64,000 bases of DNA from an uncultured Halobacteriovorax sp. (lineage in GTDB: Bacteria > Bdellovibrionota > Bacteriovoracia > Bacteriovoracales > Bacteriovoracaceae). Below, piece by piece: positions 1 to 64,000 of the stretch (position 1 is the stretch's first letter; every line of letters starts with the position of its first letter). The notes under the pieces are model-generated. The model saw only the letters and a list, made by a program, of their open reading frames with translations. It had not been told where the DNA came from and did not search any database. The stretch lies in contig CAJXVS010000004.1 in assembly GCA_913061265.1 (NCBI GenBank), positions 1-64,000 on the forward strand. Direction: 5' to 3'. Position numbers and translations under genes: made by a program.

Positions 1-25
1 GCTCGGAGATGTGTATAAGAGACAG
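1..25 (+). other. Nextera (Tn5) adapter remnant, not genomic
   Basis: The first 25 bases match the 3' part of the Illumina Nextera read-2 adapter as known from the kit: a GCTCGG lead followed by the 19-base Tn5 mosaic end AGATGTGTATAAGAGACAG. Genomic sequence seems to start at base 26. The contig edge is therefore a library artefact, and this stretch should be trimmed and not read as biology. Confidence 0.95.
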
Positions 26-69
26 ATATAAACGTAAATAAATTCCTCTTAAATGGTGATGGATTCTCA

Positions 70-291
70 ATGCATATTAAAGAATTAGAGTTCAATTTAG
101 AAGATCAGCGCTTTTCTCAAAGTTCGAAGATTCAGTCTTTTGGAAACTGGGATGGCTTTTCTCTCGGACAAAAACGAGCTTTTAAAACTAAAACCAGAAG
201 AACTCTTTTAGGCCCTAAGGCCACTGACCTGATCAAAGAGTTCTCCCTTTATCGTTTTGAACATAGCTTTAAAAAAGTTGGTGGCAAATGA
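70..291 (+). CDS. Small basic protein of unknown function upstream of PLD-like gene
   Basis: A 73-residue, Lys/Arg- and Phe-rich soluble protein with no signal peptide, membrane segment or recognised motif. A purine-rich stretch (GGTGATGG) lies about 10 bases before the ATG and could serve as ribosome binding site. The stop codon overlaps the ATG of the next gene (288), the ATGA-type junction common in translationally coupled pairs, which is the main support for a real gene. Upstream sequence is lost at the contig edge, so the promoter and any earlier operon members are unknown. Function is not inferred. Confidence 0.55.
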   Translation: MHIKELEFNLEDQRFSQSSKIQSFGNWDGFSLGQKRAFKTKTRRTLLGPKATDLIKEFSLYRFEHSFKKVGGK

Positions 292-2072
292 AGCACCTCC
301 TTTTAAGTATCTTTCTTTTAAGCAACCTGGCCCTCGCCTCTGATATTAATATAAGAGATTCGATTGAGCTGCGAGAACTCTATCTAAAGACCTATCCTAC
401 TCTCTTTGGAAATCCATCTTACGCTCTTGAGAGTGAGTTTATAAAAACCTATAAAGTTCTAGATAAGAAAACAAAAAAGAAAGTGACCAAACTGATTAAG
501 AGCCTCGACCCTTATATTCCGGGCAAGTACTTAAGACCCTTAATCTATTGGAAGTATATTTCACCAAATCAATCGAGACTTGAAGAAGTCTTGCTTTCAA
601 TTCAAGTCAATAAACTCTCCGTCTTAAGAGACTATATCTTAACTCCTGACTCTAAAGAGAGGCTAAAGGCCTTAGATATATTAAGAGAGCTTATTCACGA
701 ACCAGAAGCGGAAGCTTCAAGTTTTTATTCTTATTCTAAGAATGACCTATCAGACAAAGCTGCCATTTTGGCCCGTATACAAGAAGATATTTTCTTCAAG
801 CAGGCCATGCTTGAAACAAAGCTCTTTACTATTAAGTTAGAAGAAGACCTGCAAGATATCGATAGCTATAGCCTTGATCCTTACGGACTAACTGTAGGAA
901 ACCAAGTGGAGTTGATTGATGATAATCAGGCCCATAATAAAAGAATAAAAGAGATGATTAAAAGCTCTAAAGAAACTGTCCTTATTGATATCTTTCAATT
1001 CACTAAAGGAAAGGGAGAGAGTTTCTCAAGGTTTCTTATCAATCAGGCCCTCATTAAAAAAGAAGGCTTCAAGCTTCTGATCCTTCATAATATGAAAGAT
1101 GAATTGATGCCTGACTTTGAATATCTCAAGAGAAAGATTGGGGAAGACCCAAGATTAGGAGAAAGAGTCACACTCCTTCAGAAAAAGAATCAAGCTCCCT
1201 CATCGAGAGATCATTCAAGACTTCTTCTTATTGATGGAAACTCCCCTAGCCCAGAAGCTTATTTTGGTAATACCAATTTGAGTGATGGTTATGCTAACGC
1301 CCTTTGGGTAAAGGGTCCTGCAGCCGCTCTCATTCAAGACTCTTATATTCAAGACATTAAAGCTGCCCTCAAAATTAAAAAGAATAAACTCTCTCAAAGC
1401 TCAAATATTCTAGAGTCCTTCATGATCAAAAGAGACCTCTACCCAGCGATGGGCCAATCCGTTCTACGAATCAACGAAGCAAGCGAGGATGGAAAGATTG
1501 TGAATGTGAGAAACTCCATCATCGATCTAATAAAAAAGTCTTCAATGCATATCTATATAGATCAACTCTTTCTCTATGACTCTTATATCGTCGATGCGCT
1601 TATCTTAAAGAAGAAGCTTCAGCCTTCGCTAAAGATTAAGATCATGCTTGATAATAATGAAAGCTTTGGCTTCAATGGATTTCCTAACAGCATCTTTATT
1701 CAAAAGATGAAAGACGCTGGGATTGAAATCCGAACGACTAAAACGGAAGGTAGGGGCTCTTTGAAAGCTCATAAAAAGATCTTAAGCTTTGATGGAAAGA
1801 CTCTTATTGTTGGCTCTTCAAACCTCACTCCTGAAGGTCTTCAAGGTAGCTCTAGAGAGTTAGGTGCAGTTGTTCACGATACTCATGAAACTTTAAGTTT
1901 CGAGAGGGACTTTGAAAAATCGTGGTCCAATAGAACTGAAACTCAGAAGATGAATATAGATCAATTTCGTTTTAAATTAGAAGAAGGATTTCTCAGTAAG
2001 ACTTGGTCAACTTTCATCAATGATTTTGCTGGAACAATACTTCGTTTTGGTATTATCAAAGACAAAGATTAA
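288..2072 (+). CDS. Secreted phospholipase D-like (HKD superfamily) protein
   Basis: A 594-residue exported protein with an N-terminal signal peptide (cleavage near residue 18) and two PLD-type phosphodiesterase motifs. The C-terminal one is canonical, HKKILSFDG (H495, K497, D502) followed by GSSNLT. The N-terminal one reads HSRLLLIDG (H309, R311) followed by GNTNLS, so Lys is replaced by Arg. PLD family enzymes use two HxK motifs joined in one active site to hydrolyse or transfer phosphodiester bonds, in phospholipids or nucleic acids; the substrate here is unknown. Residues 20-200 are helical and unassigned. The ATG overlaps the stop of the small gene upstream. The 3' end overlaps the convergent SDR gene by 4 bases. 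Confidence 0.85.
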   Translation: MKHLLLSIFLLSNLALASDINIRDSIELRELYLKTYPTLFGNPSYALESEFIKTYKVLDKKTKKKVTKLIKSLDPYIPGKYLRPLIYWKYISPNQSRLEEVLLSIQVNKLSVLRDYILTPDSKERLKALDILRELIHEPEAEASSFYSYSKNDLSDKAAILARIQEDIFFKQAMLETKLFTIKLEEDLQDIDSYSLDPYGLTVGNQVELIDDNQAHNKRIKEMIKSSKETVLIDIFQFTKGKGESFSRFLINQALIKKEGFKLLILHNMKDELMPDFEYLKRKIGEDPRLGERVTLLQKKNQAPSSRDHSRLLLIDGNSPSPEAYFGNTNLSDGYANALWVKGPAAALIQDSYIQDIKAALKIKKNKLSQSSNILESFMIKRDLYPAMGQSVLRINEASEDGKIVNVRNSIIDLIKKSSMHIYIDQLFLYDSYIVDALILKKKLQPSLKIKIMLDNNESFGFNGFPNSIFIQKMKDAGIEIRTTKTEGRGSLKAHKKILSFDGKTLIVGSSNLTPEGLQGSSRELGAVVHDTHETLSFERDFEKSWSNRTETQKMNIDQFRFKLEEGFLSKTWSTFINDFAGTILRFGIIKDKD

Positions 2073-2806
2073 GGCCTTGCCCCGGGAATCTTAAAGATAA
2101 GCCTATATAAAAACCTCGGCATCTTATCTAAGATCGTCACTAAGATCTTCATTCTAAAAGGAAAAACATAGAGAGGTCTCTTGCGAGCGATCGCCTTCTT
2201 AATCCTTCTCGCCCCTTCTTCAGCGTCCATCAAAAAAGGCATAGGATGCTTATTCTGTCTTGTTAAAGGAGTGTCGATAAAGCCAGGACAGATCGCTGTT
2301 ACATCATAGCCTTGCGGCGTTAAATCAATTGATAAGCTCTCACAAAGTTTTAGGACAGCAGACTTTGAAGCGCAGTAAGCACCAGCTCCAGGAAGCCCCA
2401 TAAAACCAGCAACAGAAGCGATCCCTACAAGATGACCTCTTCCCTGCTTCTTCATAATATTAAGCGCACCTTCAAAAGCATAAAGCACGCCATTCACATT
2501 AATATCAATGACATTTCTATAAGATTCAAAATTAGGCCAATTAGGTTTTGTGCCTTCACTGATTCCCGCATTAGCAATCAAAAGGTCAAGCTGACCTTTT
2601 GAGAAGTCTTCAATTGCTTTGAGAACTTCTTCACGCTTAGTCACATCAACATTAAAAGCTTCAGCTTTTGGATAAGTGCTAAGAAAGTCTTCAGGAAGTT
2701 TCTTTATATTTCGACCACAGACGGCAACTCTATGCCCTTCTTTTAAGTAGGCAATGGCCAAGCTTAGGCCAATCCCAGAAGTTCCACCTGTGATAAAGAT
2801 CTTCAT
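2069..2806 (-). CDS. SDR-family NAD(P)-dependent oxidoreductase
   Basis: A 245-residue classical short-chain dehydrogenase/reductase. The cofactor motif TGGTSGIG lies at residues 6-13, the NAG motif at 79-81 (LIANAGIS), and the catalytic Ser near 131 with YCASK (Y144, K148) completes the Ser-Tyr-Lys set. Length fits the family (about 250). A C-terminal extension (residues 205-245) is basic and hydrophobic, as in SDRs that associate with membranes and act on lipid substrates, but the substrate is not visible. Its ATG shares one base with the stop of the permease gene upstream (TAATG), so the two are translationally coupled. Confidence 0.9.
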   Translation of the reverse strand: MKIFITGGTSGIGLSLAIAYLKEGHRVAVCGRNIKKLPEDFLSTYPKAEAFNVDVTKREEVLKAIEDFSKGQLDLLIANAGISEGTKPNWPNFESYRNVIDINVNGVLYAFEGALNIMKKQGRGHLVGIASVAGFMGLPGAGAYCASKSAVLKLCESLSIDLTPQGYDVTAICPGFIDTPLTRQNKHPMPFLMDAEEGARRIKKAIARKRPLYVFPFRMKILVTILDKMPRFLYRLIFKIPGARP

Positions 2807-3852
2807 TAGTGACAGCCTGCTTTTTCTTTTTTCAACCTAGGCTGAATCTCTTCTTGAAAGATTCCCTTAAGAAGCATGGCAACTAAGATGACTGCCGAAG
2901 CGCTCTCCCACCATGCAGCTCCATGCCCATGGTCATGAGAAGCTATATTAAAACTGAGAGGCCAAGCGAAAGCTGTATAGGCATAATCAACTAAAACACT
3001 AAAGATAAGCGTCACCACAGCGATGGCCAAGATATTAATAAAGATACCTTTCTTACCAATATACTTTTGAAGAACTAATATATTGGCCAAGTTCGTAGCA
3101 GGCCCTGTTAAAAGAATAATAAGAGCAAGTCCTGGAGAGAGTCCCTTCATCATCAATGAAGCTGCAATAGGAGTCGTCGCCGACGCGCAGATATAAAGAG
3201 GAATACCAACGGCTAATAAGATAAAGCGCCCACCCCAACCATTTAAAGAGCCGATCCATTCTTCAGGAACAGCAAAACTAATCACGGCGCCTAAAACAAT
3301 TCCAAAGGCCAACCATAAAGAGATGTCATTAATAAGATTATGAAAGGCAAATTTAAAGCCCTTCTTAAAAGGATTCTCGATAGGAGCTTCAGCGGCTTTT
3401 TTAGTTTTACTACAACAGCTCGTCTTAATCTCTTCATCTTTATCTAGTTCAAAGTCATTAAAGAAGAACTGTAAGATCCCCGCAATAAAGGCCGAGAAAA
3501 AAGCGGCGACAGGTCTAATGATAGTCATCGGTAGATCCATCATGGCGTAAGTCATAGCGATTGAATCAATCCCAGACTCAGGCGTCGCAATCAAGAAACT
3601 AGAAGTGGCTCCATTACTGGCTCCACTCTTTCTTAGAGTAACAGCCGCGGGAATAACTCCACATGAACATAAAGGAAGAGGAATCCCCATAATTGCGGCT
3701 TTAAAGATAGAGCCAATAGTGTTTCCACCAAGAACCTTCTTAATCCTCTCAACAGTTATAAATCCATGTATTAGGCCAGCAACGGCGAGACCCAATAATA
3801 AAATCGGCGCCGTCGTTATAATATAATTCCAAAGTTCGGTGATAAAACTCAT
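2806..3852 (-). CDS. SO_0444-type Cu/Zn efflux permease (DUF318/UPF0718)
   Basis: A 348-residue integral membrane protein with about eight hydrophobic segments. It carries the family's signature PLPLCSCGVIP near residue 56, a second conserved block around residue 225 (ASATTPIAASL), a cytoplasmic CCSK cysteine pair near residue 146 and a His-rich loop (SHDHGHG) near residue 307. Relatives in the permease family PF03773 are linked to export of metals such as Cu/Zn or of arsenicals. Cys and His richness supports metal handling, but specificity is inference. It is first in a two-gene unit with the SDR and is transcribed away from the TSUP gene, leaving only 37 bases between the divergent starts. 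Confidence 0.82.
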   Translation of the reverse strand: MSFITELWNYIITTAPILLLGLAVAGLIHGFITVERIKKVLGGNTIGSIFKAAIMGIPLPLCSCGVIPAAVTLRKSGASNGATSSFLIATPESGIDSIAMTYAMMDLPMTIIRPVAAFFSAFIAGILQFFFNDFELDKDEEIKTSCCSKTKKAAEAPIENPFKKGFKFAFHNLINDISLWLAFGIVLGAVISFAVPEEWIGSLNGWGGRFILLAVGIPLYICASATTPIAASLMMKGLSPGLALIILLTGPATNLANILVLQKYIGKKGIFINILAIAVVTLIFSVLVDYAYTAFAWPLSFNIASHDHGHGAAWWESASAVILVAMLLKGIFQEEIQPRLKKEKAGCH

Positions 3853-3889
3853 ATTTGTCTTCCATTAATCCAACCCTTAAACTGGTTAG

Positions 3890-4705
3890 ATGTTCCTTCT
3901 CATCCTATCCCTTACGGGGGCCTTTGTCGGCATTCTCTCTGCATTTTTTGGTGTAGGCGGTGGTGTGTTAATTGTACCAGTCCTGTACACCCTCTTTCCG
4001 GAGTCCCCACCCTCACTTATTATAGGAACTTCCCTCACAGTGATCTTCTTCAACTCCATCGTGAATACTTTTAATTTTAGGCGCTTAGGTAGAAAGGTCC
4101 CCAACGATTGGGGAGCTCTTTTAGCAATTGGGATGATGATTGGCGTAATCATTTCAACCTATGTTGTGCAGCATATCGACCGCGAAACAGTTCGTCTTAT
4201 CTTCGCCCTCGTCCTCGTGGCGACAGGAATAAGAACCCTCTTCTTCAAAGCCCCAGCCGAAGAGAGCGATCAAATAAAAACCCTTAACAGCTTAGGCTAT
4301 TTTTACGCCTTCCTGACCGGCTTCGGCGGTGGAATGGTGGCCGGACTCACTGGACTCGGAGGCGGAATCATCATGGTCCCCATCCTCCTTACCATCCACA
4401 GGCTTCCACTACCTTATGTCCCGGCCTTCTCAAATTTCGCCATGATCGGAGGAACCCTAGTTGGAATGATCAGGTACGGCTTAATTGCGTCACCTCAGGC
4501 CATCACTGACGGAGTCTTTGCAAACCTCCAAGTCGGATCAGTACACGTAGGCATAGCCGCCATCATCTTTTTAAGTTCAACACTAACCAGCAAACTAGGC
4601 GTAAAGCTTAGTGGCACCGTTTCAAAAACCACTTCAAAGCGCCTTTTCGTCGTGCTGCTAATTGTCATGTCCGGAAAAATACTCTTTTCCATTTACGGTA
4701 GTTGA
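3890..4705 (+). CDS. TSUP (TauE/SafE) family transporter
   Basis: A 271-residue membrane protein with about eight hydrophobic helices and the duplicated glycine-rich motif of the TauE/SafE family: GVGGGVLIVPVL near residue 21 and GLGGGIIMVPIL near 160. The family exports sulfite, sulfoacetate or similar small organic anions; the substrate cannot be read from sequence. It is divergent from the metal permease gene. A second TSUP gene lies at 25585-26379. A tRNA-Asp promoter begins a few bases after its stop codon. Confidence 0.88.
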   Translation: MFLLILSLTGAFVGILSAFFGVGGGVLIVPVLYTLFPESPPSLIIGTSLTVIFFNSIVNTFNFRRLGRKVPNDWGALLAIGMMIGVIISTYVVQHIDRETVRLIFALVLVATGIRTLFFKAPAEESDQIKTLNSLGYFYAFLTGFGGGMVAGLTGLGGGIIMVPILLTIHRLPLPYVPAFSNFAMIGGTLVGMIRYGLIASPQAITDGVFANLQVGSVHVGIAAIIFLSSTLTSKLGVKLSGTVSKTTSKRLFVVLLIVMSGKILFSIYGS

Positions 4706-4712
4706 TTTTTTC

Positions 4713-4741
4713 TTGACTGGTCAGCCTCCGAACTATTATAT
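4713..4741 (+). promoter_or_regulatory. Probable sigma70-type promoter of tRNA-Asp
   Basis: TTGACT at 4713-4718 and a TATTATAT block at 4734-4741 give a -35/-10 pair with 15-17 bases between them, depending on which hexamer is used. It ends about 18 bases before the mature tRNA-Asp 5' end. Position and sequence fit, but no start site is known. Confidence 0.6.
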
Positions 4742-4759
4742 TCATTACACTTAATACGC

Positions 4760-4836
4760 GGGGGCGTAGTTAAGTTGGTTATAACGTCGCCCTGTCACGG
4801 CGAAGGCCGAGGGTTCGAGTCCCTTCGCTCCCGCCA
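4760..4836 (+). tRNA. tRNA-Asp (anticodon GTC)
   Basis: A 77-base cloverleaf with encoded CCA. The acceptor stem GGGGGCG (4760-4766) pairs with CGCTCCC (4826-4832), one G-T pair included. The anticodon loop CTGTCAC gives GTC, and the T loop reads TTCGAGT. The 3' 20 bases plus downstream sequence are duplicated at 12426, so this tRNA probably served as an integration target. Confidence 0.95.
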
Positions 4837-4890
4837 TTAACATTTAAAGAATGCATTATCGCCTCGTTTAATACGGGGCTTTTTTGTGCC
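4817..4890 (+). repeat. Direct repeat, left copy (tRNA-Asp 3' end plus terminator; attL-like)
   Basis: The 24 bases 4817-4840 (T-loop end, acceptor 3' strand, CCA and flanking ATTAA) are identical to 12426-12449. The next 50 bases, including the terminator, match 12450-12499 with about eight differences. Such a repeat of a tRNA 3' end on both sides of an accessory block is the usual mark of site-specific integration. Confidence 0.8.
4861..4885 (+). terminator. Rho-independent terminator of tRNA-Asp
   Basis: GCCTCG (4861-4866) pairs with CGGGGC (4874-4879), one G-T pair included, across a TTTAATA loop and is followed by six T. It sits 25 bases past the CCA end. Confidence 0.85.
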
Positions 4891-5050
4891 CAAAATCAGA
4901 GCGAAGGGGCTCGGACCCAATAGAGGGTTTGCCTACAGTATGTAGGTATTTCGCGAGAGGCAGGAGCCGGCAGCGAAAACTTCGCACCTTCACAAACTAT
5001 TTTTTGATATTCAAGTTTTAATACTCTTCGGGGTTTTAAGATATCTAAGA

Positions 5051-5080
5051 GCAGAATTTAACCCATTCTGCTTTTTTTTT
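5051..5080. terminator. Hairpin terminator inside left flank of the tRNA-Asp block
   Basis: GCAGAAT (5051-5057) pairs with ATTCTGC (5065-5071) and is followed by nine T on the plus strand. No gene reads into it from the left except the tRNA or an unseen RNA between 4890 and 5050, which is otherwise featureless to me. It lies 163 bases beyond the patatin stop, so it may also act weakly on the minus strand, where the T-run is missing. Confidence 0.6.
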
Positions 5081-5100
5081 GCCTTCTCCCAAAACAGTCA

Positions 5101-5123
5101 TGCTCCACCTTGCTCCACCGGAT
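5101..5123 (+). repeat. Inner direct repeat, left copy (tandem GCTCCACC motif)
   Basis: TGCTCCACCT followed by TGCTCCACCGGAT. It contains an internal tandem TGCTCCACC and recurs at 12295-12317 with one mismatch in 23. The two copies sit just inside both ends of the tRNA-Asp-bounded block, so they may be integrase arm sites or element ends. Confidence 0.6.
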
Positions 5124-5242
5124 TGAAATTTTCTTTAATTTTTAATGAATTAGAAACTTAATTTTTTGAAGAAAGGTGAGGAAAAACAAAGTCTCTTTTT
5201 TTAAAACCTACCCCATCTAGATTTTTATTATATGAGGTGGAG

Positions 5243-7366
5243 CTAGTAGAATTGATATCCAATCATGAGAAATCCGCTTCTACCATATTCATCATATTTT
5301 TTCTTAATATCGTTGATGAACCCAAATTTAAGATTCATCCGATCTAGCAATACAATGCTTGATGACAGTATTGCCACTCCTCCTGAGCAGTTAGAAGATG
5401 AGTACTCAAAGTTTTCTCGAAGACATTCCTGGCCTCCAAACCTATCTCTCTTTGAAAACTGATACCCAAGTTGAAATCCAAATGAGAAACGATACGCTAA
5501 TGAAGGGAAAAATAGGGGGGCATAACTAAACCCCACAGCGGGTGTTACTGCCAAATTATTTAATGATGATCCCAGATATGAATCTAAATCTAGAAAATGA
5601 ATAGAACTTTGAAGAGTTAAACTTTTCGATAAGCGCGATAAGCTAGTCGAGAAGCCAAACTCGAGATTAGTTCCAAAATTAAAGTAAGTAGAGTTAATGT
5701 CGACAGGTCGATATTGTAATCGTTTTAACAACTCAGTCTCCACAACACCAATCAAAATTTTTTCGGTAGGGCTTTGCTTAGAGCGAAGAGATTCGAATAT
5801 CTCCTTCTGAGATGCATAAACAAGGTCTGAACCATTTTTCTCATTAGGATATAATTTTGTTAACTGCCCATATTGATAGTTATGTAAATCAAGCAACCTT
5901 AAGATATAAGCTTCTTCAGTCTCTGATTTATTTTTTCTCCAATCATTACCCTTGCCTCTTTTTTTAATATAATCTGGCACAAATTCCTGATGTTCGCAGA
6001 AACTTTTTTTGTGATTCTGTTTTTGACAATAATTATAAATTCGATGAAGTGTGACATCATATAATGCTTTGATATTTTTAGTGAGTGTATCTATTTTTTT
6101 CTCACAAATCTCTTTAGATAATCGATTTTGATTCTTTACTGCTTCAATGCAATGAAACAGCACCCAGCCTTTTCGTTTTGGTAACTTCAGTTTTTTCTTT
6201 TTTGCTAAATTGAAGACAAGAGCTTTAGCATCACTCATTCCAAGAGAAAAATCAAAGACCCGAAAGTCTTTATCAAAAAATCCGAAGAAGGCGTACATGG
6301 GGGAACTCACGGGGGGGAAATCGCCGGACCTTACGTGTAGTCTTGAAGCAATTTTTGGTTCATTTTCAATAATTTTAGAAATTTCACGATTTCTAGAAAC
6401 ATCGATAAAGTCTATAAGATAATCAAAGACTAGTCCCAACAAGCCCTTTTCAGAAGGTTCAGGGTCTAGCTGAACCTCTTCTTCTAAAGATCTAAAGTTT
6501 GAAGAGTTAATATAAATATAATTGTATTCATTTTCTTTACCATCTTTTGATAATTCATATGATATCGCCTGACCAATTCCAAGAGGTGAATTGTCTAATA
6601 TCCCTCCATCTATAAAATTGGTATTGGTGGCATTTAATTTTTCACAACTTGTTATCGGATTAAAAATATCTCTTACACAGATCGGTAAGCTAACGGGCGA
6701 AGAGGCTACAGGAAAAGCACTTGTCGCAAACAAGGTTTTTTTAATTAATTCGAAATCGTTCTCAGGGCCTTCACCAAAAGGCAGAAGGACTTGCCTTTGA
6801 ACTTTTTTATTTAAGATAAAATTTGTAATTTTAGGAGGTACGCCTCTGCCTTTTCCTTCAATTTGTATTAAGATATGATCGCTCAACCCATTAACGGCGA
6901 AGGATTCTGATATTTTATACCTGTACTCCTTTTCATTCGTGACAGCCACGCCAAGAACATATTTACAATCTTTTTTAAATCCCGATAGAAAATTATCCTT
7001 GAGTTTCGAAAAAGGCTCTGCAAAAGCATCTCTTGTAAAAACATTTATTTTGGTAACCTTACTAGGGACAAATAACTTTTCTATCCCAACAGAAACCCAC
7101 ATTTTCCAAAAGATACTTTCTTCAGCGCGATCCTCTGGCTCAGAACATAATGAATCAATCATAATATATGAATTAATTCCACCAGCACTGGTGCCTGTAA
7201 AATGGCTCACATCTTTCATTTTATTCAATTTATGCATTTCGCTTAAATAATAAAGATAACCAGCTTCATAGGCACCAAGTGACACTCCTCCACTTGTTGT
7301 AATTGCAACATTAGCTAATAATATTTGTGGTAATGACAAAAAGAGAATCAATAATATTTTTTTCAT
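5243..7366 (-). CDS. Patatin-like phospholipase with C-terminal outer-membrane barrel-like region
   Basis: An exported serine lipase-like protein of about 707 residues. Numbered from the TTG at 7381, a signal peptide covers residues 1-24. The patatin core has the oxyanion loop GGVSLG (31-36), the nucleophile elbow GTSAGG (63-68, Ser65) and the catalytic Asp in DGGILDNSPLG near residue 260. I prefer the ATG at 7366, codon 6 of that frame, because it gives a compact signal peptide. The last 140 residues alternate hydrophobic and polar positions and end in GYQFY, a terminal aromatic typical of outer-membrane barrels, so it may be surface-anchored, loosely like type Vd patatins. No POTRA was recognised. 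It is third in the tps-like operon. Confidence 0.85.
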   Translation of the reverse strand: MKKILLILFLSLPQILLANVAITTSGGVSLGAYEAGYLYYLSEMHKLNKMKDVSHFTGTSAGGINSYIMIDSLCSEPEDRAEESIFWKMWVSVGIEKLFVPSKVTKINVFTRDAFAEPFSKLKDNFLSGFKKDCKYVLGVAVTNEKEYRYKISESFAVNGLSDHILIQIEGKGRGVPPKITNFILNKKVQRQVLLPFGEGPENDFELIKKTLFATSAFPVASSPVSLPICVRDIFNPITSCEKLNATNTNFIDGGILDNSPLGIGQAISYELSKDGKENEYNYIYINSSNFRSLEEEVQLDPEPSEKGLLGLVFDYLIDFIDVSRNREISKIIENEPKIASRLHVRSGDFPPVSSPMYAFFGFFDKDFRVFDFSLGMSDAKALVFNLAKKKKLKLPKRKGWVLFHCIEAVKNQNRLSKEICEKKIDTLTKNIKALYDVTLHRIYNYCQKQNHKKSFCEHQEFVPDYIKKRGKGNDWRKNKSETEEAYILRLLDLHNYQYGQLTKLYPNEKNGSDLVYASQKEIFESLRSKQSPTEKILIGVVETELLKRLQYRPVDINSTYFNFGTNLEFGFSTSLSRLSKSLTLQSSIHFLDLDSYLGSSLNNLAVTPAVGFSYAPLFFPSLAYRFSFGFQLGYQFSKRDRFGGQECLRENFEYSSSNCSGGVAILSSSIVLLDRMNLKFGFINDIKKKYDEYGRSGFLMIGYQFY

Positions 7367-7385
7367 AATCTTATAGTTCAAGTAA

Positions 7386-7424
7386 AGTGACCGGCTTAAG
7401 TAAACCTAAGCCTGAACTGTCACT
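7386..7424 (-). promoter_or_regulatory. Intergenic hairpin between large secreted protein and patatin genes
   Basis: AGTGAC (7386-7391) pairs with GTCACT (7419-7424) and GGCTTA (7393-7398) with TAAGCC (7407-7412), giving a two-part stem with an internal bulge in the 66-base gap. There is no T-run, so it looks like an mRNA processing or stability element and not a full terminator. Confidence 0.5.
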
Positions 7425-7447
7425 CTTGGTGAATGCGGAGCAAATAC

Positions 7448-10400
7448 TTAATCATGATTAATTGAAATTAAGCAATTTGAAGAAGTTGAATGTTTAGACC
7501 CAGGAATATCAGTTACCAATGGATCGTTAAAATTCAAAGTTTCAGCATGTCCATGCACAGTCTTTTCCCCTTCTACATTCGTTGCTATTCGATAACCCAA
7601 ACCAGAGACCATACATAGCCATTTCTTATTATTTGAATCTACAAAAGTCGGAGCTTCTCCTAATTCGATTTGATTTCCAGATGCGGGTGTGACGAAGTGT
7701 TGGTTTATGTTAAGACCATCAATATGAGTGTCAGGAGCCACTTTATGGGAAAATGTAATTGTACTACGTGTTCCCTTTTGTTTTTGATTAGGTTGTATCT
7801 GAGTTTTGTTATTATCAATCATTTGGTTTGCAATCTTTCTTCTTTGTTTGTTGATATGATTAATATTTTTCTGGGCCTGAATACCCGTATTCGGAATTGG
7901 TTTAAGTGCAGAAACACCAGCGGCCTGAGCTGATTTAGAATTAAAGAATTTAGAAACTTGTTGTTTGTTCAAAGCCTGTGTTATTGGGTTAGGCGTACTT
8001 AAACTTCCAACAAAAATCCCGGGATGAAAAGTAAACTTATATTCAGTTCCTTGCAACAAAACTGCGCTTGTAATTGTTCCATCAGGGTTATGAGTCCCTT
8101 GAATTTCATACTTCCCATTTTTATTAATAACTGTGCCAGTACTAATCAGAGTTTTTAGTTTTTCTTGAGTCACTACTCCTGGATACTTAGTAGCAGTATT
8201 GTGACCATCTTTGTCGCTAACTGTGATTGTGTAGATTTGCGGGTTTACAGGTGTTTTTGAAGTAGGAGATTGTGAAGTTAGCGCAACAGGCTTGCTCAGA
8301 GGATGAAATCCTGCTGCTGCAACTTGGGCGTCTGTAGCTTTTGAAAAAATAAGTTTAACTAGATCTGAATTTCCAGGAATTTGAGTAAAAACAATAATCT
8401 TCCCATCTTTGTCAGTTCCAATTCCCTTTATCTGCCCATTTGCTGCAATCGCACCTAGTGACTGCAGACTTTGTAATAAACTTGCTTGCTCGCCTACAAT
8501 TCCTAAGTCCGTTACTGCACCTCCAGCACTTAAAAGTCCTGATTTTTTATCTAAGCCTGTACAACCATTAGGGCCACATACCTGGTAGCCAACTGAAAAA
8601 CCACTCATATCTGCTGGTATTGAAGTTTTAGGACCTGCTCCAGTTGATGCTTGATTATATGAGTGTAGCAATGCTGGCTGCCATGTCGTTGCTGGATCTT
8701 TATTTAGAGGTTCAAAAATAAACATTCTGCCCCCAATTTGTTGAACTAAACGACCATTTGGGTCGGCTCCCTCCAAGTTACCGTTCATTATCAAATTCTC
8801 AAGTCTTTGCCGTGTTGGCCCAGAATATTGATCAAGCCTAAATAACTTACCCTGATCTGATGACTGTATAGTTTTTTTATTAACAGCAGTGTAAGACGAA
8901 CAAGTTGAGTCCTTACATATATATTCATGAACCCAATATGGCTTAGGAGTAGGATTTCCGTGGCTCGTTAAAAACTCTGGGCTACCACCAAAATGCTGGT
9001 AACCTAATGAGCCACCATGATTAGAATTTGCTGAGGCCTTTGTAAGTTCATTAAAAGCTTTTACATGCCCAGTACTTGAATCAACTTGCCCATGTGCTTT
9101 TAGAAAATCATTAGCCGATGAGTAACTTGATGTACCATCGATCGCATAAAACTTGATTCCTGAAGCAGCAGAGCTTGCAGAAACTTGTTTCTGCTTTTTT
9201 TCGAAAGCTTTAAATGCATTTAGCTGTCTATTATAAATTTCTTGTCTATGTCTGTTTTCACCTACAGCGACCCTATGCTTAAATGCTGATTGTTCATTAT
9301 TAGTAAACAGCTCATCTCCAAGGCCCTGCCCGGCACTATTTGAGCCAAGAACACCAGTACGTAATTCACTACTAATTGTTTTAAAATTAAGCCTGAATAC
9401 TTGAAGTAAAGCTTTTTGACGAGGTGTAACGCCAGGACCACTCTGAGAATCTAAACGAATCCATTTTTCTAAGTTAGAAAATCCACCTGCCAATTGTACA
9501 ATTTTTTTTACATTATCAATCTTCTGATTTACTGAAGCTTGGTTTGGAAGTGAAGCTTTGGCCAGTAAACTTTGTATTTCGGCAAGTTTTTGATATTTTT
9601 GATCGACACTATTTTTGCTACCTGTATAAACACCAATAAAATTAGACGCGTCAAGAAGGGCCTGCTCAGTTGGTGTAGCACCGGCTTTACTTGCTTCAGT
9701 TGGTGTTACAGTTGGTACTGTAACGAGAGCTGGTGGTTTAGGTGTTGTTAGAATAAGCTGAGCTGTACCAAGACGAGTGCTACTCACATCGAGACTGTCA
9801 TGTTTTACATCGTCTTCACTAGCAGCTGAAAAGCTATATTCAAATGTAGTTTTATCACCAGAATGTAGAGAACTAACAGATACTCCTGCAAGCTTTGCTA
9901 GTGCCTCTGCAGTGAGAGTGTATTTATTAGCAGAATTAAGCTTACTTATAACTAAGTTAAAATTACTATCTAAAATTCCTAATCCTTGCATACCTGCAAG
10001 AGCTGTCGACATATCATTTTTTCTTAGAATAAATTCAACAGTTCTTTCAGCAATAGTTCCCCTAGCAACAACGAGAGTGACTTTAACTGGACCAGATTTA
10101 GTTTGACCAGGAAGTTTTGCATTAACTAGTTGTGGAACAGGATGAGAGAAAGATCCAGTTGTTGCAAGCGTCGTTAAGACATTTAATCCGTAGCGCGGAT
10201 GGTGTCCGTTTGTAGCAGAGTCCTTACTTTCGAAGCCTACAACATCAGCAACTGTTAGTTCTCTAGTTACGACATTTACTCCATTATATTCATGAACATA
10301 AATACCTATAAGAGTATCTTTGATTGCTGCATATTGAGAGGAGTCTTGATTCATTGTTAAAATGATGTCGCCATCTTCGATAAAGTACTTATTTATCCCA

Positions 10401-10552
10401 GCCTTTTGAAGCAGCTCTATTATTGCTTTTCTACATAAAAGAGGTTGCTTAGAGTTACATTTCAGAGGATTAGCATTAGCTGGCATATTTAAAAATAATA
10501 ACGCAATTAGTGAGATTAACATTTTATCTATTTTTTTTATTTTCATTTTCAT
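7448..10552 (-). CDS. Large secreted protein, putative cargo of the adjacent TpsB-like transporter
   Basis: A 1034-residue exported protein with a signal peptide ending near residue 27 (MPANA). It is rich in Ser, Thr, Asn, Gln and Gly. Its coding start lies 4 bases after the transporter's stop, so it is almost surely co-expressed with and dependent on it. I do not see the features of normal TpsA cargo: no TPS-domain NPNG-type motifs and no long beta-helix repeats. It also has several closely spaced Cys pairs (KCNSKQPLLC, CKDSTC, CGPNGC), unusual for two-partner cargo. Two ATGs six bases apart (10552, 10546) are possible; AAGGAA spaces better with the second. Function unknown; the role as cargo is inferred from gene order only. 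Confidence 0.8.
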   Translation of the reverse strand: MKMKIKKIDKMLISLIALLFLNMPANANPLKCNSKQPLLCRKAIIELLQKAGINKYFIEDGDIILTMNQDSSQYAAIKDTLIGIYVHEYNGVNVVTRELTVADVVGFESKDSATNGHHPRYGLNVLTTLATTGSFSHPVPQLVNAKLPGQTKSGPVKVTLVVARGTIAERTVEFILRKNDMSTALAGMQGLGILDSNFNLVISKLNSANKYTLTAEALAKLAGVSVSSLHSGDKTTFEYSFSAASEDDVKHDSLDVSSTRLGTAQLILTTPKPPALVTVPTVTPTEASKAGATPTEQALLDASNFIGVYTGSKNSVDQKYQKLAEIQSLLAKASLPNQASVNQKIDNVKKIVQLAGGFSNLEKWIRLDSQSGPGVTPRQKALLQVFRLNFKTISSELRTGVLGSNSAGQGLGDELFTNNEQSAFKHRVAVGENRHRQEIYNRQLNAFKAFEKKQKQVSASSAASGIKFYAIDGTSSYSSANDFLKAHGQVDSSTGHVKAFNELTKASANSNHGGSLGYQHFGGSPEFLTSHGNPTPKPYWVHEYICKDSTCSSYTAVNKKTIQSSDQGKLFRLDQYSGPTRQRLENLIMNGNLEGADPNGRLVQQIGGRMFIFEPLNKDPATTWQPALLHSYNQASTGAGPKTSIPADMSGFSVGYQVCGPNGCTGLDKKSGLLSAGGAVTDLGIVGEQASLLQSLQSLGAIAANGQIKGIGTDKDGKIIVFTQIPGNSDLVKLIFSKATDAQVAAAGFHPLSKPVALTSQSPTSKTPVNPQIYTITVSDKDGHNTATKYPGVVTQEKLKTLISTGTVINKNGKYEIQGTHNPDGTITSAVLLQGTEYKFTFHPGIFVGSLSTPNPITQALNKQQVSKFFNSKSAQAAGVSALKPIPNTGIQAQKNINHINKQRRKIANQMIDNNKTQIQPNQKQKGTRSTITFSHKVAPDTHIDGLNINQHFVTPASGNQIELGEAPTFVDSNNKKWLCMVSGLGYRIATNVEGEKTVHGHAETLNFNDPLVTDIPGSKHSTSSNCLISINHD

Positions 10553-10556
10553 TTCC

Positions 10557-12104
10557 TTACCAGCCTTTAGTCAGTTTTAAGTAAAGGGCGGGATCAAGTT
10601 CCTTCCCTTGATTGTCTTTATTTAATGCTGAAGCTAACCACCCAGATAAATTAAAGCCATTCGAAAATTCACCAGAAGATCCGATACCAATACTTGAAAT
10701 AGTCATATTTTTTGGTCGATTGTTTGATGTTGCATCTACTTGTTTGCTCGATACATTACCAGTGTCAAAGAATAGTTTTACATTAACACCAGATAATAAA
10801 CTATTTTCAAATAAGAACTTATGACCAATCTCTGCCGTCCCTATTCTACCATTATTTCCAGAAAATTCGCCAACTGGATAACCTCTTAAGAATTCAGTTC
10901 CTCCAAGAAGAAATTTTTGAGAACTTGGAACTGTCTTATCTGCCCATTGACCAAAAGCTTCAACTCTTAACTCAGTATCATCGGCGATAAAGTTCAGGGC
11001 ATGGATATAACCCATTCCTATGCGTATATGTTTAAAGTCTCCATTTTCATTGGCGCTACCTTGAGAACTGGCACTACCGGATGTTAGCGTAACACCGGAT
11101 GTAAAGCTGTTTCCTTCGGGGTCAGAGTGATTGTAAAACAAAGTTGAGTATATAGCCTCTGTTTTACCATTTGTTCCACCTTCTTGATCTTCCCCCTGAT
11201 TTCCAATACCGCCCAAGACTGTAAGAGTTTCATTATGAGCACGAAGAATAGGGTAACCAAGAGTACCTGTAACGTTAGTACCTTTAAAATCACGTTTTAC
11301 ATTTGGCCGTATTTCGTTTTTTGAAGCTGTATATGAGCCATGTATTTCAGCATAAAGACCATTGGTCATTAGTGGTAAAAAGTAAGTGGCAGCGCCTTCA
11401 TTCTGGTTTTCTTTTTTATCACCCCAGATATGAGTAAAAGATCCTTGAACATGATCTCCACCCACTAATACCGAATTAATAGTTTGAGTAACAGTTGCTC
11501 TATTCCTCGCAAGGATTTTCTGCGGCATACTATCAAGAGTTACTGCACCGGAATATTTACTCTGTTCTGTGGCCTTAACAATTAATGTGTAATGAGTAGT
11601 ATTGTCTTTTGGGGACCAGCCTCGAGGATCCATAATCTTATTTTTGGAAGATTCGAGAGCGAAGGTTGCATCAACTCCAGACAAAGAATTGATGTGTGTG
11701 AGAGTCTCATCAAGCTTCGTAACATTAGGCCTTTTTCCGACAAGTTTTTTCGCAATATTTTTAACTGCTGATTCGACTTTTCCAGTAAGGCCAAATACGT
11801 TGACGATCGTTATTACACCTTGATTTAAAAAAATTTCATCACTTGATATAACAAAGCCTTCGCTAGAAATATAACCTTGTTGATGTAATTTTTTGACAAG
11901 ACGTCGATTAATATCTTGAGGCTTCTCTTTATCGATGGAGATATATTCAAGCTTTTGTAGATTCTCAGACGTTATACCGTATACTTTGATTTTCCTCTCG
12001 CCAGAAATCAATATGCTCTCTTTGGCAAAGGTTTTAGAACTAAGTATTATTGCTATTAAAAATAGAGCTCTTGTTAGTTTTTTAAACATTATAAATACAT
12101 ACAT
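10557..12104 (-). CDS. TpsB/ShlB/FhaC-family outer-membrane transporter
   Basis: A two-partner secretion pore of about 515 residues. After a signal peptide come a POTRA-like region (INRRLVKKLHQQGY near residue 60, then beta-rich segments) and a barrel holding the family's conserved FLLGGTEFLRGYPVGEF block, a form of the LRGY loop motif that reaches into the pore. It ends in the aromatic LKLTKGW. The frame opens at 12149, but a TATAAT -10 lies at 12154-12159, only 5 bases before, so that codon could not be in the transcript with a leader. ATGs at 12104 (GGGA upstream) or 12089 give proper signal peptides. TpsB proteins move unfolded substrate from periplasm to surface. It is the first gene of a three-gene operon. 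Confidence 0.88.
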   Translation of the reverse strand: MYVFIMFKKLTRALFLIAIILSSKTFAKESILISGERKIKVYGITSENLQKLEYISIDKEKPQDINRRLVKKLHQQGYISSEGFVISSDEIFLNQGVITIVNVFGLTGKVESAVKNIAKKLVGKRPNVTKLDETLTHINSLSGVDATFALESSKNKIMDPRGWSPKDNTTHYTLIVKATEQSKYSGAVTLDSMPQKILARNRATVTQTINSVLVGGDHVQGSFTHIWGDKKENQNEGAATYFLPLMTNGLYAEIHGSYTASKNEIRPNVKRDFKGTNVTGTLGYPILRAHNETLTVLGGIGNQGEDQEGGTNGKTEAIYSTLFYNHSDPEGNSFTSGVTLTSGSASSQGSANENGDFKHIRIGMGYIHALNFIADDTELRVEAFGQWADKTVPSSQKFLLGGTEFLRGYPVGEFSGNNGRIGTAEIGHKFLFENSLLSGVNVKLFFDTGNVSSKQVDATSNNRPKNMTISSIGIGSSGEFSNGFNLSGWLASALNKDNQGKELDPALYLKLTKGW

Positions 12105-12153
12105 TTCTTGATCCCAAAAACTAGATTCTAGTTTGTTTATAAATCTCATGAAA

Positions 12154-12182
12154 ATTATAAAATATTATGCTTATTTAAAGAA
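12154..12182 (-). promoter_or_regulatory. Likely promoter of the tpsB-like operon
   Basis: On the minus strand a perfect TATAAT lies at 12159-12154 with a weak -35 (TTCTTT, 12182-12177) at 17 bases. It stands just upstream of the transporter gene and helps decide its start codon. Confidence 0.5.
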
Positions 12183-12294
12183 ACTAAATAAGAGAAGAAT
12201 TGGCGACCTTTGTTTGTTACGTCTATCGCATCGCATCCACCTATGGCAATAAATAAGACACCACGGTATCATCTCTCATCAGTGACAATACGCT

Positions 12295-12317
12295 TGCTCC
12301 ACCCTGCTCCACCGGAT
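12295..12317 (+). repeat. Inner direct repeat, right copy (tandem GCTCCACC motif)
   Basis: TGCTCCACCC followed by TGCTCCACCGGAT, matching 5101-5123 at 22 of 23 bases and in the same orientation. Outside this repeat and the tRNA-derived repeat at 12426, the 420 bases between the transporter gene and the DUF2391-like gene hold no gene I can support. Confidence 0.6.
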
Positions 12318-12425
12318 ACCTTAAATCCTGTGATTTTTCATGAAAGATGATGAAACCAAAAAGCCGCAACTCTTTGTTTTCATTCCTATCTTGTTAATAT
12401 CATTGGGCTAATTTGGCGTAGAGAA

Positions 12426-12499
12426 GAGTCCCTTCGCTCCCGCCATTAAAATTTCAAGATTGCATCATCGCCTAGTTTAATACGAGGCTTTTTTGTACC
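12426..12499 (+). repeat. Direct repeat, right copy (partial tRNA-Asp 3' end plus terminator; attR-like)
   Basis: This segment begins with the same 24 bases as the tRNA-Asp 3' end (4817-4840) and continues with a diverged copy of the terminator: GCCTAGTTTAATACGAGGC and six T. A GGCGTAG string at 12415-12421 resembles tRNA positions 4-10, so this may be a tRNA copy with its middle deleted, or the displaced 3' end left by integration. Confidence 0.75.
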
Positions 12500-12572
12500 T
12501 AGAAACGAAGGGACGGGTGCCATTAGAGGTTTTGCGATACACGATCCAGAGGAACTTCTCAGTTAACCTAAA

Positions 12573-12974
12573 CTACTCTTTATCAAACCCATCAACAATC
12601 ACCGCGCCAAGAGAAGCTGGGAAGCTCAGGATAATAACTCTTTTAAAACCAACAAGTAACTCAGAAGAAAATGACAGTCTGTTCAAGAGAAAAAGGATAA
12701 TACCCACTGTTAAAAAAGTAAGGATGTAGTTCAGTAAGACTCTAAAGATGATTCGAAAATAAGATTCTTCTCTTCCTTGGAAGAGAGAGAAGTTTGTATA
12801 AAAGAATTGAATGCCTATAGATAGAATCGCAAGCATTAAAATATTGAGTAAAGGAAGAGTCTCTCCGAATTTCCAAAGCTCTTCAGAAAAAGCAATTGGA
12901 ACCGCCATAACAGCGGCGCCTACGACAATCTGACTAATATCTTCTAAGTTCATTTTTCCAAAAACTGACTTCAT
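12573..12974 (-). CDS. Four-helix membrane protein, DUF2391-like
   Basis: A 133-residue membrane protein with four hydrophobic segments. Its opening EDISQIVVGAAVMAVPIAFSEELW and closing FPASLGAVIVDGF are the hallmarks I associate with DUF2391 (TIGR02587-type) proteins, which are usually somewhat longer. Biochemical role unknown for the family. It lies just outside the right end of the tRNA-Asp block and is downstream of the lipoprotein gene in the same direction, with 98 bases between. Confidence 0.65.
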   Translation of the reverse strand: MKSVFGKMNLEDISQIVVGAAVMAVPIAFSEELWKFGETLPLLNILMLAILSIGIQFFYTNFSLFQGREESYFRIIFRVLLNYILTFLTVGIILFLLNRLSFSSELLVGFKRVIILSFPASLGAVIVDGFDKE

Positions 12975-13015
12975 ATTAGATCTCTTATCTTAGGAACTAC
13001 CTTGGTCGCAAATAC

Positions 13016-13044
13016 CTTTAGTATAACATTATTTAATACTAAAG
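13016..13044. repeat. Inverted repeat between lipoprotein and DUF2391-like genes
   Basis: CTTTAGTAT (13016-13024) is the exact reverse complement of ATACTAAAG (13036-13044). No T-run follows on either strand. It could be an operator for the 12974 gene or an mRNA end structure. Confidence 0.4.
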
Positions 13045-13072
13045 AAACAATGGCATAACCCAGCCCTATAAA

Positions 13073-15595
13073 TCAAAGATTGATTGTCCCAGGAATTGCC
13101 ATATCCTTCAAAACGGCTCTTTCCTTAGACTTATAAAAACGCTGAATATAAACATCATTATCCTGCATAACCTCAACCTTCTCTAAGAAGATCACCTTAG
13201 TATCGTCAGTCATCAAGTTATAGAATTGATCATAGTTTTGTTTTCCTCTAATAATCTTTCCAAGATAGTTCTCAGAGATACTCCAAGGGTCTCTTAACAT
13301 TGAATGAGCCGGCTTTTGCTCTCCAATATAGAACCAGCTCTCTTCTACCCATTCTTGGGAGGACTTGGCTTCACAAAGCTGAAAACGTTTCTTATTTTGT
13401 TTTTGCTCAGTCGTACTATTTAACCAACCGCCACTTGTTTCTTCATAGAATTGTCCTTGAAGAAGAACGCAGTTTTTAAGTTTAGCTTTAAAGCCTAATT
13501 TAATTTCGTCCACAAAAAGGTTTCTGCTTCTTGAGAACTGAGCTCTTGAAGTTGTTCCCGTCATCTCATCTTTAGACCACATCTTTGAGATGTCAGCATT
13601 AACACCAACACCTAGGCTTAAGATTTTTAAGAAAGGAATCTCTAGCTTAGAACTTAGTGAGGCGCCAAAAGATATCCTCTTGGCCACAGAAGTTCTTCTG
13701 CTCTTTCCGTTATAGACGAGAAACCCTGTTCCAACGCTAATCTTATCAGTGCTCGAATAGAGCTTCTGAGGGGTCCCTATTATTTCTTGCATATGCTTAT
13801 GACGGCTTATAGAAATAAACTTCTCTGGGTTACGAGTACAGTCATAAAATTTGGGATCTACTTTATAAGAGTCATAAAAGATTCCAGTTACGGTCTTTTT
13901 CGGGAAGAAAGCTTCGCAAAGCTTTCTTGATGTTTGTTTTGTTTGGCTTCCTTCTAATAATTGTTTCTTCTCAAGAGAAGTGATGACTTCTTCTTTTAAG
14001 TTAGTAATAGGCTCTTGCTCTAATTTGTTTTCTTTTTGTAGGGCATTGAAGAGATTCTGTGTATCTCCCATCCATCTTGATTCAAGCTCTGCTACTGGAT
14101 CACTAGGGTCTTTAATCTGATCAAGCTTTTGCGACAATAGGTAATTACTAATATTTAACTCTGATTGAACATCTAGATTACTATTATGTGGTCTTAACCC
14201 TACGCTTAGTTGATGAGATGATGCCAAGAAGTTCCCTGAGACAACCACTGCTTGAAGGTTTGTATCATCACTAATAGGTGATAACTCAATCACGGCCACA
14301 GTTCGCGCCGAAGATTCTGCTAGGTCTTCAAATTTAAAAGGAAGATCTATTGAGGTTATGATCTTATTGTTAACAACCTCTACAATCTTCTCCATGCCAG
14401 TAATATATTTAAACTTCGCGGCACTCTCTGCTGTTAACTCAGCGGTACCTTGATTAGCGGCGAGGACACCTACTCTTAACCTAAAGCGACCAGTGTAGAT
14501 ATCTTCGATCATCCTATTACTTGAAAAGCTATGTCCCCTATCAATCTTTGGTCTAAGTTCTATAAGATAGCTTTTCGTTACGGCCAGATCTAGGTACTTA
14601 TTTACTTGATAGCCATTTTCTTTATTTCCAAGAAAGGTGTACCTAACATTATCGATGAAGAGCTTTGCTTTTTCTCCAACCGGATTGGCCGGAGGCTCAC
14701 CAGCTCGTGAATCCCAACCATGATTTCGGCCATTGACCCAAGGGTTGATGAATATTTCTCTTTCTAGGACTTGCCCGACTAGTGGACCTTCAACGACTTT
14801 TACAACGAGCTTTTTAGAGATCCAACGAATGGGTTGAAACTGATCATACTCTGTATTGAGGTTTGCTCGCAGGCAGCCCTTTAGATCAGTCTTATTAACA
14901 ATCTCTTGAACAACTTCCCCATTTTCATCAATAACCTTCATCTCAACGATTTGATTTGAAAGTGATTGCATATCGACTTTGTATTTAAAGCAGCCAATCC
15001 ATTTAGAGATTACATTCTTATTGGTTCTTGAATCATCATGAGCTGAATCATAACCACCAAAGTAAATGGTGAGATCAGTCATATCAAAGTCTACTTTTAG
15101 TTCTTCTTTGGCCATCATTTGAAAAGCATCTTCAGGTAAGCTTGTTCGTTGCAGATCAACGAAGCTGTCATTGAGAAGGTTAAAGGCGTATTCAACCTGG
15201 GTAAGTCCTTGAACACTGCCTTTTAGGACAACATCTTTTTTAAAGCGTATATAGCGCTCTTCCATGCTTGAACTCATGACTGCTTTTTCATTCCAATAGA
15301 CACAGCCATTGATATCACTTGTATAAGAAACTCCAGAGACAATAAATTCTTCACCGCGAATAGGATCAAGAAAGACGCTCTCTTTAAAGCAGGCCTTAAT
15401 AAGAAAAGACTTATGTGTTGGTCTCGTAATACTTAAGGCGTTATCATATACCTTTTGAACTGAAGAGATGCTTAAGCTGTCTAAGATGATCGGACTGCTT
15501 ACTTCTTGCCCGGCTTGTTCATCTTCTACCTTTAAAGAACATGAAAGCGCCAAAGTTGCGGCTAAAAAGACTGTGAGTAATTTAGAGAAAGTCAT
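13073..15595 (-). CDS. Large lipoprotein of unknown function
   Basis: An 840-residue protein with a lipoprotein signal peptide: hydrophobic stretch and lipobox LALSC (Cys19). It is mostly beta-rich; I recognise no enzyme motif. Cysteines are scattered through the mature part in periplasm-like fashion (for instance ACFKE, GCVYW, GCFKYK, NCVLL), so it is likely disulfide-bonded and anchored in the outer membrane. Its start overlaps the end of the upstream barrel-like gene by 14 bases, so the two are made together and may form a surface complex. An AAGGAAGAGC ribosome binding site precedes the ATG. Confidence 0.8.
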   Translation of the reverse strand: MTFSKLLTVFLAATLALSCSLKVEDEQAGQEVSSPIILDSLSISSVQKVYDNALSITRPTHKSFLIKACFKESVFLDPIRGEEFIVSGVSYTSDINGCVYWNEKAVMSSSMEERYIRFKKDVVLKGSVQGLTQVEYAFNLLNDSFVDLQRTSLPEDAFQMMAKEELKVDFDMTDLTIYFGGYDSAHDDSRTNKNVISKWIGCFKYKVDMQSLSNQIVEMKVIDENGEVVQEIVNKTDLKGCLRANLNTEYDQFQPIRWISKKLVVKVVEGPLVGQVLEREIFINPWVNGRNHGWDSRAGEPPANPVGEKAKLFIDNVRYTFLGNKENGYQVNKYLDLAVTKSYLIELRPKIDRGHSFSSNRMIEDIYTGRFRLRVGVLAANQGTAELTAESAAKFKYITGMEKIVEVVNNKIITSIDLPFKFEDLAESSARTVAVIELSPISDDTNLQAVVVSGNFLASSHQLSVGLRPHNSNLDVQSELNISNYLLSQKLDQIKDPSDPVAELESRWMGDTQNLFNALQKENKLEQEPITNLKEEVITSLEKKQLLEGSQTKQTSRKLCEAFFPKKTVTGIFYDSYKVDPKFYDCTRNPEKFISISRHKHMQEIIGTPQKLYSSTDKISVGTGFLVYNGKSRRTSVAKRISFGASLSSKLEIPFLKILSLGVGVNADISKMWSKDEMTGTTSRAQFSRSRNLFVDEIKLGFKAKLKNCVLLQGQFYEETSGGWLNSTTEQKQNKKRFQLCEAKSSQEWVEESWFYIGEQKPAHSMLRDPWSISENYLGKIIRGKQNYDQFYNLMTDDTKVIFLEKVEVMQDNDVYIQRFYKSKERAVLKDMAIPGTINL

Positions 15596-16676
15596 AGCTC
15601 TTCCTTAAAGATAAATTAATGATTCTTTCTTTTTCTTGAAAGCTGTTTGATTCAATGGGTTTTGTAAAATAAGTATCAATACCATACTGAAGGCTCATGG
15701 CCTTATTCATGACGGAGAGACCTGCCATCACGCCTTCTCTATTAGTTTGCCCCACGTATTTAGATGAGTAATAGGCCACAGTTGAATCAGACTCATTTCT
15801 AAGAGTTTTGATTTCGAAGGAATAATTATTCTCTAATGACTTTGATGTAAGAACGGGTCCTATTAAGTAGCCGAGGTTCTTTCCTGAAGCCGCCATTTCA
15901 TTCTTATGGGCAGCTGCTTCTAGCGAGACATCCACAAGTCTCAATCTTTTATAACTAACTTTAAAGTCACTATTCCAGCCAACATACTTTTGCTGAAACT
16001 TATTATTAATTGTTCCAACTCCTGAGACAGTATTTCCTAGTAGGCGGCTATTATAAGCAATAGAAGAATTAAGGCGGTCAAAGGCGAAGTGACCAATACT
16101 AGCTTCAACACTTATAGTGTCGCCATTTCCGATGACTCTAATCTTTTCATTAAAGAATCGACTTGATCCTTCCTTAACATTCCCTATTCTTTGAGAAAGA
16201 CTATAGTTAGAAGGAATTCCTTGAATCATATCAAGTTCAAACTTCCACTGATCAACTTCAACAGATAATACTTCTCGTGCAGCAACAAAAGCTGTACTGG
16301 TTAGAAAGAGTGGGTTGTTATGATAAGACTGATTAATGGCGCCAACTTCAAATCTTAAGTAATCTAATGGATTAACTTCTACGAAGGCATGGCTTAAATT
16401 TAAAGAGTTACTTGGCTTAAAGCTTCTTCCTGAATACTTCGATTCACTCTCACCGGTTTCAAGAGAAACGCCTCCATTGGCGTTAAGACCAATCAAGCTG
16501 CTTAAGCGGTGTTTAAAATCAAGATTTACAGAAAGACCAAAGACGTTCGCCTCATTAAGGTTTCCTGAAACCTTGGCCCCATTAAGATTAAAGAGGCCCG
16601 TTAACGAACGGCTCTCATTTGCAGTTGCCTGCTGTATTAAAGAAAAAAAGATTCCACAGATAATGAAAGCTTTCAA
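15582..16676 (-). CDS. Probable outer-membrane beta-barrel protein
   Basis: A 364-residue exported protein (signal peptide MKAFIICGIFFSLIQQATA). The mature part is a run of amphipathic strands with many Asn, Ser and Tyr residues (LNLSHAFVEVNPLDYLRFEVGAI, VSYKRLRLVDVSLEAAA) and a terminal Phe-Leu, consistent with a barrel of 14-18 strands. No named family recognised. It overlaps the following lipoprotein gene by 14 bases, an arrangement like that of porin/lipoprotein surface pairs. Function inferred only as envelope component. Confidence 0.75.
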   Translation of the reverse strand: MKAFIICGIFFSLIQQATANESRSLTGLFNLNGAKVSGNLNEANVFGLSVNLDFKHRLSSLIGLNANGGVSLETGESESKYSGRSFKPSNSLNLSHAFVEVNPLDYLRFEVGAINQSYHNNPLFLTSTAFVAAREVLSVEVDQWKFELDMIQGIPSNYSLSQRIGNVKEGSSRFFNEKIRVIGNGDTISVEASIGHFAFDRLNSSIAYNSRLLGNTVSGVGTINNKFQQKYVGWNSDFKVSYKRLRLVDVSLEAAAHKNEMAASGKNLGYLIGPVLTSKSLENNYSFEIKTLRNESDSTVAYYSSKYVGQTNREGVMAGLSVMNKAMSLQYGIDTYFTKPIESNSFQEKERIINLSLRKSYDFL

Positions 16677-16886
16677 TTTTCACCCCAGTTGTTGATTTCG
16701 TGGGGATTATTTAACACGTTGAAATTTTAAGTGTTGAAATGTGTAAAAAGCTGGAGTTGCTCTTCGTCATCAAGGAAAAGGACTCTTACGAGACGAAACA
16801 CCAATTGTATTTACAGATACTTAGATTTGATTCGCCATAAAGTATGACTGAGAAAAGGGTTGATCTGCCAGCTAAGAAACAAATGT

Positions 16887-18035
16887 TTATAGGTCACAAG
16901 TCATAAGTCCAATACCTAAACCAGTTAGAGCTCCATTGTTTCCACCATGCCAAAGATAGACAGTATTACCATCTTGGAGAGCTGTAGGACTAATAATGTC
17001 AAAAGAATGCCAACCTAGTTCAGCGATATCTGTAATCGCCGTTGTATCTTGAACCCAGTTACTCTCTCCATCAGCCGAGTAAGCATGATGAATCTTTGTA
17101 TGTTTATAGGCCACACCTTGATCATCCTTTTGAATAACTGCCGTAGTAAATAAGTGAACTTGATTATTTATGATTGTCGCTGCAGGAGTTGAAAAACCTT
17201 TATAATATGGGCTTGTTAACCTGGGGTAGACTGCCTGACTTGGCCGCATTACTTCTTGCTGAGCGCTCCATGTTGTTCCATCGAAGGTCATGAGCCCAAT
17301 AACTTCTGCTGTTGAATTAGCCTCTAAGTTTGACCCTGTTGCGGCGTAATAGAGATAGATCTTATCGTTGAAAACAACCGCACCTGGTTCAGCTGTTACG
17401 TACTGATTAAAAGTTAACTGCGGTGTTGTATTATTCGGATCAGTTGGAGCTATTAAGGGAGCTCCTGCTGTTACTCTTGTCCATGTTATTCCATCAGGAG
17501 ATTTAGCATGACCGACCCGGTATGTAGTCGCCGCGCTAAAGTCACTAGGATAAGAAGTATAAAACATATGATATTCATTCTTATAAAAAACTACTGACGG
17601 AGTTTCAGTTCCATCTGCATCCCAAGTCGCCGCCCCCGTTCTTTGAAATACAGGAGCTGTTGGGCTCAATGTCCAATTGATACCATTACTTGAAGTTAAG
17701 CGGTAAACTGCTATATGCTCAACAGTGTCATTTGCTCTGTCATTTGGAAGTGACGAAGCATACATGATGAACTCTCCTCCAATTTTCAATACATGTGGAT
17801 CACCCCATGTTGATGCACGCTTGTTGTTACCAAGATCAACTGTAAAGAAATCATTGCCTGGTCCGATCAAAGGCGTATTAGCATAAGGATTAAAACAATC
17901 AGGTTGTAGCTTTGAATAATCTGGCCCAGATTCAGCCGGTGCTGCTGGAAAAAACAAAGATCCCGTCCCTTGCTTCTTACATGATGAGAAAGCAAAAAGA
18001 ACAAGTGAAAGAATTAGGAAAGACTTTTTTATCAC
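16887..18035 (-). CDS. Lipoprotein with GH43/GH32-like five-bladed beta-propeller
   Basis: A 382-residue lipoprotein (lipobox FSSC, Cys19). The mature part has the repeated blades of glycosyl-hydrolase family 43/32/68-type propellers: WGDPHVLKIGGEFIMYAS, WDADGTETPSVVFYKNEYHMFYTS, DGITWTRV, AEPGAVVFNDKIYLYYAA and ATIINNQVHLFTTA. Such proteins cleave or bind glycans. Asp residues at blade starts (GDPH, DADGTETPS) resemble active-site positions, but the catalytic trio is not certain, so it could be a non-catalytic glycan binder. It is single, in the same direction as its neighbours, with a 210-base gap after the barrel gene. Confidence 0.75.
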   Translation of the reverse strand: MIKKSFLILSLVLFAFSSCKKQGTGSLFFPAAPAESGPDYSKLQPDCFNPYANTPLIGPGNDFFTVDLGNNKRASTWGDPHVLKIGGEFIMYASSLPNDRANDTVEHIAVYRLTSSNGINWTLSPTAPVFQRTGAATWDADGTETPSVVFYKNEYHMFYTSYPSDFSAATTYRVGHAKSPDGITWTRVTAGAPLIAPTDPNNTTPQLTFNQYVTAEPGAVVFNDKIYLYYAATGSNLEANSTAEVIGLMTFDGTTWSAQQEVMRPSQAVYPRLTSPYYKGFSTPAATIINNQVHLFTTAVIQKDDQGVAYKHTKIHHAYSADGESNWVQDTTAITDIAELGWHSFDIISPTALQDGNTVYLWHGGNNGALTGLGIGLMTCDL

Positions 18036-18132
18036 TAACTTATTTTATCATTAATTTAGGGAAGGTATTTAACAAGAAGTAATTTTTTTTATTGCGGCAA
18101 ATTACTCGACCTCACAGCTAAGTATTTGATAT

Positions 18133-19404
18133 CTATAAAGAATTTCGAACGAAGAGCTCGCGTTTTTCTGAAGGGTTGTGATCTTCAAGACCAACAAGTC
18201 CAAACTCTGGGGATTTATTTAAGAACTTAACGATCCTATCAAGTAGCGGAACACCTACATTATCTTTATAGTTCAAAGAGTTTTGAAGAACGATGACTCC
18301 CACTCTTTTTTCTAAATCAAATCCCATAAAACTTATATGCCCGGAGAAGTAGCCTCTAATATTTGTAAAAGCGTTCTTAGTAATAGGAAGCTCATCAATA
18401 AACCACGACCTTCCCACATAACCTTCATCAGTCTTAAACCTTGGCTCTTGGGCCTCTTTTAAAATATCGTAGTGTTCGTACTCTTCAATTCCCATATTAA
18501 CTTTTAAGAATGTTAAGAGGTCTTTTGCTGTTGAGTACAGGCTTCCTGCTGACCATAATCCTTTGTCTATATACCAGGGCTCTAAGTTCGATCCTCTTAA
18601 CATAAAAGGAGGTATCGAGCCGACATGACCTGAGGCTAAACGAGAACGTTGGTCTTCGTTTAAAACAAAGACTGTGTCATTCAGCCCTAGAGGAGCCAAG
18701 ACTTTCTCTTTGACCTGATCTGAGTAGCTCTTTCCAGCTTCAACGTTACTCATGACCTCACCTAATAAAGTATAGGCGGTGTTTGAATAACCATAGTTAC
18801 CAATTTCTGACTCATCGACTTCTGACTCTTGAAAATACTCAAACATATTTCTTTTCTTAAAATGCCCCCAGATATTCTTTCCCGTAAATAAGAACTTAAC
18901 CGCCGAGAGCGCCATGCCAAATGATTGATGCTCCCTATCTAGGCCAGATGTATGGGTCACAATCTGATCGATTGAAATATTATTAATACTTTGATGATCC
19001 GGGTGAAAGCCTTTTGGAAAATAGTTTGAAATCTTATCGTTGAAGTTGATAAGTCCTTTTTTAGCCATGATAGAAATGGCAGAAGTCGTGAACAGCTTTG
19101 TTATCGAGCCTACCTGAAAAAGGGAATCTTCACTAAGCTTTGTCTTTTTTAATTTATCCGCATGTCCGTAGGTAAAGATCTTTTGCCCTTGAGGAGTTAC
19201 AACCGCTACAACCATTCCAACAGTGGCACGAGACTTAATCAAAGGCTTAGAGAGGGCATCAACAATCTTTTTGATGTCTTCACCTTTTTCTAAGAGTTCT
19301 ATTGTCTCATCAAGACCCTGACGCTTAGGAATACTTGTGCATGAACTCACAAGGAAGAGGCTTAGAGATAATGTTATGAAAATAAAAAGCCTAATAAGAA
19401 TCAC
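18133..19404 (-). CDS. Class C beta-lactamase-like serine hydrolase (lipoprotein)
   Basis: A 423-residue lipoprotein (lipobox VSSC, Cys22) of the beta-lactamase/penicillin-binding-protein superfamily. The Ser-x-x-Lys motif SITK is at residues 100-103 and the Tyr-x-Asn motif YSN at 206-208. The third motif is not a clear KTG; HISFMG near residue 365 is in the right region. Members include esterases, D-aminopeptidases and peptidoglycan-editing enzymes as well as lactamases. Envelope anchoring suggests cell-wall or peptide hydrolysis. True lactamase activity should not be assumed. Confidence 0.85.
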   Translation of the reverse strand: MILIRLFIFITLSLSLFLVSSCTSIPKRQGLDETIELLEKGEDIKKIVDALSKPLIKSRATVGMVVAVVTPQGQKIFTYGHADKLKKTKLSEDSLFQVGSITKLFTTSAISIMAKKGLINFNDKISNYFPKGFHPDHQSINNISIDQIVTHTSGLDREHQSFGMALSAVKFLFTGKNIWGHFKKRNMFEYFQESEVDESEIGNYGYSNTAYTLLGEVMSNVEAGKSYSDQVKEKVLAPLGLNDTVFVLNEDQRSRLASGHVGSIPPFMLRGSNLEPWYIDKGLWSAGSLYSTAKDLLTFLKVNMGIEEYEHYDILKEAQEPRFKTDEGYVGRSWFIDELPITKNAFTNIRGYFSGHISFMGFDLEKRVGVIVLQNSLNYKDNVGVPLLDRIVKFLNKSPEFGLVGLEDHNPSEKRELFVRNSL

Positions 19405-19553
19405 CGTCTCTTATAAAAAGGGATTGAACCCAATATTGAATAATACACAGCAATAAATTTAGTCGATATAATCTATAAGTGCAAAGAGTTCCTTACATTA
19501 CATTCTAAAAGGCTTTAACTATTCGGGTACTTATAAGTCCCATAGGGGGAGGT

Positions 19554-20171
19554 TTAAAAGGAAATCTGAATCTTAAGTCCCTTCTTCTTTCTTTCATGCA
19601 GGTAATCAAAGTTTGAAATCTCAGCCTTCCAATTTACTCTTTCGCAAAAGTCGTAAAGGGACTTTAATCCAAGGCCATGACCCTTATCTTTTGTTGAACT
19701 AAATTTGCCAGATCTAAAGTCTTTAATTTGATCAGTAGTAATACCACCACCATTATCTTTCACGAGTAAAAAATTTTCTCGAAGCTCTATCATAATTTTA
19801 TCGGCTTCCGTCTCAATTGAATTCTTGAATAGATTAATCAGCACTCTTTCAAAAGCGTTTGCGGAGATCTCCTTTACAGGGTCCCTTTGCTTAAGAAAAT
19901 CAGTCTCTACTTCGTTATCATCACAATACGAAAGGGCTTTTTGAATGCACTCACTTAACCTAACTTCTTCTATGACCTCACCGTCCATTGCTTCTTTACA
20001 AGCGACAGTAATCTTATCCAGGCTATCTTCAAGCTTTCTACTTAAGGAGACAGCCTTTTGCTTACTGGCCTTAGGAGAGAAAAGCTCTTTTATTAACTGC
20101 TCTACTACTAACTTAATCACCATCATCTGGTTGTTAATATCGTGTGCCAAAACCTTCACATCTGAACTCAT
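19554..20171 (-). CDS. Sensorless histidine kinase-like ATPase
   Basis: A 205-residue cytoplasmic protein made almost wholly of kinase core: an H-box-like AHDINNQMMVI (His10), the N box NLFKNSIETEADKI near residue 113, a G1 box VKDNGGGI near 137 and a G2-like KDKGHGLGLKSLYDF near 157. There is no input domain or membrane segment, so it must be driven by a partner. With an Asn after His-Asp instead of the usual Glu-Leu context, it could also be a phosphotransfer or phosphatase-type relative. It is transcribed away from the methyltransferase gene, and no response regulator adjoins it. Confidence 0.8.
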   Translation of the reverse strand: MSSDVKVLAHDINNQMMVIKLVVEQLIKELFSPKASKQKAVSLSRKLEDSLDKITVACKEAMDGEVIEEVRLSECIQKALSYCDDNEVETDFLKQRDPVKEISANAFERVLINLFKNSIETEADKIMIELRENFLLVKDNGGGITTDQIKDFRSGKFSSTKDKGHGLGLKSLYDFCERVNWKAEISNFDYLHERKKKGLKIQISF

Positions 20172-20327
20172 ATTCTACCCTTTTTATTGATAACAACTAT
20201 CCTATCCTAAATATGTACAATTGCATACAGCGGACAAAGTATTCATAAAGAAATCCCTAAAATACTGTTTTTACATAAATCTTTTGATTAAAGTTCTCCT
20301 CTCTCTCTCCGAAAGGAGTAATTCACA

Positions 20328-20372
20328 ATGAGCATATTAAATAAATCTACTCAAAAAGGGAGTCTTATTTGA
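20328..20372 (+). CDS. 14-codon leader peptide MSILNKSTQKGSLI
   Basis: A strong ribosome binding site (GAAAGGAG, 20311-20318) stands 9 bases before ATG 20328. The 14-residue frame ends at TGA 20370-20372, overlapping the TTG start of the methyltransferase (20369). This is the layout of a coupled leader. Alternatives: a -1 frameshift joining the two, or a sequencing indel in the AAAAAGGG run that split one longer N-terminus. Confidence 0.4.
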   Translation: MSILNKSTQKGSLI

Positions 20373-21130
20373 CCTATATACTAGAGCATTCAAACGAAGC
20401 TCAAAGGCTTGAATTACAAAAAGAAATTGAAGCTTACTCTATCCATTCTGAACTAGCGGGAGTGGACCTTAACAATAAGAAGATTTTAGATGCAGGGTGC
20501 GGTGGAGGAGATGTTTCAGAATATCTGATCTCTAATTCAACCGGTTCAAGAATTCATGGTTGTGATCAATCAGACCTAAGAGTTGCCCACGCAAAAAAGA
20601 AGAACCCAAGTGGCGACTTTTTCACTTCTTCCCTTGAGAACATAGATGCTGAAGACGATAGTTTTGATCTTATTGTTTGCCGCTATGTCTTCGAATACCT
20701 TAAGGATCCCATCTCTGTCCTTCAAGAATTCAAAAGAGTCTGCAAAAAAGGAGGAGAGATCATTGTTATTGATATAGATGGAGTCTTTCAAAACCTTTTC
20801 ACTATCAACGACAGCTTCAATCAACAACTAAGCAAGTTAGTCTCATCCATAGATGTAGATTTACAAGTAGGAAGAAAGCTTCCCGCCTTCTTTAACAAAG
20901 CGGGCTTCTCTTCGTTTAAGTCTAAGATGGAGTCTTTTTACTTTAAAGGAGATGACTTATCTCTCGAAGTTGAAAATAGCAAGATGCGCTTAAGCGCTAT
21001 AAAGGAAGATATCTCTAAAGTTCTAGGAAAAGAAGAAGGCTCTTATTTTTCAGAGAACTACCTTAGGCTTTTAGAGAATGAATCTTCAGTTATGTTTTTC
21101 AACAAGTTCATCGTTCGAGGTGTCGCGTGA
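20369..21130 (+). CDS. Class I SAM-dependent methyltransferase
   Basis: A 253-residue methyltransferase. Motif I ILDAGCGGGDVSEY is at residues 39-52, the acidic motif II region follows (HGCDQSD near 66), and DLIVCRYVFEYLKDP near 104 and FKRVCKKGGEIIVIDID near 125 complete the BioC/UbiE-like fold. Substrate unknown. I take the TTG start, since AAAAAGGGAG lies 6 bases upstream and no ATG is available; the frame is closed by a stop at 20342. Its stop overlaps the GTG of the acyl-synthase-like gene (GTGA), so both are made from one message. Confidence 0.85.
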   Translation: MTYILEHSNEAQRLELQKEIEAYSIHSELAGVDLNNKKILDAGCGGGDVSEYLISNSTGSRIHGCDQSDLRVAHAKKKNPSGDFFTSSLENIDAEDDSFDLIVCRYVFEYLKDPISVLQEFKRVCKKGGEIIVIDIDGVFQNLFTINDSFNQQLSKLVSSIDVDLQVGRKLPAFFNKAGFSSFKSKMESFYFKGDDLSLEVENSKMRLSAIKEDISKVLGKEEGSYFSENYLRLLENESSVMFFNKFIVRGVA

Positions 21131-21894
21131 TTAAGAATTTAAGAATACTCGTCTTAGACAACCCCTTTGCTAGCTGGGATTCTCCCTTTGTACGAGATAT
21201 GTTTAACAAAATCATCCTCCTTAAAAAGCTTGGTTATCAGTCACGATTTCCTTTGAACTATGCTCCCGTTGATAAGAGTGATTTTCATGGAACTCACTTG
21301 GCCTTTTGCCAAGAGAGAAATGGTGAACTCTTTCCAATAACCGCCTATAGGGTGATGGAGAGAAGTAGGTGTGAGAAATATGGAATGCCCTTTAGTGGAG
21401 AGGTTCTATGCGACACGACTGATAGTGAAGAGCATAAGAGTGCTCTTCGTGCCTTTGTGAATAAATACAAAGACCTTAATATTGCTTACTCGAGCTCTTT
21501 TACAATAGACCCAAATATCGAAAAAGAATTCAGAAGTGAGGCCATCGATTTTCTTATCCCTTTATTTGCTTACTCGCATATTCATTGGAAGATTGAAAAA
21601 TCATTGGCCCTTGGTTCTTGTCGCACCCATACAGATACGATGTACCACCGAATGGGCCTACTCCCATTGACCCATAATGGTGAGCCGTTAGGATCTATAA
21701 ATTTTCCTTGCTATGCTGGTGAAGAGTTTGAAGTTCAAGCTTGTGAAGAACTAACTCCTCATTGCTTGGAGATGGCGAAGAAGTATCTTTATTTATGGAA
21801 GGGAAGGATTCAAATAAGTGATGCGTCAGTGGGTCACGATGCCGTCGAAAATTATCTCGTAAGAGCAAGTGCTTTGACCAAGATGAGCGCATGA
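21127..21894 (+). CDS. GNAT-fold acyl-synthase-like protein (autoinducer synthase/FeeM-like)
   Basis: A 255-residue protein whose layout resembles LuxI/FeeM-type N-acyl synthases. It has an N-terminal helix with LKKLGYQSR, then DKSDFHGTHL and ITAYRVMERSRCEKYGMPF, where the Arg and Cys/Glu positions match the substrate-loop region of the fold. A C-terminal half follows with FLIPLFAYSHIHWKIEKSLALGSCRTHTDTMYHRMGLLPL. Known relatives join an acyl group to homoserine lactone or an amino acid to make signals or lipids. The assignment is by pattern, not by a confirmed family hit. It starts with GTG coupled to the methyltransferase. Its last 69 bases overlap the convergent regulator gene. Confidence 0.6.
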   Translation: MIKNLRILVLDNPFASWDSPFVRDMFNKIILLKKLGYQSRFPLNYAPVDKSDFHGTHLAFCQERNGELFPITAYRVMERSRCEKYGMPFSGEVLCDTTDSEEHKSALRAFVNKYKDLNIAYSSSFTIDPNIEKEFRSEAIDFLIPLFAYSHIHWKIEKSLALGSCRTHTDTMYHRMGLLPLTHNGEPLGSINFPCYAGEEFEVQACEELTPHCLEMAKKYLYLWKGRIQISDASVGHDAVENYLVRASALTKMSA

Positions 21895-22671
21895 GATCTT
21901 TCTAACTTTTGCCGGATAAGTATAGCGGTATTTAACAAGCTCTTCGAAGAAGCCTTGGATGTTTTGACAAAAACTAAGGTTTCCGAAGTGCTTTACAGAG
22001 AAATAGTCTTTTACAGATTCTTTTGTTTCATACTTAAAGACAATCCTGTTTGGTGTCGCGCTAAGAATGGTATAGTTCATATTCTTTTCGACAACGGTCG
22101 TGCAATATTCAAGAAAGTAAGAATACGCGTCGGCCGGAGATTTAAATTGGTTTAATTCTTCTTTAAAATTACTTTTAAGAAAGCTCTTACAATTTACATG
22201 CCCGACAACATCAGCTTCTTTAGAATAGCTAAATTTTGTAAGGTCTTTGAATATCGATTTAATAAGCTCTGCAGAAACCAACTTTGATTCATGGGCCAGT
22301 ACGTCCTCTTTAAGTTGATATTTTCGTAAGATCAATTTACGGCTTTTCTCATCAACAAGACTTAAGGCAGAAGAGACTGTTTTCAGTCTTGTTCCCTGAT
22401 TTCCAATCAACTCTTCTTTTACAGTTGAAGGGTTACCTTCTAGCTGAATCTTTAAAGTACTTGGGCAAATATTATTTTTTTGAAGTTCACTTAAATCTAT
22501 ATTTAACTTCTCTGAAAGCCTCATACCTTCTTCGATCGTTAACGAAGATAATTTTTTTAGGCCTTTAATCCTACACAATTCGTAGATATCTTTCTTTAAA
22601 AGCCCTACGTTCTGAAGAAGCATATCAAAGTTATTATTCAATAAATTAAGGTCTAATTTTAATGAGTCCAT
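21826..22671 (-). CDS. HTH protein with V4R-like sensor domain
   Basis: A 281-residue protein. Residues about 25-70 form an HTH-like helical unit (KKDIYELCRIKGLKK, IEEGMRLSEKLNIDLSEL). The C-terminal 120 residues resemble the 4-vinyl-reductase/heme-NO small-molecule-binding fold, ending in VRKISCAHLGQSTCSYEIIF, the Cys-x7-Cys pattern (CAHLGQSTC) typical of V4R domains. Such domains bind small hydrophobic ligands. It starts directly after the stop of the XRE regulator gene with no spacing and overlaps the acyl-synthase-like gene tail to tail by 69 bases. A role as sensor of a local product is inference. Confidence 0.65.
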   Translation of the reverse strand: MDSLKLDLNLLNNNFDMLLQNVGLLKKDIYELCRIKGLKKLSSLTIEEGMRLSEKLNIDLSELQKNNICPSTLKIQLEGNPSTVKEELIGNQGTRLKTVSSALSLVDEKSRKLILRKYQLKEDVLAHESKLVSAELIKSIFKDLTKFSYSKEADVVGHVNCKSFLKSNFKEELNQFKSPADAYSYFLEYCTTVVEKNMNYTILSATPNRIVFKYETKESVKDYFSVKHFGNLSFCQNIQGFFEELVKYRYTYPAKVRKISCAHLGQSTCSYEIIFDGIVTH

Positions 22672-23523
22672 CTATGCCGATTGAATAAGCTTAAAGGAGA
22701 CCTCTTCTTTGAAGTTCTTTTTCTTATTAGTAGGAGTCTTCGCGATCAATCCCTCGAAACCAAAGGTTTGCGGAAGGGCCGAGAAGAAGGCTTGCTTATA
22801 ATCGACAATAAATGAGCCCATTCCAGAGTTTGAAAAATCAATATCCCTTGCAAAGTCCTTAACGTTTAGGCCAATTGTCACCGCGCGATCAGAAAAATCA
22901 ATAACATTGTGCTCGAAAGCTCCTTCATACTGTGAAGAGTTATAGCTGTAGGCCTTAATGATTTCGATAGGACTAGATTGGGTTTCATAAACATTATAGA
23001 ACATACCGTGATATTCACTTGATTGAGTTGTCGCAATCAACTCTGGAATATCGTCTTTGTTAATAATCTTAGCTTCTAGTGCTCCTTGAAGGAGGTCAAA
23101 GTAACAATGATAACTTATCTTCTCGCTAGGCCCCATATAAATGAGATCGTCTAGGCCAAATGTGTTTAAAAAAGACATCAACCCTTCTGGTTTCTTCTTT
23201 CTGATTATCAAACGCATTAAGGGAACAAGCTCTCTTACCAAAGAGTTGTTATTATCTAGGTATTTAGGATTGATCTTCAAAGGAACATCAAACTTCTTAG
23301 CAATCTGCCAGTAGTTAACATGACCACTTAGAAGGTCTTCATAATTAATTTCAAAGAATTTTGAGAGAACAAAGACTGACTCAACGCTTAAACTCTGAGT
23401 CCCCTTCTCAAGACGAGAAATAGTTGCCTGATCTCTTTGAAGGATCTTTGCCATTTCGATTTGAGAAAGGCCTGCTGTCTTTCTTAATTTTTTAAAAATA
23501 AAGCCTAAGTCTTTTACTTCCAT
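22672..23523 (-). CDS. XRE-family transcriptional regulator with C-terminal sensor region
   Basis: A 283-residue regulator. The N-terminal XRE helix-turn-helix spans residues 8-65 (LRKTAGLSQIEMAKILQRDQ, ATISRLEKGTQSLSVESVFVL). The 210-residue C-terminal part is mixed alpha/beta and roughly the same size as the ligand domain of the next gene product; I cannot name its family. It lies between the hydrolase (one base apart) and the V4R-like gene (no spacing), so the three form one tight minus-strand operon facing the methyltransferase/acyl-synthase pair. Confidence 0.85.
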   Translation of the reverse strand: MEVKDLGFIFKKLRKTAGLSQIEMAKILQRDQATISRLEKGTQSLSVESVFVLSKFFEINYEDLLSGHVNYWQIAKKFDVPLKINPKYLDNNNSLVRELVPLMRLIIRKKKPEGLMSFLNTFGLDDLIYMGPSEKISYHCYFDLLQGALEAKIINKDDIPELIATTQSSEYHGMFYNVYETQSSPIEIIKAYSYNSSQYEGAFEHNVIDFSDRAVTIGLNVKDFARDIDFSNSGMGSFIVDYKQAFFSALPQTFGFEGLIAKTPTNKKKNFKEEVSFKLIQSA

Positions 23524-23524
23524 C

Positions 23525-24364
23525 TTAATAATTTCTCTGTTTATTTATATTGATACTATTTTTTCTATTAGTAATGAAGCCAAGACAATAGATATTGAAG
23601 TCATCAAAGTTATCTATATGCGTGTAATGCCCCGCAGACTCGATAGGGTGAATCCTATGCTCAAAGCAGTTTTCAAAAAGGTATTCTTTATTAATTAATT
23701 TTTCCTCTAATCCGTAGAGAAAAAGAGAACGGCCTTCGAATTTCTCTAACTCATTAAACTCATCTTTAAAGTCATGCTTTATGAACTCTGAGCAAAATCC
23801 TTCTCTATATTTTTTATCAGTTCCATTAAAGCTATTTGAAAAATCTAGAAAGCCTTGACCTGAACGGTTCTCATAACAAGCTTCGTAAAGTTCCTGAAGC
23901 TCCTGATCAGTAACCTCATTCTTAAAGAAGTAAGCGGCACATGGAATCGGTGCAAACACTTTTTCCATCACTGGTGGGTTTGTTAAAGGAGGTGCTCCCC
24001 AAGTAATCAGATAGGTAGGCTTAATAATATTTAGGGCCTGGAAACAAATATGTCCCCCAAGAGAGTGACCAAAGAGAGTACTGATTTCAAGGCCGAGTTC
24101 ATTGACAAAGGTCTCTAAGAATTCACTTAATTTTTCGAGTGAATAGTCTGCTTCTTTAAATCCTTCAGTTTCTCCATGACCAGGAAGATCAACGGCAATT
24201 ACATGATAAGAGTTTTTGAAGCTTTGAATTTGCCTTGAGAATGTCTCTTTTGATGAAGAATTTCCATGAACAAAAAGCATTGTTGGCGAACTAGTATCAC
24301 CCGCTTCAAAATAAGAAGTTCTTAAACTTTGATTTGAAAGTTTCAAGCTTATGTAATTTTGCAT
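23525..24364 (-). CDS. Alpha/beta-fold hydrolase
   Basis: A 279-residue cytoplasmic hydrolase. The oxyanion HG lies at residues 33-34 (LFVHGNSS), DLPGHGETEG follows near 59, the nucleophile elbow GHSLGG at 99-104 (Ser101), and the catalytic His is in SAGHYTHID near residue 246. The acid is probably the Asp/Glu near LYGLEEKLI. Esterases, thioesterases and lactonases share this fold. As first gene of the operon with two sensors, facing an acyl-synthase-like gene, it could make or break an acylated signal, but that is inference. Confidence 0.88.
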   Translation of the reverse strand: MQNYISLKLSNQSLRTSYFEAGDTSSPTMLFVHGNSSSKETFSRQIQSFKNSYHVIAVDLPGHGETEGFKEADYSLEKLSEFLETFVNELGLEISTLFGHSLGGHICFQALNIIKPTYLITWGAPPLTNPPVMEKVFAPIPCAAYFFKNEVTDQELQELYEACYENRSGQGFLDFSNSFNGTDKKYREGFCSEFIKHDFKDEFNELEKFEGRSLFLYGLEEKLINKEYLFENCFEHRIHPIESAGHYTHIDNFDDFNIYCLGFITNRKNSININKQRNY

Positions 24365-24682
24365 AGCTCCCCCAGTAGAACCATAGCACCTGATAAAGGC
24401 GGGTCAAAGACTCGGCGCACAAAAGTTTTCCTAAGAATAAAAACGCAATGTTACTTTGTAGGCGTCGCTAAAAGATTAAAAATAAAGTCCTCTTTTTGTC
24501 TTCACGGCTGGTGGCCTGCGAAGCATTTCATTAGAGTTTTAATGTAAGTTGATCGATCTGGATCTGGTCTAGTATTAAAGAGATAGCCTCTTTGTGGTTA
24601 TAAGAATCTCTTATAACACCGATAGCCATTAGCTTAGTTACAGAAAACCCCTTTGAAGTTAATTTAACTCAAAGGAGAATAT
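24365..24682. promoter_or_regulatory. Divergent control region with three inverted repeats
   Basis: This 318-base gap separates the hydrolase operon from the Cys-rich protein/diiron pair and should hold both promoters. I see AAAGAG/CTCTTT (24577-24593), the perfect 9-3-9 repeat GTTATAAGA/TCTTATAAC (24597-24617), and CTTTG-AGTTAA/TTAACT-CAAAG with one bulge (24651-24674). The last one abuts the ribosome binding site AAAGGAGA of the 24683 gene and could mask part of it. The middle one is a good operator candidate. No T-runs follow. Confidence 0.5.
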
Positions 24683-24922
24683 ATGAATATAGATAAGCTT
24701 TTTAAGGTCCTTGTTGTTGGGGGAGCCCTAATGACTTCCGCTGAGACCATGGCCTTTGGTCACCAATCCCTAGATGTTCAAGCAGAATCAAAAGAAGAAC
24801 CTAGCCCTGCTTTTTGTAACCCAGAAGATGAAAATCAATGTGTTGAAAATGACCAAGGTGAGATTGTCGTTAAAGAAGGACTGTATTGTTGTTGGGGGAC
24901 GTCTTGCTCGATAGAGGAATAG
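24683..24922 (+). CDS. Small exported Cys-rich protein with C-terminal CCWGTSC
   Basis: A 79-residue protein with a hydrophobic N-terminal signal region (residues 5-24, ending TMA) and a short acidic mature part with five cysteines (45, 53, 69, 70, 75), the last three in LYCCWGTSCSIEE. An AAAGGAGA ribosome binding site lies 5 bases before the ATG. The last 37 bases overlap the ferritin-like gene, and the codons for VKEG double as that gene's ribosome binding site. The arrangement suggests a substrate or partner of the diiron protein: a modified peptide, metal carrier or redox protein. I do not recognise the family; function is open. Confidence 0.75.
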   Translation: MNIDKLFKVLVVGGALMTSAETMAFGHQSLDVQAESKEEPSPAFCNPEDENQCVENDQGEIVVKEGLYCCWGTSCSIEE

Positions 24923-25590
24923 AAAACAACCTTTCACATGCCCCAGCTGAGGTCTTTGAAGTTTGGCGAAACCGTGAATCAATAGAAATTGAAGCGGCCA
25001 TCATCTTTAAGCAGCTCGGGCGTGACCTTCAAACTCTTTATGGAAAGGATGACCTTACCGCCCTTCTTTCTTTAAAATCTAGCGATGACGAACTTAGGCA
25101 TGCACGAAGGTGCCAAGAAATCCTCTCCTTTAATGACAAAAAAGATTACCCCGCTTTTACACCAGACTTTAAGATTCAATTTGGACCTCAGTACTTAACT
25201 GATAAACAAAGAGTTCTTTATATGTCTCTTGGTGTTTGCTGTATCACTGAAACTCTAAGTACCGCCCTTTTAATTGAAATGCACGAGCGCGCCTTTTCTG
25301 GGATTATAAGAGATACCATTCATGAGATCTTAGTTGATGAGGTTGATCATGCTCGAATTGGTTGGGCGGAACTTAACAGGCAAGCCCAAAACGAAAACAT
25401 CTCTTGGTTAAAGGAATATCTTCCTACCTTAGTCAAAGAAGCCTTTTCTTCAGATATCGCTCCTATGTTAAAGCCCAATCAAGATCTTTCCATATGGGGA
25501 ATCCTCTCTCCTAAAGATGCCAGACCTATTATGGAGGAGACCCTTGAAAAAGTGATCTATCCAGGATTAGAAAAATACGGAATCTTATAA
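24886..25590 (+). CDS. Ferritin-like diiron protein
   Basis: A protein of about 234 residues, mostly helical, with the ligand set of a ferritin-like four-helix diiron centre: Glu in helix 1 (SIEIEAAIIF), E-x-x-H in DDELRHAR, Glu in helix 3 (CCITETLSTAL) and E-x-x-H in VDEVDHARIGW. Members include oxygenases, rubrerythrin-like peroxidases and hydroxylases. There is no ATG near the N-terminus. The first in-frame starts are three TTG codons at 24886-24894, 5 bases after AGAAGGA (24874-24880), inside the upstream Cys-rich gene. That argues for strict co-translation of the two. The 3' end overlaps the convergent TSUP gene by 6 bases. Confidence 0.78.
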   Translation: MLLGDVLLDRGIENNLSHAPAEVFEVWRNRESIEIEAAIIFKQLGRDLQTLYGKDDLTALLSLKSSDDELRHARRCQEILSFNDKKDYPAFTPDFKIQFGPQYLTDKQRVLYMSLGVCCITETLSTALLIEMHERAFSGIIRDTIHEILVDEVDHARIGWAELNRQAQNENISWLKEYLPTLVKEAFSSDIAPMLKPNQDLSIWGILSPKDARPIMEETLEKVIYPGLEKYGIL

Positions 25591-26379
25591 GTAGCGGCCC
25601 GATATCATCTTCACGGCTACGATCATCAAAAAGAGTGAAAAGCCTCTTTTCATTCTTTGCTGAGGCAGTTTATGAGAAATCCTTGCTCCTAAGCGGGCAA
25701 AGAAAGAGCTTGTTATGACAACGCCTCCAAGTGCTGGAAGATAAACAAAACCCAGACTATATTCAGGAAGACCATTGATACCAAGTCCATTGTAGATATA
25801 ACTAGCTGTACCAGCGATGGCGATGGGAACTCCTAGTGATGCTGAAATTCCAACAGCCTTTTTCATGGGAAGTCCTCTCCACGAAAGAAAAGGGATGCTT
25901 ATAGTCCCGCCGCCGATTCCAAGGATGGTTGACTTAAAGCCAATAATTAAACCTACAAGCCCATAAAGAACAGAGCTCGTCTCTTTTAGTTCTCGCTCTA
26001 CTTTTATATCCGTGAACATCTTGATTGAAACTAAGACCACATAAAGGGAGAAGATTAATTCAAGAGTGTTGGCCGCAATGTCTTTGCTTACAAAGCTTCC
26101 TGCTATAGCTCCAACTATCAATGGCCCTAAGAATTTTTTAACAATACTCCATTCGATATTCTTATTTAAATAATGCCCATAAGTAGAATTTGAAACAGTG
26201 ACAAGGATAATCGAAAGCGAAGTTCCGATTGTAAGGTGCATGACATGAGCTTCAGGGAAGCCTAAGAACTTAAAACAAAAGAGTAAGGTAGGAACTATGA
26301 CCAGTCCCCCACCTATTCCAAAGATACCTGAAAGCATCCCCGCAAATATTCCAAGCCCAATATAAATCAAAAACGTCAT
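25585..26379 (-). CDS. TSUP (TauE/SafE) family transporter
   Basis: A 264-residue membrane protein with about eight helices and the paired family motifs GIFGIGGGLVIVPTL (residue 19 on) and TILGIGGGTISIPFL (near 150). The family moves sulfite, sulfoacetate or related anions outward. It lies 20 bases after a SulP anion transporter gene in the same direction, so the two probably form an operon handling sulfur oxyanions or another small anion; the exact substrate is not visible. It is only distantly similar to the TSUP protein at 3890. Confidence 0.88.
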   Translation of the reverse strand: MTFLIYIGLGIFAGMLSGIFGIGGGLVIVPTLLFCFKFLGFPEAHVMHLTIGTSLSIILVTVSNSTYGHYLNKNIEWSIVKKFLGPLIVGAIAGSFVSKDIAANTLELIFSLYVVLVSIKMFTDIKVERELKETSSVLYGLVGLIIGFKSTILGIGGGTISIPFLSWRGLPMKKAVGISASLGVPIAIAGTASYIYNGLGINGLPEYSLGFVYLPALGGVVITSSFFARLGARISHKLPQQRMKRGFSLFLMIVAVKMISGRYL

Positions 26380-26399
26380 ATTCGAGCTTTCCTATTCTC

Positions 26400-27929
26400 T
26401 TACTCGTCGCTTACAACTTTATAGTGAGGATCTTCCATAATATTGACTTCAACCATATTACCAGCAGTGTCCAACAACTTACGGCAATCTTCGCTTAAGT
26501 GTTTTAATCTAATCCTCTTATTCATTGCTGAATACCGCGCCGTTAGTTTTTGCACGGCTTCGATTCCACTATGGTCGATAATTCTTGATTCTTTAAAATC
26601 AACGATGATCTCTGTCGGATCTTCATGAGGCTCAAATTTTTCTTGAAAGAGTTGAGTTGAGGCAAAAAAGAGTGGTCCCCAAATTTCGTAATGCTTAATT
26701 CCTTCATCATCAGTGTATTTTCTCACTCTAATTCTAACAGCACTCTCCCAAGCAAAGACAAGAGCTGAAGCAATCACTCCAATAAGGACAGCAATAGCGA
26801 GGTCAAAGACGACGGTTAGGACAGTAACAAGAACAAGGACTAAGGCATCAGCTTTTGGAATCTTATGCAGGATTTTAAAACTGGTCCACTCAAAAGTTCC
26901 AACGCATACCATAAACATAACACCAACTAGGGCGGCTACTGGAATTTGCTCGATAAGACTTGAACCAAAAAGAATAAAGAAAAGAAGAAATAGTGAAGCT
27001 GCAATTCCAGACACTCTTGTTCTAGCACCAGAACTTACATTGATAATACTTTGTCCGATCATGGCACAACCGCCCATCCCACCAAAAAATCCAGTGACAA
27101 TATTTGCGGTTCCCTGCGCGACACATTCTTTATTACTTTGTCCCTTTGTCTCAGTGATCTCATCTAATAAAGTTAGAGTTAAAAGAGATTCAATTAACCC
27201 AATACCTGCAAGAATTAACGAATAAGGAAAGATGATCTTTAAAGTCTCAAGATTAAAGGGTACATCAGGAACTCCAAAAGGAGGAAGGCCGCCCTTAATA
27301 GAGGCCAAGTCACCAACTGACTTTGTTGGCAGTCCCATTGAAATGGCGATAACCGAAACCACAATGATTCCTACAAGAGAAGAAGGAACTGATTTAGTTA
27401 ATTTAGGAAAGTATTGAATGATGAACATAGTTAGCGCGATAAGAGCGATCATAATGTAGAGGAATTGACCGCTAATCCACTCTAATCCTTCGCCGCTTAC
27501 TGCAGGAACTTTAAACTGACCAAACTGAGCTAAGAAAATAACAATAGCGAGCCCATTAACAAATCCATAAATAACAGGTTCTGGAACTAAGCGGATAAAC
27601 TTACCAAGCTTTAACCAACCCATTAGGACTTGAATGATCCCCATTAAGATGACTGTCGCAAAGAGGTATTGCACTCCGTGATTAGAAACGAGGGAAACCA
27701 TTACGACGGCCAAGGCTCCAGTGGCGCCAGAGATCATGCCAGGTCTTCCGCCCATCAAGGAAGTGATCAAGCAAACGATAAAGGCTGCATATAAACCAAC
27801 AAGAGGCTGCACACCAGCGACAAAAGAGAAAGCAACAGCTTCAGGCACAAGGGCCAAAGCTACTGTGAGTCCTGAGAGGATCTCCACTTTATAGTCTATT
27901 TTCTTCAACGCGGTTTTTGAAATGTCCAT
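26400..27929 (-). CDS. SulP-family anion transporter with STAS domain
   Basis: A 509-residue SLC26/SulP transporter. The membrane region of 10-14 helices spans residues 15-400 and opens with the family stretch VALALVPEAVAFSFVAGVQPLVGLYAAF; GGMGGCAMIGQSIINVSSGA lies near residue 290. A C-terminal STAS domain follows (about 415-505, VDFKESRIIDHSGIEAVQKL). Bacterial members carry sulfate, bicarbonate or dicarboxylates. Pairing with a TSUP exporter gene just downstream hints at sulfate/sulfite traffic, but bicarbonate uptake (BicA-like) is equally possible. Confidence 0.92.
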   Translation of the reverse strand: MDISKTALKKIDYKVEILSGLTVALALVPEAVAFSFVAGVQPLVGLYAAFIVCLITSLMGGRPGMISGATGALAVVMVSLVSNHGVQYLFATVILMGIIQVLMGWLKLGKFIRLVPEPVIYGFVNGLAIVIFLAQFGQFKVPAVSGEGLEWISGQFLYIMIALIALTMFIIQYFPKLTKSVPSSLVGIIVVSVIAISMGLPTKSVGDLASIKGGLPPFGVPDVPFNLETLKIIFPYSLILAGIGLIESLLTLTLLDEITETKGQSNKECVAQGTANIVTGFFGGMGGCAMIGQSIINVSSGARTRVSGIAASLFLLFFILFGSSLIEQIPVAALVGVMFMVCVGTFEWTSFKILHKIPKADALVLVLVTVLTVVFDLAIAVLIGVIASALVFAWESAVRIRVRKYTDDEGIKHYEIWGPLFFASTQLFQEKFEPHEDPTEIIVDFKESRIIDHSGIEAVQKLTARYSAMNKRIRLKHLSEDCRKLLDTAGNMVEVNIMEDPHYKVVSDE

Positions 27930-28137
27930 TGATACAGGCCCTTACTGATTATTTGTATGATTAAATTTTGATGAATAAAGATATCTTATCAGAGAAGAAC
28001 TCATTTTAATAAAAGATTCAAATATTCTAAAGAGATAATAGAAACCATCAACGCATCCAGTCTAAATAATATAAAATTGCAGAGAACTGACAATACCAAG
28101 TTTGACACAGAAAAGACGCAACCCTACCATCTTCCCT

Positions 28138-30063
28138 ATGCGCTATCTTCTCATCTTATTTTTCTTAAGCAGCTCAATATCAGCTGAAACCTTCCACCGT
28201 AATCCTGAGTTTCCTGTCAAAGGCTCCATGAGAACTAGAGTCGATTTTTGGAAGAAGGTTTATACCCAAATAACCACTGAAGAAGGTTTTATTCACGATC
28301 AAAATGACCTCTCCGTCATTTATAAAAAGATCCGTCTAAGTAAGAACCGAAGAGGAAGAAGAGCTCAGTCCCGAAAAGAAAAGAATATTATCCGTGGTCT
28401 TCTAAGATCTATTGCAAAGAAAGATTATAAGAACTTAAATAAAGATGAAACTGCCCTAGAGACCATAATAGGAAAGAGAAGCAAGAAAGAACTCTACTCC
28501 ATGGCAAAAGATGTGCGGATCCAATACGGTCTCCGTGATCGCTATTACAGAGGCTTGATAAGATCCTATTCTTATTTAAAGTACATAGAAAAAGTTTTCT
28601 CTGATCTAAAGATTCCTCATGAGTTAACTTATCTTCCCCATGTTGAAAGTTCTTTTAATTACCATGCTTATTCAAAGGTTGGAGCCGCTGGTATCTGGCA
28701 GTTCATGAGAAGTACAGCTAGAATCTACGGACTTAAGGTGGGCTATATTGTCGATGAAAGACGTGACCCTTTAAAAGCAACGAAAGCTGCTGCGAGACTC
28801 TTAAGAGATAACCACCGCTTACTTAAAACATGGCCCCTTGCCCTTACTGCTTATAACCATGGTCCAAGAAGTGTATCTCGCGCTGTAAAGAAAGTCGGCA
28901 CTACCGAGATCAATGAGATCATTGAAAATTATGGGGGAAGAAGATTTGGTTTTGCTTCAAAAAACTTCTACGCCACCTTTATGGCCACTGTTGAAATCTC
29001 TGAAAACCCTGAAGGCTACTTCCCTAGTTTTAAGAAGCCAAAGCCTTATGTTTTCTCATCAATCATTCTTACAAAGCCCTATACTCTTTCTCAAATTAAA
29101 GGAGAACTTAAACTCTCCGATACTCTAATCAAAGAATATAACCCGGCCATCAGAAAAGCTGCTTACCGCGCTAACCTCTACCTACCAAAAGGATTTGAAT
29201 TTAGGATTCCGGTGACAGAGGAGTCTAAACTCTCAAAGATCAAGGTTGCCCTTTCTAAGATCAAAGATAAGTTCCTAGGAAGAAAGGGTGGGCAAAGTCA
29301 TATTATAACTAAAGGCGAGAGCCTTTATGATATTTCAAGAATCTATAAAGTTTCTCTTTCTGATATTGTTCGTTTTAATAATATTCCAAATCCTTCTCTT
29401 ATCTACGCAGGGATGAGAGTTAAGATCCCAGGGAAAAAAGATACGATTCCTCTCATCGCCTCTAGGAAGATAACAAAGAAAGAAGTTTCAAAGGCACCTC
29501 AAATTAAAGCGCCGGCTCCAAAAGTAGTCGAACCACCTAAAAAGATAGCCACCGCTGTTGTCGTAAAAGAGCTAAATCCAAAAGTTAACCTAGAGTCCTA
29601 TCATTTAGAATTAAAAAAGATTAACAAGAATACATATCAATTTAGAATCGAAACAGAAGAGACCCTAGGACACTTTGCTGACTGGGGGGGAATCAAGACC
29701 CAAAGGATTAGAAACCTAAACAGATTGAAGTACGGCAGAAGCATTCATATGGGGCAAAAGCTAAAGATCAGCCTAAATGAGGATCAACATAAGAAGTTTC
29801 TCAATGAAAGAGCAGAATACCATCTATCGATTCAAGAAGATTTTTATGAAACTTTTGAGATTCAAGGTGAGTTAACTTATACGGTTAAACGAGGTGACAA
29901 CCTTACCGAGATCCTTCAAGAATTAAAGCTACCCTATTGGCTTCTTAGAAAAAATCAACCTGATGGAAAGTTAAGCGATAAGCTATTTGTCGGTCAAAAG
30001 ATTAAATATCCAAAGATTGCCACTAAGGGCGAAGAGACTTCACAGATCCCAGAGGAATCTTAA
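28138..30063 (+). CDS. mltD: Membrane-bound lytic transglycosylase D-like protein with LysM repeats
   Basis: A 641-residue exported peptidoglycan lyase. Signal peptide MRYLLILFFLSSSISA. The SLT catalytic domain (about residues 130-300) has the catalytic Glu170 in HVESSFN, then SKVGAAGIWQFM and LALTAYNHGPRSVSRA. LysM modules follow: HIITKGESLYDISRIYKVSL near 400 and TYTVKRGDNLTEILQEL near 590, with a diverged one near 500. The frame extends to a TTG at 28102, but the ATG at 28138 gives a proper signal peptide at its very start. It cleaves the glycan strand to 1,6-anhydromuramic acid. It is convergent with, and overlaps by 4 bases, the HD-GYP gene. Confidence 0.9.
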   Translation: MRYLLILFFLSSSISAETFHRNPEFPVKGSMRTRVDFWKKVYTQITTEEGFIHDQNDLSVIYKKIRLSKNRRGRRAQSRKEKNIIRGLLRSIAKKDYKNLNKDETALETIIGKRSKKELYSMAKDVRIQYGLRDRYYRGLIRSYSYLKYIEKVFSDLKIPHELTYLPHVESSFNYHAYSKVGAAGIWQFMRSTARIYGLKVGYIVDERRDPLKATKAAARLLRDNHRLLKTWPLALTAYNHGPRSVSRAVKKVGTTEINEIIENYGGRRFGFASKNFYATFMATVEISENPEGYFPSFKKPKPYVFSSIILTKPYTLSQIKGELKLSDTLIKEYNPAIRKAAYRANLYLPKGFEFRIPVTEESKLSKIKVALSKIKDKFLGRKGGQSHIITKGESLYDISRIYKVSLSDIVRFNNIPNPSLIYAGMRVKIPGKKDTIPLIASRKITKKEVSKAPQIKAPAPKVVEPPKKIATAVVVKELNPKVNLESYHLELKKINKNTYQFRIETEETLGHFADWGGIKTQRIRNLNRLKYGRSIHMGQKLKISLNEDQHKKFLNERAEYHLSIQEDFYETFEIQGELTYTVKRGDNLTEILQELKLPYWLLRKNQPDGKLSDKLFVGQKIKYPKIATKGEETSQIPEES

Positions 30064-31034
30064 GCTTCCTCTTCTGGTAAGAAAGCCTTCTTAAGAGCAT
30101 CAGGAACTCGAGGAAAAAACATCGGGTTCCATTTTGAACCACGACCATTTTCTAACATCTTAATGGCCAATTCCCATTTCTTTACATCAGGCTTTAAACG
30201 GTTCTTCACAAGAAAGTTATCCAGTTCGTTGGCCATGCTTAAGATAGGTGTATATTCATAAAGATCAGCGCCCTTTGTTCCATTGGGATATCCAGCTCCA
30301 TCCCATTGCTCATGATGTTCTAAGATCATCCTAAGTACTTGCTTAGGTATTCCTTCAGACTTAGCAATAATCTTAACTGACCCCTCCGGGTGAGCTCTCA
30401 TTAAAGATTCGTAGTGAGCATCACTAGGGTTTTCAATTATATGCGGAGGTATCTTCACTTTTCCGAAGTCATGAAACAATGAGGCCATATATAGAGTCTC
30501 TAGGGCGTATTTACTTCCTATGCCTGTAATCATTCCAATAAAGATGGCTAAATTTGCCGTATTTGATGAGTGGGCCGCAAGGGTTTCATTACGTTTTAGA
30601 AGAGCAGAAAGTGCTTTCTTAAAGTTATCTTTTTCTTTTACCTTTTCAACAAATTCATTTGAATATGCTTGAAGCTTATCGATTCGTTCAATATTTAAAG
30701 GTTGATCAGAAAAGACATCATAGAGTTCTTGTTCCATATCAAGGGTATCTTCTATGATTTCTTTAGACGCTGCCCCAGCTTCTTCAATAAGCTCTTCTTT
30801 AAAAGTATGACGAACAGTTAAGCACCAATCCATCATCATATCGTAGTCAGCATCTTTGACGTAAACGCTCTTCACGTTCTTATTAAGAAAGTGGTCATAT
30901 TTAGGAGAAGTAACGGAATCCCCAGAATTTAAGTAATGAATGAATTTGTCGTTGATCAGTAAATACAGGTTTACCGGTAAGTTATTTTCCGGATCTACCA
31001 TTTTCAAAGGAACTTCTTTAAATTCTTCAGACAT
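30060..31034 (-). CDS. HD-GYP domain protein (probable cyclic-di-GMP phosphodiesterase)
   Basis: A 324-residue cytoplasmic protein. The C-terminal half is an HD-GYP domain: SLFHDFGKVKIPPHII, MRAHPEGSVKI, ILEHHEQWDGAGYPNGTKG and ILSMANELDNF, which keep the HD pair, the later His ligands and the GYP triad used to bind metals and hydrolyse cyclic-di-GMP. The N-terminal 140 residues (PENNLPVNLYLLINDKFIHYL, VKSVYVKDADYD) match the DUF3391-like or PilZ-like leader common in such proteins. It is probably a single gene. Its promoter must lie in the 70-base gap shared with the divergent glycosyltransferase gene. Confidence 0.9.
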   Translation of the reverse strand: MSEEFKEVPLKMVDPENNLPVNLYLLINDKFIHYLNSGDSVTSPKYDHFLNKNVKSVYVKDADYDMMMDWCLTVRHTFKEELIEEAGAASKEIIEDTLDMEQELYDVFSDQPLNIERIDKLQAYSNEFVEKVKEKDNFKKALSALLKRNETLAAHSSNTANLAIFIGMITGIGSKYALETLYMASLFHDFGKVKIPPHIIENPSDAHYESLMRAHPEGSVKIIAKSEGIPKQVLRMILEHHEQWDGAGYPNGTKGADLYEYTPILSMANELDNFLVKNRLKPDVKKWELAIKMLENGRGSKWNPMFFPRVPDALKKAFLPEEEA

Positions 31035-31104
31035 AAGTTAATTTTACCAAAAATAGTCTCTCCGCAGTAGTAGAATAGGGAAGAATAAATTAAAATACTT
31101 CTAC

Positions 31105-32145
31105 ATGACTAAAATCTACGGTTTTTCTTTTCTTAAAGATGGTGTTCGTTACGATTATCCATTCAAAGAGGCATTCAAGTCTCTTTCCAGCATCGCTTCA
31201 AAGACCTATGTAGCCTTAGGACAAAACGATGATGGTACTTTCGAAGAGCTAAAGAAGCTGCCAGAGTTAGAAATCATTCATACTGTCTGGGATATGAACC
31301 TACTTGGAAAAGGTGGAGTAATTTTCTCGGAACAAGCAAATATTGCCTTAAACAAAATAAGAGAAGTTCATGGAAGTGAGCCCTCAGCTTGGGCCGTTTA
31401 TTTACAATCTGATGAGATCCTTCATGAAGAAGCCATTGAACAATTAAAAATAGATATTGAAAAAGCTGATGCCGAAGGCTGTGATGCTATCCGTCTTCGT
31501 TACTTTCATTTTTGGAAGAGTCATTATGAAGTGGCCATTAATAAAAGATGGTACCCAACTGAAATTCGAGTCGTAAAGCTAGATTCAAAAGTTATCAACC
31601 ACGGGGACGCTCAAGGCTTCTCAGGGTTTACAAAAGTCTATGATAGCGATGTTTATATTCATCATTATGGTCATGTTCGTGATGAAGAAAAGAGGCAAGA
31701 AAAGCAAAAATTTCTAATCAAGTCTATCCGTCAGTCTGAAAAGTTTCAGAAATACTTTAAGCGCGAGCAAAAAGCCTTTGCTGATACTAAAACTCTATCC
31801 GTTCTTCTTAAGCATCCTCTTGTGATGAAAGAGAGGATTGAGAAAATGGGTGAGAAATTTAACATAGCTGAAAAAGAAAAAGTCTTTATAGTCGGAAGAA
31901 AGGATCAATTCCCCGCTTCAACTCAAGAAAAGATAAACGCTAAAGAAGTATTTTGGTGCGACTCACTAAATGAAGTTCCGAAGGCCCAAAGATCAAACGC
32001 CGTTATCCTAGAGCCCAAATTCCTAGAGAGACTTCTCTACCCATCAAAGATCCCCAAGGCCATGCTCTCAGAGCTTGCGAGACCTTGGGATAGAGACAGC
32101 TTCCTTTTGTTGAAATTGTCTGAAAAAGGAGTGTCCTTTAAATAA
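31105..32145 (+). CDS. Family 2-like glycosyltransferase
   Basis: A 346-residue protein with a GT-A-like start: IYGFSFLKDGVRYDYPFKEA, SLSSIASKTYVALGQNDDGT and WAVYLQSDEILHEEAIEQL, where the DE in QSDE stands where the metal-binding acidic motif is expected. An Arg/Tyr-rich stretch (DAIRLRYFHFWKSHYEV, KRWYPTEIRVVKL) follows, as in the glycosyltransferases that attach sugars to surface polysaccharide. The C-terminal 130 residues are basic and helical. Donor and acceptor unknown. It begins 70 bases from the divergent HD-GYP gene. Confidence 0.75.
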   Translation: MTKIYGFSFLKDGVRYDYPFKEAFKSLSSIASKTYVALGQNDDGTFEELKKLPELEIIHTVWDMNLLGKGGVIFSEQANIALNKIREVHGSEPSAWAVYLQSDEILHEEAIEQLKIDIEKADAEGCDAIRLRYFHFWKSHYEVAINKRWYPTEIRVVKLDSKVINHGDAQGFSGFTKVYDSDVYIHHYGHVRDEEKRQEKQKFLIKSIRQSEKFQKYFKREQKAFADTKTLSVLLKHPLVMKERIEKMGEKFNIAEKEKVFIVGRKDQFPASTQEKINAKEVFWCDSLNEVPKAQRSNAVILEPKFLERLLYPSKIPKAMLSELARPWDRDSFLLLKLSEKGVSFK

Positions 32146-32156
32146 GGAAACTATCT

Positions 32157-32291
32157 CTACCCTGCAGTTTTTAAAATCAGTTCTAAAAGATAATCTGGGT
32201 CTAGATCTGGATAAGACCTAGAGAGGTGTTCCATCTTCTCTTCTAATTCGTGTAAGTCAGCTAATAGCTTTTTACAGTTCCTAATCACCAT
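32157..32291 (-). CDS. 44-residue small protein
   Basis: A short minus-strand frame beginning ATG-GTG-ATT with a good ribosome binding site (AAGGGGCG, about 6 bases upstream) and ending in TAG. It encodes a charged helical peptide: MVIRNCKKLLADLHELEEKM, then a second half with PDLDPDYLLELILKTAG. The helix pattern (Leu every third or fourth residue) suggests a coiled-coil or protein-binding peptide. It sits alone between the glycosyltransferase gene and metG, convergent with the former. The rest of this 297-base gap holds only the metG leader. Confidence 0.6.
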   Translation of the reverse strand: MVIRNCKKLLADLHELEEKMEHLSRSYPDLDPDYLLELILKTAG

Positions 32292-32442
32292 AATACGCCC
32301 CTTGTTTGATATGTCAAACTATAGTTTCAGTATACATACTATCGGCTGAATCTCAAAGAATATTTAGTTAAAATTTTAGAAAAGACACTTCCTTTCGATC
32401 ATGGCCTAACTATGCTAAAACTGCTTCTTCTCAGGAGAGCTT

Positions 32443-33921
32443 ATGCCATCAAAGTTTTATATTACGACTGCTATTGATTACCCAAACGGTACCCCTCATA
32501 TGGGTCATGCTTACGAAAAGATCGTAACCGACGCTTACGCCAGATGGCATCGATTCCTAGGCGACGATACCTATTTTCTAACAGGGACCGATGAAAATGG
32601 GCAAAAACTTCAGGAGTCTGCCAAGGCCGCAGGCAAAGAAACCCAGGCTTTCGTTGATGAGAATGTTGAGGTGTTTAAGAATCTTTGTAAGGACTTAAAT
32701 ATTTCAAATGATGATTTTATTAGAACCACTGAAGAGCGCCACTCAAAAGTAGCCACATCTTTTTGGAAAAAGCTTGAAGAAAAGGGTGACCTCTATTTTG
32801 GAAAGTACAGTGGTCACTACTGTATTAGCTGCGAGAACTTCTATACAGAACTTCAAGCGCCTGATCTTATCTGCCCTCACCATAATAAGCCTCTCGAACT
32901 CAAAGAAGAAGATGGCTATTTCTTCAAGATCACAAATTATAAAGATTGGATCTTAAATTATATTAAAACTAACGAAAAATTCATTGTTCCTAAAAGGGCC
33001 CTGAATGAAATCGTCTCTAGGCTAGAAAAAGAAGACCTAAGAGATATTGCCTTTAGCCGACCTAACAACGGCTGGGGAATTCCAGTTCCAGGTAATACTG
33101 ACTTTGTTATGTACACTTGGTGTGACGCTCTCGTTAACTACTATTCTGCTTTAGAGGCAGAATCAAAACTAGATTATTGGCCTGCTAGTGTTCACGTTAT
33201 TGGAAAAGATATCACTTGGTTTCATACCATTATTTGGCCATGCATGCTTCATGCACTAGATATCGCAATACCAAAACAAATCTATGTCCACGGAATGGTT
33301 CTAGGATCAGATGGTAGAAAGATGAGTAAGTCTTTAGACAATGGTGTCGACCCTTACGACATGATCAAGAAGTATCCTCTTGATACCTTTCGTTACTATA
33401 TTTTAAGAGGAATTCCCGCTCAAAGTGATGGCGCTTTTTCTGAAGAAGAACTAGTGGCAAAACATAATAATGAACTTGGAAATGATTTTGGAAACTTAAT
33501 CATGAGAGTTGTTAAACTCTCCCTTAAGAACTTACCTGAGAAAGTAAGCGGCGAAGGTGTTGAACAAAATGTTCATTACGAAGAAGTCTTTGAAAAGATG
33601 AAAGTTCATATGAACAATAGAGAGCATAACAAGGCTCTTGATGTATGTTGGGAAGCTGTTAATCAGGCCAATCAACTCGTTAATGATACTGAACCTTGGA
33701 AGCTTAAGAACGACCCAGAGAAGTTAACTCCAGTTGTTTATAACTGCCTCTACGCGATCCATGCCCTCTCTCTTTTGCTTAGCCCATTTCTTCCGGCCTC
33801 GGCGACTAATACATTTGAGTGCCTTGGGGTTGAAGGCGGCGGCTTTGAAACTCTTGAGTTTGGAAAAACGGTTTACGACCTTAAGACTCCAGAGGCGCTC
33901 TTTCCAAAAATGGAGCTTTAG
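32443..33921 (+). CDS. metG: Methionine--tRNA ligase
   Basis: A 492-residue class I aminoacyl-tRNA synthetase charging tRNA-Met. The HIGH-type motif HMGH is at 19-22, KMSKS at 293-297 (GRKMSKSLDN), and the WCDALVNYYSAL helix is near 226. A Zn-knuckle (YCISCENFY, ICPHH) lies in the connective region near residues 125-150, with one Cys pair and a second pair altered to Cys/His. There is no C-terminal tRNA-binding EMAP-like domain, the short form found in many bacteria. An AGGAGAGC ribosome binding site precedes the ATG. Transcription probably stops at the hairpin overlapping the next gene's start. Confidence 0.97.
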   Translation: MPSKFYITTAIDYPNGTPHMGHAYEKIVTDAYARWHRFLGDDTYFLTGTDENGQKLQESAKAAGKETQAFVDENVEVFKNLCKDLNISNDDFIRTTEERHSKVATSFWKKLEEKGDLYFGKYSGHYCISCENFYTELQAPDLICPHHNKPLELKEEDGYFFKITNYKDWILNYIKTNEKFIVPKRALNEIVSRLEKEDLRDIAFSRPNNGWGIPVPGNTDFVMYTWCDALVNYYSALEAESKLDYWPASVHVIGKDITWFHTIIWPCMLHALDIAIPKQIYVHGMVLGSDGRKMSKSLDNGVDPYDMIKKYPLDTFRYYILRGIPAQSDGAFSEEELVAKHNNELGNDFGNLIMRVVKLSLKNLPEKVSGEGVEQNVHYEEVFEKMKVHMNNREHNKALDVCWEAVNQANQLVNDTEPWKLKNDPEKLTPVVYNCLYAIHALSLLLSPFLPASATNTFECLGVEGGGFETLEFGKTVYDLKTPEALFPKMEL

Positions 33922-33967
33922 ACGCTAATTGACGCAGTACTCTTGCAGGGTATTTTTTCATTTGGTA

Positions 33968-34012
33968 AAAAAACGCATCACACAATCAGGGATCTTTTAT
34001 GATGCGTTTTTT
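33968..34012 (+). terminator. 13-bp hairpin: metG terminator that also buries the next start codon
   Basis: AAAAAACGCATCA (33968-33980) is the exact reverse complement of TGATGCGTTTTTT (34000-34012), with a 19-base loop holding the ribosome binding site region (CAGGGATC). The six T make it a good terminator for metG. The second arm starts with the TG of ATG 33999, so in read-through messages the start codon of the following gene is paired. See findings. Confidence 0.8.
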
Positions 34013-34691
34013 AGGCTTACTAGGAGTCATTTCTCTTTCAACAGCTATGGCCGGAGAATGGAGTAATACAAACTCTCGCATCCGCTCTGTTAACACTCAG
34101 GCTGATATTTGTTCAGAGCTGGTCCTTGCCAACGAAACCCCTATCATCATCGACACTCAACAATGTATTAAACGTGGCAGCTTTAAGGCCTATGAAAGGT
34201 TTTTGACTGAATTTGAGGGAAGAAGTTTAACCACTCTAATGAGAGTTAAGGTCGTTGTAGGAGCTCTTCAGTGCCGGTCTAAATTAAGAAGAGAATTCAA
34301 GACTATGGTCGTCGACTTCACGGGAGAGATTACAGTTAAGCCCGCTGGTTGGAAGGTGATCTCTGTTTTTGAATGTAAGTCTGATGTTGATTATAGAATC
34401 TTAAGAGCAAGACCAGGTCATAGAAATGTTAAATACCTCTCCTCTTCAAGGTTTAATCTTCTAGAAGAAGAAGTGAGAGAGAATATTAAAAGAACAAACC
34501 TCTCTATCGAGCTTGGAGATGGCTACTACGACTACCTCTCTACTTCGTATTATATTATTGTTTCTAAGAATGAAGTGGTTGGTTATCTAGAGAAAAGTAA
34601 ACTTAATTACCAAGAGACAACTGATCAGATCACGGCCCTTGTTAGGTATAATCTTAAGGGTGAAAGAATTGGTGAAGTTGAAGTTTATTGA
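33999..34691 (+). CDS. Exported protein of unknown function
   Basis: A 230-residue protein with a signal peptide (MMRFLGLLGVISLSTAMAG) and a basic mature part containing four cysteines (ICSELV, QQCIKRG, LQCRSK, FECKSD) that could form two disulfides. It has no recognised domain. The first codons are part of the 13-bp hairpin that follows metG, so translation or transcription is likely regulated or low. The ATG is doubled (33999 and 34002), so the start could be either. The 3' end overlaps the convergent EEP gene by 7 bases. Confidence 0.78.
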   Translation: MMRFLGLLGVISLSTAMAGEWSNTNSRIRSVNTQADICSELVLANETPIIIDTQQCIKRGSFKAYERFLTEFEGRSLTTLMRVKVVVGALQCRSKLRREFKTMVVDFTGEITVKPAGWKVISVFECKSDVDYRILRARPGHRNVKYLSSSRFNLLEEEVRENIKRTNLSIELGDGYYDYLSTSYYIIVSKNEVVGYLEKSKLNYQETTDQITALVRYNLKGERIGEVEVY

Positions 34692-36202
34692 TTCGTAGAA
34701 CAGCTTAGTAAGACCGGCATATGATCACTAAGAAGTTCCTGCTGAACCTTATGATAAGTGCTGCTCTTTAACTGAGAAGCAAACAATCTTGAATCATAGG
34801 CCTTAACCCTCTCATCAAATTGATAATCATCCCAAACAATCCTTCCCGCTTTAATGGTATAGATGCTTTTAAGATAATTCTTAAACTGAGCTAAGTGATA
34901 CTTTCTTTTTTGTTTTCCTGAATTGCTAGGAGTTATGGTTCCTGACTTTCTAATTACATAATGCTTATTAATATAAGTATTAGTCGCACCTTTATAAGTA
35001 TTAAAACGGCTTACTCTAATTTTTCCGCTAGAAGTAGCGCATTCAGTAAGTTCTTTAGGATTTAAAATAAAATGATCATAGCTCGAACTTAGGCCACCAG
35101 TAGGTTTACCATTATCAGTCTTTTTTAAGCTCACCGTAGAAGCTTGCTTTTGATAAAGTTTGGCCCCCGGATGACGCTTAAGAGTCTCGCTCCAGAACTT
35201 ATTATCAGGTGTTAAGTTAAAGTCGCCAGTATAAATAAGGTCGTCTTCATTATAGTAATATTTAAGGTTTTCCATGAACTCTAAAGTAACAGCGGCTTCT
35301 GCAAATCGCGCATAGGTCCCTTTTGTTACTCCAGTTCCTAGATCTTTATAGTTAGTAACGTTGAAACTAGATTTTAAGATCTTCTTCATATCAACTTTGT
35401 CTGAAGGAGAACCAAAGATGATATGACTTCCTAGTAAGCTAAAGTCGAAGTTACCTGATTCAAACGAAGCGAGAAATGGGCGTCTTGAAAAGACATGAGT
35501 AGTCTCTCGTCCCATAAAGCTTTTTCTAAAGTTAGGAAAACAACCAAAGGCCACACCTCCGCCTTTAGGCTTATACTCATCACAATGTTCATTTACCTTA
35601 GGTCTTACGGTCTTAGCCTTATAAAAGAAACCTACTAGTTCTTCTACTTGACCCGACTTGGCAGAATCCCCTCTAGGAGAAAGTAGAAGGGCCCAAGATT
35701 TATCTAACTTTCTAAGCTCATCGAGAATATGGACGTAGCCAGGAACTCGATAAAGATCTCTGTATTTCTTTGATGAAGAGCCAGATATGGCCTTCAAAAC
35801 TTTTATATTATGCTTGAGGTGCCTTCCCACTACAGGAAGAAGCTCAAGGGCCACGACGATATCCCATTTGTTCATCATCTTTGCCATAAGCTTCGTATCT
35901 TTAAACATTGAACGAGTTGAACCAGGGTGAAGCATATTATAGCTTGCGATCTTAATGGTTCCCTTAGATTTTGCCTTGGTCTTTGAATAGGCCTTTAGGG
36001 CCTTAGAGTTAAAATGCTGGTAATTGGTGTAGCAGTTCACACTATATTTAGTCTTAATAAAATACTTTTTGATATTGAGGCATTGCCCGCGATACTTCTG
36101 AACAGCAAGGCGATCGGCGGAAACGGACTTCGGCGAAGCGCCAAAAGCAGATGTAATACCTACGAATAGAATAATGATTAAACTACGCAAATTGCCCCCC
36201 AT
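34685..36202 (-). CDS. Exported endonuclease/exonuclease/phosphatase-family protein
   Basis: A 505-residue secreted protein (signal peptide ending TSAFGA). It has the EEP fold motifs: KIASYNMLHPGSTRS near residue 83 (catalytic Asn), DIVVALELLPVVG near 114 (metal Glu), YTGDFNLTPDNKFW near 324 (Asp/Asn pair), SSYDHFILN near 373 and LLSDHMPVLLSC at the end (Asp-His). Family members cleave nucleic acids, inositol phosphates or sphingomyelin. An extracellular DNase role is attractive in a predator but unproven. The ATG at 36202 has a weak ribosome site; a TTG four codons in, after a GGGGGG run, is an alternative. Confidence 0.85.
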   Translation of the reverse strand: MGGNLRSLIIILFVGITSAFGASPKSVSADRLAVQKYRGQCLNIKKYFIKTKYSVNCYTNYQHFNSKALKAYSKTKAKSKGTIKIASYNMLHPGSTRSMFKDTKLMAKMMNKWDIVVALELLPVVGRHLKHNIKVLKAISGSSSKKYRDLYRVPGYVHILDELRKLDKSWALLLSPRGDSAKSGQVEELVGFFYKAKTVRPKVNEHCDEYKPKGGGVAFGCFPNFRKSFMGRETTHVFSRRPFLASFESGNFDFSLLGSHIIFGSPSDKVDMKKILKSSFNVTNYKDLGTGVTKGTYARFAEAAVTLEFMENLKYYYNEDDLIYTGDFNLTPDNKFWSETLKRHPGAKLYQKQASTVSLKKTDNGKPTGGLSSSYDHFILNPKELTECATSSGKIRVSRFNTYKGATNTYINKHYVIRKSGTITPSNSGKQKRKYHLAQFKNYLKSIYTIKAGRIVWDDYQFDERVKAYDSRLFASQLKSSTYHKVQQELLSDHMPVLLSCSTNQ

Positions 36203-36293
36203 GCGAAGGACAAGCCTACCGTTTCATAGGGTCATATTCAAACACTACGTGACGCGTCAACCCTTTGTAAATATTCAAAATGGAGGATTAGAT

Positions 36294-39200
36294 TTAGTCA
36301 TTTTCGCTGATTGCGTCATCTAGAATGCTTTTGAATCTCTTCATGCGAAGACCCTCTTCATATGATGTAAGACTCTTCCCAAGCATCTTCGGAAGCAGGA
36401 TCTGCTTACCATAATATTCAATGGCCTTCTTACCGGCTTTGGTCTTTCTAATCGCGTCCCAGTCAAAGTCATCCGAGTCGTAAAAGAAGAAACGAGTGAT
36501 CGCCCAATGGGAGGATTTCTTCTTTGAAAGTTCTAGCTCGGCAATCTCTTTAACAAAGAGTTCAGCAAAGCCACCCACTGTATTATCTTTCAAAATGGCA
36601 TTCGCCACATCATTCTTGATCTTCTCTCGGGTATAACTACTGACTTCGTCACCAATAAGCTTTGGTAGAAGGTGATTCTCTTTGATCAATTTTAAAAGCC
36701 TTCCCCCTTGGGTGGACTTAGGCCTGATGATATGGCTAAAGTCATAATAGGAAGTCATCGACTTAGTATGAGTTCGCAGTTTTTTGAACTTGGCCTTAAC
36801 TTCTGATTGGGTATAACCAGAGCCTTGTCTAGAGGCCCTTAATTCATTTTGTTCCATGTCTTTGATAAAGGACATGAAGTTATCTCTAACCATCTCACTC
36901 ACCATGGCCTGAGCTAAGTGATCAGCAAAGGTACTTTCACTAAAGAAGTCTCCAAGCTCAGCGATTCGGATAGGTCTGGCCTGAGCGTTTATCCACTTTA
37001 AGGCCCTTTTTAATTCTTCTCTAAAGATAACAAGCTCAGTTTTCATCTTATCTTTTTCGTAGATAAAACCATCTGAGATATAGCTTCCAAGAATCTTCAT
37101 GAAGTTCGATAGGGCATCTAGAGTTAGAGTCGAGGTCACCACTTTTTGAGTAGGATCATCTTCCGCTGAGTTTAGCTCTCCGCCTTTATCACCTTTATGG
37201 ACTTTCAATCTAAGAACAAGTTCTAATAATTCCGCGTCAAGAAAGGACTCTAAAACTTCTTTATTACTCTGACCCACTCTATTCACACCATTATAATTGA
37301 TGGCAGGAATCATTTGTACCAAGTGATTCTTAAGACCTTGCATTAAGAAAGTATGAGTTCCCTCGCGGCACTTCTTTAGCTTTTCAACAAACCATGACTC
37401 ATCTAATGAATCAGTGTTTGAAATGGCTTCTAGAAGTTTTTCATTATAAATAGTATTCCCGGCCGTTAAATAGGCCCCTGAGTCTTCTAAGATCTCTCGA
37501 GTTAAGTTCTTATCATCAATCTCTTTTGCCACATCAACGAAAAGGACTTTATGACAATAGGCCGAAGTTAAGCCCGAGTAGCGCTCCCCTCCACCTTGGT
37601 GATCTTTCATATAGGGCTTAAACTTTTTAATCTTTTCTTGATCAATATTATGACTAATCTTGATTGAAGATAGTTTTATACACGAGCCAACCATCTTTTC
37701 ATAATCACCAACTTCTAATTCTTTATCATCAAGACCATCAATACATTCTTTCATATAGTGAATGGGGCTTAGTGCTCTGTTAGCCGCATCTGTTGATAAT
37801 GGAAAGCTATGAGAAATGAGGATTTCAAAGTCTCTTTTTGCTAAAAGAAACTCTTTTAAGGAAAAGCGCTTCTTCTCACAGTACTTATAAACTTCTTTTA
37901 AGCTTGCTTCACCTTTTGGTTTAAACCTATCCAGACAAACCTGAATATCGCTATCTAGAATCTTAGCCAGAGAGTCTCTATCAGCTTTGATAAAGACTTC
38001 GTTTCCTATTTCTTTAACGGCTATAAAAGGACTAGCGACTTTGACAAAGTCCTGAAGCAGAGCGCTTGAACGCAGCTTTGCTCCCTCTAATCCTTCTTGC
38101 TCTAATTCCTTCAAAACAAACCTCTTTAATTCATAAGAAAGTGGTTTGTTTGAATTTCCTGCAATAAGAAAAAAGAGTTTCTTTTCTATTTCTCTCTGAG
38201 CCTGTCCATTAAACACAAAGTTTTCATCATCAGAAAAATTCCCCTTCATGATGGAATCAATAGCCCCGCCTAATGCTTTTGCTAAGATAGTTGGCATTTC
38301 TTTAATTAAGGCTTCATTGATCTTAATTGGATCTGTTAAATCACTTATACGCCTTTTAATTAGCCTCGCCGTATACTTCTTTAAAGCCTCTTCTTCTTTA
38401 GGAGACCAAAGATACTCTTCAAACTCGGAGGCGATATGATCTGCATAGAGATCAGGAATCAATTCTTTTGCGGCTTCAACAGCGCAAAGGTACTTTGATG
38501 AATCAAATTGCTCTAAAGATGTTGTTCCGATTTCTTTGACGGCTTTAGAAAAGCATTCTTCATAGGTTTCATTGGCAAGCTTTGACTGCTCAATAGTTAA
38601 GCTAATCTTCTTCCCCTGAAAGAGGTCAATCGAGCTTATGATCTTAGAAAAATCATAAGCATTCTCATTCATTCCAAGACCTTTAACTACTTTTCCTGAA
38701 CAAAGGCCCTGTGAGTTTAAGATAGAACTCAACTCTACCTCCCCTTCTAGATAGCCTTCATGAATCTTTGAAATACAACCTTTATAGGAATCAACGAGTT
38801 TTTTATGTTTCTTTAAGCTTTCTTCTGAACGTTCATTTTTTTGCCAAAACCTATGACTAATATCAGCGGAGAAAACCAGAGTATCTTTATAAAGAGAAGC
38901 AAAGCTCTTACACTCTACAAACTTATCTCCCTTTGCTCCTAAGCATTTTTCATACCCCTGAACTAAGACTTGAGTTAAGAACCCTTCAAAAATATTTCCT
39001 GCTGGAATAATATCCGCGATCTCACTATCTCTTCTTATTTCTTCTGTTAAAAGGCTTTTTACCATAAGCGAAGAAAAGCTATCTTTACACTGCGACAACT
39101 TCTTCTCTGACTTAGCTATGTTTTTTGAGAGAAAATCAAAGTTATAGATAAGATAATCTTTTCCAAGATTGAACCCTTCACCTTGCCCTAAACATATACG

Positions 39201-40445
39201 GAAGTCCTCAGAAAGAGTCTTTATCATTTCATTGATAGCAACCTTATCTTGGAGTGATTTCTCAAAGTAATTTCCTGCTTCAATCTTTTGAACTTCTAAT
39301 GAGACTTCAACTTCAGCCACTAGCAAACAGACTTCGCGGTTTGACTTAGCTTCTAAGTCACGGGCCTTCTCTTCCATTACTCGGTCCATCATACAAGCAG
39401 CAAAAGCCTTTCTTGATCTTGATTGGATATGATCGAGACTTAGCTTACTTCCCCCAAGCTTTTCAACTAAGGTATCGAGCTCATCTTCATCAACTCCTTT
39501 AAAGAAAGTATCACTATCGTTGACTTGATAAACCGGCTCATGAGAGACGTTGAATCTGATTAAAGGAACACCATTGATGGCCTTACTCGAATCAGGTGAA
39601 GAATTAAAAGTTTTAACGTCCCACCGTGACTCGTTTTGAGATAATGAGAAGTAAGTCTTATGAACACTTTCTACGCCTTCAGACTTTGGAGTCATTAAAA
39701 GGATAGAACCTTTCTTATTATGAGAGAGGTTTGGTTTAACGATAAAGAGAAGCTCACCTTTTGGTGAGACAAATCGGTATTCACCATTTTCATTCTTAAT
39801 AGAGTATTCTTTAATACTGCCGTCGACTCTAACGATACTAAGTTTAATTAACTCATTGCTTCGATCGAGAACACCTCTTATTTGAAAGTCTCCTTCATTC
39901 TCTAGGGCAATATCAAAGAGAGGAACAGAGCGAAAGGACTCTGGTCCCATTCTTTCTAGAGCATTGATCCTCTCTACTTCTGAGAGAAGGTTATCAAAAT
40001 TGGTGCTGCCATGGGGATTTCTTGAGTGAAAGTGAATCACCTGGCATTGAGACATATTGAGGTGTTGAAGTTCTTCTAATTTAGAGAGGAAATCTTCAGA
40101 GTTTCTATCATTAACTTCCATTTCTTGAAGATAACTATTTACTGAAGCTTCGGCGGTTTGAACCTCTTCGTCCGTTTGAACTTTGAAGGTTCTCGATTTT
40201 ACTTGTTTCTTATCAAAGCCTCTTAGGTGCTTAAAGTGAAGGACTCTGGCCGACACATCGTATTCTAAAATGTAATGGTTCTTATCATCTTTTAATTCAG
40301 AGAAAATAGGCAGGTCTGCAGCAAACAGAAGATTACTGAATATCAGCATGACCAATACAATTAATGGTAGTTTTCTATGTCTTTTCAATACGTTGTCTCT
40401 CAATACCTTATTAATTCTCTTCTCTAATATCGGTTGTTTAGGCAA
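36294..40445 (-). CDS. Giant exported protein of unknown function (1383 aa)
   Basis: A 1383-residue protein whose N-terminus has a basic stretch and a hydrophobic segment ending LLFAA (residues 26-42), so it is exported or membrane-anchored. Residues 45-290 look beta-rich. The remainder is long, helical and highly charged (Lys/Glu/Leu), with about twenty widely spaced Cys, many of them in FxxCxxxx helices (FAACMMDRVM, FRICLGQGEG, YKYCEKKRF). I recognise no family. It faces a smaller exported helical protein gene (40539) across a 93-base divergent gap, and a 1600-residue exported protein lies beyond that. Confidence 0.8.
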   Translation of the reverse strand: MPKQPILEKRINKVLRDNVLKRHRKLPLIVLVMLIFSNLLFAADLPIFSELKDDKNHYILEYDVSARVLHFKHLRGFDKKQVKSRTFKVQTDEEVQTAEASVNSYLQEMEVNDRNSEDFLSKLEELQHLNMSQCQVIHFHSRNPHGSTNFDNLLSEVERINALERMGPESFRSVPLFDIALENEGDFQIRGVLDRSNELIKLSIVRVDGSIKEYSIKNENGEYRFVSPKGELLFIVKPNLSHNKKGSILLMTPKSEGVESVHKTYFSLSQNESRWDVKTFNSSPDSSKAINGVPLIRFNVSHEPVYQVNDSDTFFKGVDEDELDTLVEKLGGSKLSLDHIQSRSRKAFAACMMDRVMEEKARDLEAKSNREVCLLVAEVEVSLEVQKIEAGNYFEKSLQDKVAINEMIKTLSEDFRICLGQGEGFNLGKDYLIYNFDFLSKNIAKSEKKLSQCKDSFSSLMVKSLLTEEIRRDSEIADIIPAGNIFEGFLTQVLVQGYEKCLGAKGDKFVECKSFASLYKDTLVFSADISHRFWQKNERSEESLKKHKKLVDSYKGCISKIHEGYLEGEVELSSILNSQGLCSGKVVKGLGMNENAYDFSKIISSIDLFQGKKISLTIEQSKLANETYEECFSKAVKEIGTTSLEQFDSSKYLCAVEAAKELIPDLYADHIASEFEEYLWSPKEEEALKKYTARLIKRRISDLTDPIKINEALIKEMPTILAKALGGAIDSIMKGNFSDDENFVFNGQAQREIEKKLFFLIAGNSNKPLSYELKRFVLKELEQEGLEGAKLRSSALLQDFVKVASPFIAVKEIGNEVFIKADRDSLAKILDSDIQVCLDRFKPKGEASLKEVYKYCEKKRFSLKEFLLAKRDFEILISHSFPLSTDAANRALSPIHYMKECIDGLDDKELEVGDYEKMVGSCIKLSSIKISHNIDQEKIKKFKPYMKDHQGGGERYSGLTSAYCHKVLFVDVAKEIDDKNLTREILEDSGAYLTAGNTIYNEKLLEAISNTDSLDESWFVEKLKKCREGTHTFLMQGLKNHLVQMIPAINYNGVNRVGQSNKEVLESFLDAELLELVLRLKVHKGDKGGELNSAEDDPTQKVVTSTLTLDALSNFMKILGSYISDGFIYEKDKMKTELVIFREELKRALKWINAQARPIRIAELGDFFSESTFADHLAQAMVSEMVRDNFMSFIKDMEQNELRASRQGSGYTQSEVKAKFKKLRTHTKSMTSYYDFSHIIRPKSTQGGRLLKLIKENHLLPKLIGDEVSSYTREKIKNDVANAILKDNTVGGFAELFVKEIAELELSKKKSSHWAITRFFFYDSDDFDWDAIRKTKAGKKAIEYYGKQILLPKMLGKSLTSYEEGLRMKRFKSILDDAISEND

Positions 40446-40538
40446 AAATCTTAAAGGAAACTTTCCCTTAAAGCTGTCACCCTCTTTTACCGAAAAGATT
40501 CTAGTGAGAATAAAATTGAATTAAATTGAGAGGAATCA

Positions 40539-41510
40539 ATGAGAAGTAAAAATCTCCTTAGTTATTTTGCGGCCCTGGCCATCGTTCTATCATTTACCCT
40601 AAACGCACATGCTGCTGGCGGGAAATTAATAGAGCTTCTATTAAGTGAATCAGGTGTCATGGAAATCCTTGGTAAAAGAGGAATTAAAGGTGGCTCAGCG
40701 AAGAAGGTTTCAGAGTATATTACTGAATCTATCCTTAGTATTAGTTATTCCAATAAGAAACCCGGTGCTCAGGAATTACAAAAGATTATAAAGAGCATCG
40801 CCGGGTCTGATATTGATAATGCTTATAAAAAAGAATTGATGGCGCTTCTTGAAAAGCCAGCTGATAAAGTCACAAAAGAAGACCTCGTCACTGCGGTGAA
40901 TAACCTCATCTATCTTTCTAATCGTTTTGGTAAAAGAGGATCTACAGTCTTGGCCTGCGCTGAGTGTGTTAGTGAAGCTCTTTCTCGCCATGGATTTAAA
41001 TTTACTCTAGAAGTCTTAAACGACAAATCTTCAAAGACTGTCTTAACAAAGATTCTCCCAAGAGAGCCAAGACAATTAACAACTTATATCTCTAAAGAGA
41101 TGTCTAAAGGTGGACTTGGAGATTATTCAAGAGCAGCTGCTAGAACAAACTTAGTAAGCCCTGAAGAAGAAAGGGCCCTTGGTCTCTTTTTAGGTCTAAG
41201 AAAATTTGGAAATAAGAAACAAAAAGACCTTGCAGAGGCCATTGTTGGTGTCTCTAAAGATGGAAATCAGACAGCACTCCTCTCAAGAGAGAATCCACAT
41301 AAGCTTTGGAAGCTCTTCTCAGAAGACATGAGTGATGATGTTATGGATAGCTGGACTAAGATGCTAAAAGAAGTCAGCCAAAAAGCTGATGGCTCTGAAG
41401 GATCTTCTAAGAAAGCTTTTTATGATTATCTCGATAAGGTTGCTGGAGATGATCCAGTCCTTCGGGAGCAACTTAGTGCTTTGAAGCGGAAGAACTGCTT
41501 TTTTAAATAA
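40539..41510 (+). CDS. Exported helical protein of unknown function
   Basis: A 323-residue protein with a signal peptide (ending NAHAAG) and an all-helical, Lys/Leu/Ser-rich mature part with three Cys (LACAEC near residue 140, KNCFFK at the end). No known family. A GAGAGGA ribosome binding site lies 6 bases before the ATG. It ends in a strong terminator (41518-41541). Placed between two giant exported proteins of similar helical make-up, it may share a process with them, but nothing more can be said. Confidence 0.78.
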   Translation: MRSKNLLSYFAALAIVLSFTLNAHAAGGKLIELLLSESGVMEILGKRGIKGGSAKKVSEYITESILSISYSNKKPGAQELQKIIKSIAGSDIDNAYKKELMALLEKPADKVTKEDLVTAVNNLIYLSNRFGKRGSTVLACAECVSEALSRHGFKFTLEVLNDKSSKTVLTKILPREPRQLTTYISKEMSKGGLGDYSRAAARTNLVSPEEERALGLFLGLRKFGNKKQKDLAEAIVGVSKDGNQTALLSRENPHKLWKLFSEDMSDDVMDSWTKMLKEVSQKADGSEGSSKKAFYDYLDKVAGDDPVLREQLSALKRKNCFFK

Positions 41511-41517
41511 TATAAAA

Positions 41518-41541
41518 GGCTCCAACCGGAGCCTTTTTTTT
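41518..41541 (+). terminator. Rho-independent terminator
   Basis: GGCTCC (41518-41523) and GGAGCC (41528-41533) with an AACC loop, followed by eight T and preceded by four A. It serves the 40539 gene. On the minus strand only four T follow, so it is weaker for the convergent 41541-46343 gene. Confidence 0.9.
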
Positions 41542-44500
41542 CACATGATTTCAACAACGCCCGGATCTCTATGAATCACAAGGATCTTAAGCGCTTTGAG
41601 AAAATCATCAAATTGATTCATTCCTTTATAAGCCGATAATTCCTGAACAACTCTGTGAGCAAGCTCACCCATTTCTTTCATGTCAAACATGTCATCAACT
41701 TGCATTGATTTCCAAACAGTTTCAGCAACAGCTTTTTCATCAAGAGATGCTGGGTAGAAGATAACTTGTCTAAAGTTCTCAGGAGTCAGGTGAATAACCT
41801 TTCCATTAACTTTAAACTTAGCTTCTTTTCCTGCTTTACTTAGATGAGTTGCAAACTTCTCTACTAATTTTTCTTCAAGCTCACCGTAACTCTTAATTAA
41901 CTTAGCCCCTTCTTCTTCACTTAAACTCTCTGCTGCATTAGCTACTGAGTTTTGAAATTGGCTAAAGGCCTTAAAAGTTGTCTCTGCTGCTACATACTGA
42001 GAGAGTCCTAGAGAAGCTCTAGCTTGAGACTTAAGTGATTCGTAAACCAAGCGTCCTCTAGCGTTGAAAAACTTTCTCATAACGATACCATCAGCAAAAC
42101 CGTAGATGATTGGTATTCTTGCGCCTTTCATGATCCCACCAACGTGAGGTCCACCTTGAAGAAGAAAGATGTATGGAATTTCTCTTCTTCTCATTGGTAT
42201 CTTCATAAAGATGTCAGTCATATCGTCGATATTGGCCAAGATAAAGTTATCGAGACGCCCACCATTTTTAGCAATTCCTTCAAGTCCTTTTTCAAGGTTT
42301 CTGATCTTCGTTGCGTATTCATGAAGATGCTTTAATCTCATCTTCTTAATTGCGTTCCAAGCTGGTCCTAGAAGAGGAACCTTTCCAAATTTTGAAGGTC
42401 CTAGGTGAACAAGAGAGATCTTATTCAAAAGAGGAATCCTTCCAAGAAGAGGAATATCTTTGATCTTAAAGGGCTTAGTATCATCAAGCATCTTCATGAC
42501 CTTTGCCGCCTTATCTAATTTTTTAGAATAAGTACTCATAAGATACTTAAGAGCTTTAGGGTTATTCCCCCAATACCTAGCGACTACCTTTGCTGTCTTC
42601 TTATTAATTTCTTTAACTGATTCTTTTACAACAACGTTTGATACATACTCAACAGACTCTTTCCCAGTACCTTTTACAAGGGCCTTAAGTCCGTAAACCA
42701 GTTTTCCAAATCCTTTACTAAAAGCCTGAGAAGTAATCTTTCCTGAGTTTCTTAAGTAATGAAGTTTTCTAAGGTCACTTAGGGCCTTAGCCACTTTTTT
42801 AGTCGGAACACCATTACTAAGAAGCTTAGCTCCAAAGTCATCTATGATCTTCATGGCCTCTTTTGATCTCTTTCCAAGGCGGCTAAGTTGAGCGGCTACA
42901 TCGTCAAATCCAAGAACAAAACGGGCAAAGCGAACATCAGTTTCTTTAACAACCAGTTGCCCTGCTCTTCCGGCAGCGCCCCAAGCTCTTCTAAAACCTG
43001 TCTTTCCTACGTTCTTCATGAAAGTCTTAGTAGCAACGACTCCCATCTTAGTTCCCATCTGAGTTGTTCTCGCAACTACTCCGATAAGTGGGATGATACA
43101 AATTGTTTCAAAGGCGGTCCAAAACCAACCTCTACTTACGTTATTGCTAGAGTCCGTTGTGGCATATCCTAATTTTTCAAAGTTCTTAACTTTCTTTTCA
43201 TAAACATCAGCTTCTTTCTTTCTTTCGAACTCTCGCCCGACTAAGGTGATCTGCATCCCAAGAGCAGAGGCGCCCATGGCCATGATTCCAACACCAAGTG
43301 GCGCGCAAAGCCCACCAGTTAGTCCCGTACAAAGCCCACCAATAAGAATAGCTCCTACACCAAGAAGTCCAGCTCCTAGACCTAATCCCATATCTACCCA
43401 TTCTTCTGGTGACATTGAATTGATCTCATCAAGAACATTCTCTGGAACTCCAGGAAGTCCTGCCATTTGATTGAGCTGACTTTGTGCTTTCGTTGTCATG
43501 TAAAAGAGAGTCTTTCTACGAGCGTGATCATCATCTTCAAGCTCACAAAACTCAGCGAGCTGTGCTCTAACTGAGCTTTTTCTCTTTCTAGCCGCTTCTC
43601 TAATCATTTCTTTATAGATAGGACGCTTATAACTATTATCAAGTCCTAAGAAGTTTAACTTTGCGACGAACTCATTTTCAATTCCGTGATCTTCAGTAAA
43701 AGCTTGAAAGATCTCAGCTTGCTCTTCAGGATTTCCTTTAAGATCGTAAAGTCCTTTAAAGAAATCTCCAAGCTTAGCTTCGTCTGATTCATAAACCGCT
43801 TCAAGTTCATTCTTAAGATTACGAGAAGCTCCAAAAGGAAGTTCTTTTGCTGTAAAGCTTTCTACTTCTTCTTTTGTTAAAAATGTTTGGTAACTAACTT
43901 TCTCTAAAACATCATAGTAAGAATTATCTTTACGAGCATCTACTTTAAAGAGTTGTGAATTTGAGTCATCTGTTTTCTCTAGGTAGTCTTTCCAAAGGTA
44001 TTCTTTTTCATCAGAGTCTAGGATTGAGTTGGCATAGTTAGGAGTCAATGGACGATTGATCCCTAGTTCCTTACCTGCTTCTTTAATTTTTCCAAGAACT
44101 GAATTTGTATTTCTGTAGAAACACTGATTTTGAGAATAATCATAATGCTCTCTACCATTTGCCGTCGTCTTCATTTGAGGCTCATAGCTTGATCTATAAC
44201 CTTCAAGTTCTTCTAAGCTAATAAGGTAACTAAGACGAAGTCTTGCCCATGGATTTAAGGCGGCCATCTGATTCATAAGAAACTTATACTCAGAAGGCTT
44301 TGCTTCTTCTAAAGCAGGCGAAGAATCTCTTAAGCTATCCCATAGTCTTTGAAGCATAGGATAGATATCCACGATCTTTTCTTCTTCAAGTCTTCTAAGA
44401 GGAATATGTGTGTCTACAATTGAATAAGGACCAACAATTTTAGCTAGTTTCTCTAATCTCTTTGCTAGAGTCTTTTCTTTACAGATTTCATTTCCACCAA

Positions 44501-46343
44501 AACTCATACAAGCTCGGCTTACGGCCATTGCTTCTTTGCTTGAAGATTTTAGAGAAGAACCATTTGCTTCAATCGCCCAGTCACCAAGAGTTCTAAGACC
44601 CCATGCTCTCCAAATTGAAGATCCATATAAAGAGGGCATCTTGATTTTAAGGTTTGATCGCTCTAACTTAGACTTCATCCCTTTAGAGATAAGGTCTTCA
44701 TAATGAACAACATTCTTTCTTTCCATTAATTCAGCAAGGTAAACAGAGAGGTTTTGTCTTTCAAAGTTGATCTCAGTAACTTCACCTTCACTATCTTTAA
44801 CTTCATAAACATCCATCTGAGTCGGTTTAGAAGTTATCTTTTCAAAAAGCTTTAGTCCTTTATAGGTGTATTTTTTCTCATCTCTTATTCCAAGCCAAGT
44901 AAATCTATCCTTCTTGAAGGCAGACATAGCGCTTCCCATTTTAATTCCAAAAGCAGAATCAAAGTGAGTGATATCGTCGATATCGGGCTCTATTTCATTA
45001 TTCTTATCAAGGGCCATTTTAGCGTACTTATATTGTTCAAATGGCATAAGCCCAGAGTAACCGTCTTTAGTAGGATCTTTATCTACATTATCCATATAGT
45101 ATTCTAGGAATTGATAATTATCATAGCTAAAGATAAGTCCATGACTCGCAAGAAGGTTATCAATAAACTGATCACCTTGACCGTCAACGAATTCAAAATT
45201 AAATGAATCAGGTAGATCCCCGTTTAGGTGATTCTGACAAGTATTTGGCACCTTTATAGGCTCTTTAGTTCCAAGCATAGAATCATAGATAAAAATCTGT
45301 GAAAACATCATATGAAGAGTCATCCACTTAAGTGAACGAACATAGTTCTTAGTTGTTGGTGCTTTCATGAGAGTCATGATGTCACGGCTAATGACTTCGT
45401 TTCTTCTAAATCTTAGGCGCGCCCTTCCCCACTTCCTTTCTTCAACTTTTAAGTGAAAAGGACGGTTTGAAGGATCAACTCCCATATTAAGCTTATCCAT
45501 CATCTCCTGGCTTCCAGCATAGATTTCTTGAGGAAAATCAGGAAGAAGCGATTCGTAGTAATGAATCCCATCGTACTCGTCTTTAACATAGGCTCTTCTA
45601 ATAACAATTAAGTCACGAAGAGTAAGGGCCACTTTATCAATATAAGTTAAAAGAAGTTCCTGGCGCTCTTCGAGTTTTACGTTTGAATCAACTAAGTACT
45701 TTCTTACTTGCTCTTGAAGGTATTCTGCTTTTTGATGAAGCTCTCTAACAACCGGATCATTACGCTTCATAGCGCTTAGTGGTTTTTCATCAACTTCATC
45801 TTGAATTGTTTTCTCAGCGATTGTCTCGATAAGACCTTTTTGTCTTGATGGCTTACAATCTTTTGCTTCTTCAGCTGGTTTTTCAGGGTCCCAAGAATAG
45901 ATATATTGACCACAGGCATTTGTTTTAAGAGTTGTTAAGTATTTTTCCCACTCATCAACAGTTGCTACTTCTTCAGTGCTAATTCCAGATCCAGAGATAA
46001 GCTCTTCAGTGACAACTTCTGCAACTTCTTCACTAAGGCCACCCTCAGATACAATTTGATCAATTTCTTCTAGTGTTTCTTTTGTCTCAAGTGAAGCTTT
46101 CGCTTTTTCTTCTTGAACAGCAGCTTCAAGAACTTCAGCTCCTTCAGAATTACAGTCAGAATCTAAGTCCTTTCCGTTAACCTTAACGTTAAGATCTTCG
46201 ATTTGTTTATTTAGCTCTAGAAGCGTGATCTCATGCCCAAAGTCTTGGGCCGGGACTCTTCTATTTGCTTCAGATAACGTTTGTCCAAACGCCATTTGAA
46301 AGCAGCTAAAGTAAATGACTAGAATTGCGATCGCTTTTTGCAC
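41541..46343 (-). CDS. Giant exported protein of unknown function (1600 aa)
   Basis: A 1600-residue protein starting at a GTG with an AAGGAG site 8 bases upstream; a signal peptide (MQKAIAILVIYFSCFQMAFG) follows. Residues 30-1000 are charged and helical. Near residue 1010 there is a glycine-rich hydrophobic hairpin (LGLGAGLLGVGAILIGG, then LTGGLCAPLGVGIMAMGASAL), and a second hydrophobic stretch comes near 1085 (WFWTAFETICIIPLIGVVA), followed by a basic helical tail. The Gly-rich pair recalls glycine-zipper or pore-forming membrane insertions. No family recognised. A toxin-like or envelope structural role is possible, not shown. Confidence 0.8.
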   Translation of the reverse strand: MQKAIAILVIYFSCFQMAFGQTLSEANRRVPAQDFGHEITLLELNKQIEDLNVKVNGKDLDSDCNSEGAEVLEAAVQEEKAKASLETKETLEEIDQIVSEGGLSEEVAEVVTEELISGSGISTEEVATVDEWEKYLTTLKTNACGQYIYSWDPEKPAEEAKDCKPSRQKGLIETIAEKTIQDEVDEKPLSAMKRNDPVVRELHQKAEYLQEQVRKYLVDSNVKLEERQELLLTYIDKVALTLRDLIVIRRAYVKDEYDGIHYYESLLPDFPQEIYAGSQEMMDKLNMGVDPSNRPFHLKVEERKWGRARLRFRRNEVISRDIMTLMKAPTTKNYVRSLKWMTLHMMFSQIFIYDSMLGTKEPIKVPNTCQNHLNGDLPDSFNFEFVDGQGDQFIDNLLASHGLIFSYDNYQFLEYYMDNVDKDPTKDGYSGLMPFEQYKYAKMALDKNNEIEPDIDDITHFDSAFGIKMGSAMSAFKKDRFTWLGIRDEKKYTYKGLKLFEKITSKPTQMDVYEVKDSEGEVTEINFERQNLSVYLAELMERKNVVHYEDLISKGMKSKLERSNLKIKMPSLYGSSIWRAWGLRTLGDWAIEANGSSLKSSSKEAMAVSRACMSFGGNEICKEKTLAKRLEKLAKIVGPYSIVDTHIPLRRLEEEKIVDIYPMLQRLWDSLRDSSPALEEAKPSEYKFLMNQMAALNPWARLRLSYLISLEELEGYRSSYEPQMKTTANGREHYDYSQNQCFYRNTNSVLGKIKEAGKELGINRPLTPNYANSILDSDEKEYLWKDYLEKTDDSNSQLFKVDARKDNSYYDVLEKVSYQTFLTKEEVESFTAKELPFGASRNLKNELEAVYESDEAKLGDFFKGLYDLKGNPEEQAEIFQAFTEDHGIENEFVAKLNFLGLDNSYKRPIYKEMIREAARKRKSSVRAQLAEFCELEDDDHARRKTLFYMTTKAQSQLNQMAGLPGVPENVLDEINSMSPEEWVDMGLGLGAGLLGVGAILIGGLCTGLTGGLCAPLGVGIMAMGASALGMQITLVGREFERKKEADVYEKKVKNFEKLGYATTDSSNNVSRGWFWTAFETICIIPLIGVVARTTQMGTKMGVVATKTFMKNVGKTGFRRAWGAAGRAGQLVVKETDVRFARFVLGFDDVAAQLSRLGKRSKEAMKIIDDFGAKLLSNGVPTKKVAKALSDLRKLHYLRNSGKITSQAFSKGFGKLVYGLKALVKGTGKESVEYVSNVVVKESVKEINKKTAKVVARYWGNNPKALKYLMSTYSKKLDKAAKVMKMLDDTKPFKIKDIPLLGRIPLLNKISLVHLGPSKFGKVPLLGPAWNAIKKMRLKHLHEYATKIRNLEKGLEGIAKNGGRLDNFILANIDDMTDIFMKIPMRRREIPYIFLLQGGPHVGGIMKGARIPIIYGFADGIVMRKFFNARGRLVYESLKSQARASLGLSQYVAAETTFKAFSQFQNSVANAAESLSEEEGAKLIKSYGELEEKLVEKFATHLSKAGKEAKFKVNGKVIHLTPENFRQVIFYPASLDEKAVAETVWKSMQVDDMFDMKEMGELAHRVVQELSAYKGMNQFDDFLKALKILVIHRDPGVVEIM

Positions 46344-46474
46344 GAGCTTCTCCTTAAAGTTTATATACTCTATAGTGTTGCAAAAAAGCCGCCAGAAAAA
46401 GACTCTTAGAGAGGTGGTAAAGCATTGAATTTACGAAGGTTTTTTAACCATTAGCGACTAAAGATTAGACAGTG

Positions 46475-47923
46475 TTACAGTCCAAAAAGTTTACGGGCAA
46501 AGCTCTTAACTTCTGGAAAATAGTATCCTATTCCCCCATAAACTTCAGTCCAGCTCTTCAAGCGGTATTCGGATCGGTTAGTAAAACTTCCAGGCACGTT
46601 ATAATTCTTCACCCCGCCCGTAATATAAAAACGATCCCCAAAGAATTTATAATAACTCACAAAAGAGCCAGTCATTAGGCCAATCTTTGAATTTTCAAAT
46701 CCCCTATTATCGGACATGCTTATATAGGCTAGGTTTAGGCCAAGGCCTACTCGCAATTGGCCAAGAGGAGTAAAGCCCGCGAGGTAAGCATTGTAGCCAA
46801 AGAGGTAAGATTCAAAATCAAAGTTGTAAGGGCTTCCGTTTATCAAATAGGAACTCCGCCAAGAGCTTGCTCCAAAATTAGGTGAAAGAAATCCCCCCCA
46901 ATCCCACGGGTCATAGAACTGAGGATGATGAACTGACTCGACTCCAAAAAGAGTAAGGGCCTTTGGAATAGCATCAGGATGAGAGTTAGTTCTGAACTCT
47001 CCCGATTGCCTTAGATCAAGAGGAACTTCTCGTATTTCTTTCGCTCGCCCTTGATAGGTCAGGGTAATTGAATTTGGAAAGAAATCAATATTCCTCAAGA
47101 TCTTTGACCAAATACTTCCCAGCGTTTTTTTGTTTTTCTTTAAAGAAAAAGTTTTTAAATACTTGCCTTCAACTTCAGTAATTTTAAAAGCGTCGTAGAG
47201 GATCGGTTTAATTTCAAAATGATCTTTTTTATCTACAACCTTAAAATAAAGAAAGTGAGTTAAGTTTAATTTATGACCAATTTGATTGAGAAACCTTCTC
47301 TTAATCTTATGAGGAGAAGTGTCAACATAGAGGTCAATCCCTCTGTAGAGAAACTCTTCAATGACTTCATCATTCCATAAAAAAGTTTCATCTTTCTTAT
47401 TCTTATCAAAAAAAGTCTTCTTCCAAAACCCTATAATCCTTTCAGAGAGTTCATGACTCCCAACGGCAATAGGAATGACAGCGATTCTTTTCTTTTTAAT
47501 CTTTTCAGAAATATTTTCTACTTTAAATTCAATTGGCCTCTTACATTCATACATGGCGTTTGAAACCGCAGCGGTACTCATCATGACAGTACTTAAGATT
47601 GTTCCGACAGGAAAAAGAGGTGACCAAATAAGATTAGGAACAAGACTTCCTCCCCAATCAAGCTGACATTCATAAGGAACTTCTCTCTTTTGATCTTCTA
47701 ATAAATAGCTAAAATTTCTTTTACTAGCAGGTCTTATCTTAAAGAAAAAAGGTGTTGTCCCAAGAGTCTCACCTTTTTCATTCATTAACTCAACTCCCCT
47801 TGGGCTTGAGTCAGCGATGACAATATTTTCTTTAGATTTAAAGGTTCCACAAGAAGCGAAGAGAAAAAGAAGGGAAATGAAAAAGGGACCTCTAAGAGAA
47901 AGGCCCCTTTTTTTAATATGCAC
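46475..47923 (-). CDS. Lipoprotein with N-terminal PEGA-like motif and C-terminal barrel-like region
   Basis: A 482-residue lipoprotein (lipobox FASC, Cys25). Just after the Cys comes a PEGA-type surface motif: SSPRGVELMNEKGETLGTTPFFFKI. A hydrophobic segment near residue 100 (NLIWSPLFPVGTILSTVMMSTA) could cross or dip into the membrane. The last 130 residues are Gly/Tyr/Phe-rich (FDFESYLFGYNAYLAGF, LRVGLGLNLAYISM, YGGIGYYF), as in small outer-membrane barrels. Function unknown. It follows fadD with a 3-base gap, but a hairpin within its first codons may cut transcription from fadD. Confidence 0.75.
   Translation of the reverse strand: MHIKKRGLSLRGPFFISLLFLFASCGTFKSKENIVIADSSPRGVELMNEKGETLGTTPFFFKIRPASKRNFSYLLEDQKREVPYECQLDWGGSLVPNLIWSPLFPVGTILSTVMMSTAAVSNAMYECKRPIEFKVENISEKIKKKRIAVIPIAVGSHELSERIIGFWKKTFFDKNKKDETFLWNDEVIEEFLYRGIDLYVDTSPHKIKRRFLNQIGHKLNLTHFLYFKVVDKKDHFEIKPILYDAFKITEVEGKYLKTFSLKKNKKTLGSIWSKILRNIDFFPNSITLTYQGRAKEIREVPLDLRQSGEFRTNSHPDAIPKALTLFGVESVHHPQFYDPWDWGGFLSPNFGASSWRSSYLINGSPYNFDFESYLFGYNAYLAGFTPLGQLRVGLGLNLAYISMSDNRGFENSKIGLMTGSFVSYYKFFGDRFYITGGVKNYNVPGSFTNRSEYRLKSWTEVYGGIGYYFPEVKSFARKLFGL
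47880..47910 (-). terminator. Possible fadD terminator inside the next gene's first codons
   Basis: Read on the minus strand, AAAAGGGGCC pairs with GGTCCCTTTT (one G-U), with loop TTTCTCTTAGA and a short T-run that is part of the stem. It encodes residues 4-13 of the lipoprotein gene. The run of T is short, so efficiency is uncertain. Confidence 0.4.
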
Positions 47924-47926
47924 TAA

Positions 47927-49585
47927 TTAATCTCTTAATTCTTTTCTTAAGATCTTTCCAACATTTGACTTAGGAAGGTCTTTTCTAAATTCATAAAATT
48001 TAGGCACTTTATAACCGGTTAAGTTCTCTTTACAATAAGCTTTTAACTCAGCCTCAGTAAGAGAGTCGTCTTTTTTCACAACAAAGACTTTCACCAATTC
48101 ACCAGATCTTTCGTCCTTAACTCCAACTGCCGCTGATTCAAAAACCTTTGGGTGAGAGCAGATAACTTCTTCAATTTCGTTAGGGTAAACATTGAATCCT
48201 GAAACTAAAATCATGTCTTTTTTACGGTCAACAATCTTAAAGTATCCCTTTTCATCCATGATCCCAATATCACCTGTTCTAAAGAAACCATCAGGCGTCA
48301 TCACCTTTGCAGTTTCATCAGGACGGTTCCAATATCCTCGCATGACCTGTGGTCCTTTAATACAAATCTCGCCTTCAGATCCTTGAGCAAGATTATTCCC
48401 TTCATCATCCTTGATGATCAGTTCAGTTGAAGAGATCGGAAGACCAATCATCCCATTATGTTCAGGCATATCAAGTGGGTTAATACTAGCAGCAGGCGAA
48501 GTTTCAGTAAGCCCGTACGCTTCGATCAATGTTACTTTGGTAACTGACTTCCATTGATCAGCAACAGCTTTTTGAACCGCCATTCCCCCTCCAAGAGTTA
48601 ATCTTAAAGAAGAAAAATCAATATTCTTAAACTCAGGGTGATTAAGTAATCCGTTAAATAATGTGTTCACACCAGTAAAGGCCGTGAACTTCCATTTCTT
48701 CATTTCTTTGATAAAACCATCAAGGTCTCTTGGGTTTGTAATAAGAACATTACAAGCTCCAAGGGTAGAGAACATAAAGCAGTTCGCCGTCAATGAGAAG
48801 ATGTGATAAAGCGGAAGCGGTGTCATGACAATTTCTTTACCAGGAACAAGTTTCTTTTGTACCCAAGCCTTAGCCTGAATTAAGTTGGCGCAGATATTCC
48901 TATTGGTAAGCTCAGCCCCTTTTGAAACACCTGTTGTTCCACCTGTGTACTGAAGAAAGGCAAGATCCTCACTATCAATATCAGGTTCCTTAAAGTTTGC
49001 TTCGTTAGCAGAGAAGAGCTCAGCTTTAAAACATTTTGAAGTCGGAATACTCCAAGCAGGAACTAGTTTTTTAACATTTTGAATAACAAAGTTAACAATA
49101 GTCGACTTCGGAAAACCTAGAAAATCTCCAATACGAGTCGTAAGCACATGCTTAACCTTTGTATTATGAAGAACTTCTTGAAGAGTCTTACAAGAGCCAT
49201 CAAAGATCACAATCGCTTGTGACTCTGAATCATTTAACTGATGCTCTAACTCTCGCGCTGTATAAAGCGGGTTAACATTAACAGCAACCATACCAGCTCT
49301 AAGAACTCCAAAGAGGGCCACTGGGTATTGAAGAATATTAGGCATCATCAAAGCAACCCTATCGCCTTTTTGTAGCCCAAGATTATTTTGTAAGTATGAA
49401 GCAAACTTTCTAGAAAGGATTTCAAGTTCACTATAAGTAAAAGTTTTTCCCATGCAATGAAAGGCAGCATGATCGGGATAAGTTTCAAAACTCTTCTTTA
49501 GAACTTCAGGGATATTTTTATATTCATCAGCGTCGATCTCATTAGGGACTCCGCTCTCGTAACTAGATTGCCAAACTTTTTCCAT
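47927..49585 (-). CDS. fadD: Long-chain-fatty-acid--CoA ligase
   Basis: A 552-residue ANL-superfamily acyl-CoA synthetase that activates fatty acids via acyl-AMP to acyl-CoA. The P-loop-like AMP motif YTGGTTGVSKGAELTNRN is near residue 215, EAYGLTETSPAASINP near 354, and FFRTGDIGIMDEKGYFKIVDRKKDMILVSGFNVYP carries the A8 hinge near 437. The catalytic Lys is in SNVGKILRKELRD at the C-terminus. Length and motif order fit E. coli-type FadD. Its 3' neighbour is 3 bases away. The leader region upstream (49586 on) is large and may hold regulatory sites. Confidence 0.94.
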   Translation of the reverse strand: MEKVWQSSYESGVPNEIDADEYKNIPEVLKKSFETYPDHAAFHCMGKTFTYSELEILSRKFASYLQNNLGLQKGDRVALMMPNILQYPVALFGVLRAGMVAVNVNPLYTARELEHQLNDSESQAIVIFDGSCKTLQEVLHNTKVKHVLTTRIGDFLGFPKSTIVNFVIQNVKKLVPAWSIPTSKCFKAELFSANEANFKEPDIDSEDLAFLQYTGGTTGVSKGAELTNRNICANLIQAKAWVQKKLVPGKEIVMTPLPLYHIFSLTANCFMFSTLGACNVLITNPRDLDGFIKEMKKWKFTAFTGVNTLFNGLLNHPEFKNIDFSSLRLTLGGGMAVQKAVADQWKSVTKVTLIEAYGLTETSPAASINPLDMPEHNGMIGLPISSTELIIKDDEGNNLAQGSEGEICIKGPQVMRGYWNRPDETAKVMTPDGFFRTGDIGIMDEKGYFKIVDRKKDMILVSGFNVYPNEIEEVICSHPKVFESAAVGVKDERSGELVKVFVVKKDDSLTEAELKAYCKENLTGYKVPKFYEFRKDLPKSNVGKILRKELRD

Positions 49586-50011
49586 GGGTCTTCCTCTTTT
49601 TAAATTAATTGTTTACTCAAAGATTTTAAGAGCTTTAGGGAATCTAAACAAGGAATGGCGAGCCTAGAAAAACTCGCTTGGCTTCGTGCAACAAAACATA
49701 ATAGAAAAAACGTATGATTTAGACAGGTATTATTCAATTATTTTACTTTATCTAGTGAGGGTGCTCTGTTAAAAATGCCCACACTTTCGATTCAACGGAA
49801 CATTATGTTCTTACAGAATAGGATAACTTGCTGATTTCAAGGTCTAGATTGACTTTATTCAGCATGCATACACACACATGGGATGGAGTTCTCTGCGGAC
49901 CCTTGGAATCAAGGGTCAGACTTTCTCCCCATCCTGAAAATCTTTCAAATACCTTGAATAAAACACCTCCAAAGCTTACTTTATCACTATATACACAACG
50001 CGGAGCATTAA
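49586..50011. other. 426-base divergent intergenic region with palindromes
   Basis: This gap lies between fadD (minus) and the metzincin-like gene (plus). I find no convincing gene. It holds GAACAT-T-ATGTTC (49798-49810), a 13-base palindrome fit for an operator, and a perfect 8-bp stem GACCCTTG/CAAGGGTC with GAAT loop (49898-49917), which is not followed by a T-run. A TATATA at 49989-49994 could be the -10 of the protease gene. Confidence 0.45.
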
Positions 50012-51262
50012 TTGAAATCGATCCTCTTATTGAGTCTAGTAATTCCAGTATTCGCCTTTGCGTCAGGTCCTCACTTACCTTTAGATCTAAGTTTTGAAGA
50101 ATCTCAAGAGCTTTGGAGTGAGCATAAGAGCACCACAAAGTTTAAGAGCCTAAAAACTAAGACAGACCCCTTTGTTGCCAAGGCCATCGCTGGCGGGGAA
50201 ATCCTAGGAAAATGGCTAAAGAAAATTAATGAGAATAGAGAGTCAGACAACCAACTTCTCTTATCATCAAGCTCAAGCTCAAGTAGAGGAGCAGGGATCC
50301 CCATTGATAAACCATCAAAGTACGGTCCAAAAACAATAAAGCTAAGAATAGAGAAGATTCTAGCGACAGCACCTAAAGAGATGCTAGACGTCATCTATAA
50401 TGAGCTCCCCATGACTGTTAAAAATCCTGTTGAAGATAAAGTCTTCATAGAGTTTGGAAGAAAGATCTCTGGAACTTATCAATCGGCCGTCCGCTGGGAA
50501 ACCAATATCAAAAAATGGCTGCCTTACTATAAAAAAAATCAAAGAAGAGATGTCCGTGGCTTCTATCACCTGATCAAAGAAGAAAACTTAGATCAAAAAC
50601 TAAAGAACTTCTCATCTCTATCAAGCCAGGATCAAGAAAGACTTAGTGGGCACCTCTATAAGATTTGTCTTAACGACAAGGTAGAAGGAAAAACTTGCAC
50701 AACACGTTTAGACAAGGCTCGTAAAAAAGGCACAGTCTTAAAGTTTAAAAATAAGTACTGGAGTGGAGCTACTAAAAATTGGAATTCCTTTTGGCTGATT
50801 TCAAAACCAAGAAAAGACGTTGTATGGAATTCAACATCTCCCAATACAATGAAGGTTACTTTCAAAGATCCGAAGAATGAAAAGATCGCCAATTGGCTAA
50901 AAGAAAATATTGAAGATGAATTTAAGACCGACACTTGGCAGATGGAGTTCAATTTTAAAGAAAATGGAACTGGATTGGCCTACCTAGAGTTTAAGGCCGG
51001 TGTAACTCCTCATGTAAAAAGCGGAAATATCATCGTAATGGATAAGAACTCATCGATCGATGAATACTCAGTAAAATGGACCATTCGCCACGAATACGGG
51101 CATATCCTTCGCCTACCAGATTGTTATTTTGAGTTCTACGATGAAAAAGAAGAAGTCGCTGTCAATTATCAACTCAATGTAAAAGACCTCATGTGTTCAC
51201 GCTCCGGAGATATGAATGAAAGAATCTACAAAGAGTTAAAAAGAGTTTACTATAATAAGTAA
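50012..51262 (+). CDS. Exported metzincin-like zinc protease
   Basis: A 416-residue secreted protein. Signal peptide MKSILLLSLVIPVFAFA. The zinc motif is HEYGHILRLPD (His360, His364, Asp370): HExxHxxxxxD, with Asp in place of the third His as in snapalysin-type enzymes. A following MCS (near residue 395) could be the Met-turn. The rest, a Lys-rich propeptide-like region of about 300 residues, is unassigned. The start is TTG at 50012 with GGAG about 7 bases upstream; no ATG fits a signal peptide. Its stop shares a base with the DUF5522 gene (TAATG), so the two are coupled. Confidence 0.78.
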   Translation: MKSILLLSLVIPVFAFASGPHLPLDLSFEESQELWSEHKSTTKFKSLKTKTDPFVAKAIAGGEILGKWLKKINENRESDNQLLLSSSSSSSRGAGIPIDKPSKYGPKTIKLRIEKILATAPKEMLDVIYNELPMTVKNPVEDKVFIEFGRKISGTYQSAVRWETNIKKWLPYYKKNQRRDVRGFYHLIKEENLDQKLKNFSSLSSQDQERLSGHLYKICLNDKVEGKTCTTRLDKARKKGTVLKFKNKYWSGATKNWNSFWLISKPRKDVVWNSTSPNTMKVTFKDPKNEKIANWLKENIEDEFKTDTWQMEFNFKENGTGLAYLEFKAGVTPHVKSGNIIVMDKNSSIDEYSVKWTIRHEYGHILRLPDCYFEFYDEKEEVAVNYQLNVKDLMCSRSGDMNERIYKELKRVYYNK

Positions 51263-51501
51263 TGACTGATTCGCCACTCCTCGTAGAAGGAGAAGACTAT
51301 TACTTTAACGAAGAGGGCCTCATGGTAATGAGCGAGTCCTACCTTCTTAAAAAAGGCCATTGCTGCCAAAGCGGCTGCAAGCACTGCCCATATGGTTACT
51401 CGCAAAAAGTCGACCCGAATGTCCCTGGTGAACTACAACCTGAATGGAAAGATGATTCAACTGTTTATGACGGTGAGATCCCTGAAGACCAAGACCTCTA
51501 A
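51262..51501 (+). CDS. DUF5522 family protein
   Basis: A 79-residue protein with the DUF5522 signature: EDYYFNEEGLMVMSESYLL followed by KKGHCCQSGCKHCPYGY, a cluster of four Cys and one His that should bind a metal or an iron-sulfur centre. The acidic tail (PEWKDD, EIPEDQDL) is less conserved. The family is widespread with unknown role. It starts on the stop of the metzincin-like gene and abuts the convergent GIY-YIG gene end to end. Confidence 0.85.
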   Translation: MTDSPLLVEGEDYYFNEEGLMVMSESYLLKKGHCCQSGCKHCPYGYSQKVDPNVPGELQPEWKDDSTVYDGEIPEDQDL

Positions 51502-51759
51502 TTAAGCTTTAATCTTACACAGTTTTAATTTTTCAGCCCGTGTTAACTTCTTAACCGCGGCCTCTCTCTTTGAAGCAGAGGATCGATCCTCATGCTTCTC
51601 AACTCTAACGATCTTATCGGCTTTGTCTGAGCGAAAGAATTTCGCTCCTTTAGGTGAACCTGACTTATGTTCTTCAAAGCGCCTCTCAACATCAGTTGTA
51701 ATTCCTGTGTAGAGGCGTTTTTTCTTGGTTTGAACTATATAAAGAAACCAGTCGCTCAT
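51502..51759 (-). CDS. GIY-YIG nuclease-family protein (UPF0213-like)
   Basis: An 85-residue single-domain protein. FLYIVQTKKKRLYTGITTDVERRFEEH carries the YIV/YTG forms of the GIY-YIG pair and the conserved Arg two turns later (Arg26 or 27); DRSSASKREAAVKKLTRAEKL closes the UPF0213 pattern with the catalytic-region Glu. Such small proteins (YhbQ-like) may act on nucleic acid ends. Its ATG overlaps the stop of the ChaN-like gene (ATGA), so it is second in a two-gene operon. Confidence 0.9.
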   Translation of the reverse strand: MSDWFLYIVQTKKKRLYTGITTDVERRFEEHKSGSPKGAKFFRSDKADKIVRVEKHEDRSSASKREAAVKKLTRAEKLKLCKIKA

Positions 51760-52622
51760 TTCCAGTTCGTAAAAAAGATATAATCAGCAAAAGCGCCATA
51801 GCTACGGCTTCCAAAGAGCATCTCTCTATAAGCAGTTATATCAAGCTCCGCCTTATCAACAATCTTCACAGTCGTCGTCTCATAAACATGAGTCTTACCA
51901 ATCTCTCTCACTACCCCATCAAGATAATCAGAATGAAAAGCGCCCACTATCAAGAACTGAAGATCAAAAGCAGAATAGGCCATCATCTGATGGGCCATCA
52001 TCGTATCTGTATAACACTGAGCCTCAAAATAATTCCTAATCTTATCCTCAGGAACATGACCGCCCATGGCCTCTTTGAATCTCTTTAAATAATTCTTTGA
52101 TCCAACTTCATAAGTAGGAGGAAGAAGATCTCTATCAAGAGCATCAATCCCGCCAGCCGTAATAACCCTCTTATGCTTTCTCGGAGCGTTCACCGCAATC
52201 ACTTCACCACCGAGCTTCTTAGTCACATCAACAAAAGCTTTATAAGGAAGGTTCTGCTCTGGCTTAGTTGAAGCCGGGAACCATTTCTTAAAAAGCTCCA
52301 GCGCATCAAACTCACCATTTCTATAACCTAAGAAACTCTCAGCTACTGCTGTTTGATCTGTATAGTTTAGGAACTCCCAAGACACAGAAAAATCATCATA
52401 ACGAAAATGACGATCAACGATGGCCTGAATAATAACCCCTTGGGCCTTCTGAATATTGCCTTGATAGTGATACTCACCCATCACAACCTGACCACGCGGT
52501 GGAATCAGATCAGCAAATTCCTTAACCGTTAAAAACCGATTCAATTTCGTATCAAAGACACGATCCTCAGAAAAGGCACTAAAAGAGGCAAGAAAAAGGC
52601 AAAAAACCAATAAATAACGCAT
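51756..52622 (-). CDS. ChaN-like (haem-binding/Tiki superfamily) exported protein
   Basis: A 288-residue exported protein with a signal peptide ending FSAFS. It shows the ChaN family pattern: VVMGEYHYQGNIQKAQGVIIQAI near residue 46, FSVSWEFLNYTDQTAVAESFL near 78, QAYTDTMMAHQMM-type block (CYTDTMMAHQMMAYSA) near 204 and FLIVGAFHSDYLDGV near 224, with the Glu and His pairs of the EreA/ChaN fold. ChaN binds haem in iron uptake in Campylobacter; the wider family includes metalloproteases. Role here open. It is first of an operon with the GIY-YIG gene. Confidence 0.82.
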   Translation of the reverse strand: MRYLLVFCLFLASFSAFSEDRVFDTKLNRFLTVKEFADLIPPRGQVVMGEYHYQGNIQKAQGVIIQAIVDRHFRYDDFSVSWEFLNYTDQTAVAESFLGYRNGEFDALELFKKWFPASTKPEQNLPYKAFVDVTKKLGGEVIAVNAPRKHKRVITAGGIDALDRDLLPPTYEVGSKNYLKRFKEAMGGHVPEDKIRNYFEAQCYTDTMMAHQMMAYSAFDLQFLIVGAFHSDYLDGVVREIGKTHVYETTTVKIVDKAELDITAYREMLFGSRSYGAFADYIFFTNWK

Positions 52623-52710
52623 AACAACTCCAAGGATTACTATTACGCTACGCTACTAAATTATTGTCACCTTTTAAAGCTTTTAGTAGACTCCAAACTC
52701 ATTGAAATGT

Positions 52711-52787
<77 letters not shown>

Positions 52788-52816
52788 TTTCTTTCCTAAA
52801 GGTACCTGGTTACTTG

Positions 52817-53248
52817 CTAGAGAAGTTTAAGTACCAATAAATATTTCCTAGATATCTCATCTTCTAATATATCTTCAGTTTCAAAACCCAAAGCTTTGTA
52901 TAACTTCAGTGCTGATTTAAACCTATCTCGTGTAACAACTCGAACATATTTACATTTTTTAACTCGTGCATATTTTATGGCATCATCAAGCAAGAACCGA
53001 CCAGCTCCTCCCCCTCTATATTTATCGATCACCCCCATCCACAACAGCTTCAATTCGTTGCTATTTTTTTCATGCCGATAAAGAATATAACCGATACAAA
53101 TTTCATTTAATATTAGTTCTTTTAATATTACCCCTTCTAAGAGCGGTGCCTTTTCTCTAAAATCTTTTTTTGTCTGTCCTATTGAAGAAAAAATCTCTTC
53201 ATGTATTGTCGATGATTTTTCAAAGTTTTTAGTCTCTACAAGCTTCAT
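52817..53248 (-). CDS. GNAT-family N-acetyltransferase
   Basis: A 143-residue protein with the GNAT core: strand LKLLWMGVIDKYRGGGAGRFLLDDAIKYA, in which RGGGAG is the acetyl-CoA P-loop (Q/RxxGxG/A), then YVRVVTRDRFKSALKLYKALGFETED, the usual C-terminal helix with the conserved Tyr and GF. Substrate unknown. It is the first gene after tRNA-Pro and lies with its 3' end 29 bases from the tRNA, the same geometry as the other repeat-flanked minus-strand genes downstream. Confidence 0.85.
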   Translation of the reverse strand: MKLVETKNFEKSSTIHEEIFSSIGQTKKDFREKAPLLEGVILKELILNEICIGYILYRHEKNSNELKLLWMGVIDKYRGGGAGRFLLDDAIKYARVKKCKYVRVVTRDRFKSALKLYKALGFETEDILEDEISRKYLLVLKLL

Positions 53249-53287
53249 TTCTATAAATCTCCATTCTCTTTAATCATATTATAATAT

Positions 53288-53950
53288 CTAGGTACGCGGG
53301 TCTTTTTTACAATTACGGTACTTTATGGGGGTGTTAGAAAGGGCTGTTCTGTTGAATGAAGATTCTCGTGAGCTTAGGGTGAATTTTTCTTTCTTAAGAC
53401 ACTTCGTGATGATTTTTTCTAAATCAACACTAAACCTTTTTTCGAACCACGATTTCTCTTGTCCATAATATATATGGGGCTGATAGTTAAATTTCTTACT
53501 CTCAAAACTCGTGAAGTGAATTGAGCTGTAAGGGTAACTAAGAACATTTTTTGTTATTTTAGCTCTAAGGGGATTTTGATATATATATCTATAAGTATTC
53601 AATAAGTAACTTTGATTATCCACGATAGTCCACTTGTACCGATTGCTAAAACAGTGATTAATAGCCCCTCTATCACGTAGAATTAGCTTACTGAGTTTTA
53701 AATTAAAAAACATCATAAATTCATCGATATCAGAATTTGGAGTAGAGAGAAGTAAATGATAGTGATTAGACATTAAAACAAAACAGTGAATCTTAACGGG
53801 ACGCTTTTCTTGAGCGTAAATAAACGATTCTTTACAGAAGTCCCATACGTCACATAAAGGGATCTTGAACCACTCTTTATTATTTGTTCTTGTAGTCACA
53901 TGATAAGGAAACATAGCTTGTCGAATAAGTCTTCTTCTAGGCATCCGCAA
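53288..53950 (-). CDS. REP-associated tyrosine transposase (RAYT, Y1 HUH family)
   Basis: A 220-residue single-strand transposase. It has the HUH motif HYH at residues 63-65 (FVLMSNHYHLLLS) and the catalytic-Tyr helix TYRYIYQNPLRA near residue 120, as in the IS200/REP Y1 superfamily. Such proteins nick and rejoin REP hairpins. The last residues (KKDPRT) are encoded by the left terminal inverted repeat, so the gene and the repeat co-evolve. Reading frame intact. Confidence 0.93.
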   Translation of the reverse strand: MRMPRRRLIRQAMFPYHVTTRTNNKEWFKIPLCDVWDFCKESFIYAQEKRPVKIHCFVLMSNHYHLLLSTPNSDIDEFMMFFNLKLSKLILRDRGAINHCFSNRYKWTIVDNQSYLLNTYRYIYQNPLRAKITKNVLSYPYSSIHFTSFESKKFNYQPHIYYGQEKSWFEKRFSVDLEKIITKCLKKEKFTLSSRESSFNRTALSNTPIKYRNCKKDPRT

Positions 53951-54059
53951 ATATTCTACTAAGATTAGTCCTCGATCAATGCAAACTTAAAGTAAACCGA
54001 GTCATATATTAAATCTGAAACAGATAAGCGGCTGTTTTTGTAAAAAAGACCCGCGTACC
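53291..54059. mobile_element. RAYT element with perfect 20-bp terminal inverted repeats
   Basis: GTAAAAAAGACCCGCGTACC at 54040-54059 is the exact reverse complement of 53291-53310. The pair bounds 769 bases that hold only the RAYT gene. The repeats contain the GACCCGCGTACC core seen again without a transposase near 60840-60890, so this is a transposase with its own REP-like ends. It sits between the GNAT gene and array repeat A. Confidence 0.85.
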
Positions 54060-54100
54060 CTATTTTTATATTTTTTTGAAATCTAGTCAGCTACTTTACT

Positions 54101-54174
54101 GAAATCAAATGCTACCAAAAGCGAAAAAAACTCACATATTCAACGAGTTGGAGAAGTTCCGTCATACAGGCTGT
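54101..54174 (+). repeat. tRNA-Pro-linked array repeat A (degenerate)
   Basis: It keeps CAAATGCTACCAA at the expected offset and CCGTCATAC near the end (one-base shift), but lacks the CCGACCA end. A GGTACGTATTATTTATTT string at 54218-54235 resembles sequence beyond repeat C and tRNA-Pro. It lies 51 bases from the 3' end of the 54225-54755 gene. Confidence 0.5.
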
Positions 54175-54224
54175 TATTCGGACATGATAATACTGGTTAC
54201 GACGCCCTAAGTACTGGGTACGTA

Positions 54225-54755
54225 TTATTTATTTCGTTCCTCAATACAATAGTCACGTAAATTCTGGAAGATGTTATAAAAAAAATCCCAGTCCGCCTGC
54301 TCTTCTTGGTCAATCTGTTTTGAGAATTTTATCGAAAAATTTTCTTTCATTAATTCGCTATGAAGTACTCCTGCCACGAAATCGAATGAAGGAAGAATGT
54401 ACCTTCTTTCGTTAAAACCAAGATGCCATCTAGAAAAGTTAAATTCATAGTGATTTTGATTGTATGATTCTTTATTAAAATGCGAAATAACACCGAGGTC
54501 GATAATGACCTCCTCTCTTTGAAAACTAAGTTCGCCTCCTCCAAAAGGGGTTTTGCTGGTTATTCTCTCTAGGTTGAATACGCAATAACCAGGTTCTAAG
54601 GGAGTGATTCTGAATTTTTCATTCCTCGTATTCGTATTGTATTCTCCATAAGTGTTAATAAGTCTTACAAATTCTTTGTGCTCTATTTCACGAAAAAAAT
54701 TCGCATTGGCACTGGTTGAAATAAAAACCAAAACTAACAGAAGTGCTGCTTTCAT
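54225..54755 (-). CDS. Exported protein of unknown function (array unit)
   Basis: A 176-residue protein with a signal peptide (ending TSANA) and a mature part rich in aromatic and charged residues (FFREIEHKEFVRLINTYGEY, QNHYEFNFSRWHLGFNERRY). There are only two Cys (YCVFN, DYCIEE), perhaps one disulfide. No family recognised. It is a lone gene between repeats A and B, transcribed on the minus strand with repeat A beyond its 3' end. Confidence 0.7.
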   Translation of the reverse strand: MKAALLLVLVFISTSANANFFREIEHKEFVRLINTYGEYNTNTRNEKFRITPLEPGYCVFNLERITSKTPFGGGELSFQREEVIIDLGVISHFNKESYNQNHYEFNFSRWHLGFNERRYILPSFDFVAGVLHSELMKENFSIKFSKQIDQEEQADWDFFYNIFQNLRDYCIEERNK

Positions 54756-54942
54756 ATACTGTCCTTGGATCTCTGAGATCTATATTTAATCTAATTTTAA
54801 AGCAAATTATGTGTAGTTTATAAGAATGACAATAGTTTTGAAAAAGTACCTATACTGAGATGGTTGTATGTATATGAAAGCGAAAGCGATACTTCAAGAG
54901 TGTATATTTAGATCTCTGCTTGAGGCTAGCCGATAATAGCAA

Positions 54943-55016
54943 GCTTCTAAATACTACCAAGGCATAAATAATATCATTGATTTCGAATAGTTACAGATCC
55001 ACCGTAGTACCGACCA
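54943..55016 (+). repeat. tRNA-Pro-linked array repeat B (74 nt)
   Basis: It runs from GCTTCTAAATACTACCAAGG to CCGACCA and aligns with repeat C over all 74 bases without a gap (53 identities counted by eye). It ends 10 bases before the stop of the metalloprotease gene 55026. The 187 bases upstream, to the end of the 54755 gene start, hold that gene's promoter region and nothing else I can name. Confidence 0.8.
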
Positions 55017-55025
55017 TTTTTTAAC

Positions 55026-56345
55026 TTATTTTTTTAGGTGAGGTTCATCCCAAGCTTGGCAAAAATCAGTGCCACCATTTTCTAGAGTGGGTGGTTCATC
55101 AAAATGAGTGCAGTAGCTTCCAAAAGTCTTTGGAGTTCGGTCAAAGTAAATCCAACGAATAGCTTTTTTATCATAGGACAGTGCTTTTTGATGCTTTCTC
55201 ATCTTCGCCCCCATAAGGGTGAAATAATCAATGCTGATATAATCCATAATTGATGAAGAGGGCTTAATCCTTTTAGAGACTTTTGCCTTCTTAAGATAAC
55301 GATCAAAAACCTTATCAAAATTATGAACTGTTAAGTTACTCTCATGACTAGCAGCAAAGTTATGTCTCAAGCCTAAACTATGACCAATTTCATGGGCCAA
55401 AGTATGAGTAAGATAATCTAAAACTGCTCTCTTTATCTTCTTATCACTAACAGTAGGAAATTTTTCTTTGAAGTATTTAGTTCCCCAAACTTTAAAACCA
55501 GAGGGTACATAAATATAAGAAGAAAGAATTTTTCCATTATGTGGGTGCAGGTTAAATACTCCACGGGCTCCGCCATCTTCATCTCTATTGGCGTAATAAT
55601 CAATATAATGGGTTCCTATTTTCTGAGCGCGCTTTTTACTGTTCGTCTTAACTAACTTGATGAACTTTCCACCTAGAGCCTTGTTCCAATACTTAACAGC
55701 ATCTTTTAAAACCGAGATCAGCTCTTCTGGAAATTTTTGATCGTATTCATAAGTCGCAGGAAGGGATTGCCTTGCCGCAAACTGTTTAGCATTTTGAAGG
55801 GGGAAAGTGGAGTACACCCCAACCTTATCTTCATAAGAATGCATCTTAGCCTTAAAGAACTGACTGGTATCTGGGACCAACTCAATTCTAATAAAATCAT
55901 AACCAGGAACATTTAATGCGATTGTTGCGATGATCTGCTTATTGTTCTGAGTATCGATCTTCACTTTCTTGAATACTTTTGAAGGCAACACATGCCTCTT
56001 AAGCTGAGAGTGAGTCAGAGGCAATTCAGTCTTAAAGATAGATGACTGGAAGGAGATTGATTTTAATCCCTCTTCAAAGTTGATTTCAACACCAGCATCC
56101 GTGCGCGCGAGGATTTCGAATTCGTAATTAACTTCGCCGTTAGAATTTGTAAGCGAGAGTCGGTCATCTCTTTGCCCAAACTTTACTATATAGGCCTTTG
56201 AATAATTAACTAGCCCATTAGACTTCTTGGCTACAGAACTAAGAACCAGTGGCCTATTTAAGAGCTCCTTAGAGACCATCAACCCATTAGCGAATACGAT
56301 AGCGGGAAGATTCAAAACGATCATAAAAAGGACTAATTTTTTCAT
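55026..56345 (-). CDS. Exported zinc-dependent metalloprotease (metzincin)
   Basis: A 439-residue secreted protease. Signal peptide ends near residue 19 (IVFAN). The zinc site HEIGHSLGLRH (318-328) is a full HExxHxxGxxH, and SSSIMDY (363-369) supplies the Met-turn, a set seen in M10-like and DUF4953-type proteases of Bdellovibrionota and Bacteroidota. A 200-residue beta-rich propeptide-like part precedes it. The catalytic residues are intact. It stands alone between repeats B and C. Probably secreted to digest protein outside the cell or in prey; that role is inference. Confidence 0.88.
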   Translation of the reverse strand: MKKLVLFMIVLNLPAIVFANGLMVSKELLNRPLVLSSVAKKSNGLVNYSKAYIVKFGQRDDRLSLTNSNGEVNYEFEILARTDAGVEINFEEGLKSISFQSSIFKTELPLTHSQLKRHVLPSKVFKKVKIDTQNNKQIIATIALNVPGYDFIRIELVPDTSQFFKAKMHSYEDKVGVYSTFPLQNAKQFAARQSLPATYEYDQKFPEELISVLKDAVKYWNKALGGKFIKLVKTNSKKRAQKIGTHYIDYYANRDEDGGARGVFNLHPHNGKILSSYIYVPSGFKVWGTKYFKEKFPTVSDKKIKRAVLDYLTHTLAHEIGHSLGLRHNFAASHESNLTVHNFDKVFDRYLKKAKVSKRIKPSSSIMDYISIDYFTLMGAKMRKHQKALSYDKKAIRWIYFDRTPKTFGSYCTHFDEPPTLENGGTDFCQAWDEPHLKK

Positions 56346-56429
56346 GAGTGGGAATATACCCGAATCTTGAGGATGCGGTTAAAACTTGTAAAAATGTTAT
56401 ATATATCATGCCGACAAAACTTAAAGCCT

Positions 56430-56503
56430 GCTTCCAAATGCTACCAAGGCTAAAAAAAAGCGATTAACTTCAATCACTTACAGTCCTACCGTCATTCCGA
56501 CCA
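56430..56503 (+). repeat. tRNA-Pro-linked array repeat C (74 nt, best conserved)
   Basis: GCTTCCAAATGCTACCAAGG through GTCATTCCGACCA. The last 11 bases CATTCCGACCA plus TTTCTTT beyond equal the tRNA-Pro 3' end and its flank (52777-52794). GGTAC/GTTA elements further right (56521-56531) also parallel 52801-52811. The gene 56558-57574 ends 54 bases to the right. Confidence 0.85.
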
Positions 56504-56557
56504 TTTCTTTTTCCCAATTAGGTACACGTTATCTATTCTCAGTCACTTTTTATAGAG

Positions 56558-57574
56558 TTAGTTTATTTCTCTACTGAAGTTAAAGTACACTGTTTTACTG
56601 AAATAAAGGCGTGTCAACAAATAGAGACTCTTTATCTCTTTACTTGGATAAAAAGTTATCGACTGATTGACTGAATAGTACCTCTGATTAGAGCAGCTAA
56701 CTTTCTTATTTGTAAAATCGGCGCCTTGAATCTCCAGGTATTTAAGATCTGATTTTTTATTATAAAAAAATTTCAATGAATTAGAGAGGCCGTTCGTTCT
56801 TAAGAGCACTCGGCTACCTCCGCAAGTTAATTCTAGGTTAAAGCGAAAACCATCTTTTATAGATAGAAATAATACATTCCCAGTCGTAGTGTAACTAATG
56901 ATATCGATAGGAATTAATTTTCCCATAAATTCTATAGTTTTGAAAAAATAAGAATTTTCAAGATGGGGAATCTTTTTGTTGTTATGAAAAAAATATTGTT
57001 TTTGCTTAATCGGTTTTTTGTCATGACTAATAACTTTAAAGCGATACTCTTTACCACCAAGATTAACGCTTCTCTTGTATTCATCTACAATTTGTACGAT
57101 TCTAACATGCTCTTTGTATCTACCTTCATCAATATTTACACTTTTTACATTTTCTATGACTTCACCATTATTTGAAATGAATCGCCCAACAGACCATGAG
57201 TTAACAGAGTCGAGAGAGTCCCCTTCGTTCTCAATAACATATCCCTCGAAAACTCCTTCCGTGAACAAATGTTTTTTAAAGGTTTTTTTTCCAGACTTTT
57301 CGTATGCAAAAAGAGTACAGAGATTATCTTCTTCGCAAATAAGGTCTACAAAATGATTATAAGAATGCACTGAGGAATCAAACTCCAACCTATATTCATA
57401 TATACAACTCAAGCTAGAAAAGTTCACGCTCACTAGCGCCTTGTACGAGCAAGCAGCATGAATGGGAGTTAGGTATTTAGTTTTCCCTACTTCTGGTTCA
57501 AAACTTTTAGCTTTTGCATGAACTGAAATTAAAGAAATTAGTGCTATAAGTAGCGATATAGACAAAGACTTCAT
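56558..57574 (-). CDS. Exported protein of unknown function (array unit)
   Basis: A 338-residue protein with a signal peptide (ending SVHAKA) and a beta-rich mature part with Cys pairs (ACSYK, SCIYEY, ICEEDNLC, TCGGSR, SCSNQR) that suggest a disulfide-rich extracellular fold. No family recognised. AT content seems higher than in the core genes around it. It is divergent from the TetR-type regulator gene, and the TetR operator-like repeats lie in their shared 173-base gap, so the regulator may control it. Confidence 0.72.
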   Translation of the reverse strand: MKSLSISLLIALISLISVHAKAKSFEPEVGKTKYLTPIHAACSYKALVSVNFSSLSCIYEYRLEFDSSVHSYNHFVDLICEEDNLCTLFAYEKSGKKTFKKHLFTEGVFEGYVIENEGDSLDSVNSWSVGRFISNNGEVIENVKSVNIDEGRYKEHVRIVQIVDEYKRSVNLGGKEYRFKVISHDKKPIKQKQYFFHNNKKIPHLENSYFFKTIEFMGKLIPIDIISYTTTGNVLFLSIKDGFRFNLELTCGGSRVLLRTNGLSNSLKFFYNKKSDLKYLEIQGADFTNKKVSCSNQRYYSVNQSITFYPSKEIKSLYLLTRLYFSKTVYFNFSREIN

Positions 57575-57675
57575 TGATGCTCCCTAAAATTGACTTAAAA
57601 GTTGATACACAGTCATTAGCGTTTTTTATAAAAAGTTAGACTTAATTCTTAGTTTTTCCTACTTTATGTAGACTG

Positions 57676-57723
57676 AGTAATACTCAATTTCATTTAGTAT
57701 TACTTCACAGTTGTAAGTATTAC
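57676..57723. promoter_or_regulatory. TetR-type operator cluster (three half-sites)
   Basis: AGTAATACT (57676-57684) is the exact reverse complement of AGTATTACT (57696-57704), with 11 bases between. A third AAGTATTAC follows at 57715-57723. Centres are about 20 bases apart, near two helical turns. They lie 25-72 bases before the TetR start and in the divergent gap with 57574, fitting autoregulation plus control of that gene. Confidence 0.65.
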
Positions 57724-57747
57724 AGCATTAAGTTAAACTACTGTTAT

Positions 57748-58341
57748 ATGGTTAATAAAACGAAAGAAATATTAAGAATTGCTGTGAACTGCTTTGGTCA
57801 AAAGGGGATCGAAAACACCAGTATTCAACATATTGCCGATTTATGTGGCGTCGCTCAGACAACGATTATTTATCAATTTAAAACTAAGACCAAACTTTTA
57901 GCCGCCTGCATAGACTTTACCTGGAGGTCTAACGATGAGTTCACTACTTCTCTGCTTTCATCTAAAGACAACGCTAGAGAGCTAATCACAGGACATTTTA
58001 ATGGTAACCTCAAGTGGTGTGATAAAAAGCCTAATGATGCCCGCTTTCTTTTACTTATCTATTATATGGCCTCCCATAACCCTGAAATTAAAAAGTTTAA
58101 TCAAGAAATTTTGAGAACCTCTATTGGAAAGATTGAGGCTATTCTATATGCTGGAATTCGAGAAAAATTATTTGATATTAAAAACAGCGAAGTTAGCATT
58201 ATATCTGAATTGCTTTATGAAAATCTAATGGGTGCGCTAATAAACTATGTATCTGCCCATGGTGGGAAGGCAAACAAATCGAAGATTGAAAAGAAATGGC
58301 AGTACCTATTTAAGCAGCTTCTATATGCTACCAAGGCTTAA
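57748..58341 (+). CDS. TetR/AcrR-family transcriptional regulator
   Basis: A 197-residue regulator. The N-terminal HTH (residues 5-50) is typical: KEILRIAVNCFGQKGIENTS and IQHIADLCGVAQTTIIYQF. The C-terminal ligand/dimer domain is helical with no recognisable specificity. The ATG has a weak ribosome site. The last codons (CTATATGCTACCAAGGCTTAA region, ending LYATKA) lie in array repeat D, so the repeat supplies the C-terminus. It is the only plus-strand gene in the array, facing the exported protein gene at 57574. Confidence 0.9.
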   Translation: MVNKTKEILRIAVNCFGQKGIENTSIQHIADLCGVAQTTIIYQFKTKTKLLAACIDFTWRSNDEFTTSLLSSKDNARELITGHFNGNLKWCDKKPNDARFLLLIYYMASHNPEIKKFNQEILRTSIGKIEAILYAGIREKLFDIKNSEVSIISELLYENLMGALINYVSAHGGKANKSKIEKKWQYLFKQLLYATKA

Positions 58342-58390
58342 ACTAAGTCATAAATTACTCATAGTTACAGCCTCCACATCATTCCGACGC
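58317..58390 (+). repeat. tRNA-Pro-linked array repeat D (74 nt)
   Basis: Starts GCTTCTATATGCTACCAAGG and ends CATTCCGACGC. It aligns without gaps with repeat C (51 of 74) and repeat B (51 of 74), but its last two bases differ from CCA. The first 25 bases are coding for the TetR C-terminus. The next minus-strand gene (58519-59331) ends 129 bases to the right. Confidence 0.78.
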
Positions 58391-58518
58391 CGCCTGAAAG
58401 AAGCCCAAAGCGCGCGGAGCATCTCACTTACTTAAGTCAATATTTTCGGGGTTAAGATTCCTACTCACTCTTTAGCAACCATAGAATTCACAAGTCTGCT
58501 GGCACCTAATCAAATTCG

Positions 58519-59331
58519 CTAGAACCATGGAACTAAATCAAAGTTCATTTGATATAGATTTTCAGAAGGAGAATTGCTGACTAACCTTTCAACTTTTTTT
58601 AGATAGTTCAAAAACTCACTATGCACTTGTTCTTTAATCTCCGGGCTTGAGGAGAAGAAAACGGAGAAATTATAAGCATCAATATTTTTTTGACTTTGCC
58701 TTTGTGCATGCCCAACAACTTGATTTCTCCAGGCCCAAAAATATGGTGAGTCCTTACTCATATGAAGTGAGTCCTCTAGTACTTGGATTTTCTTATCACT
58801 CCAGGTCACTAATCCTAACTCCTCAAGAAGATTCAGGGTTCTCATAAGAGTTTCCTCATTAATCGATAGTTTCTCACTAAGCGCCATGGGGTTATTTCGA
58901 AATTTTTTAATAGTTAAGGACATATGAACAATTTGTGCCCAGGAATCGATATAATAAAGATTCATTTCCTTATCACTGATTCTGGAAGCCTTTATCACTT
59001 CCTCAGTCTTAAGTTTCTTCTTTTTAATCTCGGAAATTTTCTCTTTGAGAATTGCAAGACGTTCGGGGTTTGCACAGCGGGACTTTGCGAGTAAAAGTTC
59101 CGCGAAACTCCTTTGCTCTTCATCAAAATTTGTTAGTTCTAGAAAGTTAAAGAACTGATCCGAGTTTAAATTGGCCTGCCCGGCCAAAACCTTTGAGAAA
59201 TAGGATTTCTGCACCCCTATCTGCTCAGCCAGCTTCTGATAAGTATATTTCGCCCCTCTCTCCTTCATCTGAGATACATAGAGTTCTATTAATTTCGTGT
59301 ACTTATCGAATTGAAAGACCGTTTTGTTCAT
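58519..59331 (-). CDS. TIGR02147 family protein (putative regulator)
   Basis: A 270-residue protein of the TIGR02147 group, known from Bdellovibrionota and Fibrobacter. Its N-terminal helix-turn-helix (YTYQKLAEQIGVQKSYFSKV, residues 29-48) resembles XRE-type DNA readers. The middle has ETLMRTLNLLEELGLVTW and the end has the family-typical NLYQMNFDLVPWF. Many genomes pair such a gene with a divergent exported-protein gene, as here (59438, 106 bases apart). It is probably a transcription regulator of its neighbour, by analogy. Confidence 0.88.
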   Translation of the reverse strand: MNKTVFQFDKYTKLIELYVSQMKERGAKYTYQKLAEQIGVQKSYFSKVLAGQANLNSDQFFNFLELTNFDEEQRSFAELLLAKSRCANPERLAILKEKISEIKKKKLKTEEVIKASRISDKEMNLYYIDSWAQIVHMSLTIKKFRNNPMALSEKLSINEETLMRTLNLLEELGLVTWSDKKIQVLEDSLHMSKDSPYFWAWRNQVVGHAQRQSQKNIDAYNFSVFFSSSPEIKEQVHSEFLNYLKKVERLVSNSPSENLYQMNFDLVPWF

Positions 59332-59437
59332 TTTTTATTAACCTTTTGATAAAAAATAATTTCTTTTTAATTTACCAAAATCCAGGACTGAAAGACAATC
59401 TGTTTATGAATTGATACTTTTTTCTAAGGAGAAATAA

Positions 59438-60814
59438 ATGAAGTACCTAGTTGCAATGTTTTGCCTATTTCTATGCCTCAGCGCAAATGCCGAATTCCAA
59501 TATGCTGAACAATTACCTTCCTTAAAAAAAGGCGGATGGTCCTCAGGTGGAGGTAACGCCGTTGTTTGTTTTCATCCTGAGTTTGCCAAGGAAGCATTTA
59601 CAAAAATAGATAAAGACGGAAGCTTTCCAGATGAACTCTTCAGCGACCTAAAATATGTTAAATCCATTCAAACTCTAGACCTATTTGAAGCCAGACTAGA
59701 AAGAGGGGCTGAGCCACCTACAAAACCGGATATCATCCCCTTAAAAGAAAATGAAACTCCTGAGCAGTATATTACAAGAGTTGCAAATCGTTTTCACCAC
59801 TATGTAACCTCCGTTGAAAATACTGTCTTACAAGGAAGAGAATTTCTACCTCAAGGGAATATTCGTTTTTACCAAGGGGCGGTCGTTCAAAACCGTGATA
59901 CTGGGCACCCAAGGATTATTAACAAGAAAACTTGTAAGATAACGACTATTGCAAACCAGGCAAATCAGAATGGTTTTTATGAGCTTTATATCGATTCAAG
60001 GGCCTATAAACATCCCGCTCATGAAATGATTTCTAAAACCGTATTATTCTTACATGAATATGTTTATGCATCAGCAAGATCCAGAGGAGAGAAAGACTCG
60101 CAGTCTTCTAGAAAGCTCGTTGAAGTTATCATCACAAGACATAAAGACTTTACCGTCGATTACGTCTCAAAGCTGGTTAAGGATTTGAACTTCTCATTCA
60201 CCCCAGTCGTTTTAGGTGAATCTCATCGAAGTCATATCTTTAACTCATATTTAGTTGATGCCCCGACCTTTTGGTTCTCTGACGTTTGGAGAAACCTAGG
60301 CGAAGACGTGTCCGCATATGTTACTCCTGAGATTCAGGCCTGGATGAAAGAGGTAGTGGCCGTACTAGCAAAGCACAATATTCTATTGCACTTAGGTCAG
60401 AACCCAACTTTAGAAACCATTCTTTGGTGGGAAGCCTTCTCACCAAAACTCCCTGACTCAGATGAGATAAAGGCTCATCTAAAGAAACTTGAAGAGTTTA
60501 GAAAAGAAAGAAGGTCCGTCATTTTTAAAAAGTATTATAACAACAGATTACCCAAACTTAAGAAAGCTATCGATCAAATCCCGGCGCTTACTGCTGATAA
60601 AGACCTTATCTATGAGATGATAAGTAATTCCTTTAACCAATTGATTAGAAATATGGATCTTTATATCGACTTAGGTGATGAAAGAGGATCAACAAACGTA
60701 CTTCTATTTTTTACAACTCGAGACTTTAAAGAAGCCGCTCCAGTACTCTATAAAGATTGGAATCAAAGATATAACTTCAATTTCTTAATTGGGTTAAATA
60801 ATATAATTCCTTAG
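59438..60814 (+). CDS. Exported protein of unknown function
   Basis: A 458-residue protein with a signal peptide (MKYLVAMFCLFLCLSANA) and a mature start KKGGWSSGGGNAVVCFHPE, a Gly/Ser-rich lead with Cys that I have seen described only in uncharacterised exported proteins of this group. The rest is helical with an acidic/basic mix. HEYVYASARSRGEKDSQSSR near residue 207 has an HEY-type motif but not HExxH, so no protease call. An AAGGAG ribosome site precedes the ATG by 8 bases. It is divergent from the TIGR02147 regulator gene and followed by REP-like hairpins. Confidence 0.75.
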   Translation: MKYLVAMFCLFLCLSANAEFQYAEQLPSLKKGGWSSGGGNAVVCFHPEFAKEAFTKIDKDGSFPDELFSDLKYVKSIQTLDLFEARLERGAEPPTKPDIIPLKENETPEQYITRVANRFHHYVTSVENTVLQGREFLPQGNIRFYQGAVVQNRDTGHPRIINKKTCKITTIANQANQNGFYELYIDSRAYKHPAHEMISKTVLFLHEYVYASARSRGEKDSQSSRKLVEVIITRHKDFTVDYVSKLVKDLNFSFTPVVLGESHRSHIFNSYLVDAPTFWFSDVWRNLGEDVSAYVTPEIQAWMKEVVAVLAKHNILLHLGQNPTLETILWWEAFSPKLPDSDEIKAHLKKLEEFRKERRSVIFKKYYNNRLPKLKKAIDQIPALTADKDLIYEMISNSFNQLIRNMDLYIDLGDERGSTNVLLFFTTRDFKEAAPVLYKDWNQRYNFNFLIGLNNIIP

Positions 60815-60826
60815 TCGTTCTAAAGG

Positions 60827-60892
60827 CGCGGGATTTGTAAAAGAGCCCCGCGTCCCCTATTTACTATAAGGACCCGAGTACCCTACTTTATT
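60827..60892. repeat. Solo REP-like hairpins related to the RAYT element ends
   Basis: CGCGGG (60827-60832) pairs with CCCGCG (60847-60852). The strand GTAAAAGAGCCCCGCGTCCC (60837 on) matches the RAYT end GTAAAAAAGACCCGCGTACC with four changes, and both continue CCTATTT. A second copy GGACCCGAGTACCCTACTTT begins at 60870. No transposase adjoins, so these are dispersed REPs that the RAYT at 53288 may mobilise. Confidence 0.75.
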
Positions 60893-60920
60893 GAATTCAC
60901 ATCTGCATAAAAAGAAGAGC

Positions 60921-61334
60921 CTAAGGGAACCGAAAAGGTTGTCTTATCTTAATAGTCCCTCTTCCTGGAAACGCGGGAAACCGAATATTATTGAACACTT
61001 TAACAACACAACGCTTAATTCCTGGAGGCAAAATACTTTTCGAGACGGCCCTTACTTTCGTAGCAATCCCACTTGCTCCAACAATGAAGTTTAACTGAGT
61101 AACACCATCTATCTTCTTGCTGGAATTCTCGGCTGAATAGCATCTTTTGAAATGTTGAATATTACTCTTAAGAATCACTTTGATTTTGTGACTATAGTTT
61201 ATTATTTGGAGTTTTTGACTACTGACTTTAGAGTTAGTACTTGCAGGAGGAAATTTGAGTTCAGTGCCTGTTTTCGTACTGGCACATCCTGCAAAGTATA
61301 GAGATATGATGATGAATGAAGCTAAATTAAACAT
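60921..61334 (-). CDS. AgmX/PglI C-terminal-domain lipoprotein
   Basis: A lipoprotein of about 137 residues. I place the start at ATG 61334, since AGAGGAA lies 7 bases upstream and the protein then opens directly with the signal MFNLASFIIISLYFAGCAST (lipobox FAGC). A longer frame to 61382 lacks such a signal. The C-terminal 85 residues match the AgmX/PglI-type domain found in Myxococcota and Bdellovibrionota: IQHFKRCYSAE, then GVTQLNFIVGASGIATKVRA and IKRCVVKVFNNIRFPAFPG with its paired Cys. It is TonB-C-like in fold; role in gliding or adhesion is known only for relatives. Confidence 0.8.
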   Translation of the reverse strand: MFNLASFIIISLYFAGCASTKTGTELKFPPASTNSKVSSQKLQIINYSHKIKVILKSNIQHFKRCYSAENSSKKIDGVTQLNFIVGASGIATKVRAVSKSILPPGIKRCVVKVFNNIRFPAFPGRGTIKIRQPFRFP

Positions 61335-61448
61335 AAATAGTTCCTCTATTTTTAAGGGAAAGACACACCGGTGCTTCGCCACAAACTCTTCTAAAAACTA
61401 AACAGACTGACTAGGTCCCTTGGTACAAAAACATACTACCGCCTCCCC

Positions 61449-62528
61449 CTAAAGAGCCTCCAAAACCACCCGTCTCTTCTTCATAAAAAAACCTTCAAAA
61501 TACTTAAACATAACAAACGAAGCCCCCCACAACAAAGTGGAGTAAAGAATTAGTGTGCTAATCCCATTAAGCTTTATACCTGACTTCAAAATAATAATAG
61601 TCATGCCATACCCCACTAAGTGAAACAAGAGGTACATCGAAAATGAGAGTTCTGAAAAAGAAGAAACCCAAGAAGTGCGTTTAACTTTTAACTCTAGAGC
61701 AAAAGGAAAAAGTAAACCAAACCCTAGGGCCAAGCCCGAGCAACCAAAGACCCATGCGAAACGATCAAAACGATAGAACATTAAATTATAGTAACTAAGA
61801 CTTAAAATGACGAGGCCTATTAGACATAGAGGGGTTCGCACCTTTAAAAGATAGTCCCAGCGAGGCTTAGAGTATTCTTTTATATAGGCCAGTAGTATTC
61901 CAATCGCCAGGCCATCTAATCTCATATGGGTTGGGTAATAAAAGATATTCTCTAACTCAGATAGGTTTGCTGCAACAAAGAATGAAGGGTCCATTAGCCT
62001 TGTTGAAAGGAATCTTAGAATGGGGGAAACAAAGAATAATAAAAAAATTATCCATTTATAACGATTCATTTTTTTAATCAGAACATAGGAGAAAAAAGGA
62101 AAGATTAAATAGAAATGCTCTTCCACACATAGAGACCAAGAAGGAGTGAACAAGAAAAGCCCCGTATAATTTTGGATAAAAAGAAGGTAGGGCCAAATAA
62201 CAGTTTCTCGCCCTTGGACGAAGTGACTAATAAAAAAGTAAATAGTTAGTATTAGGAAGTAACTTGGTAAGATCCTAAAGGCCCTTTTTATAAAGAAAAT
62301 TTTAAATTCTTTTTTAACTTCTTTTGATTTTAAGGCGCTAAACCACTGGGATGAAATAAGAAAACCGCTTATAACGAAAAAGAGGTCTACACCTGTCCAC
62401 CCGAGGTTTTGAATCTTTAAGAGCCATGTAGGTAAGAAGCTTAAATCCCCCGTATAATGTGAATAAACCACAAATATAATAGCGAAGCTTCTCAGGAAAT
62501 CGAGGCCAACTTTTCTTTCTTTAATCAT
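61449..62528 (-). CDS. Acyltransferase family 3 (OafA/YrhL-type) membrane protein
   Basis: A 359-residue integral membrane O-acyltransferase with about ten hydrophobic helices. It opens with RKVGLDFLRSFAIIFVVYSH, the family's catalytic-His region (His23), and continues with GWTGVDLFFVISGFLISSQWF; SLCVEEHFYLIFPFF near residue 132 is the conserved second block. These enzymes acetylate or succinylate surface glycans such as LPS O-antigen. There is no SGNH tail. Its 3' end is followed by about 66 bases to the AgmX gene region; the upstream neighbour is a dioxygenase gene 61 bases away. Confidence 0.92.
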   Translation of the reverse strand: MIKERKVGLDFLRSFAIIFVVYSHYTGDLSFLPTWLLKIQNLGWTGVDLFFVISGFLISSQWFSALKSKEVKKEFKIFFIKRAFRILPSYFLILTIYFFISHFVQGRETVIWPYLLFIQNYTGLFLFTPSWSLCVEEHFYLIFPFFSYVLIKKMNRYKWIIFLLFFVSPILRFLSTRLMDPSFFVAANLSELENIFYYPTHMRLDGLAIGILLAYIKEYSKPRWDYLLKVRTPLCLIGLVILSLSYYNLMFYRFDRFAWVFGCSGLALGFGLLFPFALELKVKRTSWVSSFSELSFSMYLLFHLVGYGMTIIILKSGIKLNGISTLILYSTLLWGASFVMFKYFEGFFMKKRRVVLEAL

Positions 62529-62589
62529 GTAAAGATTATGACGACTGTTAAGATACTAATCAAGTACCGGTAGAGTAAAGATTAATGGA

Positions 62590-63411
62590 CTAATGAAAGT
62601 TAGTACTCGGTCTTAAGAATCCTTCTTTAAGAAACTTAGCTTTTGAATGAAATGAAACCAGTAAGCTAAGTCTTTCAGATTCAGGGGTCATCCTCCCACC
62701 ACAGTGTAAAACATGCCCTGGATCAAACATTAAGATCGTTCCTGAAGGACCAGATCCATTTTGAACGTCGTAGCCTTCTATTACGTCAGAGATGACCTTG
62801 TCTTCTAACATTTCAGCCCCCCAGGTTTTCCTTTTTGAGAGAAACTCATCTGTTTTTTTCTTATCAATAAGTAAACTCTCACCAGATCCTTTAGGCATAT
62901 CTATGACATTTATAAAAAAATGAAGTGACCTAAAATCTCCTCTATCTAGATGAAATTGAGGGTAGCCTGATTTTTTAAAATTTGGCCACGCCCACCACAG
63001 CTCAATAACGCTGAGGTAGCCTGAGCCTCCTATATAGTCTTCAGCAATTTTTGCTAATCCAGATTCCTTTATAAACTCATTGATAAAGCCTGAGTCTACA
63101 AGTTCCTTGCTCCTAGCGACATATCGAGTCTGCTTACTTTTACAACGCTCTTCCTCAGAGTCCTTTAATTTTAAAAGCTCTGAACGAGTATTTTCCCAAG
63201 AAGAATCGCCCATTATCTTATTAAGGTCTCCAGTATAGAAACCTTCAGTAAGAATTTTTTTAGTGATATCGGTCTTCTTATTTTTTTGACGAAAAAGACA
63301 ATTAAAAACATAACGAGGTTCTTTCATAAAGCTTTTTATCAAACACCAGTGCTTGTAGTTAATGGAGCTATATATAAATTTTCTAAGAGAGTTTTTAATT
63401 CTTACTTTCAT
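62590..63411 (-). CDS. Phytanoyl-CoA dioxygenase (PhyH)-like Fe(II)/2-oxoglutarate enzyme
   Basis: A 273-residue protein with the double-stranded beta-helix metal set: QFHLDRGDFRSLHFFINV (H-x-D), GTILMFDPGHVLHCGGRMTPESERLSLLVSF (distal His and the 2-oxoglutarate Arg) and NVIDMPKGSGESLLI between, in the order of PhyH family enzymes. Substrate unknown; PhyH relatives hydroxylate lipids, amino acids or secondary metabolites. The N-terminal 100 residues are basic and helical. It is in the same direction as the OafA-type gene 61 bases ahead, so a surface-glycan or lipid tailoring pair is possible. Confidence 0.78.
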   Translation of the reverse strand: MKVRIKNSLRKFIYSSINYKHWCLIKSFMKEPRYVFNCLFRQKNKKTDITKKILTEGFYTGDLNKIMGDSSWENTRSELLKLKDSEEERCKSKQTRYVARSKELVDSGFINEFIKESGLAKIAEDYIGGSGYLSVIELWWAWPNFKKSGYPQFHLDRGDFRSLHFFINVIDMPKGSGESLLIDKKKTDEFLSKRKTWGAEMLEDKVISDVIEGYDVQNGSGPSGTILMFDPGHVLHCGGRMTPESERLSLLVSFHSKAKFLKEGFLRPSTNFH

Positions 63412-63568
63412 ATTGATTTTTCTTTCACGTAAATATTAAATTTCACTTCCAGCTGTAAAAATAGCAATAATTTATTGTTTAATACATAAAAAAAGTAAAA
63501 ATTCACCTTTCGCTAACTGAATAAAACCATTTGTCGTTCATTTTTTGGAATAGAAGGAAAAAAGACTT

Positions 63569-64000
63569 CTAACGATTGAACCAACAGGCTGGTCTAAGCT
63601 CTTCACCATCTAGAAGTGGATAAGGCGCTAAAGCAGCCGCCAAGAAAGTATCAAGCCTGCATTGGATAGTGGGATAGCTATTAAAAAGGGTCTCTGCCAC
63701 TATTAACTCTGATGGCGTTTCAAAGGAATACTCTTGCTCTGGGTTTAAGAAAGTAAAGACGCTCGCAAGGTCTTGAGCGGCCTTAGTTATTTCAAAACAG
63801 ACTCCCCTCTCTTTTTCATCAGCGAACTGCTCAAAGCATTTTGAGGCGGCGACGGCATCAAGGCCAGTCACCTCTTCTTGGATATTATAAAAGTTTATAT
63901 ATTTCTTCATGCAGGTTGAAGCTGCAAAGAAGTCAGACTGACCTTCGGCGCTCATATTCACGCTCTGCCCTGGTAGGTGATAGGGGCTGCCACCAATGAC
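63569..64000 (-). CDS. C-terminal part of a truncated gene, function unknown
   Basis: The frame is open from the right end of the window; counting back from 64000 it reads VIGGSPYHLPGQSVNMSAEG and on to a stop at 63569, so at least 144 residues belong to a longer protein cut by the window edge. A GTG at 63961 is inside the gene, not its start. Six Cys (STCMKK, ASKCFEQF, RGVCFE, TIQCRLD, PACWF among them) suggest an exported, disulfide-bonded protein. Motif NMSAEGQSDFFAAS is distinctive but I cannot name its family. A 157-base gap with AT-rich, featureless sequence separates it from the dioxygenase gene. Confidence 0.8.
   Translation of the reverse strand, partial: VIGGSPYHLPGQSVNMSAEGQSDFFAASTCMKKYINFYNIQEEVTGLDAVAASKCFEQFADEKERGVCFEITKAAQDLASVFTFLNPEQEYSFETPSELIVAETLFNSYPTIQCRLDTFLAAALAPYPLLDGEELRPACWFNR

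Follow-up and report, generated by a model that had tools for sequence, protein, structure and literature searches.

In the window, by which we mean the whole 64,000-nucleotide stretch that was analysed, a gene for a small Cys-rich protein with a predicted signal peptide overlaps a gene for a ferritin-like diiron protein. That this pairing is real and conserved is well supported. We propose, with a probability of roughly 0.55, that the second gene encodes a cytosolic diiron oxygenase, which would modify the Cys/Trp tail of a Sec-exported precursor encoded by the first.

A tightly coupled gene pair in the window

The small gene begins with ATG, has a strong Shine-Dalgarno sequence (CAAAGGAGA) ahead of it, and encodes a protein of sequence MNIDKLFKVLVVGGALMTSAETMAFGHQ...EGLYCCWGTSCSIEE. 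The pair and its elements are as follows.

24597..24617, no strand: perfect 9-bp inverted repeat, GTTATAAGA-ATC-TCTTATAAC, between a divergent hydrolase gene and the pair
24683..24922, + strand: gene for the small exported Cys-rich protein, putative precursor/substrate (ORF, 79 aa plus stop)
24683..24754, + strand: predicted N-terminal Sec signal peptide, MNIDKLFKVLVVGGALMTSAETMA (from sequence; cleavage perhaps after TMA)
24874..24880, + strand: AGAAGGA, Shine-Dalgarno-like, which would serve a start at 24886/24889 (-5.4 kcal/mol)
24887..24907, + strand: codons for residues 69-75, which form the conserved tail CCWGTSC (from sequence and homologues)
24904..25590, + strand: ferritin-like diiron enzyme gene from the preferred start, TTG 24904 (228 aa)
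24886..25590, + strand: the same enzyme gene as the longest ORF, from TTG 24886 (234 aa)

As the first-pass annotation described, the small gene encodes a 79-residue protein with a signal-like N-terminus that ends LYCCWGTSCSIEE, AGAAGGA lies inside this gene, and the longest version of the diiron-type ORF, which is in a different reading frame and stops at 25590, overlaps it by 37 nt. TTG 24886 is probably not the true start, however. The Shine-Dalgarno match of TTG 24904 is stronger (GTTGGGGGA, -8.4 compared with -5.4 kcal/mol), and this start leaves 14 residues ahead of the conserved VFxxW block as opposed to 20, where the relatives in genomes G035 and G168 have 13 and 12. Because of the better Shine-Dalgarno match and an N-terminal length close to that of relatives, we prefer TTG 24904, which would probably reduce the overlap to 19 nt. 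The TTGGGGG in the Trp-Gly codons of the window's small gene then doubles as the apparent ribosome-binding site of the enzyme gene, and TGGGG of the Trp-Gly codons is found at the position expected for this site in G000 (the genome that holds the window), G035, G168 and G274.

Conservation of the TTG start had been put forward as a check, and it failed, with relatives appearing to use GTG or ATG. Across seven genomes the small gene and the enzyme gene overlap by 1-37 nt or are separated by a 2-nt gap, depending on the locus and the chosen start, and the relative frame of the two genes is +1 in G168, G240 and G274 and +2 in the others. Since the frame relation varies among homologues, tight coupling, and not a particular TTG, is the conserved feature. 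The same variation bears on the idea that programmed -1 frameshifting fuses both frames into one protein. In G000 and G035 an AGAAGG element does lie ahead of the overlap, an arrangement known from some frameshift sites of bacteria, but the relative frame is not constant, a slippery heptamer was not seen and fusion would export the enzyme, all of which makes frameshifting very improbable.

The pair is flanked by a divergent gene upstream and a convergent gene downstream and is therefore a stand-alone two-gene unit. The inverted repeat at 24597-24617 is a possible operator, and TTATAAC may be a -10 element; TTATAAC also occurs upstream of the pair in G220 and G241, and a search of the pair loci by eye gave no regulatory site common to all. 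On the minus strand, 21826-24364 holds three tightly packed genes. Their products are an alpha/beta hydrolase, an HTH_3 regulator and a protein whose C-terminus weakly matches V4R, and the gene for this third protein overlaps a convergent gene (21127-21894) by 69 nt.

The two genes co-occur in seven genomes of the phylum

We searched 369 genomes of the phylum, partly draft, using enzyme profiles A1 then A3 and small-protein profiles A2 and A5. Strong enzyme matches were found in seven of them, a scattered set of Bdellovibrio relatives (G000, G035, G168, G240, G274, G220 and G241), and the same seven carry the small gene, always directly upstream of the enzyme gene and on the same strand. Profile A2 alone recovered six of the seven small proteins, while the G220 protein was found by reading the locus and matches that of G241 at E 1e-8. 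CCWGTSC tails are present in five genomes and CxxxFCxCWLG tails in two, each adjoining a ferritin-like gene, and no lone enzyme or lone small protein was found among the 369 genomes, so that within the phylum neither gene is commonly found alone. The partnership that the first-pass annotation had read from the tight nesting is thus upheld by strict co-occurrence and adjacency in seven genomes, in both tail types. Gene overlaps are common in bacteria, and an ordinary small ORF could overlap an unrelated enzyme gene by chance. This is contradicted by recurrence, as adjacency and both protein families are kept in seven genomes spanning four families of the phylum, leaving chance with next to no probability.

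Two other genomes of the window's genus are without the pair, and G240 and G241, which belong to one genus, differ in tail type. This patchy spread, together with differing types within a genus, suggests that the pair is a rare, accessory element subject to horizontal transfer or frequent loss. Enzyme identity is 37-56% among the CCWGTSC type, 43% between the CWLG type and 25-30% across types, and tail type and enzyme clade change together across the seven genomes. The G241 enzyme gene (L049 8026-8759) has a frame break near 8200, which may be an assembly error or decay; both pieces match the family profile.

Several weaker matches were set aside. Those to the enzyme profile in G076 and G078 are stand-alone ferritin-like proteins beside a TetR-like gene (G078 L061 3829-5226 and G076 L062 1816-3217), at loci without a small Cys-rich partner, and what matched in G129 is a 63-aa Cys protein, unrelated and with no ferritin-like gene beside it. 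Small-protein matches at E 0.03-1 were treated as chance. A scan of database contigs with the single window enzyme gave no match, and one with a two-row enzyme profile, a scan that beyond the phylum was sensitive to near relatives only, gave the G035 record as its sole match. Searches of viral contigs, plasmids and phages returned no relatives, and PHROGs and PADLOC nothing convincing.

Beyond the pair, the only gene that recurs across the seven neighbourhoods, three of which are short contigs, is a SulP gene in two loci. As no other gene is common to all seven, we take the pair to be the unit. The SulP-type transporters (window 26400-27929 and G241 L049 5608-7137) are 79% identical and lie within about 1 kb of the pair; G241 belongs to another family of the phylum. 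SulP was rejected as a member of the system since it is missing from the other loci, some of them short contigs. Next to the pair we found no gene for a partner protein, a dedicated peptidase or an exporter, and no recognition domain.

The second gene encodes a predicted ferritin-like diiron enzyme

The enzyme was modelled with AlphaFold2 on a seven-row alignment, with residues counted from the 24886 start. The model is a helical bundle (pLDDT 88.6, pTM 0.86) with low confidence at residues 1-12, which lie partly ahead of the preferred start. Using VIA-align, the model matched ferritin-like diiron enzymes with Z of about 15-18 over about 190-210 residues, namely PaaC/PaaA-type proteins, aldehyde deformylating oxygenase, the methane monooxygenase hydroxylase (MMOH) and R2lox; helical bundles easily give middling Z, and these values exceed the level of about 13 up to which the tool advises caution. 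Foldseek ranked the same groups with E-values >0.01. A profile search of solved structures (PDB) gave no clear match to the enzyme, the best in one search being designed helical bundles. In Pfam, Rubrerythrin (PF02915) was above threshold for the G168 enzyme only, DUF455 (PF04305), COQ7, Ferritin_2 (PF13668) and AurF were weak and sub-threshold for the family, and the window copy was below threshold for all families. The window genome encodes a separate, true DUF455 protein elsewhere.

The ligand pattern of the family, E...ExxH...E...ExxH, consists of E34, E69xxH72, E122 and E152xxH155. E34, E69 and H72 are retained in 6/6 readable copies, and E122, E152 and H155 in 7/7. Two Cys residues are also invariant: C76, which follows H72 by four residues, and C119, which precedes E122 by three; one helical turn from the ligands, they may line the active site. 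Between G000 and G035 the enzyme gene gives a pN/pS of 0.40, with synonymous sites near saturation, a value indicating purifying selection. Together, the fold and ligand residues bear out the diiron identity first assigned to this gene and support well a ferritin-like diiron protein of the O2-activating kind, with catalysis predicted.

The small protein pairs a signal-like N-terminus with a conserved Cys-Trp tail

By inspection and script, all seven small homologues show AxA-like sites and a hydrophobic stretch resembling KLFxVLVxGG; signal peptidase I could plausibly cut near residues 22-28, and the N-terminal stretch of both types takes the form K-[LM]-F-x-x-L-[VI]-x-G. The low-confidence model of the small protein (pTM 0.35) has a helix at 3-20. 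A hydrophobic N-terminal helix could also mean that the protein, with this helix uncleaved, is anchored in the membrane as an accessory or regulatory subunit of the enzyme, which would then act on a small molecule; small partner subunits are frequent among diiron monooxygenases. Such an anchor, with its N-in topology, would however place the Cys-rich part in the periplasm, apart from the enzyme, and the subunit explanation must also contend with the plausible cleavage sites in 7/7 homologues and with a conserved core that is the Cys-Trp tail. We consider it quite unlikely.

The mature part is acidic and Cys-rich. The window protein has five Cys (45, 53, 69, 70 and 75) and a single Trp (71), and the homologues have five Cys, an odd number, in 5/7 and six in 2/7. 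The best-conserved part is the C-terminal Cys-Trp motif, which is found in two types. In type A (5/7 genomes) CCWGTSC is followed by 1-10 residues to the C-terminus, and in type B (2/7) CxxxFCxCWLG is the exact C-terminus; common to both is a Cys immediately before the single Trp, with a Gly one or two residues after. In G240 the tail motif is identical although 10 codons separate it from the stop, a distance at which it cannot provide the ribosome-binding site of the next gene, which argues that the tail is kept by protein-level selection. The small gene as a whole, with a pN/pS of 0.37 between G000 and G035 and synonymous sites near saturation, appears to be under purifying selection. In the model, residues 41-70 form short strands of moderate local confidence, and the small protein could therefore be an ordinary disulfide-stabilised domain. 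A profile search of solved structures gave no meaningful match to it.

A proposed role in maturation of an exported peptide

The small gene always stands directly ahead of the same enzyme gene in the seven genomes, suggesting that the enzyme finishes the small protein. The covariation of tail type and enzyme clade is as expected of an enzyme and its substrate, though shared descent alone would suffice. What follows is what we infer: that the signal peptide is used, that the peptide is the substrate, what chemistry takes place and what the product does. The small gene's product would be a precursor in which a Sec signal peptide is followed by an acidic, Cys-rich mature part with the Cys-Trp motif at its end, and the second, translationally coupled gene would give a cytosolic ferritin-like enzyme that activates oxygen and binds a pair of metal ions, both iron or Fe/Mn. 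We hypothesize that this enzyme oxidises the tail at Cys, Trp or both, either ahead of export or while it proceeds; conceivable outcomes include a Cys-derived heterocycle, a Cys-Trp thioether or a hydroxylated Trp. Once finished, the peptide would leave the cytoplasm to do its work, most probably that of a metal chelator or of a redox-active peptide.

We also considered that the small protein works in the periplasm as a metal- or redox-binding protein, the enzyme being co-regulated with it, in stress or metal homeostasis, but leaving it unmodified, or else delivering metal to it. An acidic, Cys-rich mature part with moderate-confidence strands would suit such a protein, and the ferritin-like fold is common among metal-handling proteins. 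The enzyme, with its complete ligand set, resembles O2-activating enzymes and not ferritin cages, however, and a cytosolic enzyme is unlikely to load metal onto a Sec-exported, unfolded protein; that enzyme clade and tail type change together also speaks against this explanation, which we rate as somewhat unlikely. Tail modification is the most economical reading as we see it; the pair may instead serve in metal loading or another shared role. As a counterpoint, the fold matches fall within a large superfamily in which most characterised enzymes have small-molecule substrates.

Comparison with known systems

The closest parallel in layout is that of the copper-binding bufferins, whose precursors have a Sec signal peptide, are encoded by a gene that precedes the gene for an iron enzyme (MNIO), and are modified on Cys (PMC12452194). 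In the pair, a putative small Cys-containing precursor with a Sec-signal-like N-terminus is encoded just before an iron-enzyme gene, and by analogy the diiron enzyme would oxidise the tail before export. The differences are that the pair's enzyme is a ferritin-like helical bundle with no match to the MNIO family (DUF692, PF05114), that no DUF2063-type partner gene recurs beside it (three of the loci are short contigs), and that the precursor tail is CCWGTSC or CxxxFCxCWLG. We do not assign the pair to the MNIO/bufferin family because its enzyme has another fold and the loci lack the partner gene. Of the seven genomes, five also carry true MNIO genes (PF05114), located on other contigs or at a great distance from the pair, so the diiron pair is an additional system there. 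In the window genome, the PF05114 matches lie outside the window (L071 G000:C10:52844-53629 and L075 G000:C4:289610-289981).

With PaaA/PaaC, SSO1313 (4mud), cyanobacterial aldehyde deformylating oxygenase, MMOH and R2lox, the enzyme shares the helical bundle and the E...ExxH...E...ExxH pattern, but its identity to them is about 9-18%, and it differs in its invariant Cys (C76 and C119) near the ligands and in the linked precursor-like gene. Its likeness to the Rubrerythrin, DUF455 and Ferritin_2 profiles is weak and, except for Rubrerythrin in G168, below threshold. A limited literature search found no diiron or ferritin-like enzyme acting on ribosomal peptides, the matches being MNIO, methanobactin and unrelated systems, and the limited database and literature searches agree with the earlier remark that no system with this pair has been described. 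We tentatively suggest that ferritin-like diiron oxygenases could be peptide maturases that place an oxidative Cys/Trp modification on Sec-exported precursors, defining a new ribosomal-peptide class and an independent evolutionary counterpart of MNIO/bufferin. If this is true, the iron enzymes that mature exported peptides would include ferritin-like diiron enzymes as well as MNIOs, which would give access to new peptide chemistry and perhaps reveal a new form of bacterial metal handling at the cell surface.
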